Shown here one piece after another: positions 1-43,022 of a DNA stretch of 43,022 bases (position 1 is the stretch's first letter; the number at the start of each line of letters is the position of its first letter). The translations under genes and the position numbers were made by a program. The notes beneath the pieces are model-generated. The model was given only the letters and a program-made list of their open reading frames with translations. It did no database searches and had not been told where the DNA came from. The DNA is from a virus: the IMG/VR virus record IMGVR_UViG_3300023179_009103, positions 1 through 43,022 of that record. One strand, given 5' to 3'.

Positions 1-514
1 TGGTACTTACCCCAGGGGCAGGGGCGGGCGTTTCAGTCTGCGGAGCCGTTATTTTTTGACCAGTTACACCTGCATCAATTGCCTTTTTAACTGCAACGGG
101 GTTAGCTGAGGCACCGCCTTCGAGATCGACCTTTACAACATTTAAAAGATTATCTACAACTCGAGCTGTATATTTTGCTTCAGTTCCACCTAACTTAAGT
201 TCATTTTTAATTAATTTTTCTAAATCTGTTCTAAATTTCATTTTTGAACCAGGATAAAACAACGAATATTCTTTTCCATCGACAACATGATGCTCAGGTT
301 TAAATAATTTAGATTTTATTTGCTGTAAAAGATGATTAGCTATTTCTGTTTTAGATTTTCCTTCTCGTGTTGCTGCTTTACCAATACCATAGCCACCGCC
401 AGGAGCTTTTTCTATATCACCGGTATATCCTATGTCATCACCGTAAATAGGTGCTTCCGAAATAGGTTTTTTCTCTAAATACGCTTCGAATATGAGTTTA
501 CAGTCCTTATTCAT
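1..514 (-). CDS. Hypothetical virion-type protein with capsid-targeting-like N-terminus (3' end outside window)
   Basis: Minus-strand reading frame starting at ATG 514-512 and open to the window edge, about 171 codons visible. The N-terminus MNKDCKLIFEAYLEKK ends its first ten residues in I-F-E followed by Ala, which resembles the T4 capsid-targeting peptide cut by prohead protease after (L/I)-X-E. A glycine-rich stretch follows near residues 38-46, then a mixed charged region, then a Pro/Ala-rich segment at the edge. A late-type box (522-529) lies 7 nt before the start. It diverges from the amidotransferase gene. No family was recognised; packaging in the head is an inference from the N-terminus and the late promoter. 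Confidence 0.7.
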   Translation of the reverse strand, partial: MNKDCKLIFEAYLEKKPISEAPIYGDDIGYTGDIEKAPGGGYGIGKAATREGKSKTEIANHLLQQIKSKLFKPEHHVVDGKEYSLFYPGSKMKFRTDLEKLIKNELKLGGTEAKYTARVVDNLLNVVKVDLEGGASANPVAVKKAIDAGVTGQKITAPQTETPAPAPGVST

Positions 515-515
515 C

Positions 516-543
516 TTGAAATATTTATTCTTTTTATTATAAT
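516..543 (+). promoter_or_regulatory. Sigma70-like promoter for the amidotransferase gene
   Basis: TTGAAA (516-521), a 16-nt spacer and TATAAT (538-543). The predicted transcription start near 550 leaves a leader of about 14 nt holding the core of a Shine-Dalgarno sequence before the ATT start at 564. Among the seven promoters of this class in the window it is the only one with a leader. Confidence 0.65.
522..529 (-). promoter_or_regulatory. T4-late-type promoter box AATAAATA
   Basis: Reads AATAAATA on the minus strand, 7 nt before the ATG at 514. It lies inside the 16-nt spacer of the plus-strand sigma70-like promoter (516-543), so early and late transcription from this intergenic region would compete. 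Confidence 0.6.
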
Positions 544-548
544 AAATT

Positions 549-554
549 AGGAGG
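549..554 (+). promoter_or_regulatory. Shine-Dalgarno AGGAGG that decides the ATT start
   Basis: Perfect AGGAGG, 9 nt before ATT at 564. The frame has no ATG, GTG or TTG between the upstream stop (TAA 543-545) and the catalytic Cys codon at 567, so this site fixes ATT as the likely start. Confidence 0.65.
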
Positions 555-563
555 TATAAGAAT

Positions 564-1247
564 ATTTGCGGCATATTTGGTGCTAAAGACTTTGCTAATT
601 ATGTAAAGCTTTATAAGGACAATAAGAAACGCGGTACGTTTTCTTACGGCGGACTGCTGGTCGGAAAAAGACTTCATGCTATTCTCAAGACCCCGGGGGT
701 CGCGAGTTTAACTAACAAGCTAGTAATTGAATATGGTAAAAAGCGAAAAAAGATTACCGATTTTTCATTTTACTTAGGACACACTCAAGCACCCACATCC
801 TCACAAAGAACATTTTCACCTAAGACGTCTCATCCCTTTCAATACAAGGATTGGATTATTGCACATAACGGCGTCTTAACCAACGATAAAGAATTAAAAA
901 ACCTGTTAACAGATAAAAAGTCTTACAATGTAGTAGATTCCTCCGTTATTGCACCTCTCTTAGCTAAGTTTCAAAAGGATTCTGATGATGATGAAGTTGT
1001 AGCAATTAAAAAGACATGCTCACTGCTTAAGGGTACTTTTGGTCTTTGGATGTACAATCAAAAGTCAAGTAGTACGTATTTAGCGCGCTCAGGTAGTACA
1101 GTCTATGCAGATTTTCTTAACAATGCATTTTCTTCTATTAAACATGAAGATTACGTTGCATTGGAGGAAGGTTTAATATATCTTTTAACAACAGAAGGTA
1201 TTACTTCTGTAGGTAAATTTCAAACCAACTCACCATTTTACTCATGA
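564..1247 (+). CDS. Class II glutamine amidotransferase-like protein, ATT start
   Basis: Stand-alone Ntn-type (class II) glutamine amidotransferase domain of about 227 residues. The start reads (M)CGIFGAKDF, so removing the initiator Met would expose Cys as the N-terminal nucleophile that this family needs to release ammonia from glutamine. Further motifs are GHTQAPTS, the HPF segment and AHNGVLTND. No synthetase, isomerase or phosphoribosyltransferase domain follows, so the acceptor is unknown. The first possible ATG is at 1050, which would delete the active site; the supported start is ATT at 564 behind AGGAGG. The stop overlaps the glycosyltransferase start (ATGA), so the two are translationally coupled and may work together on a sugar or nucleotide. 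Similar proteins are common in T4-like cyanophages. Confidence 0.8.
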   Translation: MCGIFGAKDFANYVKLYKDNKKRGTFSYGGLLVGKRLHAILKTPGVASLTNKLVIEYGKKRKKITDFSFYLGHTQAPTSSQRTFSPKTSHPFQYKDWIIAHNGVLTNDKELKNLLTDKKSYNVVDSSVIAPLLAKFQKDSDDDEVVAIKKTCSLLKGTFGLWMYNQKSSSTYLARSGSTVYADFLNNAFSSIKHEDYVALEEGLIYLLTTEGITSVGKFQTNSPFYS

Positions 1248-1924
1248 AAATAGCATTTTTTAGCGTTACAAGAAATAAGATTGAAGGTACACCTTACAAG
1301 AGAAGCGTTAGCAAGATTATTAAAGCCCTTCCTAACGAACTCATAATGTCATATTATAAAGAAAACAATACAGAGGGACTGAGCAAATGTTATAATAATT
1401 TTTTAAAAGAAAATGCAAAATCATTTGATTATATTGTGTTTGTTCACGATGACGTTTACATAGATGATTTTAATATCCACGAAAAACTTGAGACGTTTCA
1501 TAAACAATTTGATATTATTGGCTTAGCCGGTGGTATAAATCCTAAAATACAAAAGCTTGCTCTTTGGCATTTAATGTGCGGGGGCATGGGTAGCAATAAT
1601 TTAAGAGGTGCTGTCGCACATTCTTTTAATGATAAGCAAATTTTTATGACTAGTTTTGGTCCAACACCTTCAAGGGTAGCAATATTAGACGGGTTATTTT
1701 TAAGTATAAATACAAAAAAAATTTTAGAAACAGGATTTAAATTTAACGAAAATTATACATTTCATCACTATGATATCGCAAGCTCTTTAGATGCAAATAA
1801 CCTTAAGCTTAAACTAGGTGTTGCACCTATCTGGGTTGTCCATAAATCACCCGGGCTTTCTAATGTTAATGACGATATTTTTCTTAAAAGTCAGGAAAAG
1901 TTTTTACAAGAATACAGTAATTGA
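1244..1924 (+). CDS. Glycosyltransferase family 2-like / StrF-like protein
   Basis: 226 residues with a GT-A type layout: an N-terminal beta-strand MKIAFFSVTRNK, then YIVFVHDDVYIDDF near residues 65-78, where HDD resembles the DXD metal/nucleotide-sugar site, then G-L-A-G-G and a C-terminal FHHYDIASSLDAN segment typical of small StrF/GT2-like transferases. It probably transfers a sugar, perhaps to phage DNA, a virion protein or a host surface molecule; the acceptor cannot be read. It starts inside the amidotransferase stop codon (4-nt overlap). Its own stop codon lies inside the -35 box of the helicase promoter. No signal peptide or membrane segment is visible. Confidence 0.7.
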   Translation: MKIAFFSVTRNKIEGTPYKRSVSKIIKALPNELIMSYYKENNTEGLSKCYNNFLKENAKSFDYIVFVHDDVYIDDFNIHEKLETFHKQFDIIGLAGGINPKIQKLALWHLMCGGMGSNNLRGAVAHSFNDKQIFMTSFGPTPSRVAILDGLFLSINTKKILETGFKFNENYTFHHYDIASSLDANNLKLKLGVAPIWVVHKSPGLSNVNDDIFLKSQEKFLQEYSN

Positions 1925-1948
1925 TTCTTGTAGAAGATATACTATTAT
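1921..1948 (+). promoter_or_regulatory. Sigma70-like promoter for helicase gene, predicted leaderless
   Basis: TTGATT (1921-1926), 16-nt spacer, TATTAT (1943-1948), then exactly 6 nt to ATG 1955, so the predicted +1 falls on the A of the start codon. The stop codon of the upstream gene (1922-1924) is inside the -35 box. Confidence 0.65.
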
Positions 1949-1954
1949 AAACTA

Positions 1955-3283
1955 ATGGCTAAGTTAGATCTTGATTACTTTGAGACTATTATTGCTTATA
2001 AAGCATTAACCGACGAGACTTATTTAGCTTCTATTGTAGACTATGTTAAGCCTATTTATTTTAAGAATAAAGACATTAAATCTGTATTCTCTATTATTGC
2101 TGATTTTTATGAAAAGAGAAACACAAAGCCTTCTATTACTGAAATTAAGTCTTATCTTACAACCGATGAACTAAAAACATCTCTTAAAAATGTTGTTACT
2201 CTTTTTAATAATATAGATAAAAATCTTAATAACGATGAATTGTCTGTAAACACAGAAATATTTTTAAAAGAAAAAGCTGTTTATCACACAATGATGGATG
2301 TGGTAGATGATATTACTAAAAACAGTGTTGATACATCAAAAATACTTTCTAAGTTTGAAAAAGCTTGTAGTCTTTCGCTAACGACAGAAGTGGGATTAGA
2401 TCTTTTTACAGATATAGATAAAGTTATTCAAGATTTAAACTCAAACGAAAAGTTTATACCTTCAAAATGGAAATGGATGGATGATAGAATCGGTGGCGGT
2501 TTTCTTGAAGAAGGTAGAGCATTGTATTTGTTTGCAGGAGAAACAAACATTGGAAAGAGTATTTTTCTAGGTAATATAGCAATTAACATTGCTAATCAAG
2601 GTAAAACTGTATTATTGGTTTCACTTGAAATGCCTGAACTTATTTACGCAAAAAGACTTTGTTCTAGTGTTTCTAAGATTCCTCTTAGTCAGCTTAAGGT
2701 AGAATCAGAGACATTAAAGAATCAAATTAACGAGTATTGTGTGGAGAACCCTAATTCAAAAATTATTATTAAAGAATTTCCACCAGCTTCTATTACATGT
2801 AATCATTTAAAAGCATTTATCAAAAAACTAATTCAAAAAGGAATTAAAATTGATGCAATTGTATTAGATTATGTTAATCTTTTACACACTACTATAGGTG
2901 ATACGAGCTACGAGCGAGTAAAAGTCTGTACTGAGCAACTTAGAGCATTATCCTATACCTTTAAGTGTCCGATTATATCTGCCACCCAGCTTAATAGAGA
3001 TGGATATGAAACAACAGATCCTGGATTAAAGACAATATCTGAAAGTATAGGACTAGCTATGACAGGTGACGTAATTCTTAGTATTTGGCAGGACGATACA
3101 GATAGAGAGCTTGGTGTAATAAAGATGGGCTTTATGAAGAATAGGCTTGGGCCAAATTTTGGACATTGCGCTATGCGAATAGACTATTCTACATTAACTA
3201 TTACAGAGGACGAGCATCTTAATGACACGGAGGCTAGTACATCTTCTATTAATACTCTATCTAAACTATCAATAGACAATTGA
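1955..3283 (+). CDS. 41: Replicative DNA helicase, T4 gp41 / DnaB-like
   Basis: 442 residues. The N-terminal 150 residues are a helical DnaB-like domain. The RecA-type core has Walker A GETNIGKS near residues 194-201, a SLEMPE segment (helicase motif 1a-like), Walker B-like IDAIVLDYVNLL near 303-314, and ATQLNR near residue 345, all typical of hexameric DnaB-family helicases. It unwinds DNA 5'-3' at the fork, works with primase gp61 (encoded at 8.6 kb) and is loaded by gp59 (3.8 kb). Preceded by a sigma70-like promoter placing +1 at the ATG. No Shine-Dalgarno sequence is visible. Confidence 0.9.
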   Translation: MAKLDLDYFETIIAYKALTDETYLASIVDYVKPIYFKNKDIKSVFSIIADFYEKRNTKPSITEIKSYLTTDELKTSLKNVVTLFNNIDKNLNNDELSVNTEIFLKEKAVYHTMMDVVDDITKNSVDTSKILSKFEKACSLSLTTEVGLDLFTDIDKVIQDLNSNEKFIPSKWKWMDDRIGGGFLEEGRALYLFAGETNIGKSIFLGNIAINIANQGKTVLLVSLEMPELIYAKRLCSSVSKIPLSQLKVESETLKNQINEYCVENPNSKIIIKEFPPASITCNHLKAFIKKLIQKGIKIDAIVLDYVNLLHTTIGDTSYERVKVCTEQLRALSYTFKCPIISATQLNRDGYETTDPGLKTISESIGLAMTGDVILSIWQDDTDRELGVIKMGFMKNRLGPNFGHCAMRIDYSTLTITEDEHLNDTEASTSSINTLSKLSIDN

Positions 3284-3289
3284 TTTACA

Positions 3290-3312
3290 ACAACTAAATA
3301 ATAATTAGTTGT
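3290..3312. repeat. Perfect inverted repeat between helicase gene and next reading frame
   Basis: ACAACTAA (3290-3297) and TTAGTTGT (3305-3312) can pair in an 8-bp stem with a 7-nt AT loop. It directly follows the helicase stop and covers the candidate TTG starts at 3309 and 3312. No T-tract follows, so it is more likely an RNA control or processing element than a terminator. Confidence 0.4.
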
Positions 3313-3602
3313 TGAGAGTGAAAGGGTACGATCCAGCAGAACAAATTAATGAATATGAACAAACTCATTTGTTCCTTTCCTTTTGTTCTTTAATTACTTT
3401 ACTAAATACTAAAAAATTAAATTTAGCTAATGTGTTTATTTTGTTACTCAAAAATAAAAATGTGAGAGAATTATTTCTAAAGTATTGTGAATTAAAAAAT
3501 GATTTTAGCGCAATTAAATTTTTCTTGCAATTTGACTCAGGATTGTATAAAAGTAAGTACGTTATGAAATTTCTCAACACTCACAAAAAGAATCTGCTAT
3601 GA
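3309..3602 (+). CDS. Hypothetical protein, up to 97 aa
   Basis: Small basic, Leu/Lys-rich, probably all-helical protein between helicase and bS21. The start is uncertain: TTG at 3309 or 3312 lies in the hairpin, and GTG at 3318 (MKGYDPAEQ) is an attractive alternative clear of it. The 3' end overlaps the bS21 start (ATGA), so it is part of the replication operon. No motif or family was recognised. It sits between gp41 and gp59, so a replication or translation accessory role is possible but is only an inference from position. Confidence 0.6.
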   Translation: MLRVKGYDPAEQINEYEQTHLFLSFCSLITLLNTKKLNLANVFILLLKNKNVRELFLKYCELKNDFSAIKFFLQFDSGLYKSKYVMKFLNTHKKNLL

Positions 3603-3805
3603 TGGTTAATGCTAAAATAAAACTCGATCCAAAAAAATGTATGGATAAAGCCTATTTTGAAAAGGCTTTAAGTAGATTTAATCGTGAATTTTTAAATTCC
3701 GGGGTACTCGATGAGCTAAGGTTGAAGAGACGTTTTTATAAGCCAAGCGCTTTAAGAAAGATAAAAAAGCAGTTAGTTAGAAATAAGTGGAAACACTTAA
3801 TGTGA
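3599..3805 (+). CDS. rpsU: Ribosomal protein bS21 homologue
   Basis: 68 residues matching bacterial small-subunit protein bS21 (about 70 aa). The diagnostic core is at residues 19-50: FEKALSRFNREFLNSGVL, then Asp-Glu-Leu-Arg and RRFYKPSALRK, which aligns with the E. coli segments FDVALRRFKR, AGVL, E-V-R and FYEKP with one gap. The tail is strongly basic (KKQLVRNKWK), as in the family, and fits rRNA binding. bS21 sits on the 30S platform near the 16S rRNA 3' end that carries the anti-Shine-Dalgarno sequence. Phage-borne bS21 is known from marine and huge phages; it is expected to replace or compete with host bS21. It overlaps both neighbours (ATGA upstream; its TGA lies in the gp59 start region), so it is co-translated with replication proteins. 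Confidence 0.85.
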   Translation: MMVNAKIKLDPKKCMDKAYFEKALSRFNREFLNSGVLDELRLKRRFYKPSALRKIKKQLVRNKWKHLM

Positions 3806-4443
3806 TATCTGAATTCGATAAATTTGTCTATAATACTTTTTTAAGAATAACGCGCAGTAGAAACAAACTACCCTTTAAGCTTAGAAAAAATTTTGAAAAA
3901 CTTGACGATAAAGTTTATGTTCAAATTAAAAAACTTTCTTCTTTTTTAAAACGGTTTCCACATATTAAAATAGATGATTTTTTTAATGCACCTTATGAGC
4001 TTTATCCTGATGAAAATTATTTTCCTATAGAATATTTTACTTCCCTTAAAGCAACTAAGGCATATACTCTTTTGCAAAAAAAGAAAATTAATTTAGATCC
4101 TGATAGTGAAGAACAATTAAAAAATATTAAAGAATCTCTAGTATTTATAAATAATTTTTGTAGAGAAAGAAATATTAATGTTTTTAACTATATAACACAT
4201 CAAACTAATAATGAATATTCTTTTTTACTTCATCTAAAAGAACATAAAGTTAACATATATACACTTTTAGGTTTTGTTAATTTTGAAAAGCAATTAAAAA
4301 CAAGAGATCCGGAAATAACTAAATTTATTATTGGTGAAGACATTTACAATAATATTCAAAATTTTAGAACTCGTCTTTTTAATTCTCAAAAGGCTGTAAA
4401 ATTAGTTGAACTTGGCCTTAAAAAAATTTCAAATAGTTCTTGA
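3787..4443 (+). CDS. 59: DNA helicase loader, T4 gp59-like
   Basis: Up to 218 residues, close to T4 gp59 (217 aa). The protein is mostly helical and basic with a conserved-looking middle, DDFFNAPYELYP then YFTSLKATKAYTL, similar to the marine T4-like gp59 family. gp59 recognises fork DNA and loads gp41 onto gp32-coated strands, which fits the order gp41 - bS21 - gp59 - gp32. GTG at 3787 is the longest start; GTG at 3802, which overlaps the bS21 stop as GTGA (protein MISEFDKFVYN), looks more natural. The stop codon lies inside the -35 box of the gp32 promoter. Confidence 0.65.
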   Translation: METLNVISEFDKFVYNTFLRITRSRNKLPFKLRKNFEKLDDKVYVQIKKLSSFLKRFPHIKIDDFFNAPYELYPDENYFPIEYFTSLKATKAYTLLQKKKINLDPDSEEQLKNIKESLVFINNFCRERNINVFNYITHQTNNEYSFLLHLKEHKVNIYTLLGFVNFEKQLKTRDPEITKFIIGEDIYNNIQNFRTRLFNSQKAVKLVELGLKKISNSS

Positions 4444-4467
4444 TTTACCGATTATAGCTAGTATTAT
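4440..4467 (+). promoter_or_regulatory. Sigma70-like promoter for gp32, predicted leaderless
   Basis: TTGATT (4440-4445), 16-nt spacer, TATTAT (4462-4467), 6 nt to ATG 4474. The gp59 stop codon (4441-4443) is embedded in the -35 box, the same arrangement as before gp41 and gp45. Confidence 0.65.
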
Positions 4468-4473
4468 ATCTTT

Positions 4474-5325
4474 ATGAGTACATTTACCGCGTCGATGTTT
4501 GAAAGTATTAAAGGGGCCCTAACCAAGGATAATGAATCTACGGCATCCAAGATTAAAGATTATCTTCGTTGCGAGGTTGGAAACACCTATACTGTTCGTC
4601 TTTTACCTAATGTCAAAGACCCGTCTAAGACATTTTTTCACTACTATTCTTATGGCTGGAATAGCCTTACAACCGGTCAGCTTATTACTGCCGTAAGCCC
4701 TACTACATGGAATCAACGCGATCCTATTGCTGAAGAGCGCTACAGGGTTTTGCGTAACGGTACTGAAAAGGAAAAAGAAAAGGCATTGGCTATTAAGCGC
4801 AGAGAGAATTGGCTTGTTAATGTTTATATTGTTAATGATCCTGTAAATCAGGAAAATAACGGCAAGACAAAGGTTCTTCGCTTTGGTCGTCAGTTGCATA
4901 AGATTATTATGGACGCTATTGAGGGCGAAGAAGCACAAGAGTTAGGCCCTCGCATTTTTGATCTTTCTCCTAAGGGATGTAATCTCCGTATTAAGGTAGA
5001 AAAGCAAGGCGATTACCCTACTTATGTTTCATCTAAGTTTTCTACTCCTAAGGAAATTGAGGGGTTAGATGAAGATTCGTACAAAAAGGTTTACAGCAGT
5101 GCTTTTGACCTTGAGTCTTACGTCACAGTTAAAAGCTATGATGAGCTCAAGGACTTGCTTGATACTCACTATCATGGAACAAAAGATGTTGAAGAAGAAG
5201 TTATTACTTCAAAGACTTCTGCTCCAGCACCGGTTGTTCAGGCTGCGGTTGTTAAGAAGCCTGCCACTAAGGCAGAAAAGGTTGAAGAGGACGATTCTAT
5301 TAACGAGCTTCTTAAAGATCTATAA
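4474..5325 (+). CDS. 32: Single-stranded DNA-binding protein, T4 gp32-like
   Basis: 283 residues (T4 gp32 is 301). The core shows the marine T4-like gp32 pattern: an OB-fold region with FFHYYSYGWNS, then SPTTWNQRDPIAEERYRVL, WLVNVYIVNDP, VLRFGRQLHKII and IFDLSPKG. An acidic low-complexity tail ends DDSINELLKDL, matching the gp32 C-terminal domain that recruits gp59, gp61 and polymerase. The His-Cys-Cys-Cys zinc subdomain of T4 gp32 is absent: there is no CPxC in the expected region. It coats ssDNA during replication, recombination and repair. Codon use is more GC-rich than in neighbours, as in a highly expressed gene. Confidence 0.88.
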   Translation: MSTFTASMFESIKGALTKDNESTASKIKDYLRCEVGNTYTVRLLPNVKDPSKTFFHYYSYGWNSLTTGQLITAVSPTTWNQRDPIAEERYRVLRNGTEKEKEKALAIKRRENWLVNVYIVNDPVNQENNGKTKVLRFGRQLHKIIMDAIEGEEAQELGPRIFDLSPKGCNLRIKVEKQGDYPTYVSSKFSTPKEIEGLDEDSYKKVYSSAFDLESYVTVKSYDELKDLLDTHYHGTKDVEEEVITSKTSAPAPVVQAAVVKKPATKAEKVEEDDSINELLKDL

Positions 5326-5732
5326 TGGACCCTCTTTTAAAAGATCTTACACCAGAAGAAATTAAGCTTACTACTATACAGTTTATAGGTCAAAACCTTT
5401 CTGGTGCTTTAAAAGAGTTGGATTCATCTATTATTTCAAAAAATCAAACCCTACAAGGTAAGACAATTGATCCTGTGCGAGTAGTTCAGGCTATTCCGCA
5501 AAGCAGAAACTCACAGCCTTACGCTTCTGTAGTTAATGCGGGTATGAATATTCAACCCCAACAAGCTCGTATTGTACATCAGCAACCTGCCCCAATACCG
5601 GTACAGCACGATCCTAATCAATTAGAGTTTGATTTTGATAAAAAAGCCAAGTATAGTGATATTTTAAACGCATTAACAGAAATTAAAACTATTTTAATGC
5701 GCATTGATAATAAGTTATCATCTAATGATTGA
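5325..5732 (+). CDS. Hypothetical protein with C-terminal coiled-coil
   Basis: 135 residues, starting inside the gp32 stop (TAATG). The N-terminal third is helical (MDPLLKDLTPEEIKL), the middle is Pro/Gln-rich and probably disordered (residues 55-95), and the end is an amphipathic helix (SDILNALTEIKTILMRIDNK) that could be a short coiled-coil. Coupled with gp32 and followed by gp45, so a replisome or late-transcription adaptor role is possible, but no family was recognised. The stop codon lies within the -35 box of the gp45 promoter. Confidence 0.75.
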   Translation: MDPLLKDLTPEEIKLTTIQFIGQNLSGALKELDSSIISKNQTLQGKTIDPVRVVQAIPQSRNSQPYASVVNAGMNIQPQQARIVHQQPAPIPVQHDPNQLEFDFDKKAKYSDILNALTEIKTILMRIDNKLSSND

Positions 5733-5756
5733 TATTCTTAGCTAAGGAGTTATTAT
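5729..5756 (+). promoter_or_regulatory. Sigma70-like promoter for gp45, predicted leaderless
   Basis: TTGATA (5729-5734), 16-nt spacer, TATTAT (5751-5756), 6 nt to ATG 5763. AAGGAG at 5744-5749 lies upstream of the -10 box, so it would serve only read-through transcripts, not those starting here. Confidence 0.65.
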
Positions 5757-5762
5757 TATACA

Positions 5763-6494
5763 ATGACCCTTAGCGTTAGTAATAAAGAAGAATTCTTAAA
5801 TAATTTTCTCAGCCCTCTTAGTAAAATTACCGATAGTGCAGTTATTCAGGTTAATACAGGTAAAATATCCTCACTTATCTCTACAAGTGATAATACGATT
5901 ATCGTAGACTCTAGCTATATAGATAAAAGTATCAATGCAATTAAGACATTAAATGTACCTGATCTAAAAAAACTATATAGAGTTATAAGCTGTATTGAAT
6001 TAGATTCTTTTGAACTAGATATATCTTCTAATTTTATTGGATATAGTTCTAAGAGCGTTAGGTTTAAATATCATTTGTATGATGATGGTATAATTACTAC
6101 CCCCAAGCTTAATGTAGAAAAGCTAAAAACTTTTACATTTGATGGTACATTTACATTACCCTATGCTTCAGTTGTAAATTTAGTAAAAGGAAGCTCTATT
6201 AGTACAGAGACAAACAAAGTTTATATATCCGTAAAAGATAGTATTGTGTTTGGTGAGCTAACAGATAAAACTAGAGCTAATATTGATTCTTATGGTATAC
6301 AAATTGCTGATAACTATTCTGGAACACAGTTTGCTCTTGCAGTGCCGTTGAATTTTGAAATATTTAGAATAATTTCTTCTATGAGATATAAAGAGCTTCA
6401 AGCTCAATTAATAACAAAAATGGGAGTATTGACGTTAGATCTCGAACTTAATAATGCTCGGTTTAAGTTTGTTGTATCAGCTTTAGCTAACTAA
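5763..6494 (+). CDS. 45: Sliding clamp, T4 gp45-like
   Basis: 243 residues (T4 gp45 is 228). Begins LSVSNKEEFLNNFLSPLSKITD, as in T4-like clamps, with two similar beta-rich halves and the repeated pattern of strands ending in K-V-Y-I-S / L-T-L-D-L-E. It forms a ring that tethers the DNA polymerase and, in T4-like phages, also activates late transcription with gp33 and gp55. The gene is away from its loader gp44 (32 kb). The preceding promoter predicts a leaderless message. Assignment is by overall pattern and position, since clamps have few invariant residues. Confidence 0.8.
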   Translation: MTLSVSNKEEFLNNFLSPLSKITDSAVIQVNTGKISSLISTSDNTIIVDSSYIDKSINAIKTLNVPDLKKLYRVISCIELDSFELDISSNFIGYSSKSVRFKYHLYDDGIITTPKLNVEKLKTFTFDGTFTLPYASVVNLVKGSSISTETNKVYISVKDSIVFGELTDKTRANIDSYGIQIADNYSGTQFALAVPLNFEIFRIISSMRYKELQAQLITKMGVLTLDLELNNARFKFVVSALAN

Positions 6495-6495
6495 T

Positions 6496-6867
6496 ATGAG
6501 AAAAAACAAAGTAAGAACACCTAGTTATTTTATAAAAAGATTAAGAGATAATGGGTTTATCGTTATAAAGCTTTTTAATGTTTATTCAAAGGATGATCCT
6601 CGCATTTGGACTATAATGGTTAATCCAAGCGAGGCATCTGTGCTAATTACTTGTTATGTTAACAAAGAGAACATCAACGAGGTTTTATTTGAAATACACG
6701 ATGGTGGAAAAAGAATACCAAAAAACTTTTTTATTAAAACAGATAGTATAGAAGTCATTATTGATTATCTAATTAGACACGGTGTAGCAAACAACATTAA
6801 TTATCACGGACGTGATAGATATTTGTCAAAAAGATTAAATACTTATGATGAAAGACAAAAAGCCTGA
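6496..6867 (+). CDS. Conserved hypothetical protein of marine T4-like phages
   Basis: 123 residues, 1 nt after gp45. Features are RTPSYFIKRLRDNGF, then VYSKDDPRIWTIMVNPS, FEIHDGGKRIPKNF and IKTDSIEVIIDYLI, a compact alpha/beta protein I recognise as a recurrent unknown in marine T4-like genomes. No catalytic motif is visible. Its end overlaps the next gene. The position right after the clamp suggests a replication-associated accessory, but no function can be assigned. Confidence 0.78.
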   Translation: MRKNKVRTPSYFIKRLRDNGFIVIKLFNVYSKDDPRIWTIMVNPSEASVLITCYVNKENINEVLFEIHDGGKRIPKNFFIKTDSIEVIIDYLIRHGVANNINYHGRDRYLSKRLNTYDERQKA

Positions 6868-7174
6868 AAAAAAGAAAGAAAGCTTTGATCCTAATGAAAA
6901 TAAGGAAATCAAAGAACTTACACACAAGGCACTCGTTTCTTTTCTCCGCGATCAATTAAAAGAAAAAGCTTCTAATAAAAAAGATCTCGATGTACTCTGT
7001 GCGCAAATAACTGAATTTTTAAACAGCTTTATTCTTATTGGTTATAATTTAGAAGGTGAGCCTATTTCTATGATTTCTGCACACAATCAACAGGAAGCAG
7101 ATTCACTAGGCACACTTTTAAATAAATTTATCTTCAACAATAATAGTAAAGATTTTCCTGGAGATAGAGATTAA
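6845..7174 (+). CDS. Hypothetical protein, 109 aa
   Basis: Overlaps the previous gene by 23 nt; ATG occurs at 6845 and 6848. The N-terminal 30 residues are very Lys/Glu-rich, followed by a helical segment (HKALVSFLRDQLKEKA) and a C-terminal part with MISAHNQQEADSLGTLLNKF. Soluble, with no membrane segment or cysteine motif. Probably co-transcribed from the gp45 promoter. Family not recognised. Confidence 0.68.
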   Translation: MMKDKKPEKKKESFDPNENKEIKELTHKALVSFLRDQLKEKASNKKDLDVLCAQITEFLNSFILIGYNLEGEPISMISAHNQQEADSLGTLLNKFIFNNNSKDFPGDRD

Positions 7175-7191
7175 GCATTATAAAATAAATT

Positions 7192-8082
7192 GTGCCTAAT
7201 ATTATAATTTTAGGAAAAGGATATGTAGGTACATATCTGTTTTCTGAGCTTTCGAAAAATACAGACAATCATGTAACAGCTATTAGCAGAAAAGAAGTCG
7301 ATTATTTTGATTCAATAGCTTTAAAGCGCTATATTAGAGAGACTCAGCATATTCATCATAATGATTATGAAGATATTATTATCTTAAATTGCTCCGGTTA
7401 TACTGGCAGACCTAATGTTGATGGTTGTGAATCAAATAAAGAATTATGCTTAAAGTACAATACAGAACTTCCAGTATCTTTAAGTCATTTTTGTAAGAGA
7501 AATAAATTTTGGTTAATTAACGTCTCTAGTGGGTGTATATTTTCCGGATATGAGAAAAATTTTACAGAAGACGATATTCCTAATTTTGGCATTTACAGTA
7601 CTGAAAGTAGTTTCTATTCTAAATGTAAACATTTAAATGAAATTTTATGTAACAAAGATGTTACTACAAACTTGAGAATTAGAATGCCATTTTGCGGATT
7701 TAATTCAGATAGAAACTTTTTAAATAAAATATTAAATTATAGTAATTTAGTTAGCTTTGATAATAGCTTAACTTGTTTAGAAGATTTATTAGTTTTTATA
7801 GAAAAATTTATTAAGTTAGAATATTATAAAATACTTCCCGGTATTTATAATGTTATTAATCCTGGATCTGCAAATGCAAAGCAAATAGTTGATTTACTAT
7901 CTAGAAATAATCTTATTAACCCTAACTGGACATTTGTAGATATTAATTCACTTAGCCTTAAAGCAAACAGGTCTAATTGTGTACTTTCTGATAATAAAAT
8001 AGCAGAACTAGATTTGCAGTTACCCCCAGTATTTGATTCATTAGAAAAATGCATTGGTAGTTTAAGTGAGCACAATTCTTAA
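7192..8082 (+). CDS. NAD(P)-dependent sugar epimerase/reductase, RmlD-like
   Basis: 296 residues, GTG start. Extended short-chain dehydrogenase fold: the N-terminal dinucleotide-binding loop GKGYVGTYLF (residues 8-17), then LNCSGYTG, the active-site strand INVSSGCIFSG, and the YxxxK pair in FYSKCKHLNE. This matches dTDP-4-dehydrorhamnose reductase (RmlD) and related nucleotide-sugar epimerases, which act on NDP-sugars in the cytoplasm. With the glycosyltransferase at 1.2 kb it hints at a phage sugar-modification activity. An AT-rich stretch precedes the start but has no convincing -35. The next gene starts inside its 3' end. Confidence 0.72.
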   Translation: MPNIIILGKGYVGTYLFSELSKNTDNHVTAISRKEVDYFDSIALKRYIRETQHIHHNDYEDIIILNCSGYTGRPNVDGCESNKELCLKYNTELPVSLSHFCKRNKFWLINVSSGCIFSGYEKNFTEDDIPNFGIYSTESSFYSKCKHLNEILCNKDVTTNLRIRMPFCGFNSDRNFLNKILNYSNLVSFDNSLTCLEDLLVFIEKFIKLEYYKILPGIYNVINPGSANAKQIVDLLSRNNLINPNWTFVDINSLSLKANRSNCVLSDNKIAELDLQLPPVFDSLEKCIGSLSEHNS

Positions 8083-8371
8083 AAATTTCTTCAAAACAAA
8101 ACACCCTAAAAAAAGGTATTTGTATGCAATTACAGGCGGAGTTTATTTGGGGGAAATGTTTGTTTTTATGGAGACTGACTCTCTATCAAAAGATTATATT
8201 TTTCTCTCTTTACCTGATTTATTAGTTAGATCTGTATCTAAGGAAAAATTTAATTTTGGTTTAGAAAATAAAATAGTAGATATAGTTAAAAAATTACCCA
8301 ATGACGTGTATGATGTTTGTCGTCGTCAATATCTTAAAAACCAATCAACAAATACGGTTGAAAAGCAATAA
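8066..8371 (+). CDS. Conserved hypothetical protein of T4-like phages
   Basis: 101 residues, GTG start overlapping the reductase by 17 nt. Recognisable segments are KRYLYAITGGVYLGEMFVFME, then FLSLPDLLVRSVSKEKF and NKIVDIVKKLPNDVYDVC, a recurrent small unknown in cyanophage-type T4-like genomes. Predicted mixed beta/alpha and soluble. No function assigned. Confidence 0.72.
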   Translation: MSTILKNFFKTKHPKKRYLYAITGGVYLGEMFVFMETDSLSKDYIFLSLPDLLVRSVSKEKFNFGLENKIVDIVKKLPNDVYDVCRRQYLKNQSTNTVEKQ

Positions 8372-8376
8372 TAAAC

Positions 8377-8384
8377 AGTAAATA
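8377..8384 (+). promoter_or_regulatory. T4-late-type promoter box AGTAAATA
   Basis: AGTAAATA, then 5 nt to ATG 8390; one of 20 boxes with near-constant spacing to a start codon. Confidence 0.5.
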
Positions 8385-8389
8385 CTTAC

Positions 8390-8569
8390 ATGGATATTAT
8401 AGACCCTAAACCGATTGTTTCGCCTATAAGTGGACAAATTGTAAAGCCTGTTCTAAAGACTTATATTCGTGAAGGCAAAGAAGTTGTTGAAGCCGAATAT
8501 ATTGATCCCGCTTCTGGTACCTTTATTCGTAAAGGTATTGTGTCTGTTAAAGATATTAAAAAGAAGTAA
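8390..8569 (+). CDS. Small conserved hypothetical protein, 59 aa
   Basis: ATG 8390 to TAA 8567-8569, 59 residues beginning MDIIDPKPIVSPISGQI and ending VSVKDIKKK. Regular beta-strand/turn pattern (VEAEYIDPASGTFIRKG), no cysteines or membrane segment. Preceded by a late-type box at 5 nt and followed by the primase promoter, so it is probably its own late unit inside the early block. Short, but codon pattern, promoter placement and intact frame support it. Confidence 0.65.
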   Translation: MDIIDPKPIVSPISGQIVKPVLKTYIREGKEVVEAEYIDPASGTFIRKGIVSVKDIKKK

Positions 8570-8572
8570 TTC

Positions 8573-8600
8573 TTGTTTCTTCTTTTAGTACTATTATAAT
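8573..8600 (+). promoter_or_regulatory. Sigma70-like promoter for primase, predicted leaderless
   Basis: TTGTTT (8573-8578), 16-nt spacer, TATAAT (8595-8600), 6 nt to GTG 8607. Confidence 0.65.
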
Positions 8601-8606
8601 AGCTGT

Positions 8607-9641
8607 GTGATAATACCGCCCGAATATATACTGCAAAAATTTTATCAATACGCAGGATATCCTAAATTTAAAAGACTAAGCAATACCTATATTGCCGGGT
8701 GTCCTATTTGTAGAGAGGGTAAGTCTTGGCTTAAAAAACGCAGATGTATTTATATAGTAGATGATAATATAATATGTTGTCATAATTGCGGGTGGTATAG
8801 CGATACAGTAAAATGGATACAAGAAGTATCAGGTCTATCATTTAACGAGATTATACAAGAAACAAAAGAATATGATATCATACCGTTAGAGACGCTTCAA
8901 CAGGATAATGAACTAACGCCAAAGGTTATTAATGTTGAAAGATTGCCAACAGACTCCATAAACATATTTGATCCAAATCAAATAAACTACTATAAGGATA
9001 ATGATGTTATTCAAGCTGCATTAGAGTTAGTTAAGAAGCGTCGTCTTGATAATGCCGTTAACAAACCTGATACGCTATGGGTTTCATTAAAAGATAAGGT
9101 TCATAAAAATAGAATTATTATACCTTTTTATAATGAAAATAATGAAATCATTTTTTATCAATCTCGTCTTATTTTTGATAAAGATGCTAAGTTCTATCCG
9201 AAATATCTCAGCAAGATAAACGGCGAAAAATCTCTCTATAATATTAATAAAATAGATACAAATTTAGATTATATTTTTATTTTTGAAGGACCTATTGATT
9301 CATTTTTTATTAAAAACGGTACAGCAGTTGCAGGTATTCAAGAAAATAGTAGTAATACATTTTCAAAATTACAAGAACATCAGCTACAGCCTTTTAAATT
9401 TTTTAAAAAGGTATGGGTGTTAGACAGTCAATGGAAGGATAGTGCTAGTAAGAATAAAACTAAAAAACTTTTACAAAATAATGAATGCGTGTTTTTATGG
9501 CCAGAAAATATAGGTAAAAAGTATAAAGATATAAATGACTTTTGTATAGATAAAAAACTAGATATGATAGAACCTGAATTTATTATAGAGAACAGTTTTG
9601 AAGGAATGAAAGGCGATCTAGCTTTATCTGTCGTTCGATGA
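8607..9641 (+). CDS. 61: DNA primase, T4 gp61-like
   Basis: 344 residues (T4 gp61 is 342), GTG start. The N-terminal zinc-binding region has Cys32-x2-Cys35 and CCHNC at 57-61, matching the DnaG/gp61 zinc ribbon that selects priming sites. The catalytic TOPRIM-type region has YIFIFEGPIDSFF near residue 225 (the conserved Glu) and KVWVLDSQWKD near 268 (the Asp motif). It makes RNA primers for lagging-strand synthesis together with gp41. The last 18 nt overlap a convergent minus-strand gene. Its promoter predicts an mRNA beginning at GTG. Confidence 0.88.
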   Translation: MIIPPEYILQKFYQYAGYPKFKRLSNTYIAGCPICREGKSWLKKRRCIYIVDDNIICCHNCGWYSDTVKWIQEVSGLSFNEIIQETKEYDIIPLETLQQDNELTPKVINVERLPTDSINIFDPNQINYYKDNDVIQAALELVKKRRLDNAVNKPDTLWVSLKDKVHKNRIIIPFYNENNEIIFYQSRLIFDKDAKFYPKYLSKINGEKSLYNINKIDTNLDYIFIFEGPIDSFFIKNGTAVAGIQENSSNTFSKLQEHQLQPFKFFKKVWVLDSQWKDSASKNKTKKLLQNNECVFLWPENIGKKYKDINDFCIDKKLDMIEPEFIIENSFEGMKGDLALSVVR

Positions 9642-10037
9642 AATTAGGTAACCCTTAAGCGATTCGCTTAGTGAGCTAAGCTCTGCAGCAAGTCTTGCGA
9701 TTTTCTTTTTTTCGCTTCTTGCAATATCTTCAAAAATTGAATCACAAGGAGCTGCATGAAGTTGGACTTGCATGGATGTTTGTTCGGTGCCGTTTAAGAA
9801 CTTAATAAATTCATCTATTTTAGAAACCCATTCTTTTAATTTAACACCCTGTTCAGCTTTAACGTGATCGATAAGTTTTTCTCTTCCCGGTTGCTGTACA
9901 TCATAATCTTCAGGCTTTGTTGTATTTAAAGTCTGTGCCATGGCTTCTCTGTCTGACTGAGGGGCTGGGGCTGGAGCCGGTGCAGGTGTTTCGTCTGCTT
10001 CTAAAACTACACTAAAAGAACGTTCAAAGAGGTTCAT
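9624..10037 (-). CDS. Hypothetical virion-type protein with Pro/Ala-rich linker
   Basis: 137 residues. I place the start at ATG 10037 (MNLFERSFSVVLEADE) because a perfect T4 late box TATAAATA lies 5 nt upstream; the frame continues open further upstream, but that part overlaps the divergent promoters. An (AP)n linker at residues 18-25 follows the short leader-like N-terminus, then a helical region with DYDVQQPGREK and EWVSKIDEFIKFLNGT. The leader has L-F-E (3-5) and V-L-E followed by Ala (11-13), similar to but weaker than other capsid-targeting-like N-termini here. The 3' end overlaps the primase gene by 18 nt, convergently. Confidence 0.7.
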   Translation of the reverse strand: MNLFERSFSVVLEADETPAPAPAPAPQSDREAMAQTLNTTKPEDYDVQQPGREKLIDHVKAEQGVKLKEWVSKIDEFIKFLNGTEQTSMQVQLHAAPCDSIFEDIARSEKKKIARLAAELSSLSESLKGYLISSNDR

Positions 10038-10042
10038 AATAA

Positions 10043-10050
10043 TATTTATA
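10043..10050 (-). promoter_or_regulatory. T4-late promoter box TATAAATA (perfect)
   Basis: Perfect TATAAATA on the minus strand, 5 nt before ATG 10037. Only 6 nt separate it from the plus-strand late box at 10057-10064, forming a compact divergent late promoter pair. Confidence 0.7.
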
Positions 10051-10056
10051 TTAAAA

Positions 10057-10064
10057 CATAAATA
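10057..10064 (+). promoter_or_regulatory. T4-late-type promoter box CATAAATA
   Basis: CATAAATA followed by 5 nt and GTG 10070. Confidence 0.6.
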
Positions 10065-10069
10065 ATTTA

Positions 10070-10453
10070 GTGAAAAACAAGGTTTTGTTTGAAGATTTTG
10101 TAAACTATTATAACAAATGGACATCTGGCATAGCTTCTAGAGAACTTGGCTCACAACGAGTTACTTTAAAAGATTTGTTTGATAAATCTGTTAATCAAAG
10201 CCCTAATGACGTAAAAGTAGAAAAGCCTCACCCTTATCCTTTACCTAGCGTAATAGAACAATTAGGTAATCTTTATTTAAATGCAGAAAATTCTAAAAAC
10301 TTATTTAAAACATCTCTTAAAAATCCTTTAATAGAAAAAAATAAAGAAGCTAAAGAACAAGTTCAAATTATTATAGATAGACTTGACATTATTTTAAAAG
10401 AACTTAATAGTATTATAGATTCGACTAAAACACCTGTTGCAAAAGATTTATAA
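10070..10453 (+). CDS. Hypothetical virion-type protein with capsid-targeting-like N-terminus
   Basis: 127 residues, GTG start supported by a late box 5 nt upstream. Begins MKNKVLFEDFVNYY, where L-F-E at 6-8 followed by Asp resembles a prohead-protease site. The remainder is Lys/Asn-rich and mostly helical, with a Pro-rich stretch at residues 50-62 (KPHPYPLPS) and a C-terminal helix (EQVQIIIDRLDIILKELN). Diverges from the minus-strand gene at 10037. No family was recognised. Confidence 0.7.
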   Translation: MKNKVLFEDFVNYYNKWTSGIASRELGSQRVTLKDLFDKSVNQSPNDVKVEKPHPYPLPSVIEQLGNLYLNAENSKNLFKTSLKNPLIEKNKEAKEQVQIIIDRLDIILKELNSIIDSTKTPVAKDL

Positions 10454-10464
10454 TTAGTTATAAT
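10437..10464 (+). promoter_or_regulatory. Sigma70-like promoter for membrane protein gene, predicted leaderless
   Basis: TTGCAA (10437-10442), 16-nt spacer, TATAAT (10459-10464), 6 nt to ATG 10471. Confidence 0.6.
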
Positions 10465-10470
10465 ACATTA

Positions 10471-10908
10471 ATGCTCAAAAAGCTACTTTCACAAATAGCA
10501 ACCCTAGTAATTGTTTCTTGTTTATTTGGTGTGTTGTTCATTACATTTAATTCTTCTTTTTTTGTAGGTGTAGGGTTTGGTATAGTTATTCAGTTTGCTC
10601 TTTATTACGGATATGTAACAACTCTAAATACATATACAGCGCTACAAAATAAAAAACTAGAAAACGAGCGTATAAAAGAATTTTCGCTTCAATCATTAGA
10701 AGTAGTATGTCCTTGCTACAAACAGGTAAAAGAAATAGTACCTATTCGACTTAATACTGATAACAAATATAAGTGCAGTGAATGCAGTAAAGCAGTTAGC
10801 GTTTTTATTACACCGGAGACAGCAATAGTAACTGAACCTATTTTAAATACTGATATTACCTTACTAAATAAAAATATTACGGAGAAATTAACTAATGCAA
10901 ATACCTGA
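10471..10908 (+). CDS. Two-pass membrane protein with CxC/CxxC zinc-ribbon-like motif
   Basis: 145 residues. Two hydrophobic segments, about residues 7-26 and 30-47, form a membrane hairpin, followed by a cytoplasm-type helix (LQNKKLENERIKEF). The soluble part has CPC near residue 80 and CSEC near residue 107, a possible four-Cys metal site. Expected in the host inner membrane. The gene has a sigma70-like promoter of its own and overlaps the next gene by 14 nt. Proteins of this layout recur in marine T4-like phages, but I know no function. Confidence 0.72.
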   Translation: MLKKLLSQIATLVIVSCLFGVLFITFNSSFFVGVGFGIVIQFALYYGYVTTLNTYTALQNKKLENERIKEFSLQSLEVVCPCYKQVKEIVPIRLNTDNKYKCSECSKAVSVFITPETAIVTEPILNTDITLLNKNITEKLTNANT

Positions 10909-11353
10909 AAGCGTACAAAAAATTACTTCTGAGACACCTTCTAGTGCTCTTATTGAAAAGCAACAATTACCTCCTCTTGTGTTAGACGAGGTAGTTCTTT
11001 TAATAAAAAAATCATTAACACTTTCATCCTTAGCAAGCTTTGAGAAAGGATTAGTTTTTTATAAAACTAATAATAATAACGACAAGCAGATTATTAAAAA
11101 CTTTATAAGCTTGTTCTCAGAATGTTTTAGTTCTTCTTTAAAAGCTAATTTTGAAATTACTGAACATCAGCAAGAAATAATAACAGCTACTAAAACTTTT
11201 TTTGACAGCTTTAATCTCAATTTTGAAGCTTTTTATAATAATCTTTTTATTTTAAATAAACAGAAAAATATACTTGACGTTAATGATATTTCCCTAATAA
11301 TACTAGGATATGCGATCACCCTCATCAAAAAGATACATAACAGTAGAAACTAA
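10895..11353 (+). CDS. Hypothetical helical protein, 152 aa
   Basis: Overlaps the membrane-protein gene by 14 nt and the next gene by 44 nt, so it lies in the same operon. Almost all-helical, Leu/Phe/Asn-rich; segments include LDEVVLLIKKSLTLSSLASFEKG and a hydrophobic C-terminal helix (SLIILGYAITLIKKI) that is probably amphipathic rather than membrane-spanning. No family or motif was recognised. Confidence 0.68.
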   Translation: MQIPESVQKITSETPSSALIEKQQLPPLVLDEVVLLIKKSLTLSSLASFEKGLVFYKTNNNNDKQIIKNFISLFSECFSSSLKANFEITEHQQEIITATKTFFDSFNLNFEAFYNNLFILNKQKNILDVNDISLIILGYAITLIKKIHNSRN

Positions 11354-11618
11354 AACTAAAAATCATAAGCTTGCCATTGACGAGTATACTCGGTGGTTAT
11401 GTTTAATTGAAGCTTTGGATATTATCTCCCGTAAAGCAACTCATTTTAAAATGGACCTTCATAATAAAGACGTAGATTGGGTGAAACCTCTTGCTTTTCA
11501 AAAGTATATAGTTGAAAGATATGAGTCTATGATTGAAGAGGTAATCATGAACGAATCGATAAATATTCCTAAGAAGCTTAAAACATGCACTACATCCTTG
11601 GAACCAGCTTTGTCGTAA
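11310..11618 (+). CDS. Hypothetical protein, 102 aa, C-terminus EPALS
   Basis: Helical small protein: DEYTRWLCLIEALDIISRKA, then DWVKPLAFQKYIVERYESMIEEV. ATG 11310 overlaps the upstream gene by 44 nt; no later ATG leaves the core intact. The 3' end overlaps the next gene by 34 nt. Its last five residues (EPALS) are identical to those of the following gene product. Function unknown. Confidence 0.65.
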   Translation: MRSPSSKRYITVETKTKNHKLAIDEYTRWLCLIEALDIISRKATHFKMDLHNKDVDWVKPLAFQKYIVERYESMIEEVIMNESINIPKKLKTCTTSLEPALS

Positions 11619-11854
11619 ATTCTAATCCTAAATTAGGAATAAGGGATAGGCGTTTTATGCCCGGTAAAGCTTATTCTTTATTTAACATTAGAAAAGATAA
11701 AGATAAGCTAGTATATGTTTTTGTTGACCAAACTCGTCAAAAAATAGAAGTAGAATTTAATTCTTGTAGAGAGGCAGATCAATTTATTTCTAAACTAAAG
11801 AACGAAAATATCCCCAATTACGACGCAGTAAAAGAAGAGCCAGCTTTATCCTAA
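11585..11854 (+). CDS. Conserved hypothetical protein of T4-like phages, 89 aa
   Basis: Begins MHYILGTSFVVNSNPK and has RFMPGKAYSLFNIRKDKDKL, YVFVDQTRQKIEVEF and READQFISKLK, a small beta-rich protein that recurs in cyanophage-type T4-like genomes. Ends EPALS like its upstream neighbour. Its stop overlaps the convergent fibre gene by 9 nt. No function known to me. Confidence 0.72.
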   Translation: MHYILGTSFVVNSNPKLGIRDRRFMPGKAYSLFNIRKDKDKLVYVFVDQTRQKIEVEFNSCREADQFISKLKNENIPNYDAVKEEPALS

Positions 11855-12691
11855 TAGATAGCCATAGAAGCAAGTCTGTTGATATATTGTATAGGAATTA
11901 TTGTTTGAAGCACCAAAATAAAATTCTAAAATATCGTTAGCATTTAATTTTACTAACATACTTAAATTAGTAGCTGCAAAACTGTTTGATGGATTAACAA
12001 TATTAAGACTCGGGAGAGCTCCTGTATTATAATAAGATGAACCGTTTATAAAAATCATTGCATACATCCAATTAGAAGGAGAAGGATCTAACCTTAACAT
12101 TCCTGAAATATGATATATCCCTCCTACAGGAGCAATATATCTTCCATTAACAAAATCAAAAGAACTATTAGCATTAATATTATTTTGATTTATAGGAGAA
12201 AAATCTGTTATTTTTGTAAAATTTGATGCAACATGAGCGTAAGTTTTTTGAACGGCTTGAATTGCAAATGCAGGTTGATAAGGTTTAGTTATTCTTCCGG
12301 AACCATCGATATGCATTCTTGTTTCGTTTCTTACTACTAAAGAAAGCTGTCCTTCAGAGGACCAATTGCCTATCTCATTGTAAGAGGGTTTAGTTGGATG
12401 AGCAGAGTTATAAGATTTTATTCCACAATTATTTGCACTAGCATTAACAGATAGATAGGCTATCCCGGGGGTAGAATTGTTTCTTAGCATTAGCCCAGGT
12501 ATATCTGCTGACTCATTATAAATTAAATGGTAACTATATAAAGGGTCCGTGGTATTAAATCCTATTTTAGTAGTATTTTGAAATAAAGCGCTTACCGGGA
12601 CACCTAATGTATTACTTCCTGTACTATACGGTAAAACATTATTACCCGCAGGTGTACCTTTTGTCAATTGAGATATTGTTACGTCAGCCAT
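11846..12691 (-). CDS. Tail fibre / virion decoration protein with C-terminal C1q-like domain
   Basis: 281 residues. The N-terminus MADVTISQLTKGTPAG resembles that of the plus-strand fibre at 16459 (MADITIGNL), a likely attachment module. Residues 40-130 are a repetitive beta segment with KIGFNTTDP, comparable to G-I-G-T-x-P motifs near fibre tips. The last 140 residues, from PAFAIQAVQKTYAHV through FNGRYIAPVGGIYHISG-like strands to CFYGYLLG, have the order of a C1q/TNF-type jelly-roll trimer, a common phage receptor-binding head. Acts outside the cell on the virion. A late-type box lies 9 nt upstream. Target unknown. Confidence 0.72.
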   Translation of the reverse strand: MADVTISQLTKGTPAGNNVLPYSTGSNTLGVPVSALFQNTTKIGFNTTDPLYSYHLIYNESADIPGLMLRNNSTPGIAYLSVNASANNCGIKSYNSAHPTKPSYNEIGNWSSEGQLSLVVRNETRMHIDGSGRITKPYQPAFAIQAVQKTYAHVASNFTKITDFSPINQNNINANSSFDFVNGRYIAPVGGIYHISGMLRLDPSPSNWMYAMIFINGSSYYNTGALPSLNIVNPSNSFAATNLSMLVKLNANDILEFYFGASNNNSYTIYQQTCFYGYLLG

Positions 12692-12700
12692 ACAATAAGA

Positions 12701-12708
12701 TATTTAAT
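12701..12708 (-). promoter_or_regulatory. T4-late-type promoter box ATTAAATA
   Basis: ATTAAATA on the minus strand, 9 nt before ATG 12691. It has the longest box-to-start distance of the set, so a leader of about 4 nt is expected. Confidence 0.45.
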
Positions 12709-13429
12709 AATATCCTCCGTAGACATCCGAATAGTCTGTTTTTGTATAATCAAAAACTTTCTTAGATGCTTCTTCAGCTGAATAATCATAAGGTTTATCT
12801 GCACCCGTTACGGTATTATTTTTCTTATCTTCAAATACTTGTTGGTTTTGATTCTCTGGAGTAACACCCGGTTCAAAAGAATATTCAAAACGTTTAGCTT
12901 TAATTAACCAAACATAATGTCCCATTAAAGGGTTAATCTGTGCAATATCTTGATCTAATCGTTGTGTGATTTCATATATGTTACCATTTCTACCACCAGG
13001 TCTATCATTACCATATTCTACAAGCTGGAACAAGTCACCAGATTTAGGTTCTGCACCAATGCCAAACGTTTCATAGAACGCGCTTATATGGATAAAAGCA
13101 GTGACCTCATCATCTGAAACTAGACCAAATTTACTTAACATTAAAGCATTTTCATTTAAATTAATTGCCATTATAATATTTTGAGGTGGTGAATAAGCTT
13201 GTGTGGGCTGTTCACCGTACAACATATCTGCGCTTAATGTAGTTGTATTATTAACTATATAACCTACTTGTTGACCGTAAAGATTAATCTGCTCTCTCCA
13301 GTAATTAGAATAGTTGTTACGTTCGCAGTTATTATTAGCTTTTGCAGAATATCTAAAACAAAGGTTATCTTCAAAAGTAAACGGATATATCTTTGGTGTG
13401 GGGTTACCGGTATAATACGCTACACTCAT
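12704..13429 (-). CDS. 14: Neck protein, T4 gp14-like
   Basis: 241 residues (T4 gp14 is 256). Matching features are EQINLYGQQVGYI near the N-terminus, MLYGEQPTQAY, MLSKFGLVSDDEVTAFI, PKSGDLFQLVEYG and MGHYVWLIKAKRFEYS, the order seen in T4-like neck proteins (YGxDVxYI, LSKFGL, GDLI, LFEYS). gp14 forms the head-tail connector ring below gp13. The Asp/Tyr-rich tail (DYSDVYGGYY) is an accessory end. The gene overlaps the upstream basic-protein gene by 4 nt and is probably transcribed from the late box at 13752-13759. Confidence 0.78.
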   Translation of the reverse strand: MSVAYYTGNPTPKIYPFTFEDNLCFRYSAKANNNCERNNYSNYWREQINLYGQQVGYIVNNTTTLSADMLYGEQPTQAYSPPQNIIMAINLNENALMLSKFGLVSDDEVTAFIHISAFYETFGIGAEPKSGDLFQLVEYGNDRPGGRNGNIYEITQRLDQDIAQINPLMGHYVWLIKAKRFEYSFEPGVTPENQNQQVFEDKKNNTVTGADKPYDYSAEEASKKVFDYTKTDYSDVYGGYY

Positions 13430-13746
13430 TTTTCTAATACCACCCTTCTGATTGTAGGGTCATATCTTAAAACTACCCCGGTATTACCTAATTTTTTAGG
13501 TGTAGTAGAAGAATACTTTAAGTTATATTCATTTTCAATTTGCTTTATGTCTGCTCTGTTTAAAACGACTTTTCCACTATTCTTACGTAATATCCCTTTT
13601 ACCTTCTGATTATCATTAGTAGATCTATGACACATAGGAACAAATCGTGTTTGTGAGGCTTTAGTAGCACCTAAACCTTCATGACGCTTTTTAACGAAAT
13701 TACCTTTCTTATTAAACTTACGCCAATGATCCTTAAAGGTATTCAT
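13426..13746 (-). CDS. Basic hypothetical protein, 106 aa
   Basis: Strongly basic (many Lys/Arg) with MNTFKDHWRKFNKKGNF at the start, one Cys-His (PMCHRSTND), and a C-terminal beta-like segment GVVLRYDPTIRRVVLEK. It overlaps the gp14-like gene by 4 nt, suggesting co-translation and perhaps a neck or DNA-end role. A late-type box lies 5 nt upstream, so the message is probably leaderless. Family not recognised. Confidence 0.7.
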   Translation of the reverse strand: MNTFKDHWRKFNKKGNFVKKRHEGLGATKASQTRFVPMCHRSTNDNQKVKGILRKNSGKVVLNRADIKQIENEYNLKYSSTTPKKLGNTGVVLRYDPTIRRVVLEK

Positions 13747-13751
13747 ATAGA

Positions 13752-13759
13752 TATTTAAG
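13752..13759 (-). promoter_or_regulatory. T4-late-type promoter box CTTAAATA
   Basis: CTTAAATA on the minus strand, 5 nt before ATG 13746; drives the basic protein and gp14-like gene directly below the upstream terminator. Confidence 0.55.
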
Positions 13760-13760
13760 C

Positions 13761-13799
13761 AAAAAAAAAGGCCTAATCCGAAGATCAGGCCCTTTTTTT
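13761..13799 (-). terminator. Intrinsic terminator with UUCG tetraloop
   Basis: On the minus strand GGCCTGATC-TTCG-GATTAGGCC forms a 9-bp stem (one G-U pair) closed by a C(UUCG)G tetraloop, followed by nine T. It ends the transcript of the acidic frameshifted gene (stop at 13813). A T-run on the other side (13793-13799) could make it weakly bidirectional, but on the plus strand the stem has an A-C mismatch and a GA-containing loop. Confidence 0.9.
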
Positions 13800-13812
13800 A
13801 CTATTTGACTTA

Positions 13813-14720
13813 TTATTTTAGACCAGCCAAGTAAGCACCTACCTTACTTGTCTTAGCATCAACAACGTTAGCCTTACCCTTAGGGGATGTGGGGGCACCG
13901 CCCTTTATTCCACCACCTACTAGAGCATGACCTTTTTCACCATCGTTACCAACCTTATCAGTAACCTTGGCATCACCAGGGCCACTTGTCTTTAAAGAAT
14001 TTGTAACGTCGCCGACTTTATTGTCCTTCTTTTGAAGGGACTGACCGGCAGAAGTAGGAAGTTCTTTCATTTCAGTGCCTTCTTTGGCAACTTCTTGATT
14101 GTCTTCCTCTTCCTCGGCTTCGTCTTTCTTTTCCTTCTTCTCTTCATTCTGTTCGGAAGGAACTTGCTCGTCTTCACCAACGGAGCCTTCTTCTTCACCA
14201 GCGCCCTCTTCGCCACCGGTTTCTTCTTCACCTAGGGCAGCGTGGAGTACATCACAAAGTTTTTGAGCTACATCACGAGGTAAGGTGAAAGAAACATCAC
14301 CACCTTCTTCACCGGCATCGCCGGAAGGAAGGCCAAGTGCTTCAGCGTCATTAGCTTCGACATCTTCAGGCTGGCGGACATTACGTCCTCATACAATTTG
14401 TCAAATATAGATTTGCTCATAAAAGTATTTATTGTTTGAACTTCAGTTTTTTCAAGATTTTGCGAGAATTTTTTAGGAGTATAAAAATTGTCTTCCTTTG
14501 CTTTTTCCGGATCAATAATATTATCCTTCTTAAAACCTTGTGCGGCTTCAGGACCAGAATTCTTAGGAGTAAAAGCTTTTGGATCTGCTTTAGCTTGAAC
14601 TGGCTTTTTATCAGTAGCAGTTTTAAAAGTACCCTTAGGAGCAAAAACGTATTTCTTACTCTCTTCAAGTACAGGACCATAAACTTCACCAATATTGAGT
14701 AGCGTTCTGACACCGTTCAT
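13813..14720 (-). CDS. Acidic conserved virion-type protein, interrupted by a frameshift near 14373-14390
   Basis: Two frames join into one protein of about 302 residues. The first runs from ATG 14720 (MNGVRTLLNIGEVYGPVLEE) through DNFYTPKKFSQNLEKTE to MSKSIFDKLYEDVM. The second, opening after a stop at about 14388-14390, begins QPEDVEANDAEALG, has a folded-looking SFTLPRDVAQKLCDVLHAAL and a long Glu/Gly/Lys tract, then ELPTSAGQSLQKKDNKV, and stops at 13813-13815. The second frame has no usable start before 14070, and I recall the joined order from marine T4-like genomes. The break equals one missing base: a sequencing indel, a true mutation or frameshifting. I~G~E at 10-12 and L-Y-E just after the internal Met resemble prohead-protease sites. 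Left in the first frame, translation ends at 14268. Confidence 0.7.
14426..14433 (-). promoter_or_regulatory. Internal T4-late-type box AATAAATA before an in-frame ATG
   Basis: AATAAATA on the minus strand inside the coding region, exactly 5 nt before the in-frame ATG at 14420 (MSKSIFDKLYED). Same geometry as the gene-start boxes, so a shorter internal product may be made. Confidence 0.45.
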
Positions 14721-14726
14721 ATTAAG

Positions 14727-14734
14727 TATTTATT
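14727..14734 (-). promoter_or_regulatory. T4-late-type promoter box AATAAATA
   Basis: AATAAATA on the minus strand, 6 nt before ATG 14720; diverges from the terminase gene. Confidence 0.6.
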
Positions 14735-14740
14735 GTATAT

Positions 14741-16450
14741 ATGCCCAAAAAACAAGAAAGTAAGTACTATTTAGGTAATCAGAACTTACCTACTACCGAT
14801 GCTGTATTCGATTATGAGGCTCATCCTGAGTGGGTAGAAGATATTGCTCGTAGTAGAAAAAACATTTTATACTTTGCAGAGAATTTCTTTTTTATAACTA
14901 ACCTCGATGAAGGTAAGATGAAGATTAAACTTCATACCTATCAAAAACGAATTTTAAGAAGTTTAAGAGATCATAGATTTGTTTGTATGCTAGCATCCAG
15001 ACAAGTAGGTAAAACTACTCTTATGACAATATATGCATTGTGGATTGCCTGTTTTTTTGAAGACCAACGCATTCTTATAGTCGCTAATAAAGAGCAAACC
15101 GCTATTAATATTTTTAAGAGAGTTAGATTAGCTTACGAAAAACTACCTAACTACCTTAAACCAGGAACTGTAGAGTACGGGAAAACATCAATGTCTTTGG
15201 GAAACGGGTCTAGTATTGGCATTTCAACTACCAGCAGTGATGCCGGTCGAGGTGATAGTTGTAATGTATTAATTTTGGATGAGTTAGCATTTATCGACAA
15301 TCATCTTGTACAGCAGTTTTGGAGTTCTGTATACCCAATTATTTCGTCTTCTAAAAAGTCTAAAATTTTTATTGCGTCAACTCCAAACGGAACTGGAAAT
15401 CTTTTTCATGAATTGTATACCGGGGCAATGGATGGTAAAAATGATTGGCATGCAGAAAAAGTTGACTGGTGGGAATTTCCTGGGCGTGATGAGGCGTGGA
15501 AAGAAAAAACAATTCGCACCTTAGGAAGTCGAGAAGTATTTGATCAAGAGTTTGGTAATGTTTTCTTGGAAACTGGTGAAAGTGCTTTGGATGAAAAATT
15601 ACTAGAAGAGATGAAAAGCGAATGCACCGATCCAAAGTTTGTTTTTAATGAAGGAAAATATTTGTTGTGGGATGAACCGGATAAAGATAAACTTTATGTA
15701 GTGGGAGTTGATATAAGTGAAGGTATTGGAGAGGCGGCAAGCGTTATACAGGTTTTAGATGTTACCGATTTGCGTGAAATAAAACAAGCTGCTATATACC
15801 ATGATCGTCAAATTAGCCCTTATAATTTTACTGCTAAGTTATATGAGATTTTACAGCACTGGGGAAACCCGTTAGCGTTAATTGAAAGAAATAATTGCGG
15901 TGCCCAAGTTGTTGATACTTTAAAAAATACCCATGGTTATGAAAACATAGTTTCATATGGTGTAAAAGTAGGCCCTGTTTCCTTTAATAAAATAGGAGTT
16001 CAAGCTCATACTAATACCAAATATAAAGGTGTGGTGAATATGCGTTATTGGTTAAATGAGGTAAGAGCATTAAAAATACGAGACTTAAAAACATTAAATG
16101 AAATTAAAAACTTTGTAAGATATCCAAATGGTACGTGGGCTGCAAAACCCGGGCCTGATAGCTGGGATGATAGAGTAATGAGTTTAATATGGGCTCTTAT
16201 TATATTGGAAAGCGATTTAGTAGAAAAATATTTTGAAGTTGCAGAATATGATAAAAATAGAAAACCATTAAAAATTAAATCATTAGATTATGGCATTAAA
16301 AATTTTATAAACCCTACTTCTTTATATTCGAATGAAAGATTAGGTCTAGAAGGTATACAGCCTTTACCGGTAGTCATCTCACAGACAGGGGAGACTGATT
16401 TTAATGAAATAGCTGATTTAGAATCGCAAGGTTACCGCCGTTTACAATAA
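14741..16450 (+). CDS. 17: Large terminase subunit, T4 gp17-like
   Basis: 569 residues (T4 gp17 is 610). ATPase domain: LHTYQKRILR (Q-motif-like), Walker A SRQVGKTT at 86-93, Walker B NVLILDELAFID near 171-182, and the coupling motif FIASTPNGTGN near 208. RNase H-like nuclease: VVGVDISEG near 321, ALIERNNCG near 384 and the acidic SWDDRVMSLIWAL near 472. It packages DNA into the prohead and cuts the concatemer. The start lies 20 nt from a divergent gene. CTGACA at 14707-14712 could be a -35, but no good -10 follows. The small subunit is not adjacent; a candidate is at 31 kb. Confidence 0.95.
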   Translation: MPKKQESKYYLGNQNLPTTDAVFDYEAHPEWVEDIARSRKNILYFAENFFFITNLDEGKMKIKLHTYQKRILRSLRDHRFVCMLASRQVGKTTLMTIYALWIACFFEDQRILIVANKEQTAINIFKRVRLAYEKLPNYLKPGTVEYGKTSMSLGNGSSIGISTTSSDAGRGDSCNVLILDELAFIDNHLVQQFWSSVYPIISSSKKSKIFIASTPNGTGNLFHELYTGAMDGKNDWHAEKVDWWEFPGRDEAWKEKTIRTLGSREVFDQEFGNVFLETGESALDEKLLEEMKSECTDPKFVFNEGKYLLWDEPDKDKLYVVGVDISEGIGEAASVIQVLDVTDLREIKQAAIYHDRQISPYNFTAKLYEILQHWGNPLALIERNNCGAQVVDTLKNTHGYENIVSYGVKVGPVSFNKIGVQAHTNTKYKGVVNMRYWLNEVRALKIRDLKTLNEIKNFVRYPNGTWAAKPGPDSWDDRVMSLIWALIILESDLVEKYFEVAEYDKNRKPLKIKSLDYGIKNFINPTSLYSNERLGLEGIQPLPVVISQTGETDFNEIADLESQGYRRLQ

Positions 16451-16453
16451 ATA
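16446..16453 (+). promoter_or_regulatory. T4-late-type promoter box AATAAATA
   Basis: AATAAATA, 5 nt before ATG 16459; overlaps the terminase stop codon (16448-16450). Confidence 0.6.
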
Positions 16454-16458
16454 ATTAA

Positions 16459-17433
16459 ATGGCAGATATAACTATTGGTAATTTACCATCAGCCCCTAGC
16501 ACTACTAGTGTTGCTATAGTACCGGTTTCTATAGGAAATACTACATATAGTTTATCTGCAACTACATTTAGTTATAGTCTTAACAACGGACTACCCGGTG
16601 AATCAGGATATACTTTAAAAAATGTAATTTTAAAATCAGATTCTTTAGGTCGCTGTTATATAGGAAGTTTGGAATCTAATATAACTTCTAATACTACAAA
16701 TTATACCAAAGCTGCTGAATGTGATTTGTATAATATAAAAATTGCACAAGGTGTTCGCGACAACGGTTACAAAATAGGCTTAGCTGTTCAAGGGTTTATT
16801 ACTAATGGTGAATTTAAAGGTACCTTAGCTCAAAATTTTGGCATTTGGTGTCGACACGGGTTTGTACCTACATCAGCCGGTCAACCTACCGGCACAATAG
16901 AAAATTCTTATGGAATTTTTATTGAGTCTTTATCTGGAGCATCCGGAGCAAAAATAGAGCGCTGTTGGGGAATTTATCAACCAGATAATTACGGGGCAAA
17001 ATCAAAAAATTATTTAGAAGGTGATACCGGTATTGGTACTGAACCTTCTTATAAATTACACGTTACTCAAAGCGATCAAAATAAAATTGCAGCAAGAATT
17101 GCAGGTATGGAATTTGGTGAAAGAACTTTTTCTTCTATGCAAGCTAATACTTGGTATGATGTAAGTAGGGGTGATATACACGGTATGTTTGTTTATAAGC
17201 TTGTAATAAGCGGTGATATTAGTAGTGTTGCATACAGGTATCACGAGATGGGATTTAACAAATCTTATCCCTCTTTAGTCAATACTGTGTGGGGTAAAAA
17301 TACCGGGTTTCCTAGTGATCCCGGAGTCCAGTGGCAAATAGTGAGCGGTAAATATCAAGTAAGAATAACCAATAGCAGCTGGTCAGGAACTACTGGTCAG
17401 TTAAGTATTATGGGATCATTAGTAGGTATGTAA
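16459..17433 (+). CDS. Tail fibre-like virion protein
   Basis: 324 residues. N-terminus MADITIGNLPSAPSTTSVAI matches the start of the minus-strand C1q-like fibre (12691), a probable shared attachment module. The middle is beta-rich with NSYGIFIESLSG and CWGIYQPDNYGAKSKNYLEG, typical of phage fibre shafts, then GDTGIGTEPSYKLHVTQS, a motif that often marks the end of fibre shafts before a tip or chaperone domain. The final 110 residues form a beta-rich tip (WYDVSRGDIHGMFVYKL to MGSLVGM). Acts in receptor binding or as decoration. Placed between terminase and tail tube/sheath genes. Confidence 0.7.
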   Translation: MADITIGNLPSAPSTTSVAIVPVSIGNTTYSLSATTFSYSLNNGLPGESGYTLKNVILKSDSLGRCYIGSLESNITSNTTNYTKAAECDLYNIKIAQGVRDNGYKIGLAVQGFITNGEFKGTLAQNFGIWCRHGFVPTSAGQPTGTIENSYGIFIESLSGASGAKIERCWGIYQPDNYGAKSKNYLEGDTGIGTEPSYKLHVTQSDQNKIAARIAGMEFGERTFSSMQANTWYDVSRGDIHGMFVYKLVISGDISSVAYRYHEMGFNKSYPSLVNTVWGKNTGFPSDPGVQWQIVSGKYQVRITNSSWSGTTGQLSIMGSLVGM

Positions 17434-17437
17434 AGAT

Positions 17438-18061
17438 ATGGCAAATTTAGAAACATATAACCAGAGCCCTTTTAATAAGGCGCGCAAAGATAAATTTTTA
17501 TTTGTATTAAATTTACCAAAATGTTTAAAAGATATTTCTCGCAAATTTGAACGCACTAACGAAACAGTAATTCCCGATGCTTTACAATTTTCTGTTTTTG
17601 GTGTTACGGTTCCAGAAGTACAAGTAAGCCCTTTGCAAGTTCGCTATTCAGGTCAAACATTAGCTAGTTCGAGCTACTCACGCGAACCTTATCCCCCGGT
17701 TACTGTAAATTTTACTGTCGATAACAGATTTAATAATTACTGGCTAATATTTAAATGGCTTAATATTTTAAACAATGTAGATCTTAGTATTTTTGACGCG
17801 GAAAACCTTATTCAAAATAATGTAAATCAGAAGGCTATTAATGCAGGTGCTGATTATTTTAAATATAGATCTGATTTTTCCTTATTTGTTTTAGATGAAT
17901 ATGATAAAAGAATTATTGAGTTTGTCTATAAGAAAGCTTTTCCTACAGCTGTGGGAAGCCTTGAATTTAACAATAGAACTTCAACAGAATTGGAAACTTC
18001 CTTTACTTTTGAGTATTCTCAGCTGGAAGTCAATCTCGTTGAACAGATAGATAATTTGTAA
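17438..18061 (+). CDS. Tail-tube-fold structural protein (gp19/gp54 superfamily)
   Basis: 207 residues. Pattern KDKFLFVLNLPKCLK, then LQFSVFGVTVPEVQV, GQTLASSSYSREPYPPVTVNFTVDNRFNNYW and a C-terminal FEYSQLEVNL strand. This is the order of phage tail tube proteins (VxFxxxxPxxLxxxCQSA-type start, VTFxVDNxY core, symmetric beta-barrel). It is distinct from the gp19 at 20422 and just precedes the sheath, so it may be a second tube-like protein, a tail terminator or a tube-completion protein. Starts 4 nt after the fibre gene in one operon; no late box of its own. Confidence 0.55.
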   Translation: MANLETYNQSPFNKARKDKFLFVLNLPKCLKDISRKFERTNETVIPDALQFSVFGVTVPEVQVSPLQVRYSGQTLASSSYSREPYPPVTVNFTVDNRFNNYWLIFKWLNILNNVDLSIFDAENLIQNNVNQKAINAGADYFKYRSDFSLFVLDEYDKRIIEFVYKKAFPTAVGSLEFNNRTSTELETSFTFEYSQLEVNLVEQIDNL

Positions 18062-18088
18062 GAATTTTTAAAAGTTTGATCGGAAAAA

Positions 18089-18096
18089 CATAAATA
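18089..18096 (+). promoter_or_regulatory. T4-late-type promoter box CATAAATA
   Basis: CATAAATA, 6 nt before the sheath ATG 18103. Confidence 0.65.
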
Positions 18097-18102
18097 TTTT
18101 AT

Positions 18103-20396
18103 ATGGCGCGCACAATTCAAAGTCCCGGAGTACAGATTCAAGAGGTAGACTTATCTTTAGCTAATGCAGGAACACCAGCAACTACAGTATTTGTTCCTGG
18201 ATTTGCTGCCAAAGGTCCTTCTTCAGAACCCATTGCAATTTCATCGTTATCCGAATTCGAACAAGTTTTCGGCACACCAACAAATTCTGCAGAAAGATAT
18301 TTTTATCATTCTGTTAAATCTGTACTGAACTCACCATCCAACGTTTTAGTTTATAGGCTACCTTATGGTGCTGGAAGCGGTGTTGATACAAGCGATGAAT
18401 ATAGTGCTTTAGTATACCCCGTCAAAGGCTATACAGGCGGTGTAACTACCAATAATCTTGATTTTGAAAATGGTTCATATTTCTTTGGTACTCCAACACA
18501 TTTAAAACTTACTCAAGAAGAGTATCTTTCCATTCTTCGTGGTGATGGTTTTTTCTGGTCCCCTCAAACAGGTGGTGTAACAGAATTTAATACAGTAGCT
18601 TCTCTTAGTGGAGCCGGGTTAATCGTTTTAAATAAGTCCCAATCTACTATTAATACAAAATTTGAAGGTAATTACATCGGTATTATTGATAATACCAATC
18701 TTAATCCCGCTACACCTTTTAATGATGTAAATAACGTTTATACGGTTAATAGCGAAACAAAGGTAATAGCTGGTAATGCCAATTACGTACAAATACCTTC
18801 TGTTAGACTAAACTTTACTCTATCTGCAGATTCCGCCGGGCTTCAAGGCTCAGTATCTGAAGTACTAGAAAATATACCTTCTTTTGATATTTCTTCTGAT
18901 CAATTTGATGATACCATTACAATTGGTGTATTCAAACTTCGTCAATCTGTATTTTCACCTGATACAATCGCCCTCGATTACGTATTACAGGAAAGCCGTA
19001 CAGGCTCGATGGATTCAAACCGTCAGATAATAGTGAAGCTGGTGGCCCTCCCGTTAGCTTCTTTGTCGAGCAAATCAACGGTGAATCAATTAATGTTACC
19101 GTTGTAACTAACCCCTATATTTCTAATAAATCTGCCAGCACTTGGCTGGATTTAAACGGTAAGCCTAAGAAAAAGGTACGTTTTCTCAGTGTTGGTCTTG
19201 CTACTCCTTTAGAAGGTGAAACATCAACAGATTATACTACCCGTGTTGGTGCGCCTTCCGCAACTGTTGTTAGTTTAAACTCTGTATACGGTACAACAAA
19301 CGCACTTTACGCAGTAGGTGATTATGATAATCAAGATCTTTCTACAAAAGAAATAGGTGATATCCCCTCTAAACTAACACTAGCAACAGAAAAAGTTAAT
19401 AATGTTGATCTATATCCAATTAATATTACTGTTGAAGCTGGTTTAGGTACTGTTTACGTAAATTCATTCAATCCTTCTACAGACGGATTCTTCGACGATA
19501 CAGTGCCTTACGATACAATGCTAGATTCTCTTAAGGTACAAAACCCATCCACACTACCTACATCAGTAACTAGGTACAATGCTGCAGTTGCACCCTTCTT
19601 AAACTTAACAGAAAATCGTAAAGACCATCTCTTTATTGCAGATCCTATTACTAATATATTCGTACAGGGTTCAAATGTTAAGACATTAGATTCTAATGAA
19701 AATACATTCTCTAATGATATTTACTGGCCGCTAAAGAATCAATTCTCCGGAATTGACACTAGCTATGCATGTGCTTTTGCAAATTGTGTTAAAGTTTCTG
19801 ATGCAGCTTCAAATCAACAAGTTTGGGTTCCCTTCTCTGGATTTGCAGCCGCTGCAATGGCTAACACTGATAGTAATTATCAACCCTGGTATGCACCCGC
19901 AGGCTTCTCCCGCGGTGTTCTCACGGGTGTAACTGATATTGCTCTTTATCCAAAGCAGAAGCAACGCGATCAACTTTACAAGATTAATCTTAATCCTATA
20001 GCATTCTTCCCATCTGAAGGTTTTGTAATCTTTGGTCAAAAGACCCTTCAAAAGAAACCAAGCGCTTTTGATCGTATTAATGTACGTAGATTGTTTTTGA
20101 ATCTCGAAACTGCTACTCGTGATACAGTTAAATACTTTATCTTTGAGCCTAACACGCTGTTTACTAGAACTCAAATTATTAATAGCCTAACACCGCTATT
20201 TGATAATGCTAAGAATACGCAAGGTATCTATGATTATCTGTTAATTTGTGACGAAAGAAACAACACACCAGCAGTTATTGATGATAATAGTATAGTAATT
20301 GATGTATATATTAAGCCAGTTCGCGCTGCTGAATATATTCTCTGCAACTTCTATGCTACAAGAACTGGTACAAACTTCCAGGAAATAGTATCATAA
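18103..20396 (+). CDS. 18: Contractile tail sheath, T4 gp18-like, interrupted by a frameshift
   Basis: Begins MARTIQSPGVQIQEVDLSL and TTVFVPGFAAKGP, the hallmark of T4-like sheath proteins. The first frame runs to a stop at 19107; the second frame is open from about 18909 and continues with SDNSEAGGPPVSFFVEQ, LDLNGKPKKKVRFLSVGL, then the conserved C-terminal domain (FSGIDTSYACAFANCVKV, YQPWYAPAGFSRGVL, KQRDQLYKINLNPIAFFPSEG, TATRDTVKYFIFEPNT) to 20394-20396. The crossover is best near 19020-19030, where first-frame sense (ESRTGSMDSNRQ) gives way to second-frame sense. The joined product is about 764 residues, a normal length for this family. The change equals one missing base. No classical slippery heptamer is at the crossover, so a sequence error or true mutation is more likely than programmed frameshifting. 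Confidence 0.88.
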
Positions 20397-20408
20397 ATGG
20401 TAAAAGGA

Positions 20409-20416
20409 GATAAATA
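20409..20416 (+). promoter_or_regulatory. T4-late-type promoter box GATAAATA
   Basis: GATAAATA, 5 nt before ATG 20422. An AAGGAGA sequence (20404-20410) just upstream would be outside a transcript starting here but inside one reading through from the sheath, so the gene may use two translation modes. Confidence 0.6.
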
Positions 20417-20421
20417 ATTTT

Positions 20422-20970
20422 ATGGCCGATGTAAATCAACTTATTCAAGACTTTTATACAGCAGCAACTACCAGAGAATTCGCACGTGATTTTAATTTTC
20501 GAGTACTATCAATTAATACCGGTGGTGCTAGCACAGTAACTTTTGATCAAAACGATCTAGTATATGTAAAAACTGCTACTTTGCCTGCTCGTTCGATTAC
20601 TAACGTACAAGTACCTTACATGGGTCTTAATTTTAACCTTCCTGGTAACGTTGTTTATCCTAACAGTGAAGCTTATGACCTAGTATTTTATGCTGATGCA
20701 CAGTCTCAAATCCGTCAAAAGTTTGAACAGTGGTCGAGAGATATTTTTGATGATTCTAATTCTACTGGAAATTACTTCTCTCCTAAGCAAACAGCTATTA
20801 TGGATTTAGTTCAACTTGACAATCAAATGAATTCGGTTGCACAATATCAGCTTGTTGGTGTTTCCATACGTAATGTAGGTCCCTTAACTTACAATATCGC
20901 CGCTGGTACCGGGCAAACAATAGAATTTACTGCTACTGTCTCCTATCATTATTGGAGAAAGCTGTCATAA
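20422..20970 (+). CDS. 19: Tail tube protein, T4 gp19-like
   Basis: 182 residues (T4 gp19 is 163). MADVNQLIQDFYTAATTREFARDFNFRVLSI matches the T4-like tube start; then LVYVKTATLPARSITNVQVPYMGLNFNLPG and the C-terminal LVGVSIRNVGPLTYNIA and TVSYHYWRKL strands. It polymerises inside the sheath to form the DNA conduit. Placed directly after the sheath, as in T4, and preceded by its own late box. Confidence 0.9.
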   Translation: MADVNQLIQDFYTAATTREFARDFNFRVLSINTGGASTVTFDQNDLVYVKTATLPARSITNVQVPYMGLNFNLPGNVVYPNSEAYDLVFYADAQSQIRQKFEQWSRDIFDDSNSTGNYFSPKQTAIMDLVQLDNQMNSVAQYQLVGVSIRNVGPLTYNIAAGTGQTIEFTATVSYHYWRKLS

Positions 20971-20982
20971 TTAGTTTAGATA

Positions 20983-20990
20983 ATTAAATA
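20983..20990 (+). promoter_or_regulatory. T4-late-type promoter box ATTAAATA
   Basis: ATTAAATA, 5 nt before GTG 20996. Confidence 0.55.
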
Positions 20991-20995
20991 ATTAG

Positions 20996-21904
20996 GTGAA
21001 TAATCCGTTCACCAATGCATTAAACTCACTTGGACAAAATGTCGCCGGCTTAGGTACTGGATTAAACCCTGCTTTCGCGCCACAAGCTATTGAGTTGTTT
21101 GGGTTCAATATACCTGGTGTACCGTTAATAAGCCCAAGAGATTATTTTCTTGTGCAGATGGAGTCGTGGTTTACTGCAATTCCAAATACATCACAGTGGA
21201 TTATAGTAATTGATAACTACCCTCAAGCTTTAAGAACTAATATTATTCAAGGACTAGAAAGACATGATGGTTCTAGAAAAGGATTTGATATTGATACAGC
21301 ACGTGCTATTTTAAATAGCTTTCCCTTACAAAAGATTGTAGGTTGTTTATTTGCTCATTCTATAACAATTCCCACAGAGCAATATGCAGTTACAACAGCA
21401 TCTGTCGCAAATAACAGAGGATTTTTACCAGGTATATTAGGAGGTCCACGTGAAACAGAATTTCCTTCTTTGGTTATAGAATTTAGAGAAACGAACACCT
21501 CATTTATTGATTTTGTTTTAAGACCCTGGGTAATTTTAAGCTCACATTTTGGTATGTGCGCACGCCCTGGTGATGTAGAAAACAGAAAAGACCCCAAAAA
21601 TATGAAAGTAAACATGACACTATTGGAGTATACTTTTACATATCACAGTATTTCTATGATTCCTCGTAAAGTATTTCATTTTAGTAACTGTGTTCCTTAT
21701 CAAATTTCAGAGCAGTCTTTAGATTACAGCGATCCCAAGCTTACTACTTATGCAACTCGCTGGACTTATTCAAATTATACTGTAGAAAACAACTTGTATC
21801 TCCCAATCGCTGATATTGTTAACAGAATTGCCAATGGTGCTATACCTAGAATTACAAGCTTCCAAAACGGATTAGGTAGTATAAACCCTCTAGGATTTTT
21901 ATAA
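20996..21904 (+). CDS. Tube/baseplate junction protein, probably gp54-like
   Basis: 302 residues (T4 gp54 is 320), GTG start supported by a late box. Features are an N-terminal Gly/Asn/Pro segment, then SPRDYFLVQMESWFTAIPNTSQW, CLFAHSITIPTEQY, FPSLVIEFRETNTSFIDFVLRPW and MTLLEYTFTYHSISMIP, the barrel pattern of the tube-initiator family (gp54 is itself gp19-related). It would nucleate tube growth on the baseplate. Overlaps the next gene as TAATG. gp54 versus another tube-related baseplate protein cannot be settled by eye. Confidence 0.55.
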   Translation: MNNPFTNALNSLGQNVAGLGTGLNPAFAPQAIELFGFNIPGVPLISPRDYFLVQMESWFTAIPNTSQWIIVIDNYPQALRTNIIQGLERHDGSRKGFDIDTARAILNSFPLQKIVGCLFAHSITIPTEQYAVTTASVANNRGFLPGILGGPRETEFPSLVIEFRETNTSFIDFVLRPWVILSSHFGMCARPGDVENRKDPKNMKVNMTLLEYTFTYHSISMIPRKVFHFSNCVPYQISEQSLDYSDPKLTTYATRWTYSNYTVENNLYLPIADIVNRIANGAIPRITSFQNGLGSINPLGFL

Positions 21905-22746
21905 TGTCGTTTTTTATTAATTTTAGTGTACCCTCTCTAAAAAAAGACGTTAAATTAAAAGAAGTAAACTTTTCTTCATTTAAAACTATTAATAAATTTC
22001 TTATTAATCAAAATAATTCTCATATAGACGAATGTTTTAATGAAATTTTAAAAAGTTCTTTGATAGAAAAAGAAAACTTTACACTGTTTACTAATTTTGA
22101 TAAGTTTTGCGCACTGTTTTTACTAAGATGTACATCTATATCACCTACTATTGAATATACAGAAAAGACTATGGGTGTAAAAAAACCTTTAATACCATTT
22201 TTATCAAAGTGCTTAGATTTAAAGATAGATATACAGCAATCTTTTAATATTGACAACTATGAAATACATCTCGGATTACCAAAAGATTTATACTTTAATG
22301 ATATTTTTGATGCTTATTATAGCTCCATACACAAGATATACTTCAAAAACCAAGAGTTACAGGTCACTCTAACTGAGAAAACAGAGCTTATTGATAGCTT
22401 ACCTGCTGAGGTTATGGTAAAAGTAAAAGAATTTAGTCAAAAAGTTAACTATTTATTTTCTGATTTAATTTTTGATCTTATCTCTACAGAAAACAGCACA
22501 CCATTAAAACTTTCACCTTATGATTTGTCATTTTTTGAAATCTTAAAAGCTTTATACACAAGTAACTTAAAGAACATACTAGAGTTACAGTATATTTTAG
22601 TTAGTAAATTAAATTATTCCGCAGATTATGTAGATTCCAATACTTTGACAGAAAATCTTATACTTTGCAATATTTACGATCAAGAAATGCAAAAACTTAA
22701 AGAAGAGCAAGAGAATATTGATAAAACTATACCTTTAAATAAATAG
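21904..22746 (+). CDS. Baseplate hub assembly protein, gp26/gp51 family-like
   Basis: 280 residues. N-terminus MSFFINFSVPSLKKDVKLKEV (surface-strand start seen in T4_baseplate family proteins), middle KKPLIPFLSKCLDLKIDI, then TEKTELIDSLPAEVMVKVKEFSQ, typical of gp26 (SLP...I..F). It acts in hub assembly around the tape measure. Translationally coupled (TAATG) to the upstream tube protein. The next gene belongs to the same family, as gp26 and gp51 do in T4. Confidence 0.62.
   Translation: MSFFINFSVPSLKKDVKLKEVNFSSFKTINKFLINQNNSHIDECFNEILKSSLIEKENFTLFTNFDKFCALFLLRCTSISPTIEYTEKTMGVKKPLIPFLSKCLDLKIDIQQSFNIDNYEIHLGLPKDLYFNDIFDAYYSSIHKIYFKNQELQVTLTEKTELIDSLPAEVMVKVKEFSQKVNYLFSDLIFDLISTENSTPLKLSPYDLSFFEILKALYTSNLKNILELQYILVSKLNYSADYVDSNTLTENLILCNIYDQEMQKLKEEQENIDKTIPLNK
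22738..22745 (+). promoter_or_regulatory. T4-late-type promoter box AATAAATA
   Basis: AATAAATA, 5 nt before ATG 22751; lies across the stop of the upstream gene. Confidence 0.6.
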
Positions 22747-22750
22747 TTTT

Positions 22751-23500
22751 ATGGAAAAATTTAACGAAGCATTATCTTCTTTAGATAGTCTTAAAAAGGA
22801 ATTTGAATTATTTGTACCTTCGTTAGGTAAAAAAGTAAAATTTAAAGGATTAACTACAAAACAACAAAAAGACGCTGTTAAATCAGCTTTAGAGAAGTCC
22901 TTTTCAGGAATAAGTTTTGCTTTACTCGCAAATTCTATTATAAAAGAAAATTGTCAAGAAAAAATTGAATTTTTACTATCAGATAGAAGTTATCTTTTAG
23001 TAGCCCTTAGAGCAGCCTCACTTCACAAGGTTTATAAAAAAGAAGATAAAGAAACAGATTTAACTTTTATATTGGATAATAATATATCATTACCTAATGA
23101 TGTAAAAAGTACAGAAATAGTTGATGAATCAGTAAAAGTAAAAGCTTCTATACCCACTTTTACTAGAGATACAAATATTAACATTGAAACAAAGAAAAAA
23201 ATATCACCTCTACCAGATGATGATAATCTAGCAAAAGAAGCAGTCGGTGAGATCTATATTAATGAACTCACAAAATATATTAACACTGTTTCGGTTAACA
23301 CAGGAAGTGATGTTGTAGATATTAACTTCGACGAACTTACACTTTCTCAAAAAGTTCAGGTTTTAGAAAAGCTTCCTTTAAGTGTAAATAATAAATTAAT
23401 TGATTTTATAAATGCATCTAAAGCGTTTGAAAAGAAGTATTTCGAAAAAGACGGTACATCAGTTGATATAGATATAGATCAAACACTTTTTACAGTATAA
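22751..23500 (+). CDS. Baseplate hub assembly protein, gp51/gp26 family-like
   Basis: 249 residues. The N-terminus FELFVPSLGKKVKFKGLTTKQQKDAV is the T4_baseplate-family pattern (P-S-x-G-K-x-V-x-F-x-x-L/F). A C-terminal FDELTLSQKVQVLEKLPLSVNNKLIDFI helix pair is like gp26. In T4, gp26, gp51 and gp28 support hub formation with gp27, gp29 and gp48. A long acidic/Lys linker (residues 95-160) separates the two parts. Own late box 5 nt upstream. Confidence 0.62.
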   Translation: MEKFNEALSSLDSLKKEFELFVPSLGKKVKFKGLTTKQQKDAVKSALEKSFSGISFALLANSIIKENCQEKIEFLLSDRSYLLVALRAASLHKVYKKEDKETDLTFILDNNISLPNDVKSTEIVDESVKVKASIPTFTRDTNINIETKKKISPLPDDDNLAKEAVGEIYINELTKYINTVSVNTGSDVVDINFDELTLSQKVQVLEKLPLSVNNKLIDFINASKAFEKKYFEKDGTSVDIDIDQTLFTV

Positions 23501-23511
23501 TAGTACTTTTT

Positions 23512-23519
23512 CTTAAATA
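23512..23519 (+). promoter_or_regulatory. T4-late-type promoter box CTTAAATA
   Basis: CTTAAATA, 6 nt before ATG 23526. Confidence 0.55.
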
Positions 23520-23525
23520 TTATTA

Positions 23526-25625
23526 ATGGAAAAAGACGATACAAGTTCTAAGCTTGGGGCTATATTAGGCTTTTTATCTAATAACCAGGATGATAAGCAG
23601 CTTAAAGCTAGAATAAATGAAAAGCTTTCTAAAGAAAAGCAAGAAGAAGAAAGAAATAATAGATATCGTCAAAAAGAGCGCTTGTATCAAGCTACACCCA
23701 TTGTTATCGACGGATTGACAATGGATGGCCAGAAATCTATAGTAAAGGCTATTAAATCAGCAGTTAATTTTGAAGTTGATACCAAGAAACCAGAAGTAAA
23801 ATTTCCTTGGCTTAAAATAATATTGGGATTGCTTGCGTTTGCTGCGGGGTTAATAATTGGGTTTATAATTGGTGCAATAAAAAGTATTAAAGATTGGGGC
23901 AATTTAGCAAAAAGGTTGTTTTTATCATTAAAAACATCTCTAGTTGAAGCATTTGAGCGCTTGAGAAGTTCAAAATTAGGAAAGTATATTGAAGACCTTG
24001 TAGAAAAAATCAAAGGTAAGTTTAGAGGATTAGGTAGACGTATTCGTAATTCTAAGCTAGGTAAATTTGTAGAAGAAATGGTTGAAAATTTAAAGAGTAA
24101 ATTTTTTGAGTTAGTAGAAAAAATAAAAAAATCTAAATTTGGTAAATTTATAGAAGAAGTTGTTGAAAATTTAAAGAGTAAATTTTTTGAGTTAGTTGAA
24201 AAGGTAAAAAATTCTAAAGTAGGTAAGCTCGCGGAAGATGTTTTTAATACTATTAAGACTAAATTTGATGATATAGTAGAAGGTGTTAAAAATTTTAAAC
24301 CCGGTGAATTAATTAAAAGCAAATTTACAAAAATTACCGAGACAATAGATGAATTTTTTGGCCCTCTTAAATCTTTATTACCTAAAGCAGAAGGCGTAAA
24401 GCCTCTCAAAATATTACAGCCAATATTTGATTTTTTTGGTGATATTTTTAAATTTGTTTCAGGTCCTTTTAAAGCAGGAGCAGGATTAGGTAAGCTTTTA
24501 GGTAGGGCACTAGGACCTATTTTTGCATTAGTAGAAGTTTTTATTGGTTTATATCAATCTTTTACTGATCCTAAGCTTAAAGATAAATCTTTTTTACAAA
24601 AAGCCGTAACTGGTGTTGTAAAAGGCATAATAGAATTTTTTACTGGTATAACAAAATTAGTAGGTTTAGACTTATTTGATTTTGATGAAATAAGAGATAG
24701 AATAGATAAAGTATTTGAATCCTTTAAAGAAGGTTTTATTCCTGGAATATTACAGCTTTTAAATCAATGGAATAGCGCATTACTTTCTATACCTATGAAA
24801 ATTATAGGGTGGATGATAGGTTGGTTTGATAAAGATGCGGGTGATAAAATAAAAGAATATGCTAAAAATTTTGATATTTCAAAAACAATATCTGAATTAT
24901 GGAATTCTATAAAAGAATTAGTTGTTTTTGCGTTTGACTGGTTAAAAGAAAACTTTACTTGGGACAATGTTAAAAAGACATTTATTCAAGCTAAAGATTG
25001 GTATATAGATAAACTATCTAGCCTAGGAAATGTTATAAAAGATTTGCTTTCTCAATTAGTAGACTGGATAAAGAGTCTATTTACCTTAGACAATATTAAA
25101 AACCTAATTTTAAACGCTACACCTTTAGGGTTAGCTTATCAAGGCGGTAAAGCTATTAGCAATTATTTTTCAAAAGACAAAGAAACAAAAACAGCAGATA
25201 CAAAACAACCCATACCCACAGGCGATTTCTTGGATGATAATGAAAGAGTAATGTATTCAAAGAGAGGCTCGTATTCATTTGATAAAAATGATCAAATTGT
25301 GGCGATGAAAAAGGGTGGACCTATTGAAAACGCTCTTAAAAATATGGATCAAAAAACAGCTAAATCGGTTGATCAGCTTAAAGAAGCACTAGGTAAATTG
25401 AGTCAAAGGCTTGAATCACACTTTAACAAAACAGAAAAATTATATGAAGCAGAATACAAGATAATGAATACGAACAATCAACTTTTAGCTGAAATTAAGG
25501 ACAAACAAGAACCTGCATCTAATGTTGTAGTAAATAATAGTTCTTCTAATATGGTGTTTAGTCAAAAGACAGCTTCTAATTTAGATTATAGATCTGATAT
25601 GATGAATAGATTGTTTGCCTATTAA
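23526..25625 (+). CDS. Tape-measure-type protein (gp29 position) with 27-residue repeats
   Basis: 699 residues. An N-terminal charged helix (residues 20-50), a strong hydrophobic segment (about 95-120, LKIILGLLAFAAGLIIGFII), then four exact-length 27-residue repeats at 149-256 beginning SKLGKYIE, SKLGKFVE, SKFGKFIE, SKVGKLAE. A second hydrophobic region (about 315-345) and amphipathic helices follow. The C-terminus is a helix with NNQLLAEIKDK and an Asn/Ser segment. The composition fits a tape-measure protein that sets tail length and inserts into the host membrane. It sits where T4 has gene 29, before the gp48-like gene. T4 gp29 is 590 aa. Assignment is by position and architecture. Confidence 0.68.
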   Translation: MEKDDTSSKLGAILGFLSNNQDDKQLKARINEKLSKEKQEEERNNRYRQKERLYQATPIVIDGLTMDGQKSIVKAIKSAVNFEVDTKKPEVKFPWLKIILGLLAFAAGLIIGFIIGAIKSIKDWGNLAKRLFLSLKTSLVEAFERLRSSKLGKYIEDLVEKIKGKFRGLGRRIRNSKLGKFVEEMVENLKSKFFELVEKIKKSKFGKFIEEVVENLKSKFFELVEKVKNSKVGKLAEDVFNTIKTKFDDIVEGVKNFKPGELIKSKFTKITETIDEFFGPLKSLLPKAEGVKPLKILQPIFDFFGDIFKFVSGPFKAGAGLGKLLGRALGPIFALVEVFIGLYQSFTDPKLKDKSFLQKAVTGVVKGIIEFFTGITKLVGLDLFDFDEIRDRIDKVFESFKEGFIPGILQLLNQWNSALLSIPMKIIGWMIGWFDKDAGDKIKEYAKNFDISKTISELWNSIKELVVFAFDWLKENFTWDNVKKTFIQAKDWYIDKLSSLGNVIKDLLSQLVDWIKSLFTLDNIKNLILNATPLGLAYQGGKAISNYFSKDKETKTADTKQPIPTGDFLDDNERVMYSKRGSYSFDKNDQIVAMKKGGPIENALKNMDQKTAKSVDQLKEALGKLSQRLESHFNKTEKLYEAEYKIMNTNNQLLAEIKDKQEPASNVVVNNSSSNMVFSQKTASNLDYRSDMMNRLFAY
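23970..24293 (+). repeat. Four in-frame 81-bp tandem repeats
   Basis: Four consecutive 81-bp units coding 27 residues each (S-K-x-G-K ... K-x-K). Units 2 and 3 share long identical DNA, including GTTGAAAATTTAAAGAGTAA at 24081 and again at 24162, showing recent duplication or conversion. They lengthen an amphipathic helix by whole periods. Confidence 0.85.
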
Positions 25626-25628
25626 GTA
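25621..25628 (+). promoter_or_regulatory. Variant late-type box ATTAAGTA
   Basis: ATTAAGTA, 5 nt before ATG 25634; one mismatch from the consensus (TAAGTA for TAAATA) but the spacing is standard. Confidence 0.4.
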
Positions 25629-25633
25629 TATAT

Positions 25634-26893
25634 ATGAACCACGTATTTTCCGTATCACGATCTAGATCATACGATGGTTATGATCCTAATGCTGATTCTG
25701 ACCCCCCTATTCTCGTCTCTCCTACAAATACCCCATTAGGGGGCGGTCAAGGTAAAAGTATTACTACACCTTTAGGAGAAACAGTAGATGTAGTAAATAA
25801 TTTTTACTGGACTTATTCAAAGCTTAACGAAGCTCGTCAAGAAGTACCTAAGATTTATCTAAAAGAGCTTAAATTAAAAGCAAACGCATTAGTTTCTCAG
25901 CTAAAATACTCTTACGGTGTAACTAAAGAAGGTGTATCAGCTGCATTAAATGCATTGCCAGAAGAAGCAAAAAATTCTATTGTTTCTCTTCTTGGTGGCG
26001 CTGTTTCAACAGCAGAAGACTTTGTAAGCAGTAAATTTCCATCTACTGTAGATAATAACCCGGTTTATAATAAGAATCCGTATTTAAATCCTTATAAAAA
26101 TCTATACATTACTGATCCCACAGGATGGGAGTTTATTATGCCTTACTTTCAAGATTATAATAATATGCAAAACAACTCCTTTTCTACAGATGCTAATAAC
26201 CCGTTTGTGGGATTATTATCTAAAGCTGCTGAAGGTATGACAGATATTGCAAGTACAGTTAGCATGCTAAGAGAGCCCACTAAGATTAGTTTTGTGGAAA
26301 AGTCAAAATTCTACAATTACAGCGATGAAGGAGAAGAATTTAATTTTATGTTTCCTTTAATTAATACAGGCTCAGTTACCTTTGAAGATGTAATAAGAAA
26401 TTGGGAGTTAATTTTCTTACTTCTATACAACAATAAACCATCTAGAAAAAATCTTTCTATAATTGAACCGCCTGTCTTATATCAAGTTGAAATACCAGGT
26501 GTTAAATTTTTACCATTTTGTTATATTTCTAGAATTTCTGTAGACTTTCAAGGCTCTAGACGTGAATTAGACTTTAACCTTTCTTACATAGAGAACTTAA
26601 ATTTAGATGAATCTTTACCCATTAGATCTCCTAGTGGTGGGTTTTTAAGTAATCTTTTAAATAGATTTGGCAACGGCCCGAGTGTTGTAAGAGGTTTTGT
26701 AAATTCACTAACACCAAGAAAAATTAAAGCTATTATACCTGACGCCTATGTTGTAAACATTACAGTAAAAAGTCTTATTTCAGAATCTAAAAACTTTATG
26801 TTTTCTGTTTTAAATAATGAATCTTTAGTATCAACTAAAACCCTAACTCAACAAGCAGGCTCTATAGTAGAAACCATAATAAGTGGGCGCTAA
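25634..26893 (+). CDS. 48: Baseplate tube cap protein, T4 gp48-like
   Basis: 419 residues (T4 gp48 is 364). After a disordered Pro/Gly start come helices (NEARQEVPKIYLKELKLKA), then NPYKNLYITDPTGWEFIMPYF, FPLINTGSVTFEDVIRNWELIFLLLYNNKPSRK and the strand series VLYQVEIPGVKFLPFCYISRISVDFQGSRREL, with IPDAYVVNITVKSLISESKNFM near the end. These are typical of gp48/gp54-type tube-cap proteins. Order tape measure - gp48 - gp53 supports the call. Acts at the baseplate-tube junction. Confidence 0.65.
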   Translation: MNHVFSVSRSRSYDGYDPNADSDPPILVSPTNTPLGGGQGKSITTPLGETVDVVNNFYWTYSKLNEARQEVPKIYLKELKLKANALVSQLKYSYGVTKEGVSAALNALPEEAKNSIVSLLGGAVSTAEDFVSSKFPSTVDNNPVYNKNPYLNPYKNLYITDPTGWEFIMPYFQDYNNMQNNSFSTDANNPFVGLLSKAAEGMTDIASTVSMLREPTKISFVEKSKFYNYSDEGEEFNFMFPLINTGSVTFEDVIRNWELIFLLLYNNKPSRKNLSIIEPPVLYQVEIPGVKFLPFCYISRISVDFQGSRRELDFNLSYIENLNLDESLPIRSPSGGFLSNLLNRFGNGPSVVRGFVNSLTPRKIKAIIPDAYVVNITVKSLISESKNFMFSVLNNESLVSTKTLTQQAGSIVETIISGR

Positions 26894-26896
26894 ATA
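26889..26896 (+). promoter_or_regulatory. T4-late-type promoter box GCTAAATA
   Basis: GCTAAATA, 6 nt before ATG 26903; overlaps the gp48-like stop. Confidence 0.55.
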
Positions 26897-26902
26897 TTTA
26901 CT

Positions 26903-27265
26903 ATGATAGGAACTAGACAAAATTCTATATCAGACTTACCTCAGCTTAAAACAACCAGGTATGAGAATATATTTAAACTGTATAAAACAGGCAAAGACCA
27001 GTATTACTATAATTTACTACAATCAGTTTTTATGCCAGATAAGATTGATGAATCATTGGTGTATTATCAGCAAATCACGTCAAAAGCACCATGGACGATA
27101 GTTAGTTTTAATGCTTATAAAACAATAGATTTATGGTGGCTTATTTGCTTAACCAATAAGATATTTAATCCTATTAAATTTCCTGAAGCTGGTACAGTAA
27201 TAAAGATTATTAAACCACAATATGTCCCTACAATATTAAATGAACTTAAAAATAATCTAGTCTAA
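26903..27265 (+). CDS. 53: Baseplate wedge protein, T4 gp53-like
   Basis: 120 residues, shorter than T4 gp53 (196). The C-terminal half has the gp53/LysM-like signature: WTIVSFNAYKTIDLWWLICL, then NKIFNPIKFPEAGTVIKI, comparable to Y-x-x-x-D-Y-W-W-L-I ... I-N-P ... G-x-x-I-x-I-P. gp53 links the wedges to the hub. The N-terminal part is reduced. The following hub gene starts 1 nt after its stop. Confidence 0.72.
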   Translation: MIGTRQNSISDLPQLKTTRYENIFKLYKTGKDQYYYNLLQSVFMPDKIDESLVYYQQITSKAPWTIVSFNAYKTIDLWWLICLTNKIFNPIKFPEAGTVIKIIKPQYVPTILNELKNNLV

Positions 27266-27266
27266 T

Positions 27267-28832
27267 ATGGCCACTACAATAATTGATTCGCAAAAGTCTG
27301 ACTTTTTAGATGTTATAAATAATAATACCTACCGATTTAAGGTAGGGCTTCTTTCCGTCGATGGTAGATATCAGGAATTAAAAATAGGCGCTATTAATTC
27401 TTTGGTTATTGAAGATGATTTCACAAGATTTTTTCATAAAGGTTATATTATTATTAATAATAAATTCGATGCTGTTGAAAGAGTAGCTGATTTTAAAAAT
27501 AAAGAACAAGCAAAAACAAGCACTACATTTACTCCAAACAAAGGATTTATTTTTAAAGGCGATTCAAGAGATATTTTAGTAATAGACATTTTACCAAAAT
27601 TGTCTAATGATGATAACTATACAGGAAGCGATGATGAAAATAAAGCATTTCGATTATTATTTAAATTTGTCATTTACAATACAGAAGAAATATTAGGACA
27701 AATTCCTGGAGAAAAATTTAAAAAATTATATTTTTGGGATTTATATTATGAGCTTTTAAGAGAAAAAAATTCATATTTTTCTACCGCAAACTATATCGAA
27801 GATAAAAATGTACTAGATTTAAACAATACAGATAGAGGTATTAATACTGGCGATGCTATTAAAAATTTTTTAAAAGATTTTTTTAGTGAATCAGACGGAT
27901 ATCCTATTACGTTTAGTGACAGCTTTGATACTGGCGGTTCTAAGATATATTTTTCATCACCTGCATCTTTTAAGGGTATTGATTGTTTAGATTATTTGCT
28001 AGGAAGACATGTTTCTGAAAAAACATATGATTTTGATCAGAGTTTTTTAAGAATAGAAAGAGGTACATATAACTTTATTTTTGAAAGCTTGAGCAAAACA
28101 TTCTCTAAAGCTCTATACTTAAATTCTTCTAGTTCAGAATCACAAATTGGAGCTAACTATCTCGAGACTTTTAATTTAGGTATATATTCTGATAGTAATA
28201 ACGAATATGAAATTGAAGCAATAAGCTTTACCCCTACCAATGCATTAAATTTAGGTAAATATGGTACTATTAATAATTTTGTCTATGATCCTATGCCCGG
28301 TGAATTATCTCAACAAGAACTAGTAACGCATGTTGTGCATAGTTATGATTCAAATGAAAAAGTATTTAATATAGATGAAAATCGTAATACTATTAATTCT
28401 ATTTTAAGCGCTTATTTTAAAAATTATGTCTCACCTTTTAATAAAGTAAGCTATGATGCTGCATATTCAAATTTTTATCCCGGTGAATATAGATTACTAC
28501 AAAAAAATGTAAAGAACACTTTTTCTATTATTGCAGCAGATGCAGATCAGCGACTTAGTACAGGTAGAAACAAAGCACTTTTTAGTAGTATTTTTTTAAA
28601 CAATTCAGTTATGTTTAGAGTACCAGGCAGTACACACAGACAGGCAGGAAAATTTATTGGTATTGATAGAAAAGGTGCACAACCTTATAGTGATTTTGAT
28701 AGTAAAATTTTAGGTATTTATTTTGTTATTGAAGTTAAACATATTTTTGAAGGTAATGAATATTTTAACGATATAAGATGTATAAAAACTTACAGTTATG
28801 ACAACTTATTCTTAAATACAAATAGCAAGTAA
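27267..28832 (+). CDS. Baseplate hub protein, gp27-like
   Basis: 521 residues (T4 gp27 is 391). N-terminus with YRFKVGLLSVDGRYQELKIGAI and IEDDFTRFFHKGYIIINNKF, then a long beta-rich middle with FKGIDCLDYLLGRHV, and a C-terminal barrel: FRVPGSTHRQAGKFIGIDRKG, then LGIYFVIEVKHIFEGNEYFNDIRCIKTY. The hydrophobic/His-rich last motif (V-x-H-x-F-x-G-x-x-Y-x-N) recurs in hub proteins of the gp27/gpD family, which form a tube-like trimer below the tail tube. It precedes the lytic-domain protein, as gp27 associates with gp5 in T4. Assigned by pattern and neighbourhood. Confidence 0.65.
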   Translation: MATTIIDSQKSDFLDVINNNTYRFKVGLLSVDGRYQELKIGAINSLVIEDDFTRFFHKGYIIINNKFDAVERVADFKNKEQAKTSTTFTPNKGFIFKGDSRDILVIDILPKLSNDDNYTGSDDENKAFRLLFKFVIYNTEEILGQIPGEKFKKLYFWDLYYELLREKNSYFSTANYIEDKNVLDLNNTDRGINTGDAIKNFLKDFFSESDGYPITFSDSFDTGGSKIYFSSPASFKGIDCLDYLLGRHVSEKTYDFDQSFLRIERGTYNFIFESLSKTFSKALYLNSSSSESQIGANYLETFNLGIYSDSNNEYEIEAISFTPTNALNLGKYGTINNFVYDPMPGELSQQELVTHVVHSYDSNEKVFNIDENRNTINSILSAYFKNYVSPFNKVSYDAAYSNFYPGEYRLLQKNVKNTFSIIAADADQRLSTGRNKALFSSIFLNNSVMFRVPGSTHRQAGKFIGIDRKGAQPYSDFDSKILGIYFVIEVKHIFEGNEYFNDIRCIKTYSYDNLFLNTNSK

Positions 28833-28833
28833 T

Positions 28834-30984
28834 ATGACGAAGACCTCAACAAAAACGCTTTATCCTGATTTAGTTGATGCTAATGTTACTAATTCTGTAG
28901 ATTTTACAAAAAAATTTACAAATTATTTAAACTCTATAGGCAGTATTGATTATTCTCCTCAAACTACAGATAACCCGGCTAAAACATCTACACTTGTCAC
29001 AAATTCTCTACAACCACCACTTTTAATTAATAATAAACCCACATCACCTACATTAAATTCTGATGGTTCTTATGAAGTAGAAGCTCGTATTACATTTTAT
29101 TCGCCCGATGAACCTGGATCCGACTACTATTCACAACAAAAAATTGGAGCAAACTCTAACATTTACGGTCCTCTTCAAGCCGGTAGAAGTGTTGCGGTTT
29201 ATAAAAACGATATACCCTACGGTAGTAATATTGCTATACCTGGATTGGGTGATACGTTTAGAGCAGAAGATACAGGCGGTGCAGTTCGCACTAGACAAGC
29301 TAGTAGAAATACAGGAGGGCAACCAGTAATAGATGTATTTGTAAATTCTTATTCTGAACAACTTAGATTGGCGCGCTCATTTCCACCCGTAGTGAAGGTA
29401 AGGGTATCGCCACCCACTTCAGTTACACCACCTCCCACTAACACATACGTAAGCCAAGCACCTATAACTACTAATACTAGAGTTTCAGTTAGAGAGCTTA
29501 CAGTAGCAGGCGGTAAGAGAGAGCTTAACGGCGATCTCACGCCACAGCTCTCAACTTCAGTAGATTATTGGACTAATAAAAAAAGTGCTAATCCTATAAC
29601 AAGCATATCTAATTTCTTTACTACTTTAGATAAAAATACATTACAAAATTATGATAACGATTTCATTTTTTATTGGTATAAAAAATTTAGTAGCAATATA
29701 GATATTATAAAAGAGCAAACTGATAAACAAGAATATTCATTCTTAGATGATCCTAGCGATAGTATTGGTACGCTTGTTAATACAAGAGTTAAATTTGATG
29801 ACTCTGTATCTCCTATTTTCGATATTACTTGTAGTTTTGGAGCACCAAATACAGTACCAGTATCTTTATCAAATAAGCTTAGTGAAGTTTCAAAGAGCGT
29901 TAATGAAGAACTTAGTTTAAAGACATCCTCCTTAATGAAATCTAGCTTAATAAATTTACAAAGAGTAGCTGATACCTATAATATAGCTATAGATTCTACA
30001 CAGCCACACGGGTTAAATCTGGTAACAGATTTAAACTATTATCTTACTTTTTATAATTCTTCACCAGATTTGTTGGATAATGTAGCGCTAACATTTCAAA
30101 GAACTTTTGAATATGTATGTTATTTTAGTAATATAAATGATAAAACAGGGTACAATCCTAGAGATTATACATCTTGTAACATACAACAAATTTATAACTC
30201 ACAGTATAGCGCCAATATTGAAAATACTTTACAAGACTTTGATATTTCTCATAAACAGATAAAGCAATCTAGAAGTACGAGAACAATAGCAAAAGTAATA
30301 GGTAATACTATTGAAACAACTCAACAAAAGCAATTAACCACTGCGCAAATAAATGATAAATTTAAATATAAAACTCGTACCTATAAATTAACAAAACCGG
30401 TTTCATTAACACAATCTGCACAAGCAAAATTAAACGCTGCATATAGTAATCTAAGAATACCAAATGTTAATTTAGCAAATTTAAATAATCAAATAGATAA
30501 ATATGGTCTTGATAATTTAGAATTATCTAGAAAAATAACAGATGCTAATCCCTTAGCTAAATCTGTAAGCAGCATTAACAATATAGTAAAAATACCTGAA
30601 TTAAATATGCCAAATGTATTGCCTTCTGTAGATCCAGGGTCGTTTGGAGAGGTATTTAGTTATATAGTAGATAAACAATATAAAAACACACTAGACCTCA
30701 ATGATCCTAGATCTTTTCTAGCTGCAATAGAAAGAACAAAAACCGCAATTTGTAATTTTAAACTGCCTATTGTCGGTCCTGTAGACTTTAAATCATTATT
30801 TGACGGTGAAATAGAATTTGATCCTGATGTATTAGAGGCTAAATTGAGAGGATTATTGCCTAAGTTTCCTAAAGAAGATGATTTTGTTAAAATGTTTAAA
30901 GACCTTGTACCTGACTTTAATAATATATGGAAAGATTTTTACGCTAAGTTTTTTGAATGTAATAATAACAAAGATTACAGCTAA
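28834..30984 (+). CDS. Baseplate hub/spike-type protein with embedded 3D peptidoglycan-lytic domain
   Basis: 716 residues. Residues about 72-185 form a 3D (Asp-Asp-Asp)/MltA-C-type domain: VEARITFYSPDEPGSDYYS, YGPLQAGRSVAVYKNDIPYG, IAIPGLGDTFRAEDTGGAV and IDVFVNSYSEQLRLA. The conserved Asp set (AEDTGG, IDVFV) is present. Related domains are found in MltA-type lytic transglycosylases. It would take the place of T4 gp5 lysozyme in opening the cell wall during tail contraction. Pro/Thr-rich linkers flank it; the remaining 500 residues are long helices and a C-terminal compact part (FCN...FECNN). It follows the gp27-like hub in the same operon. Confidence 0.75.
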   Translation: MTKTSTKTLYPDLVDANVTNSVDFTKKFTNYLNSIGSIDYSPQTTDNPAKTSTLVTNSLQPPLLINNKPTSPTLNSDGSYEVEARITFYSPDEPGSDYYSQQKIGANSNIYGPLQAGRSVAVYKNDIPYGSNIAIPGLGDTFRAEDTGGAVRTRQASRNTGGQPVIDVFVNSYSEQLRLARSFPPVVKVRVSPPTSVTPPPTNTYVSQAPITTNTRVSVRELTVAGGKRELNGDLTPQLSTSVDYWTNKKSANPITSISNFFTTLDKNTLQNYDNDFIFYWYKKFSSNIDIIKEQTDKQEYSFLDDPSDSIGTLVNTRVKFDDSVSPIFDITCSFGAPNTVPVSLSNKLSEVSKSVNEELSLKTSSLMKSSLINLQRVADTYNIAIDSTQPHGLNLVTDLNYYLTFYNSSPDLLDNVALTFQRTFEYVCYFSNINDKTGYNPRDYTSCNIQQIYNSQYSANIENTLQDFDISHKQIKQSRSTRTIAKVIGNTIETTQQKQLTTAQINDKFKYKTRTYKLTKPVSLTQSAQAKLNAAYSNLRIPNVNLANLNNQIDKYGLDNLELSRKITDANPLAKSVSSINNIVKIPELNMPNVLPSVDPGSFGEVFSYIVDKQYKNTLDLNDPRSFLAAIERTKTAICNFKLPIVGPVDFKSLFDGEIEFDPDVLEAKLRGLLPKFPKEDDFVKMFKDLVPDFNNIWKDFYAKFFECNNNKDYS

Positions 30985-30985
30985 G

Positions 30986-31450
30986 CTACTCTATAATCTC
31001 AGCATCTATTATTTTTGCGCTTTTATTAGCACTATCAATTAACATTTTAAACACTTGCTCTCTTGTTGCTAGCAGCTTAGTGGTATTATCTGCCTCTCTT
31101 AATTCTTTTCTAGAAGCAATATCCATCTCTTTTGCTTTAATAACAGTTTCATTTCTTTTATCTGTTACTATAATTTTATTAAGAGTTTCTATTGCAGTAG
31201 CAGTTGCTGCTATTAACTCTGATAATGAACCAACATCCTTACTTTCCGGTGCAGACGAAATATAATCCTTTACATTAGTCATTACATCCAAACTTTCTTC
31301 TACTAATCTTCCTGCCTTTTCTATTACAAATTTTTCCATATTTTCTTTTGTAAGAGGGGTTGACTCCTTACGTACTGCCTCTGCTTTTTTATTAGCATCG
31401 TTTAGTTGATCTAGTAAATCACCTACCATTTCATTGAGTTCTTCGCTCAT
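30986..31450 (-). CDS. Possible small terminase subunit, gp16-like
   Basis: 154 residues (T4 gp16 is 164), acidic and helical. The centre, SLDVMTNVKDYISSAPESKDVGSLSELI through AIETLNKIIVTDKR, follows the gp16 pattern of T4 ([21 protein letters not shown] then NREILKLHKDMK): two long helices with a small polar break, forming an oligomeric coiled-coil. gp16 recognises DNA and stimulates gp17. A late box lies 5 nt upstream. Only 1 nt separates it from the convergent hub gene. It is unlinked to gp17, unlike in T4. Another helical virion protein is the alternative. Confidence 0.5.
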   Translation of the reverse strand: MSEELNEMVGDLLDQLNDANKKAEAVRKESTPLTKENMEKFVIEKAGRLVEESLDVMTNVKDYISSAPESKDVGSLSELIAATATAIETLNKIIVTDKRNETVIKAKEMDIASRKELREADNTTKLLATREQVFKMLIDSANKSAKIIDAEIIE

Positions 31451-31455
31451 ATTAG

Positions 31456-31463
31456 TATTTATC
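31456..31463 (-). promoter_or_regulatory. T4-late-type promoter box GATAAATA
   Basis: GATAAATA on the minus strand, 5 nt before ATG 31450; only 4 nt from the -35 of the divergent dUTPase promoter. Confidence 0.6.
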
Positions 31464-31467
31464 TATA

Positions 31468-31495
31468 TTGATCTTTTGTAAACTTATATTATAAT
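31468..31495 (+). promoter_or_regulatory. Sigma70-like promoter for dUTPase-gp44, predicted leaderless
   Basis: TTGATC (31468-31473), 16-nt spacer, TATAAT (31490-31495), 6 nt to ATG 31502. Confidence 0.68.
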
Positions 31496-31501
31496 TAAAA
31501 T

Positions 31502-31966
31502 ATGTATACCAATCTTAAGGACGATCCGAATATTCAGTTTTTACCTGTGTTAAAATTTGAAAAAACTCATGATTTAGCCAAGCTTCCTACAAAAAATCAC
31601 GAATCGGACACTGGCTATGATGTATATTCTATAGAAGATAGTGTAATCCCTGCTCGAGGCAGTGCTGTTGTTAGTGTGGGGTTAAAATTTGCCTATATAC
31701 CAGAAGGTTATTGGGTAAAGGTGGAATCTCGTAGCGGGTTAGGGTTTAAGCATGGTATTATGGCGCATCCGGGCATTATAGATTGTGGATATAGAGGCGA
31801 TGCTGGTATAAAATTATATAATTTAACGGATAACGACTACTCTGTTAAGACCGGCGATAGAATTGCACAGTTTGTAGTTTATTTAAATTTTTCCATGCCA
31901 GTTGAGTGGGGTAAAGCGGAGAAAAGCGAGCGTGGTGAAAAAGGATTTGGTTCTTCTGGTAAATAA
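31502..31966 (+). CDS. dut: dUTP diphosphatase
   Basis: 154 residues with all five trimeric dUTPase motifs: SDTGYDVYS (I), VESRSGLGFKHGI (II), GIIDCGYRGDAGIKLYN (III), GDRIAQFVV (IV) and the C-terminal Gly-rich RGEKGFGSSG (V). It converts dUTP to dUMP plus pyrophosphate, keeping uracil out of phage DNA and feeding dTMP synthesis. Cytoplasmic. Preceded by an early promoter predicting a leaderless mRNA and followed after 1 nt by gp44. Confidence 0.95.
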   Translation: MYTNLKDDPNIQFLPVLKFEKTHDLAKLPTKNHESDTGYDVYSIEDSVIPARGSAVVSVGLKFAYIPEGYWVKVESRSGLGFKHGIMAHPGIIDCGYRGDAGIKLYNLTDNDYSVKTGDRIAQFVVYLNFSMPVEWGKAEKSERGEKGFGSSGK

Positions 31967-31967
31967 T

Positions 31968-32894
31968 ATGGATTTTCAAAGTCTTTGGGTAGAGAAATAC
32001 AGACCTAAAAAATTAGAAGAGTTTATTATATCAGAAAATAATAAAACTATAGTAGAATCATATAGAAAAACAAAAGAAATACCTAATTTATTATTTTTAG
32101 GTACACCCGGGTTAGGTAAGACGACTTTAGCCAAAATTATTGTTAACGATATTTTAGACTGCCAATACCTTTATATTAATGCTAGTGATGAAAACGGTAT
32201 AGATACAATTCGAAGCAAAGTAACAAGTTTTGCACAAACAAAAAGCATTGACGGTAATATAAAAGTTATTATTTTAGATGAAACAGACGGTCTCTCTCTT
32301 GATGCTCAAAAAGCGTTGCGCAATACTATGGAAGAGTTTGCTAAAATAACCAGATTTATTCTTACAGCAAACTATCAATTTAAAGTCATACACGCTCTGC
32401 AAAGCAGATGCCAAAGTATCGATTTGACCCCCTCACTTGATGGTGTAGTAAAAAGATGTGCATTTATTCTAAAGAACGAAAAAATAGAAATTTCTTCTGA
32501 TATTAAAGCTAGCTTGTTAGAGTTTATCAAATCTAAGTACCCTGATTTAAGAAAATGTATAAATGAGCTACAAAAATGCTCAGTAACAGGAAAACTTATA
32601 TTACCTCATTCCAATCACAATGATGTTTTAGAACTTATTTTTAACGAGGTTAAGAAACAAAATGTTGTTTTATTGAGAAAGGCATTAATAGACAATGAAA
32701 GTTCTTTTAATAGCGACTACGTTTCACTATTAAGACATTTGTTTAATTACATTTATAAACTAGAAGACGACACTGGTAAGCGTGATTTACTTTTAACAAT
32801 TTCTGAACATTTATATAGAAGTAGTTTTGTAGTAGATCAAGAAATTAATTGCTTTAGTTGCTTAATAGCGCTCTCTAAGCTTTTTAAGCGTTAG
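31968..32894 (+). CDS. 44: Clamp loader large subunit, T4 gp44-like
   Basis: 308 residues from ATG 31968 (MDFQSLWVEKYRPKKLEEF), the standard clamp-loader start; the frame is open further upstream but overlaps dUTPase. Motifs: Walker A GTPGLGKTT near residue 44, Walker B VIILDETDGL near residue 100, sensor 1 FILTANY near 128 and the SRC arginine-finger motif (LQSRCQSIDL) near 143. It is an AAA+ ATPase that opens gp45 and places it on DNA. The small subunit gp62 is not seen beside it. The 3' end overlaps a convergent gene by 11 nt. Confidence 0.93.
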   Translation: MDFQSLWVEKYRPKKLEEFIISENNKTIVESYRKTKEIPNLLFLGTPGLGKTTLAKIIVNDILDCQYLYINASDENGIDTIRSKVTSFAQTKSIDGNIKVIILDETDGLSLDAQKALRNTMEEFAKITRFILTANYQFKVIHALQSRCQSIDLTPSLDGVVKRCAFILKNEKIEISSDIKASLLEFIKSKYPDLRKCINELQKCSVTGKLILPHSNHNDVLELIFNEVKKQNVVLLRKALIDNESSFNSDYVSLLRHLFNYIYKLEDDTGKRDLLLTISEHLYRSSFVVDQEINCFSCLIALSKLFKR

Positions 32895-33495
32895 TAGGTA
32901 GATACTGATAGGTATAGCTTGCCGGATCAGCTGCACCCTTTACAGGAGCAGAAGGAATTTTAACATTGGTATTTTTTAACTCTCTATCGCCTTCTGAAAG
33001 CTTTCCATCTCCTAGATCAGATTGTTTAGTTTGATGAGGGGCAAGAAAGGGTGTTTTATTCTCTGTATCACCTACTTCCTTTGGTTTAATATGTACTCTT
33101 TTTGCGGGGTCATCCTTCTTAAACACATCAGGCACTGGAGGTAGATTGGGATAGCTAGATTGAACTTCTACTAAATCACCAGGAATAGTACAAAAATCAC
33201 CATATCTACCCGGAGCTATCTCTGTTGTAATATCTAGATTTACTTCGGTACCGGTAAAGTCTGTATTGCCAGCTCCACCTACATTAGGTAATACGTTTTT
33301 TATAGATGAAATTCTTAGGTTTAATCCGCTGTTTATCATTTGTTTTATCTTTTCTTGTGTGTTGGAACCCAAAGATTTAAACCACTCACTGTTTAAAGCG
33401 TTCTTCTTAAAAGTAATAACATCGCCTGCTAAAAAGCCTCTATTAGTATATCTCTGCATTACAGATTCGTAGATTTTGACAAAATTCTTATTCAT
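32884..33495 (-). CDS. Hypothetical virion-type protein with capsid-targeting-like N-terminus
   Basis: 203 residues beginning MNKNFVKIYESVMQRY; I-Y-E at 8-10 followed by Ser matches the (L/I)-X-E cut pattern, at the same place as in the minus-strand protein at 514. Then a region with GDVITFKKNALNSEWFKSL, a possible small beta domain (VNLDITTEIAPGRYGDFCTIPGDLVEV) and a Lys/Asp/Pro-rich C-terminus ending YTYQYLPTNA. A late box lies 6 nt upstream. Converges with gp44 by 11 nt. Not recognised; a head-packaged or virion protein is the likeliest role. Confidence 0.7.
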   Translation of the reverse strand: MNKNFVKIYESVMQRYTNRGFLAGDVITFKKNALNSEWFKSLGSNTQEKIKQMINSGLNLRISSIKNVLPNVGGAGNTDFTGTEVNLDITTEIAPGRYGDFCTIPGDLVEVQSSYPNLPPVPDVFKKDDPAKRVHIKPKEVGDTENKTPFLAPHQTKQSDLGDGKLSEGDRELKNTNVKIPSAPVKGAADPASYTYQYLPTNA

Positions 33496-33501
33496 CTTAA
33501 T

Positions 33502-33509
33502 TATTTATT
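33502..33509 (-). promoter_or_regulatory. T4-late-type promoter box AATAAATA
   Basis: AATAAATA on the minus strand, 6 nt before ATG 33495; divergent from the gp25 late promoter. Confidence 0.6.
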
Positions 33510-33551
33510 GTTCTTATTATATATAAAACTGTTTTTAAAAAAATAAAGTTA

Positions 33552-33559
33552 TATAAATA
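33552..33559 (+). promoter_or_regulatory. T4-late promoter box TATAAATA (perfect)
   Basis: Perfect TATAAATA, 5 nt before GTG 33565. Confidence 0.7.
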
Positions 33560-33564
33560 ATAAT

Positions 33565-34047
33565 GTGGCAACTATAAAGATTAATTCTGTAGCAGAACCA
33601 GTTAGACCAGCTAGCAACTTTATCTATACTGATCTAAAGCTTGATTTGGAGTTTGAATATACTCAAAACAATGAATTATTAAAAAAACGCGAAATTAAAG
33701 ACTTAAAATTAGATTATGATTATTCTGCAATAAAAAACTCAATTTTTAATATTATAACGACAGTACCTGGTCAAAGAATTCTTAATCCATATTTTGGTGT
33801 AAATCTTCAAAAATATTTATTTTCTAGAGTCTCCGAGACTAATGCAAGGAGTATAGGTAATGAAATACTTCAAGCTATTATAAATTTTGAACCTAGAGTG
33901 ACTATACAAAATATAGAAGTAGCTGTAGATGAGATAAACCAGCAGTATGTTATCAGCTTAATTCTCTCTGTTGCAGCTGTACCTACAGCTAGTAGCTTTA
34001 GATTAGTAGGAACACTAAGTACAACTGGATTCTTTTTTAATGAGTAA
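33565..34047 (+). CDS. 25: Baseplate wedge protein, T4 gp25-like
   Basis: 160 residues (T4 gp25 is 132), GTG start; the ATG two bases earlier runs into a stop within five codons. GPW/gp25 domain: AIKNSIFNIITTVPGQRILNP with YFGVNLQKYLF, and an ARSIGNEILQAIINFEPRV helix. gp25 is the conserved sheath-initiating wedge component that docks on gp6. An N-terminal extension precedes the domain. Followed after 2 nt by gp6, as in T4-like phages. Confidence 0.9.
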   Translation: MATIKINSVAEPVRPASNFIYTDLKLDLEFEYTQNNELLKKREIKDLKLDYDYSAIKNSIFNIITTVPGQRILNPYFGVNLQKYLFSRVSETNARSIGNEILQAIINFEPRVTIQNIEVAVDEINQQYVISLILSVAAVPTASSFRLVGTLSTTGFFFNE

Positions 34048-34049
34048 TT

Positions 34050-35906
34050 ATGGCAACCGAATTTAACAATTTTCAATTAGCTCAAGACGGATATGTCGCG
34101 TTTGATGCTGTAAGTCTTAAAAGTCTAATTAATACAAGACTTAATGATAATAATATCTTTACAGATCAAAACTTTGAAGGTAGTAACGTCTCTTCAATAA
34201 TAGATATTATAGCTTATGCCTATCATGTTTTAATTTTTTACTTGAACAGAACAAGTTCAGAGAGCACATTTACTACCGCTGAGTTATTTGAAAATATTAA
34301 TAAAATAGTAAAATTATTAAACTATAATCCCGTAGGATATCAAACATCAATTCTATCTTTTCTAGCCGCAGCTAATGAGAGTCTTACGTCAGGTATATAC
34401 ACAATACCTAGATATTCTTATTTTTCAATCAATGGTGCAAATTATTCTTTTAATCAAGATGTGACTTTTTCAAAAAATACATCAACAGCTGAACAATTAA
34501 CTGATCTTCAAGATAATAACCTTCTTTATCAAGGATCTTATGTTGAATATCCTACCTACGTTGCAACCGGAGAACCTTTTGAAGTTTTGACACTAACTAT
34601 AGTTGACGGTAATGGTGCAAATTTATTGATAGATCATTTTAATATAGATGTTTATGTAAAAGACAACTCTGTAGATGCGCCTAAATGGGTTAAATGGAAG
34701 CCAGTTCAATCACTGTTTTTAGAAAAATCAAACTCTCAAGTATATGAAATAAGATTAAACGAAAATCAAAGATACGAAATTAAGTTTGGAAATAGTGTTA
34801 CAGGTAAAAAATTAAATGAAGGCGATGAAGTAGCTATATATTATCTTCTTTCAAACGGCAGTACCGGTGAAGTGGGCCCCGGTTTATTAGATAACAATAA
34901 ACTATTTTTTTATAATACTCCAAGGTTTCAAAGTATAAAAAATGACGATATACCAACTAACCTAAAAATCATTACACAAGATCAAGCTAACTCTATTACT
35001 TTTTCTAACATTGATGCATCTACAAAGTTTCAAGATATAGAATCTGTTGACAGTATCAAGACAAATGCTATCAATACTTTCAGAAGTCAGTATAGACTTA
35101 TTACAACTTCTGATTTTATAAATTATATTAAAAAGAATTATAGTAATATAATCTCATCAGTTCAGGCAGTTAATAATTGGGATTATATTTCCGGACATTT
35201 AAAATATTATTTTGATTTAGGCATTACAAAACCAAATTTAGAAAGCAGAGTTTTGTTTAATCAAGTAAAATTTGCAGATTCATGTAATTTTAATAACATT
35301 TACATTTATGCAGTACCTAAGCTAGAAAAACTAACTTCATTAACAACCAGAGCTAACTATCTTAATTCTGCACAAAAACAAATTATTTTAAACGATTTAC
35401 AACAGGTAAAATTAGCTACCGCTGAAATCATTGTCAACGACCCTGTTTATATGGCTGTGGATCTAGGTATCTCACTACCAGGCGAAGTGCTTTCTCCAAC
35501 TATTGCTACCACAACAACATTAGAAATAACAAGAGATATTACAGCAAAGCGTAACCCGGAAGCTATAAAAGATCAAATTAAAAATATATTTGCCACTTAT
35601 TTTTCAACATTAAAAGATAATTTAGGTGGATTTGTTAGTCTTACTAATATTACAAATCAAATTAAATCTCTAGAAGGTGTAAACGATATAAATACTGTAA
35701 GGACGGTGGACGGTGAAAGGAGTGTAATACCTGGTATAAGTTTATTAATATATAATCCTGTTTATCCGGAAGCCGACATACAAATTACTACTCAAGATCT
35801 TCAGCTTCCTTATTTTAAATTTCCATTTCTAAACGACTCATTAGATTTTGAAAATAAAATAGTAGTTATTACACCTTCTCTACAAACGTTGCAGCGAGAA
35901 TTCTAA
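34050..35906 (+). CDS. 6: Baseplate wedge protein, T4 gp6-like
   Basis: 618 residues (T4 gp6 is 660). J-like baseplate wedge pattern: SSIIDIIAYAYHVLIFYLNRTSSESTF, then NINKIVKLLNYNPVGYQTS, RYEIKFGNSVTGKKLNEGDEVAIYYL and the C-terminal AVDLGISLPGEV, with the final GVNDINTVRT strand region. gp6 forms the inner wedge ring that rearranges on contraction. Lies directly after gp25, and its stop is shared with the next start (TAATG). Confidence 0.9.
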   Translation: MATEFNNFQLAQDGYVAFDAVSLKSLINTRLNDNNIFTDQNFEGSNVSSIIDIIAYAYHVLIFYLNRTSSESTFTTAELFENINKIVKLLNYNPVGYQTSILSFLAAANESLTSGIYTIPRYSYFSINGANYSFNQDVTFSKNTSTAEQLTDLQDNNLLYQGSYVEYPTYVATGEPFEVLTLTIVDGNGANLLIDHFNIDVYVKDNSVDAPKWVKWKPVQSLFLEKSNSQVYEIRLNENQRYEIKFGNSVTGKKLNEGDEVAIYYLLSNGSTGEVGPGLLDNNKLFFYNTPRFQSIKNDDIPTNLKIITQDQANSITFSNIDASTKFQDIESVDSIKTNAINTFRSQYRLITTSDFINYIKKNYSNIISSVQAVNNWDYISGHLKYYFDLGITKPNLESRVLFNQVKFADSCNFNNIYIYAVPKLEKLTSLTTRANYLNSAQKQIILNDLQQVKLATAEIIVNDPVYMAVDLGISLPGEVLSPTIATTTTLEITRDITAKRNPEAIKDQIKNIFATYFSTLKDNLGGFVSLTNITNQIKSLEGVNDINTVRTVDGERSVIPGISLLIYNPVYPEADIQITTQDLQLPYFKFPFLNDSLDFENKIVVITPSLQTLQREF

Positions 35907-38900
35907 TGTCAAATCAAATAAACTATTATTACGTTTATTTTAACGTAAAAGATTTTTCTAATAGTGATTCTTTATCTAGTTTTTCGCTTGTAAATACACC
36001 TTTAGTATTTTATCCAGATTTTGAAAAATCTTTTTCACCTTTAGATTTGCAAAATATTTCTACTACTCTCGTAAGATGGGATTTTGGCGACGGTACGTTT
36101 TCAAATGAACTAACCGCCACGCATTGGTATCAATGGCCCGGTGAATACCCGGTAACCTTAACTGTATACGATAAATTTGGCAATTCTTTTGATAGCTCTT
36201 ATCAACCTACAATAAAAATATATAATTATATAAATGATCAGATTTTATTTAAAGATTATAGAAAGTTTATTTACGATGTACCTGCTAGCAAAATTAACGA
36301 TCCGCTCAAAGTAAACAGACAATCCAGCTGGCAGACATATAATGCGTTAAGCGCAGAAGGATATACACTATATCTTTATGCATCCGGTGCAGCAGGTGAT
36401 TATCAAAACGTAGATAATTTCTTTGGTGATAAATGGTCTCATTTAAGAACTTTAAGTAGGTTTTATGAAAAAAGACCAGTAGGTGATGTATTTGAATATG
36501 CCCCTGTAAACAAAGTAATTACATCAAACTATGAAATCTATGTAAAGATTAATGACGCGCTTGAATTAGTGCGATGTAATAAAGAAGATCAAGGAAGTAT
36601 TTTAGCGGGCACTACTGGTTCAGTTGAGTTCTTCTACGCAGACGACAAAGTTAAAAATTTTACATCTCGTGAAACGCCTATCTTTTTATACGCCACTCTA
36701 GATAACTCAAAATTTAAAGACAAATACTCCCAGCTTAATAATGTTTATGATTATATTCCCTACCCGCCCGCAGGGTATCAAAACATAAGTCAAACACAGC
36801 TTCCTATTATTAAAGTGAGACATAACCCAGCATACAAACTATCTGTTACTACAACAGGTATTGATGGTGAAGGTGCTCTGTCTACAACTCGATTTAATAT
36901 ACCTGAAATAAGCTGGGAAAACACCGAAATACCTTTTGTTATAAAATTTAAAGACATAGATAATTTTACTACTAAAACATATCCACCACTTTCTTCTTCT
37001 ATAACAAATTCTGCACTCTCATCTCTTTCAGCTTATAATCTAAAGTTTGGTATAGTTACAGTTAACAATAATGAAGTAAAGCCATTTACTGCAGTCAAGT
37101 TTTATGATGATTTTACTTCTGAAGCACCTCAATCAATAGGAGGCTTTTACAAAGGGTATTTTATACCACAAGAAACTGCATTAAATTGTGTACTTACTGC
37201 ATCAATTATTATTCGCGATCCACCCAATTATCCAAAAGATAGCTTGTTTGGGTGGGTAGCGTTACCTGAATTTAACGTTTTATTGAGATTTTTTTCCATA
37301 TTAATATATGATAACTGTCCTGGTTACCTAACATTAACACTTTCAGCTCAAGAGCAGTTTTTTAATTCTGATAATAATAGAAATGTTTATGCTATTCAAA
37401 TTGCTCCATCAGGTATTTCTTTTGAAGAAGAATATAATACGTGGTTTGCTGATGGTGCAAGTGATAAGATCTTTAAATTTGATAATAAAGGTCAAATGTT
37501 ATCTTCATTTAGCTTATCTGCTTACCCCGCAAAAGCCGAAGATGGTACAATTTACACGGTGAATCTACTTTCACCTACACTCTCTAGTGCAGCTCCCTGT
37601 AGTTTTGGGTTAGATGGTCATAATGATGTATGGGTAGCTCTTATGGACTCGTCCTCTTGTATAAAAATTGATAGATGGGAAGGATATATTAAAAACGTTG
37701 CTTACCCTAGCAAAAATTTCTTTACTTATAATTTAAGTGGCGATTATAGTTTAGCTTTCTTAAGCGGGTTTGCTGGTGAACAATTTCTAATGCCTTCAAG
37801 TATTGATACAGACATCGACAATAATGTCTGGGTTACGTATACAAACCCCGCATCAAACTTTTTAATAAAATATGATACAAATGGAACACCGCTAAAAGTA
37901 ATTCCGTTTACCTGGATGCATTCGCCGGTAGAATTATGTATAGATAGAAACAAAGCGGTATGGTTAACTACTTATAATTTAAGTAAATCAGCAAAAGATA
38001 TTGATGAGCGTAATGACTATCTCTATAAATTTGATTACGAGGGGAATATTTTACCAGGATTTCCGCTTAGCGGATTTAAATTATTAGGTAATATTACTGT
38101 AGACGCAACACAAAATGCATGGGTAGTGGAAAATAGGGATACAGTAACTAGAGTTGATGCAGTTACTAACCAAAAATCATATTTTATAGCAGGTTCAGGT
38201 AATAAGACAAATTATATTCAAAGTATAGGTGGAGTTGCATGCGATACCTATGGCTTTGTTTGGGTTATTAACGATCTTAATAATAAGATTTTTTATATTG
38301 ATACTTTAGCACTTTCAAGCACTGATGTTACTGACTTAGACTATGTTACTCTCAATTACCCACCATCTAGCTTAGAGAATAACGTAAGTGCATTTGAAGA
38401 AAAAAGATGGCAAGCTTATGGCGATTGGCTCGGTAGCAGGTGGCTCAATAAATACATTGATACAATACCTAATTACCGTGTAGTTTCCGGATCTTCCAAC
38501 TTTTTTAACATTTATTCAGATAAAGGTGAATATTCCGTTTTTAAAGTAAATGAAGACTTTGACGCAAGCAGTTTTTACAAATCTTTAAGATATACAGAAA
38601 ATTTAGAAGATAAATCAATCTTTTTTGATAACTTTTTAGGTAGCATAGTTGGCGGTACTAGCGCCATGCCGTATGAGCTAGGGAAAACAGTGTATGAAAA
38701 AATTGCAAATTATGTAAATAACACGTCCGATATTGATTTAGTAAATTTAGATAAGCTAATATCATTTTGCCGTGAACTCTCTATTCAATTTGAGCAATAT
38801 AATTACCCCTTTCCACCACAATTAAGAAGATTAGTAGATTTATTATCAATAAAACACAAAAAGTTATGGGGAGAAAAAAATAAATTTAACTTAAACTTTA

Positions 38901-39367
38901 ATACACCGGTAAACCCAGGCAGAAATTTAGGCACACAACTTTCTACACTTACAAGCAGCATTTCATCAGGAATACCAATTGTTGCTTTTGAAAAATTCTC
39001 TAGTATTTATAAGCTAGTTAATACTTCCTTAATTTATAGTAACGGAAGCCTTATACCTTTTAATACTTCTATACCTTTATCGACATTTAGTTATGATTGG
39101 GGCTGGAGCTTAGTAGCACCTAGAGAATTATCAGGTAATAGAATATCAGATTATTATAATTTTTATACATTTATAGATATAAATGAAAATAGCTTTTATA
39201 ATAACGTAATAGACTGGGATAACCCATACACTACACTATCGTTTAATAATAGTTCATTTAATGAATGGTCTAGAGACAGCGGAATAGTTCAAAATATACT
39301 AAGCTATGAAATAACTAAAGGGTTAAGACTATTTCTAAGCGGTAGTGATATTGTATATAACAATTAA
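35906..39367 (+). CDS. Large baseplate protein at gp7 position with PKD domain and beta-propeller
   Basis: 1153 residues (T4 gp7 is 1032). A PKD-type Ig-like domain at about 30-105 has WDFGDGTFSN at 58-67 and YPVTLTVYDKFG at 81-92. Residues about 505-800 hold five or six NHL/SMP30-like blades with a repeated Asn-x-x-W-V signature: GHNDVWVALMD, DNNVWVTYTN, NKAVWLTTYN, TQNAWVVENRD, YGFVWVIND. The C-terminal 250 residues are helical, with LDKLISFCRELSIQFEQYNYPFPPQLRRLVDLL. Position after gp6 suggests the gp7 wedge role with added carbohydrate- or protein-binding modules. Coupled to gp6 by TAATG. Confidence 0.72.
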   Translation: MSNQINYYYVYFNVKDFSNSDSLSSFSLVNTPLVFYPDFEKSFSPLDLQNISTTLVRWDFGDGTFSNELTATHWYQWPGEYPVTLTVYDKFGNSFDSSYQPTIKIYNYINDQILFKDYRKFIYDVPASKINDPLKVNRQSSWQTYNALSAEGYTLYLYASGAAGDYQNVDNFFGDKWSHLRTLSRFYEKRPVGDVFEYAPVNKVITSNYEIYVKINDALELVRCNKEDQGSILAGTTGSVEFFYADDKVKNFTSRETPIFLYATLDNSKFKDKYSQLNNVYDYIPYPPAGYQNISQTQLPIIKVRHNPAYKLSVTTTGIDGEGALSTTRFNIPEISWENTEIPFVIKFKDIDNFTTKTYPPLSSSITNSALSSLSAYNLKFGIVTVNNNEVKPFTAVKFYDDFTSEAPQSIGGFYKGYFIPQETALNCVLTASIIIRDPPNYPKDSLFGWVALPEFNVLLRFFSILIYDNCPGYLTLTLSAQEQFFNSDNNRNVYAIQIAPSGISFEEEYNTWFADGASDKIFKFDNKGQMLSSFSLSAYPAKAEDGTIYTVNLLSPTLSSAAPCSFGLDGHNDVWVALMDSSSCIKIDRWEGYIKNVAYPSKNFFTYNLSGDYSLAFLSGFAGEQFLMPSSIDTDIDNNVWVTYTNPASNFLIKYDTNGTPLKVIPFTWMHSPVELCIDRNKAVWLTTYNLSKSAKDIDERNDYLYKFDYEGNILPGFPLSGFKLLGNITVDATQNAWVVENRDTVTRVDAVTNQKSYFIAGSGNKTNYIQSIGGVACDTYGFVWVINDLNNKIFYIDTLALSSTDVTDLDYVTLNYPPSSLENNVSAFEEKRWQAYGDWLGSRWLNKYIDTIPNYRVVSGSSNFFNIYSDKGEYSVFKVNEDFDASSFYKSLRYTENLEDKSIFFDNFLGSIVGGTSAMPYELGKTVYEKIANYVNNTSDIDLVNLDKLISFCRELSIQFEQYNYPFPPQLRRLVDLLSIKHKKLWGEKNKFNLNFNTPVNPGRNLGTQLSTLTSSISSGIPIVAFEKFSSIYKLVNTSLIYSNGSLIPFNTSIPLSTFSYDWGWSLVAPRELSGNRISDYYNFYTFIDINENSFYNNVIDWDNPYTTLSFNNSSFNEWSRDSGIVQNILSYEITKGLRLFLSGSDIVYNN

Positions 39368-39370
39368 ATA
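39363..39370 (+). promoter_or_regulatory. T4-late-type promoter box ATTAAATA
   Basis: ATTAAATA, 5 nt before ATG 39376; overlaps the stop of the upstream gene. Confidence 0.55.
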
Positions 39371-39375
39371 CTTAA

Positions 39376-42300
39376 ATGTTAGATTCAACACGATTTATTG
39401 ATGAAAGAATATCTTCATCTATAACATCTCTGGGCAATGTAGACGAAGCTATAGATAAAGACGCTCCTCTATCTTTTACAGAATGGTTAAAGTATAATAA
39501 TTCATTATTTACTAATGCTGACGATTTTTTATATAGATATCAATCTTATCTTAATAACTGGTATGAAGTAAAAGGCGAATCTAAGGTTAATTCAGCAGAA
39601 TTAATTAAAAAAACATACTCCTCCCTTCTAAGTGAAATTATTTTAAGCTATACCTCATCTGAAGAAAAGAGATTTTTAAAAAATTTAGATTTAAACAACA
39701 ATAGGGATTTAGCTATAGCTGTACCGTTTTTTGCAAAAAAAATAAAAGATATTTGCTTATATTATAGTACTTTAAGAGATGACGTTAAAACAGGGCAATT
39801 AAGATATAATTTAAAAGGGAGTAATTTCGGTATTGAAAAAATAGTATATAATGAAATTTCCAAATCTCTTGAAACTGATGACTTAACCGATTTTGTCAGA
39901 ACATTAAACCTCTCTCTTTCTGATATTAGAAACAATCTTGTAGTAAACATAGAAGATATATTTGATGAATTCCCGTATTATCTTGATGTAAGCCCTACTC
40001 AACCACCCTCAGCATACGGTATTACAAATGGTCAGAGAAACGAATATTTTGAATATAATACATACAATATAGATTCCTCTCTTTTTCTAGATTTTAATAG
40101 TGCAATAGTGCAGGCAATTTCTAGTTATCCCTTCTTTTTACTAGAACTAGGTACAAATAATTTTAATATTGATTATAAACCAACCTCAGATGAATTAAAC
40201 TTTTTAAAAGATAGTGATTTTATTAACACCGTAAATACAGAAACAGAAGAAAATTTAAATTTAAATCTTGAGAAGTCCGGTATTGAAAAGTTTATGGGAA
40301 CAGAATATTTTTATCTTTCAACCGGTAATACATCTACTGATATTGTTTCTGGTACTCTATTTACACCGGTTAATGATTTTGCTAACTATCTAAATAAAAG
40401 ATATCCCTCAGTTGCTGCAATACCTACAGTTCAATTTTTAAAAACAGCAAAAGAAATGGGGTTATTTTTTAAGCCTGATAAATTGGGGTTAAGTACATTT
40501 GTTAATTTTGGTAGCAAGTATAAGCTTTCTTCATTAAGTGCTAATACGCTTTATATTTTTCCTAACCCTGATAAATACGGTAATGTAAGCGGGCTTTCAA
40601 AAGATGTATTTGTATCTCCTTTTGAATTTGTCGATAATGTTTATGAATTAAAAATCGATTTTAGTAATCAATTTAGTTTTGGCGACGCTTATAGTAATCC
40701 CTACTCACAGACATTTAGAGCATATCAAAGCAGAGAGCAAACTAATAATCTAGCTTTACAGGGGTTAGCTAGATATACGGATTCCCAAGACTTTTTTAAA
40801 GGCGAATTTAGAAGTATATGGGCCAATCAAGATGTATTTCCATTGGTACCGCAAAATCTTTTTCCTATTGACAATAGAGTTGAAAAGCTTTATTCTCTTG
40901 ACAAAACACTTATACAACACAAGAGCGACGTTTATGGTAACGAGTTTAGTTTATATAAAAATGTATTTCCTAAGAAACAGCTTTCATTACAATCAATAAC
41001 ACAAGACGATGAAAGAATAAAATACTGTCAAATATTTGATGGACATTTAATGTTTGATCCTATTTCTGGTTTTTACTTTGATTATACTATGTTCGAACCA
41101 GATAAGGGGTATTCTGGTATAACCTTAAGATCTTCTATTCAAATACCCCCTGGCTCGGGGTACTTTACAAGAGGCCCTAATCTTACTTCAATATCACCTC
41201 TATCAGCCAAGTACTATAATAATGGTGTACCCACTTTCTCTCTAACAGGAACTCCAATTAATATAATTTCCTACAGGTTGCAACCAGAAACATTTTGCTC
41301 TACTGAAGTAACACCGTTATATCTATGTGAAGTTTTTGATGGTGTTACATTTATAGGAAGAGATGGCAATATACTTCCCGATTCACCCTCCGATAACCCC
41401 TCATACAATCCAGAAACAGATAATTTATATTATACAGATTTGGTAGACGGTGGTATATCTCCTACAGGTCCTAATTATAGAGCAAATTTTGCTAACCCCC
41501 CTATTTTTACCTATTTGCCGCCTTCCTCGGGATACACAAAAATAAATGGATTTGTTTATCTAGTAGACGGATTAGAGCCCTGCGGTTCCTCTAATGCAGC
41601 AGATAGAAATGCTGTTTATCAAGAAGAGAGTAGTTATTTAAACTATAGAGTTCCTTTTAGAAAAACAGCTGCTGCTGACCCCGGTGTTAGTCTTGAATAC
41701 AAAAAATCACTTTATGAAATAAAATTTATAGAATTTGGTGAACTGTATTATAGAAATTCAAACTCATCAATGACCTCTCCCGCTTCTTCAGCGCTAAGCG
41801 GTATATATACAAAATATAATTCATTTGTTAACAACGAGCTTAACACTAAATTAATTAATTTTGATTTATTTTACGATGTTATAATGTTTGAAACTGAAAA
41901 CTATCTTATATTTGATAAAATATTGTTTGATTATAAAGCAAATTTACCTATCGGCACAACTAAGGCTGATTCTTATTTTACAAGAGGTGGCAATAAGCTT
42001 TTTGAAAAATTATCTACAGTTTGGTTTAATGAAAAAACAAATAAACTATATTTTTGCAAAACTAATTTGTTCCCCTATCTTAGCGCAACAAATAGTAAGG
42101 TTATTTACCCCGAAATTTATGAAGTAGATATTAATACTCTTAATTTCTTAAAAATTTATCCTTTAGATAAAATAGAATCTCTTACCTATGATAAATTAAA
42201 GCAATTTTCTTTAGCAGAAAAAAATATTAATTTAAATATAGTTGAAATAGAAAAGCCTATATTTAGTTATGATGATGAAACAGCTAATTATGTTATAACA

Positions 42301-42522
42301 TACTTAGGTAAAGATTTATCTAATGTTTTCTATATTTTTAAAACGTACTTTAAATACATTAATGGTGCTATAACTAATATTAATACTCATATGTATTTGT
42401 TAGATCAAGATGTTATTAGTATTAACTTCGCAAACAACATTACACCTCCTTATTTAACATATAATATTTTAGGAAATAGTGCAGGTTCTGTTATTGACGG
42501 AGAATTTGTATTCGGAGCGTAA
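39376..42522 (+). CDS. Large structural protein, probable baseplate/wedge-associated
   Basis: 1048 residues. The N-terminal 220 residues are helical (TEWLKYNNSLFTNADDFLYRYQ, FFAKKIKDICLYYSTLRDD), similar in style to the C-terminal part of the preceding protein. The remainder is beta-rich and Tyr/Asn/Ser-rich with Gly-Pro turns, including two Cys pairs (FCSTEV..LYLCEV and EPCGSS). No enzymatic motif or signal peptide. Late box 5 nt upstream. By size and place it could correspond to a gp7, gp8 or gp10-type wedge/fibre-connector, but the family was not recognised. Confidence 0.72.
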   Translation: MLDSTRFIDERISSSITSLGNVDEAIDKDAPLSFTEWLKYNNSLFTNADDFLYRYQSYLNNWYEVKGESKVNSAELIKKTYSSLLSEIILSYTSSEEKRFLKNLDLNNNRDLAIAVPFFAKKIKDICLYYSTLRDDVKTGQLRYNLKGSNFGIEKIVYNEISKSLETDDLTDFVRTLNLSLSDIRNNLVVNIEDIFDEFPYYLDVSPTQPPSAYGITNGQRNEYFEYNTYNIDSSLFLDFNSAIVQAISSYPFFLLELGTNNFNIDYKPTSDELNFLKDSDFINTVNTETEENLNLNLEKSGIEKFMGTEYFYLSTGNTSTDIVSGTLFTPVNDFANYLNKRYPSVAAIPTVQFLKTAKEMGLFFKPDKLGLSTFVNFGSKYKLSSLSANTLYIFPNPDKYGNVSGLSKDVFVSPFEFVDNVYELKIDFSNQFSFGDAYSNPYSQTFRAYQSREQTNNLALQGLARYTDSQDFFKGEFRSIWANQDVFPLVPQNLFPIDNRVEKLYSLDKTLIQHKSDVYGNEFSLYKNVFPKKQLSLQSITQDDERIKYCQIFDGHLMFDPISGFYFDYTMFEPDKGYSGITLRSSIQIPPGSGYFTRGPNLTSISPLSAKYYNNGVPTFSLTGTPINIISYRLQPETFCSTEVTPLYLCEVFDGVTFIGRDGNILPDSPSDNPSYNPETDNLYYTDLVDGGISPTGPNYRANFANPPIFTYLPPSSGYTKINGFVYLVDGLEPCGSSNAADRNAVYQEESSYLNYRVPFRKTAAADPGVSLEYKKSLYEIKFIEFGELYYRNSNSSMTSPASSALSGIYTKYNSFVNNELNTKLINFDLFYDVIMFETENYLIFDKILFDYKANLPIGTTKADSYFTRGGNKLFEKLSTVWFNEKTNKLYFCKTNLFPYLSATNSKVIYPEIYEVDINTLNFLKIYPLDKIESLTYDKLKQFSLAEKNINLNIVEIEKPIFSYDDETANYVITYLGKDLSNVFYIFKTYFKYINGAITNINTHMYLLDQDVISINFANNITPPYLTYNILGNSAGSVIDGEFVFGA

Positions 42523-42523
42523 A

Positions 42524-43022
42524 ATGTATTACTATTTTACTACTAACGAAAAATCTTCAGTCTTATTTAATAGAGATTTTATTAATACTAATAAAGATTT
42601 TTATGTATCTTTCGACTATACTTGCTACGGTAGCCAGCCTTCCGGTGCGCACGGATTTAGTCTTGTGTTTGTTGATGCTAATACAAATAATTTTACAAAA
42701 GGATCTCCCGGGCCAGGGTTAGCAGGCTGCGCATTAACAGCATTTTATTTTGACGGTATTGGTTATTATTTAACAAAATTTCAAGGATTAGAAAATAATT
42801 ACCTTACAATAGGTTTTGATATTAATGGTTATTTTGGTAGCAACATAACCCAGCTAGACGGTCTTAGTACTTTTATACCTAATAGTATTTCCGTAAGAGC
42901 AGGCGCTCTATCTGCTAATAGTTTACTATACAGAACAGAAAGTTTAAATAGTACTTCTTTTAGCCCTCCTATATATTTGTATTCACAGACATTAACTCCC
43001 TCAGGCTATAATTCTTTTAGAG
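42524..43022 (+). CDS. Partial virion protein, possibly lectin-like (3' end outside window)
   Basis: ATG 42524, immediately after the preceding gene, open to the window edge (166 codons visible). Beta-strand-rich: FYVSFDYTCYGS, then GAHGFSLVFVDANT, GPGLAGCALTAFYFDGIGYY and YLTIGFDINGYFG. The order (G-x-G-F-x-x-x-F, G-G/P-G-x-A-G, then a V-x-F-D-x-N-like strand) resembles legume-type (L-type) lectin domains, which bind glycans. It would suit a fibre or adhesin at the end of a baseplate operon. The lectin call is weak, made on strand order only. Confidence 0.6.
   Translation, partial: MYYYFTTNEKSSVLFNRDFINTNKDFYVSFDYTCYGSQPSGAHGFSLVFVDANTNNFTKGSPGPGLAGCALTAFYFDGIGYYLTKFQGLENNYLTIGFDINGYFGSNITQLDGLSTFIPNSISVRAGALSANSLLYRTESLNSTSFSPPIYLYSQTLTPSGYNSFR

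Follow-up and report, generated by a model that had tools for sequence, protein, structure and literature searches.

A 2019 survey counted phage-borne genes for ribosomal protein bS21 in 1,310 genomes and contigs of viruses, both cultivated and uncultivated (PMC6375957). That some phage bS21 genes lie near genes for replication or DNA processing is also already published (PMC9723584). Chen et al. (2022) reported that 30 of 900 published phages with bS21 have a DNA helicase no more than ten genes away from it, noted that bS21 is sometimes found near replication genes, and called for the study of such cases (PMC9723584).

In the freshwater Bacteroidetes phages described there, the late-expressed bS21 gene lies on the strand opposite to those for TerL, portal, protease and MCP (PMC9723584). 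The pelagiphage HTVC008M, a T4-like myovirus, encodes a bS21 (AGE60443) in the neighbourhood CobS-bS21-hypothetical-Hsp20; the protein is incorporated into Escherichia coli ribosomes, which then have almost no activity in in vitro translation (PMC6375957). Phage T4 has no bS21; its block dsbA-33-59-32 has the order X-gp59-gp32, with overlapping genes.

This analysis concerns a bS21-family gene in an uncultured T4-like aquatic phage. The stretch of DNA analysed, here called the window, is a 43,022-base IMG/VR record, probably a fragment, that carries T4-like replication genes as identified by family search, together with an extended series of ORFs of terminase and tail type. Its bS21 resembles that of the Bacteroidetes phages in being a protein of a large freshwater phage with a divergent N-terminal and a conserved C-terminal part, for which replacement of the host bS21 is proposed (PMC9723584); it differs in that the gene is co-directional and overlapping with its neighbours in a replication-gene unit under an early-type promoter, and the opposite-strand arrangement is not seen. 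To the HTVC008M protein it is linked by a profile match between the two families, although that protein is too distant for tblastn; HTVC008M also uses Shine-Dalgarno (SD) sequences widely, at 46 of its 88 genes. The T4 block is matched in gene order and overlaps, and probably in a gp59-like fold, but in the window bS21 fills the junction before the gp59-like gene. What sets this locus apart from described ones is the fixed, overlapping slot in a replication unit, the early-type promoter, a phage-specific N-terminus shared across lineages, and a clean on/off pattern among relatives.

Two further features of these genomes may be recorded here. The presumed tail-sheath gene of the window (18103-20396) takes the form of two ORFs, of 334 and 297 aa, separated by a gap, possibly owing to a frameshift, an intron or an assembly error; in the relative G003 the tail sheath is one ORF of 763 aa (L054:5578-7869). 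Large relatives carry tRNA genes, including some with the Met-type anticodon CAT (L051:14018-14094, L058:17490-17564, L059:10751-10825); none was found in the 43,022-base window.

The bS21-family gene and its neighbours

Positions 3599-3805 of the plus strand encode a protein of 68 aa with a pI of 10.6 and the sequence MMVNAKIKLDPKKCMDKAYFEKALSRFNREFLNSGVLDELRLKRRFYKPSALRKIKKQLVRNKWKHLM. As the first-pass annotation had recognised, this is a protein with a bS21 core: it matches Pfam PF01165 (Ribosomal_S21) with 38.4 bits, where the cut-off is 27 (E 1e-9; 37.6 bits for the gene in a six-frame search) and PHROG 21469, 'ribosomal protein S21' (E 9e-6), and its credible matches in the PDB are solved bS21 chains only (5.5e-5 with the single sequence, 7e-7 with the family profile). 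The HMM search that had been proposed as a check gave a positive result at the Pfam level, whereas the 68-aa protein scores narrowly below the cut-off of the NCBIfam equivalog TIGR00030 (25.9 against 28.95 bits). The latter is due to the replacement of the N-terminus by a conserved phage-specific segment. In both models the first 9-10 profile positions find no match in the protein, and in most members of the phage-type family the Pfam match starts only at profile position 10. The Ribosomal_S21 core (3656-3778, plus strand) comprises residues about 20-60, which correspond to profile positions 10-50. Residues 1-19 form the phage-specific N-terminus, roughly VxLDxKKxxDKxYFDK, which is conserved across divergent phages.

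The small size, basic character, KPS motif and basic C-terminal helix are those of the Ribosomal_S21 superfamily. KPS is present in all 29 aligned phage-type members, and one further relative (L082) has TPS; following this core, a C-terminal KW[KR] is near-invariant. Since the equivalog model is missed and the N-terminus is replaced, the protein is assigned to the superfamily as a phage type that has diverged, and is not taken as a proven equivalog of bacterial bS21. Relatives are encoded by 41 viral contigs (IMG/VR loci), and dN/dS is roughly 0.01-0.08 for pairs with usable divergence; the ORF is thus not a chance one, and the codon comparisons indicate that it is under purifying selection. 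Each large relative that could be searched has one copy. A recent host origin, which had been raised as a possibility, is not borne out: a scan of a genome collection with the bS21 family detected no relative of the phage type in bacteria, and the N-terminus is phage-specific and common to divergent phages.

All neighbours discussed here lie on the plus strand. A DnaB/gp41-like replicative helicase (1955-3283; PHROG 19, E 6e-70; DnaB_C) is followed by a conserved protein, ORF97 (3309-3602, likely start GTG at 3318), which sits where T4 gene 33 would. Downstream of bS21 are ORF218 (3802-4443, about 213 aa), a probable T4 gp59-like, helicase-loader-like protein by its fold and its position before gp32, and a gp32-like single-stranded DNA-binding protein (4474-5325; PF08804, 2e-16; PHROG 224). 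The order helicase-ORF97-bS21-ORF218-gp32 recurs in 39 of 41 loci, within the reach of each contig. The bS21 start overlaps the ORF97 stop in ATGA (3599-3602), and its stop overlaps the start of the gp59-like gene in GTGA (3802-3805), where the homologues begin with M-I-[ST]-[ED]-F. The GTGA makes 3802 the probable start of ORF218, and the listed GTG at 3787 an unlikely one. The coupling to both neighbours that had been noted in the window is general: the ORF97/bS21 overlap measures exactly 4 nt in 31 of the 40 loci having both genes, the gp59-like gene of relatives begins on the bS21 stop codon or a few bases away, and overlap or abutment with the neighbours is found in nearly all of them.

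The first-pass annotation had placed the gene between helicase and helicase loader. Replication genes do adjoin it, but ORF97 intervenes on the helicase side, and the loader is a likely one on the basis of its fold. Neither ORF97 nor ORF218 belongs to a sequence family in Pfam or PHROG; ColabFold models of both are good (pLDDT 88-89). For the ORF218 model, the top PDB match is T4 gp59 (1c1k), with a probability of 0.99 over the full length and the same size, although with a weak E of 0.07, a TM of 0.37 and an rmsd of 13.9. Identification as gp59 by sequence was rejected, as hhalign detected no similarity to gp59 of T4 or of HTVC008M; on fold and position, ORF218 is likely yet not proven to be gp59-like. 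ORF97 was also considered as a counterpart of the T4 late co-activator gp33 and rejected, with no sequence or fold similarity to gp33 and no match to anything else. In several relatives (L032, L033, L034-L036, L038, L044), helicase and ORF97 are 355-931 bp apart, probably with an extra gene in the gap, while ORF97-bS21-ORF218-gp32 stays intact. These gaps, together with a promoter region of its own upstream, link bS21 to ORF97 and the gp59-like gene, not to the helicase.

Predicted early-type and late-type promoters

The ORF97-bS21-gp59-like unit is preceded by a putative early-type promoter (3280-3308, plus strand), composed of TTGATT (3280-3285), a 16-nt spacer and TAATTAG (3302-3308). Across 24 aligned regions this element, T[TG]GATTT-N15-TAATTAG, keeps exactly the same spacing and almost the same sequence, and it is retained by many relatives devoid of bS21. 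It appears to be sigma70-like, with the same geometry as the plus-strand promoters predicted for the helicase (1921-1948, TTGATT-N16-TATTAT), for gp32 (4440-4467) and for the presumed sliding clamp gene at 5763-6494 (5729-5756). In 76 sequences upstream of helicase, gp32 and presumed clamp genes of relatives, TTGATT lies some 34 nt upstream of the ATG, and TATTATA ends some 5 nt upstream of it. TTGAT-N-TATNAT has four matches on the plus strand of the window, precisely at the genes for helicase, gp32, clamp and dUTPase; on both strands together, the early pattern has five matches, where chance would give 1.8. TTGATT often includes the stop codon of the preceding gene, and this alone could account for some of its conservation. 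The dUTPase gene, however, has no preceding gene on that strand to supply a stop codon, and upstream of ORF97, GATTT persists also in those cases where it is no longer provided by the stop of the helicase gene.

For the structural genes, T4-type late promoters are predicted from sequence, with a TATAAATA-like box near −10 and a gp55-type sigma factor. Homologues of the gp55-like late sigma factor were present in all five relatives tested. In the window, TAAATA ends 5-6 nt before the start codon of 14 of 45 genes, against 0.9 expected; examples are the starts at 16459, 18103, 20422, 20996, 22751, 33565 and 39376. Two large relatives have 35 and 34 cases at this position, and the T4 segments used as control have none. 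Boxes 5-6 nt before the start are found at 15-31% of genes in the phage group (window; L051-L065, L232-L251) and TAAATA boxes at 9 of 88 genes in HTVC008M. In T4 late geometry, such boxes would place transcript starts at the ATG or close to it, so leaderless late mRNAs are predicted for these T4-like aquatic phages.

With an early-type promoter at ORF97 and late boxes at the structural genes, bS21 belongs to an early- or middle-type unit. Promoter class thus lends indirect support to early expression of the operon bS21. The earlier proposal that its location ties its expression to early replication proteins can be retained in this form, with ORF97 and the gp59-like gene as the linked partners in place of the helicase.

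Bacteroidetes promoters are of the TTTG/TAnnTTTG type, which the early promoters of the window do not resemble, while the SD poverty described below would fit a Bacteroidetes host. The window terminase is nearest to those of rhizobial T4-like phages, at about 39%, which is too distant to name a host, and a scan of the genome collection with the helicase gave only distant matches in unrelated MAGs or genomes.

A presence/absence cassette

A search with the ORF97 and ORF218 families, for loci sampled by similarity to the window, yielded 46 distinct loci with bS21 between the two genes and 46 without; in nearly all of the latter, ORF97 directly abuts ORF218. As the two neighbours meet directly in equally many relatives, the operon bS21 is, at the level of gene arrangement, a precise presence/absence cassette. 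On a tree of ORF97 plus ORF218 from the same sampling (90 rows), bS21 presence requires four changes, at least three of them forced by strong branches, compared with about 30 when labels are shuffled. The slot therefore appears to have been cleanly filled or emptied at least three to four times, with gain and loss not distinguishable by direction.

Among 14 records without an operon bS21, no bS21 was detected in 12, an absence that is not final because several are fragments; the other two (199 and 193 kb) have a canonical-like bS21 elsewhere. In these, G012 and G013 (L229 and L228), a 60-aa protein matches the full Pfam profile (positions 1-54; 50.7 and 60.8 bits) and is encoded outside the replication unit. 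They resemble the window phage as related T4-like phages with a bS21, and differ in its canonical-like form and, in G013, in a late box, TTAAATA, 6 nt before the ATG. Mutual exclusion of the operon and canonical types was considered and set aside, as the numbers are too small: none of the 23 operon-type records has a second bS21, and two of the 14 that lack the operon copy have a canonical one.

Possible roles of the phage-type protein

In Bacteroidia, bS21 together with bS18 and bS6 sequesters the 3' tail of 16S rRNA and controls access to the anti-SD sequence, and loss of bS21 changes mRNA choice (PMC9976891). Against this background, the reading we favour, with moderate confidence, is a divergent phage-type bS21 that converts ribosomes from early infection on. 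The sigma70-like early or middle promoter just before ORF97 would drive joint transcription of ORF97, bS21 and the gp59-like gene, and bS21 would be translated by coupling through the 4-nt overlaps. The protein would then, most likely, exchange with loosely bound host bS21 on the 30S platform, where its conserved KPS/basic C-terminal half may mediate binding, while the phage-specific N-terminus may change the handling of the 16S 3' tail and of mRNA at initiation. Initiation altered in this way would give phage messages an advantage already early in infection. What the analysis observes is family membership at the Pfam level, a conserved operon slot with overlaps, the promoter type, purifying selection and repeated gain or loss; when the protein is made, that it enters ribosomes and how it acts on initiation are our inference.

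An extension of this reading, which we think unlikely though attractive, is that a T4-like lineage put bS21 under early control so that the 30S subunit is converted from the start of infection, suiting leaderless, SD-free messages. SD sequences are near chance level in the phage group of the window. In bS21-carrying genomes they precede 74 of 507 genes (about 49 expected), and in three bS21-less genomes 25 of 270 (about 27 expected); the slight excess in the former is weak and confounded by ancestry. A specific association of bS21 with leaderless mRNAs was rejected, as bS21-less relatives share the late-box geometry, also without SD. With the same promoters and SD-poor, leaderless-looking genes in these relatives, bS21 is not needed for this type of mRNA and does not explain it; the idea that it serves leaderless, SD-poor phage messages is accordingly weakened.

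Late use is the rival that survives best, although it too is improbable: a ribosomal bS21 replacement would merely occupy a convenient operon slot and be useful late, as in the published Bacteroidetes phages, where expression is late (PMC9723584). Two relatives carry the same bS21 type outside the replication unit (L039:6001-6204, L040:3791-3994), after a conserved gene for about 120 aa and near gp31-like co-chaperonin and structural-looking genes, with its own TAAATA box 4-5 nt before the ATG. Thus a single bS21 type occurs in two groups, with control of the early type in the one and of the late type in the other. The divergent operon member L044 has TATAAATA 7 nt upstream of bS21, and the ORF97 promoter, being present in bS21-less relatives, is independent of bS21. 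Against late use, nearly all operon-type loci have no late box at bS21, and the slot has been kept through long divergence with a near-invariant gene overlap.

That a protein of bS21 fold has become a factor binding nucleic acids outside the ribosome, such as an accessory to replication acting with the gp59-like protein and gp32, is distinctly less probable. It would suit the position between ORF97 and the gp59-like gene, the missed TIGR00030 model with its replaced N-terminus, and the ability of bS21 to join non-ribosomal RNPs such as OLE (PMC12054373). However, the part conserved is the ribosome-anchoring C-terminal half, phage-type bS21 also occurs away from replication genes, and replication does not need bS21, since relatives retain the whole operon without it.

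T4-like phages use translational repressors such as RegA. By this precedent, by the tight coupling to both neighbours and by the feedback regulation of bS21 synthesis in Flavobacterium (PMC9976891), the protein might regulate translation of its own operon by acting on phage mRNA instead of the ribosome, but this is very improbable, as an unsystematic look noticed no conserved RNA element beyond the promoter and the separate late promoter in L039/L040 does not fit operon autoregulation.

Phage ribosomal proteins are common in water, and the main expression study associates bS21 with the late phase of infection. If, as in the favoured reading, the operon bS21 is used early in infection, a phage may retune host ribosomes well before particle building. 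Should early control of bS21 indeed have been adopted by a T4-like lineage, the relatives with the same type under late promoters would offer a natural experiment to show at what stage taking over the ribosome is worthwhile. A lineage with an early-type bS21, alongside relatives with none and relatives with late promoters, makes timing and benefit directly testable, and a phage-type bS21 with an N-terminus of its own is a tool for finding out how bS21 steers initiation.
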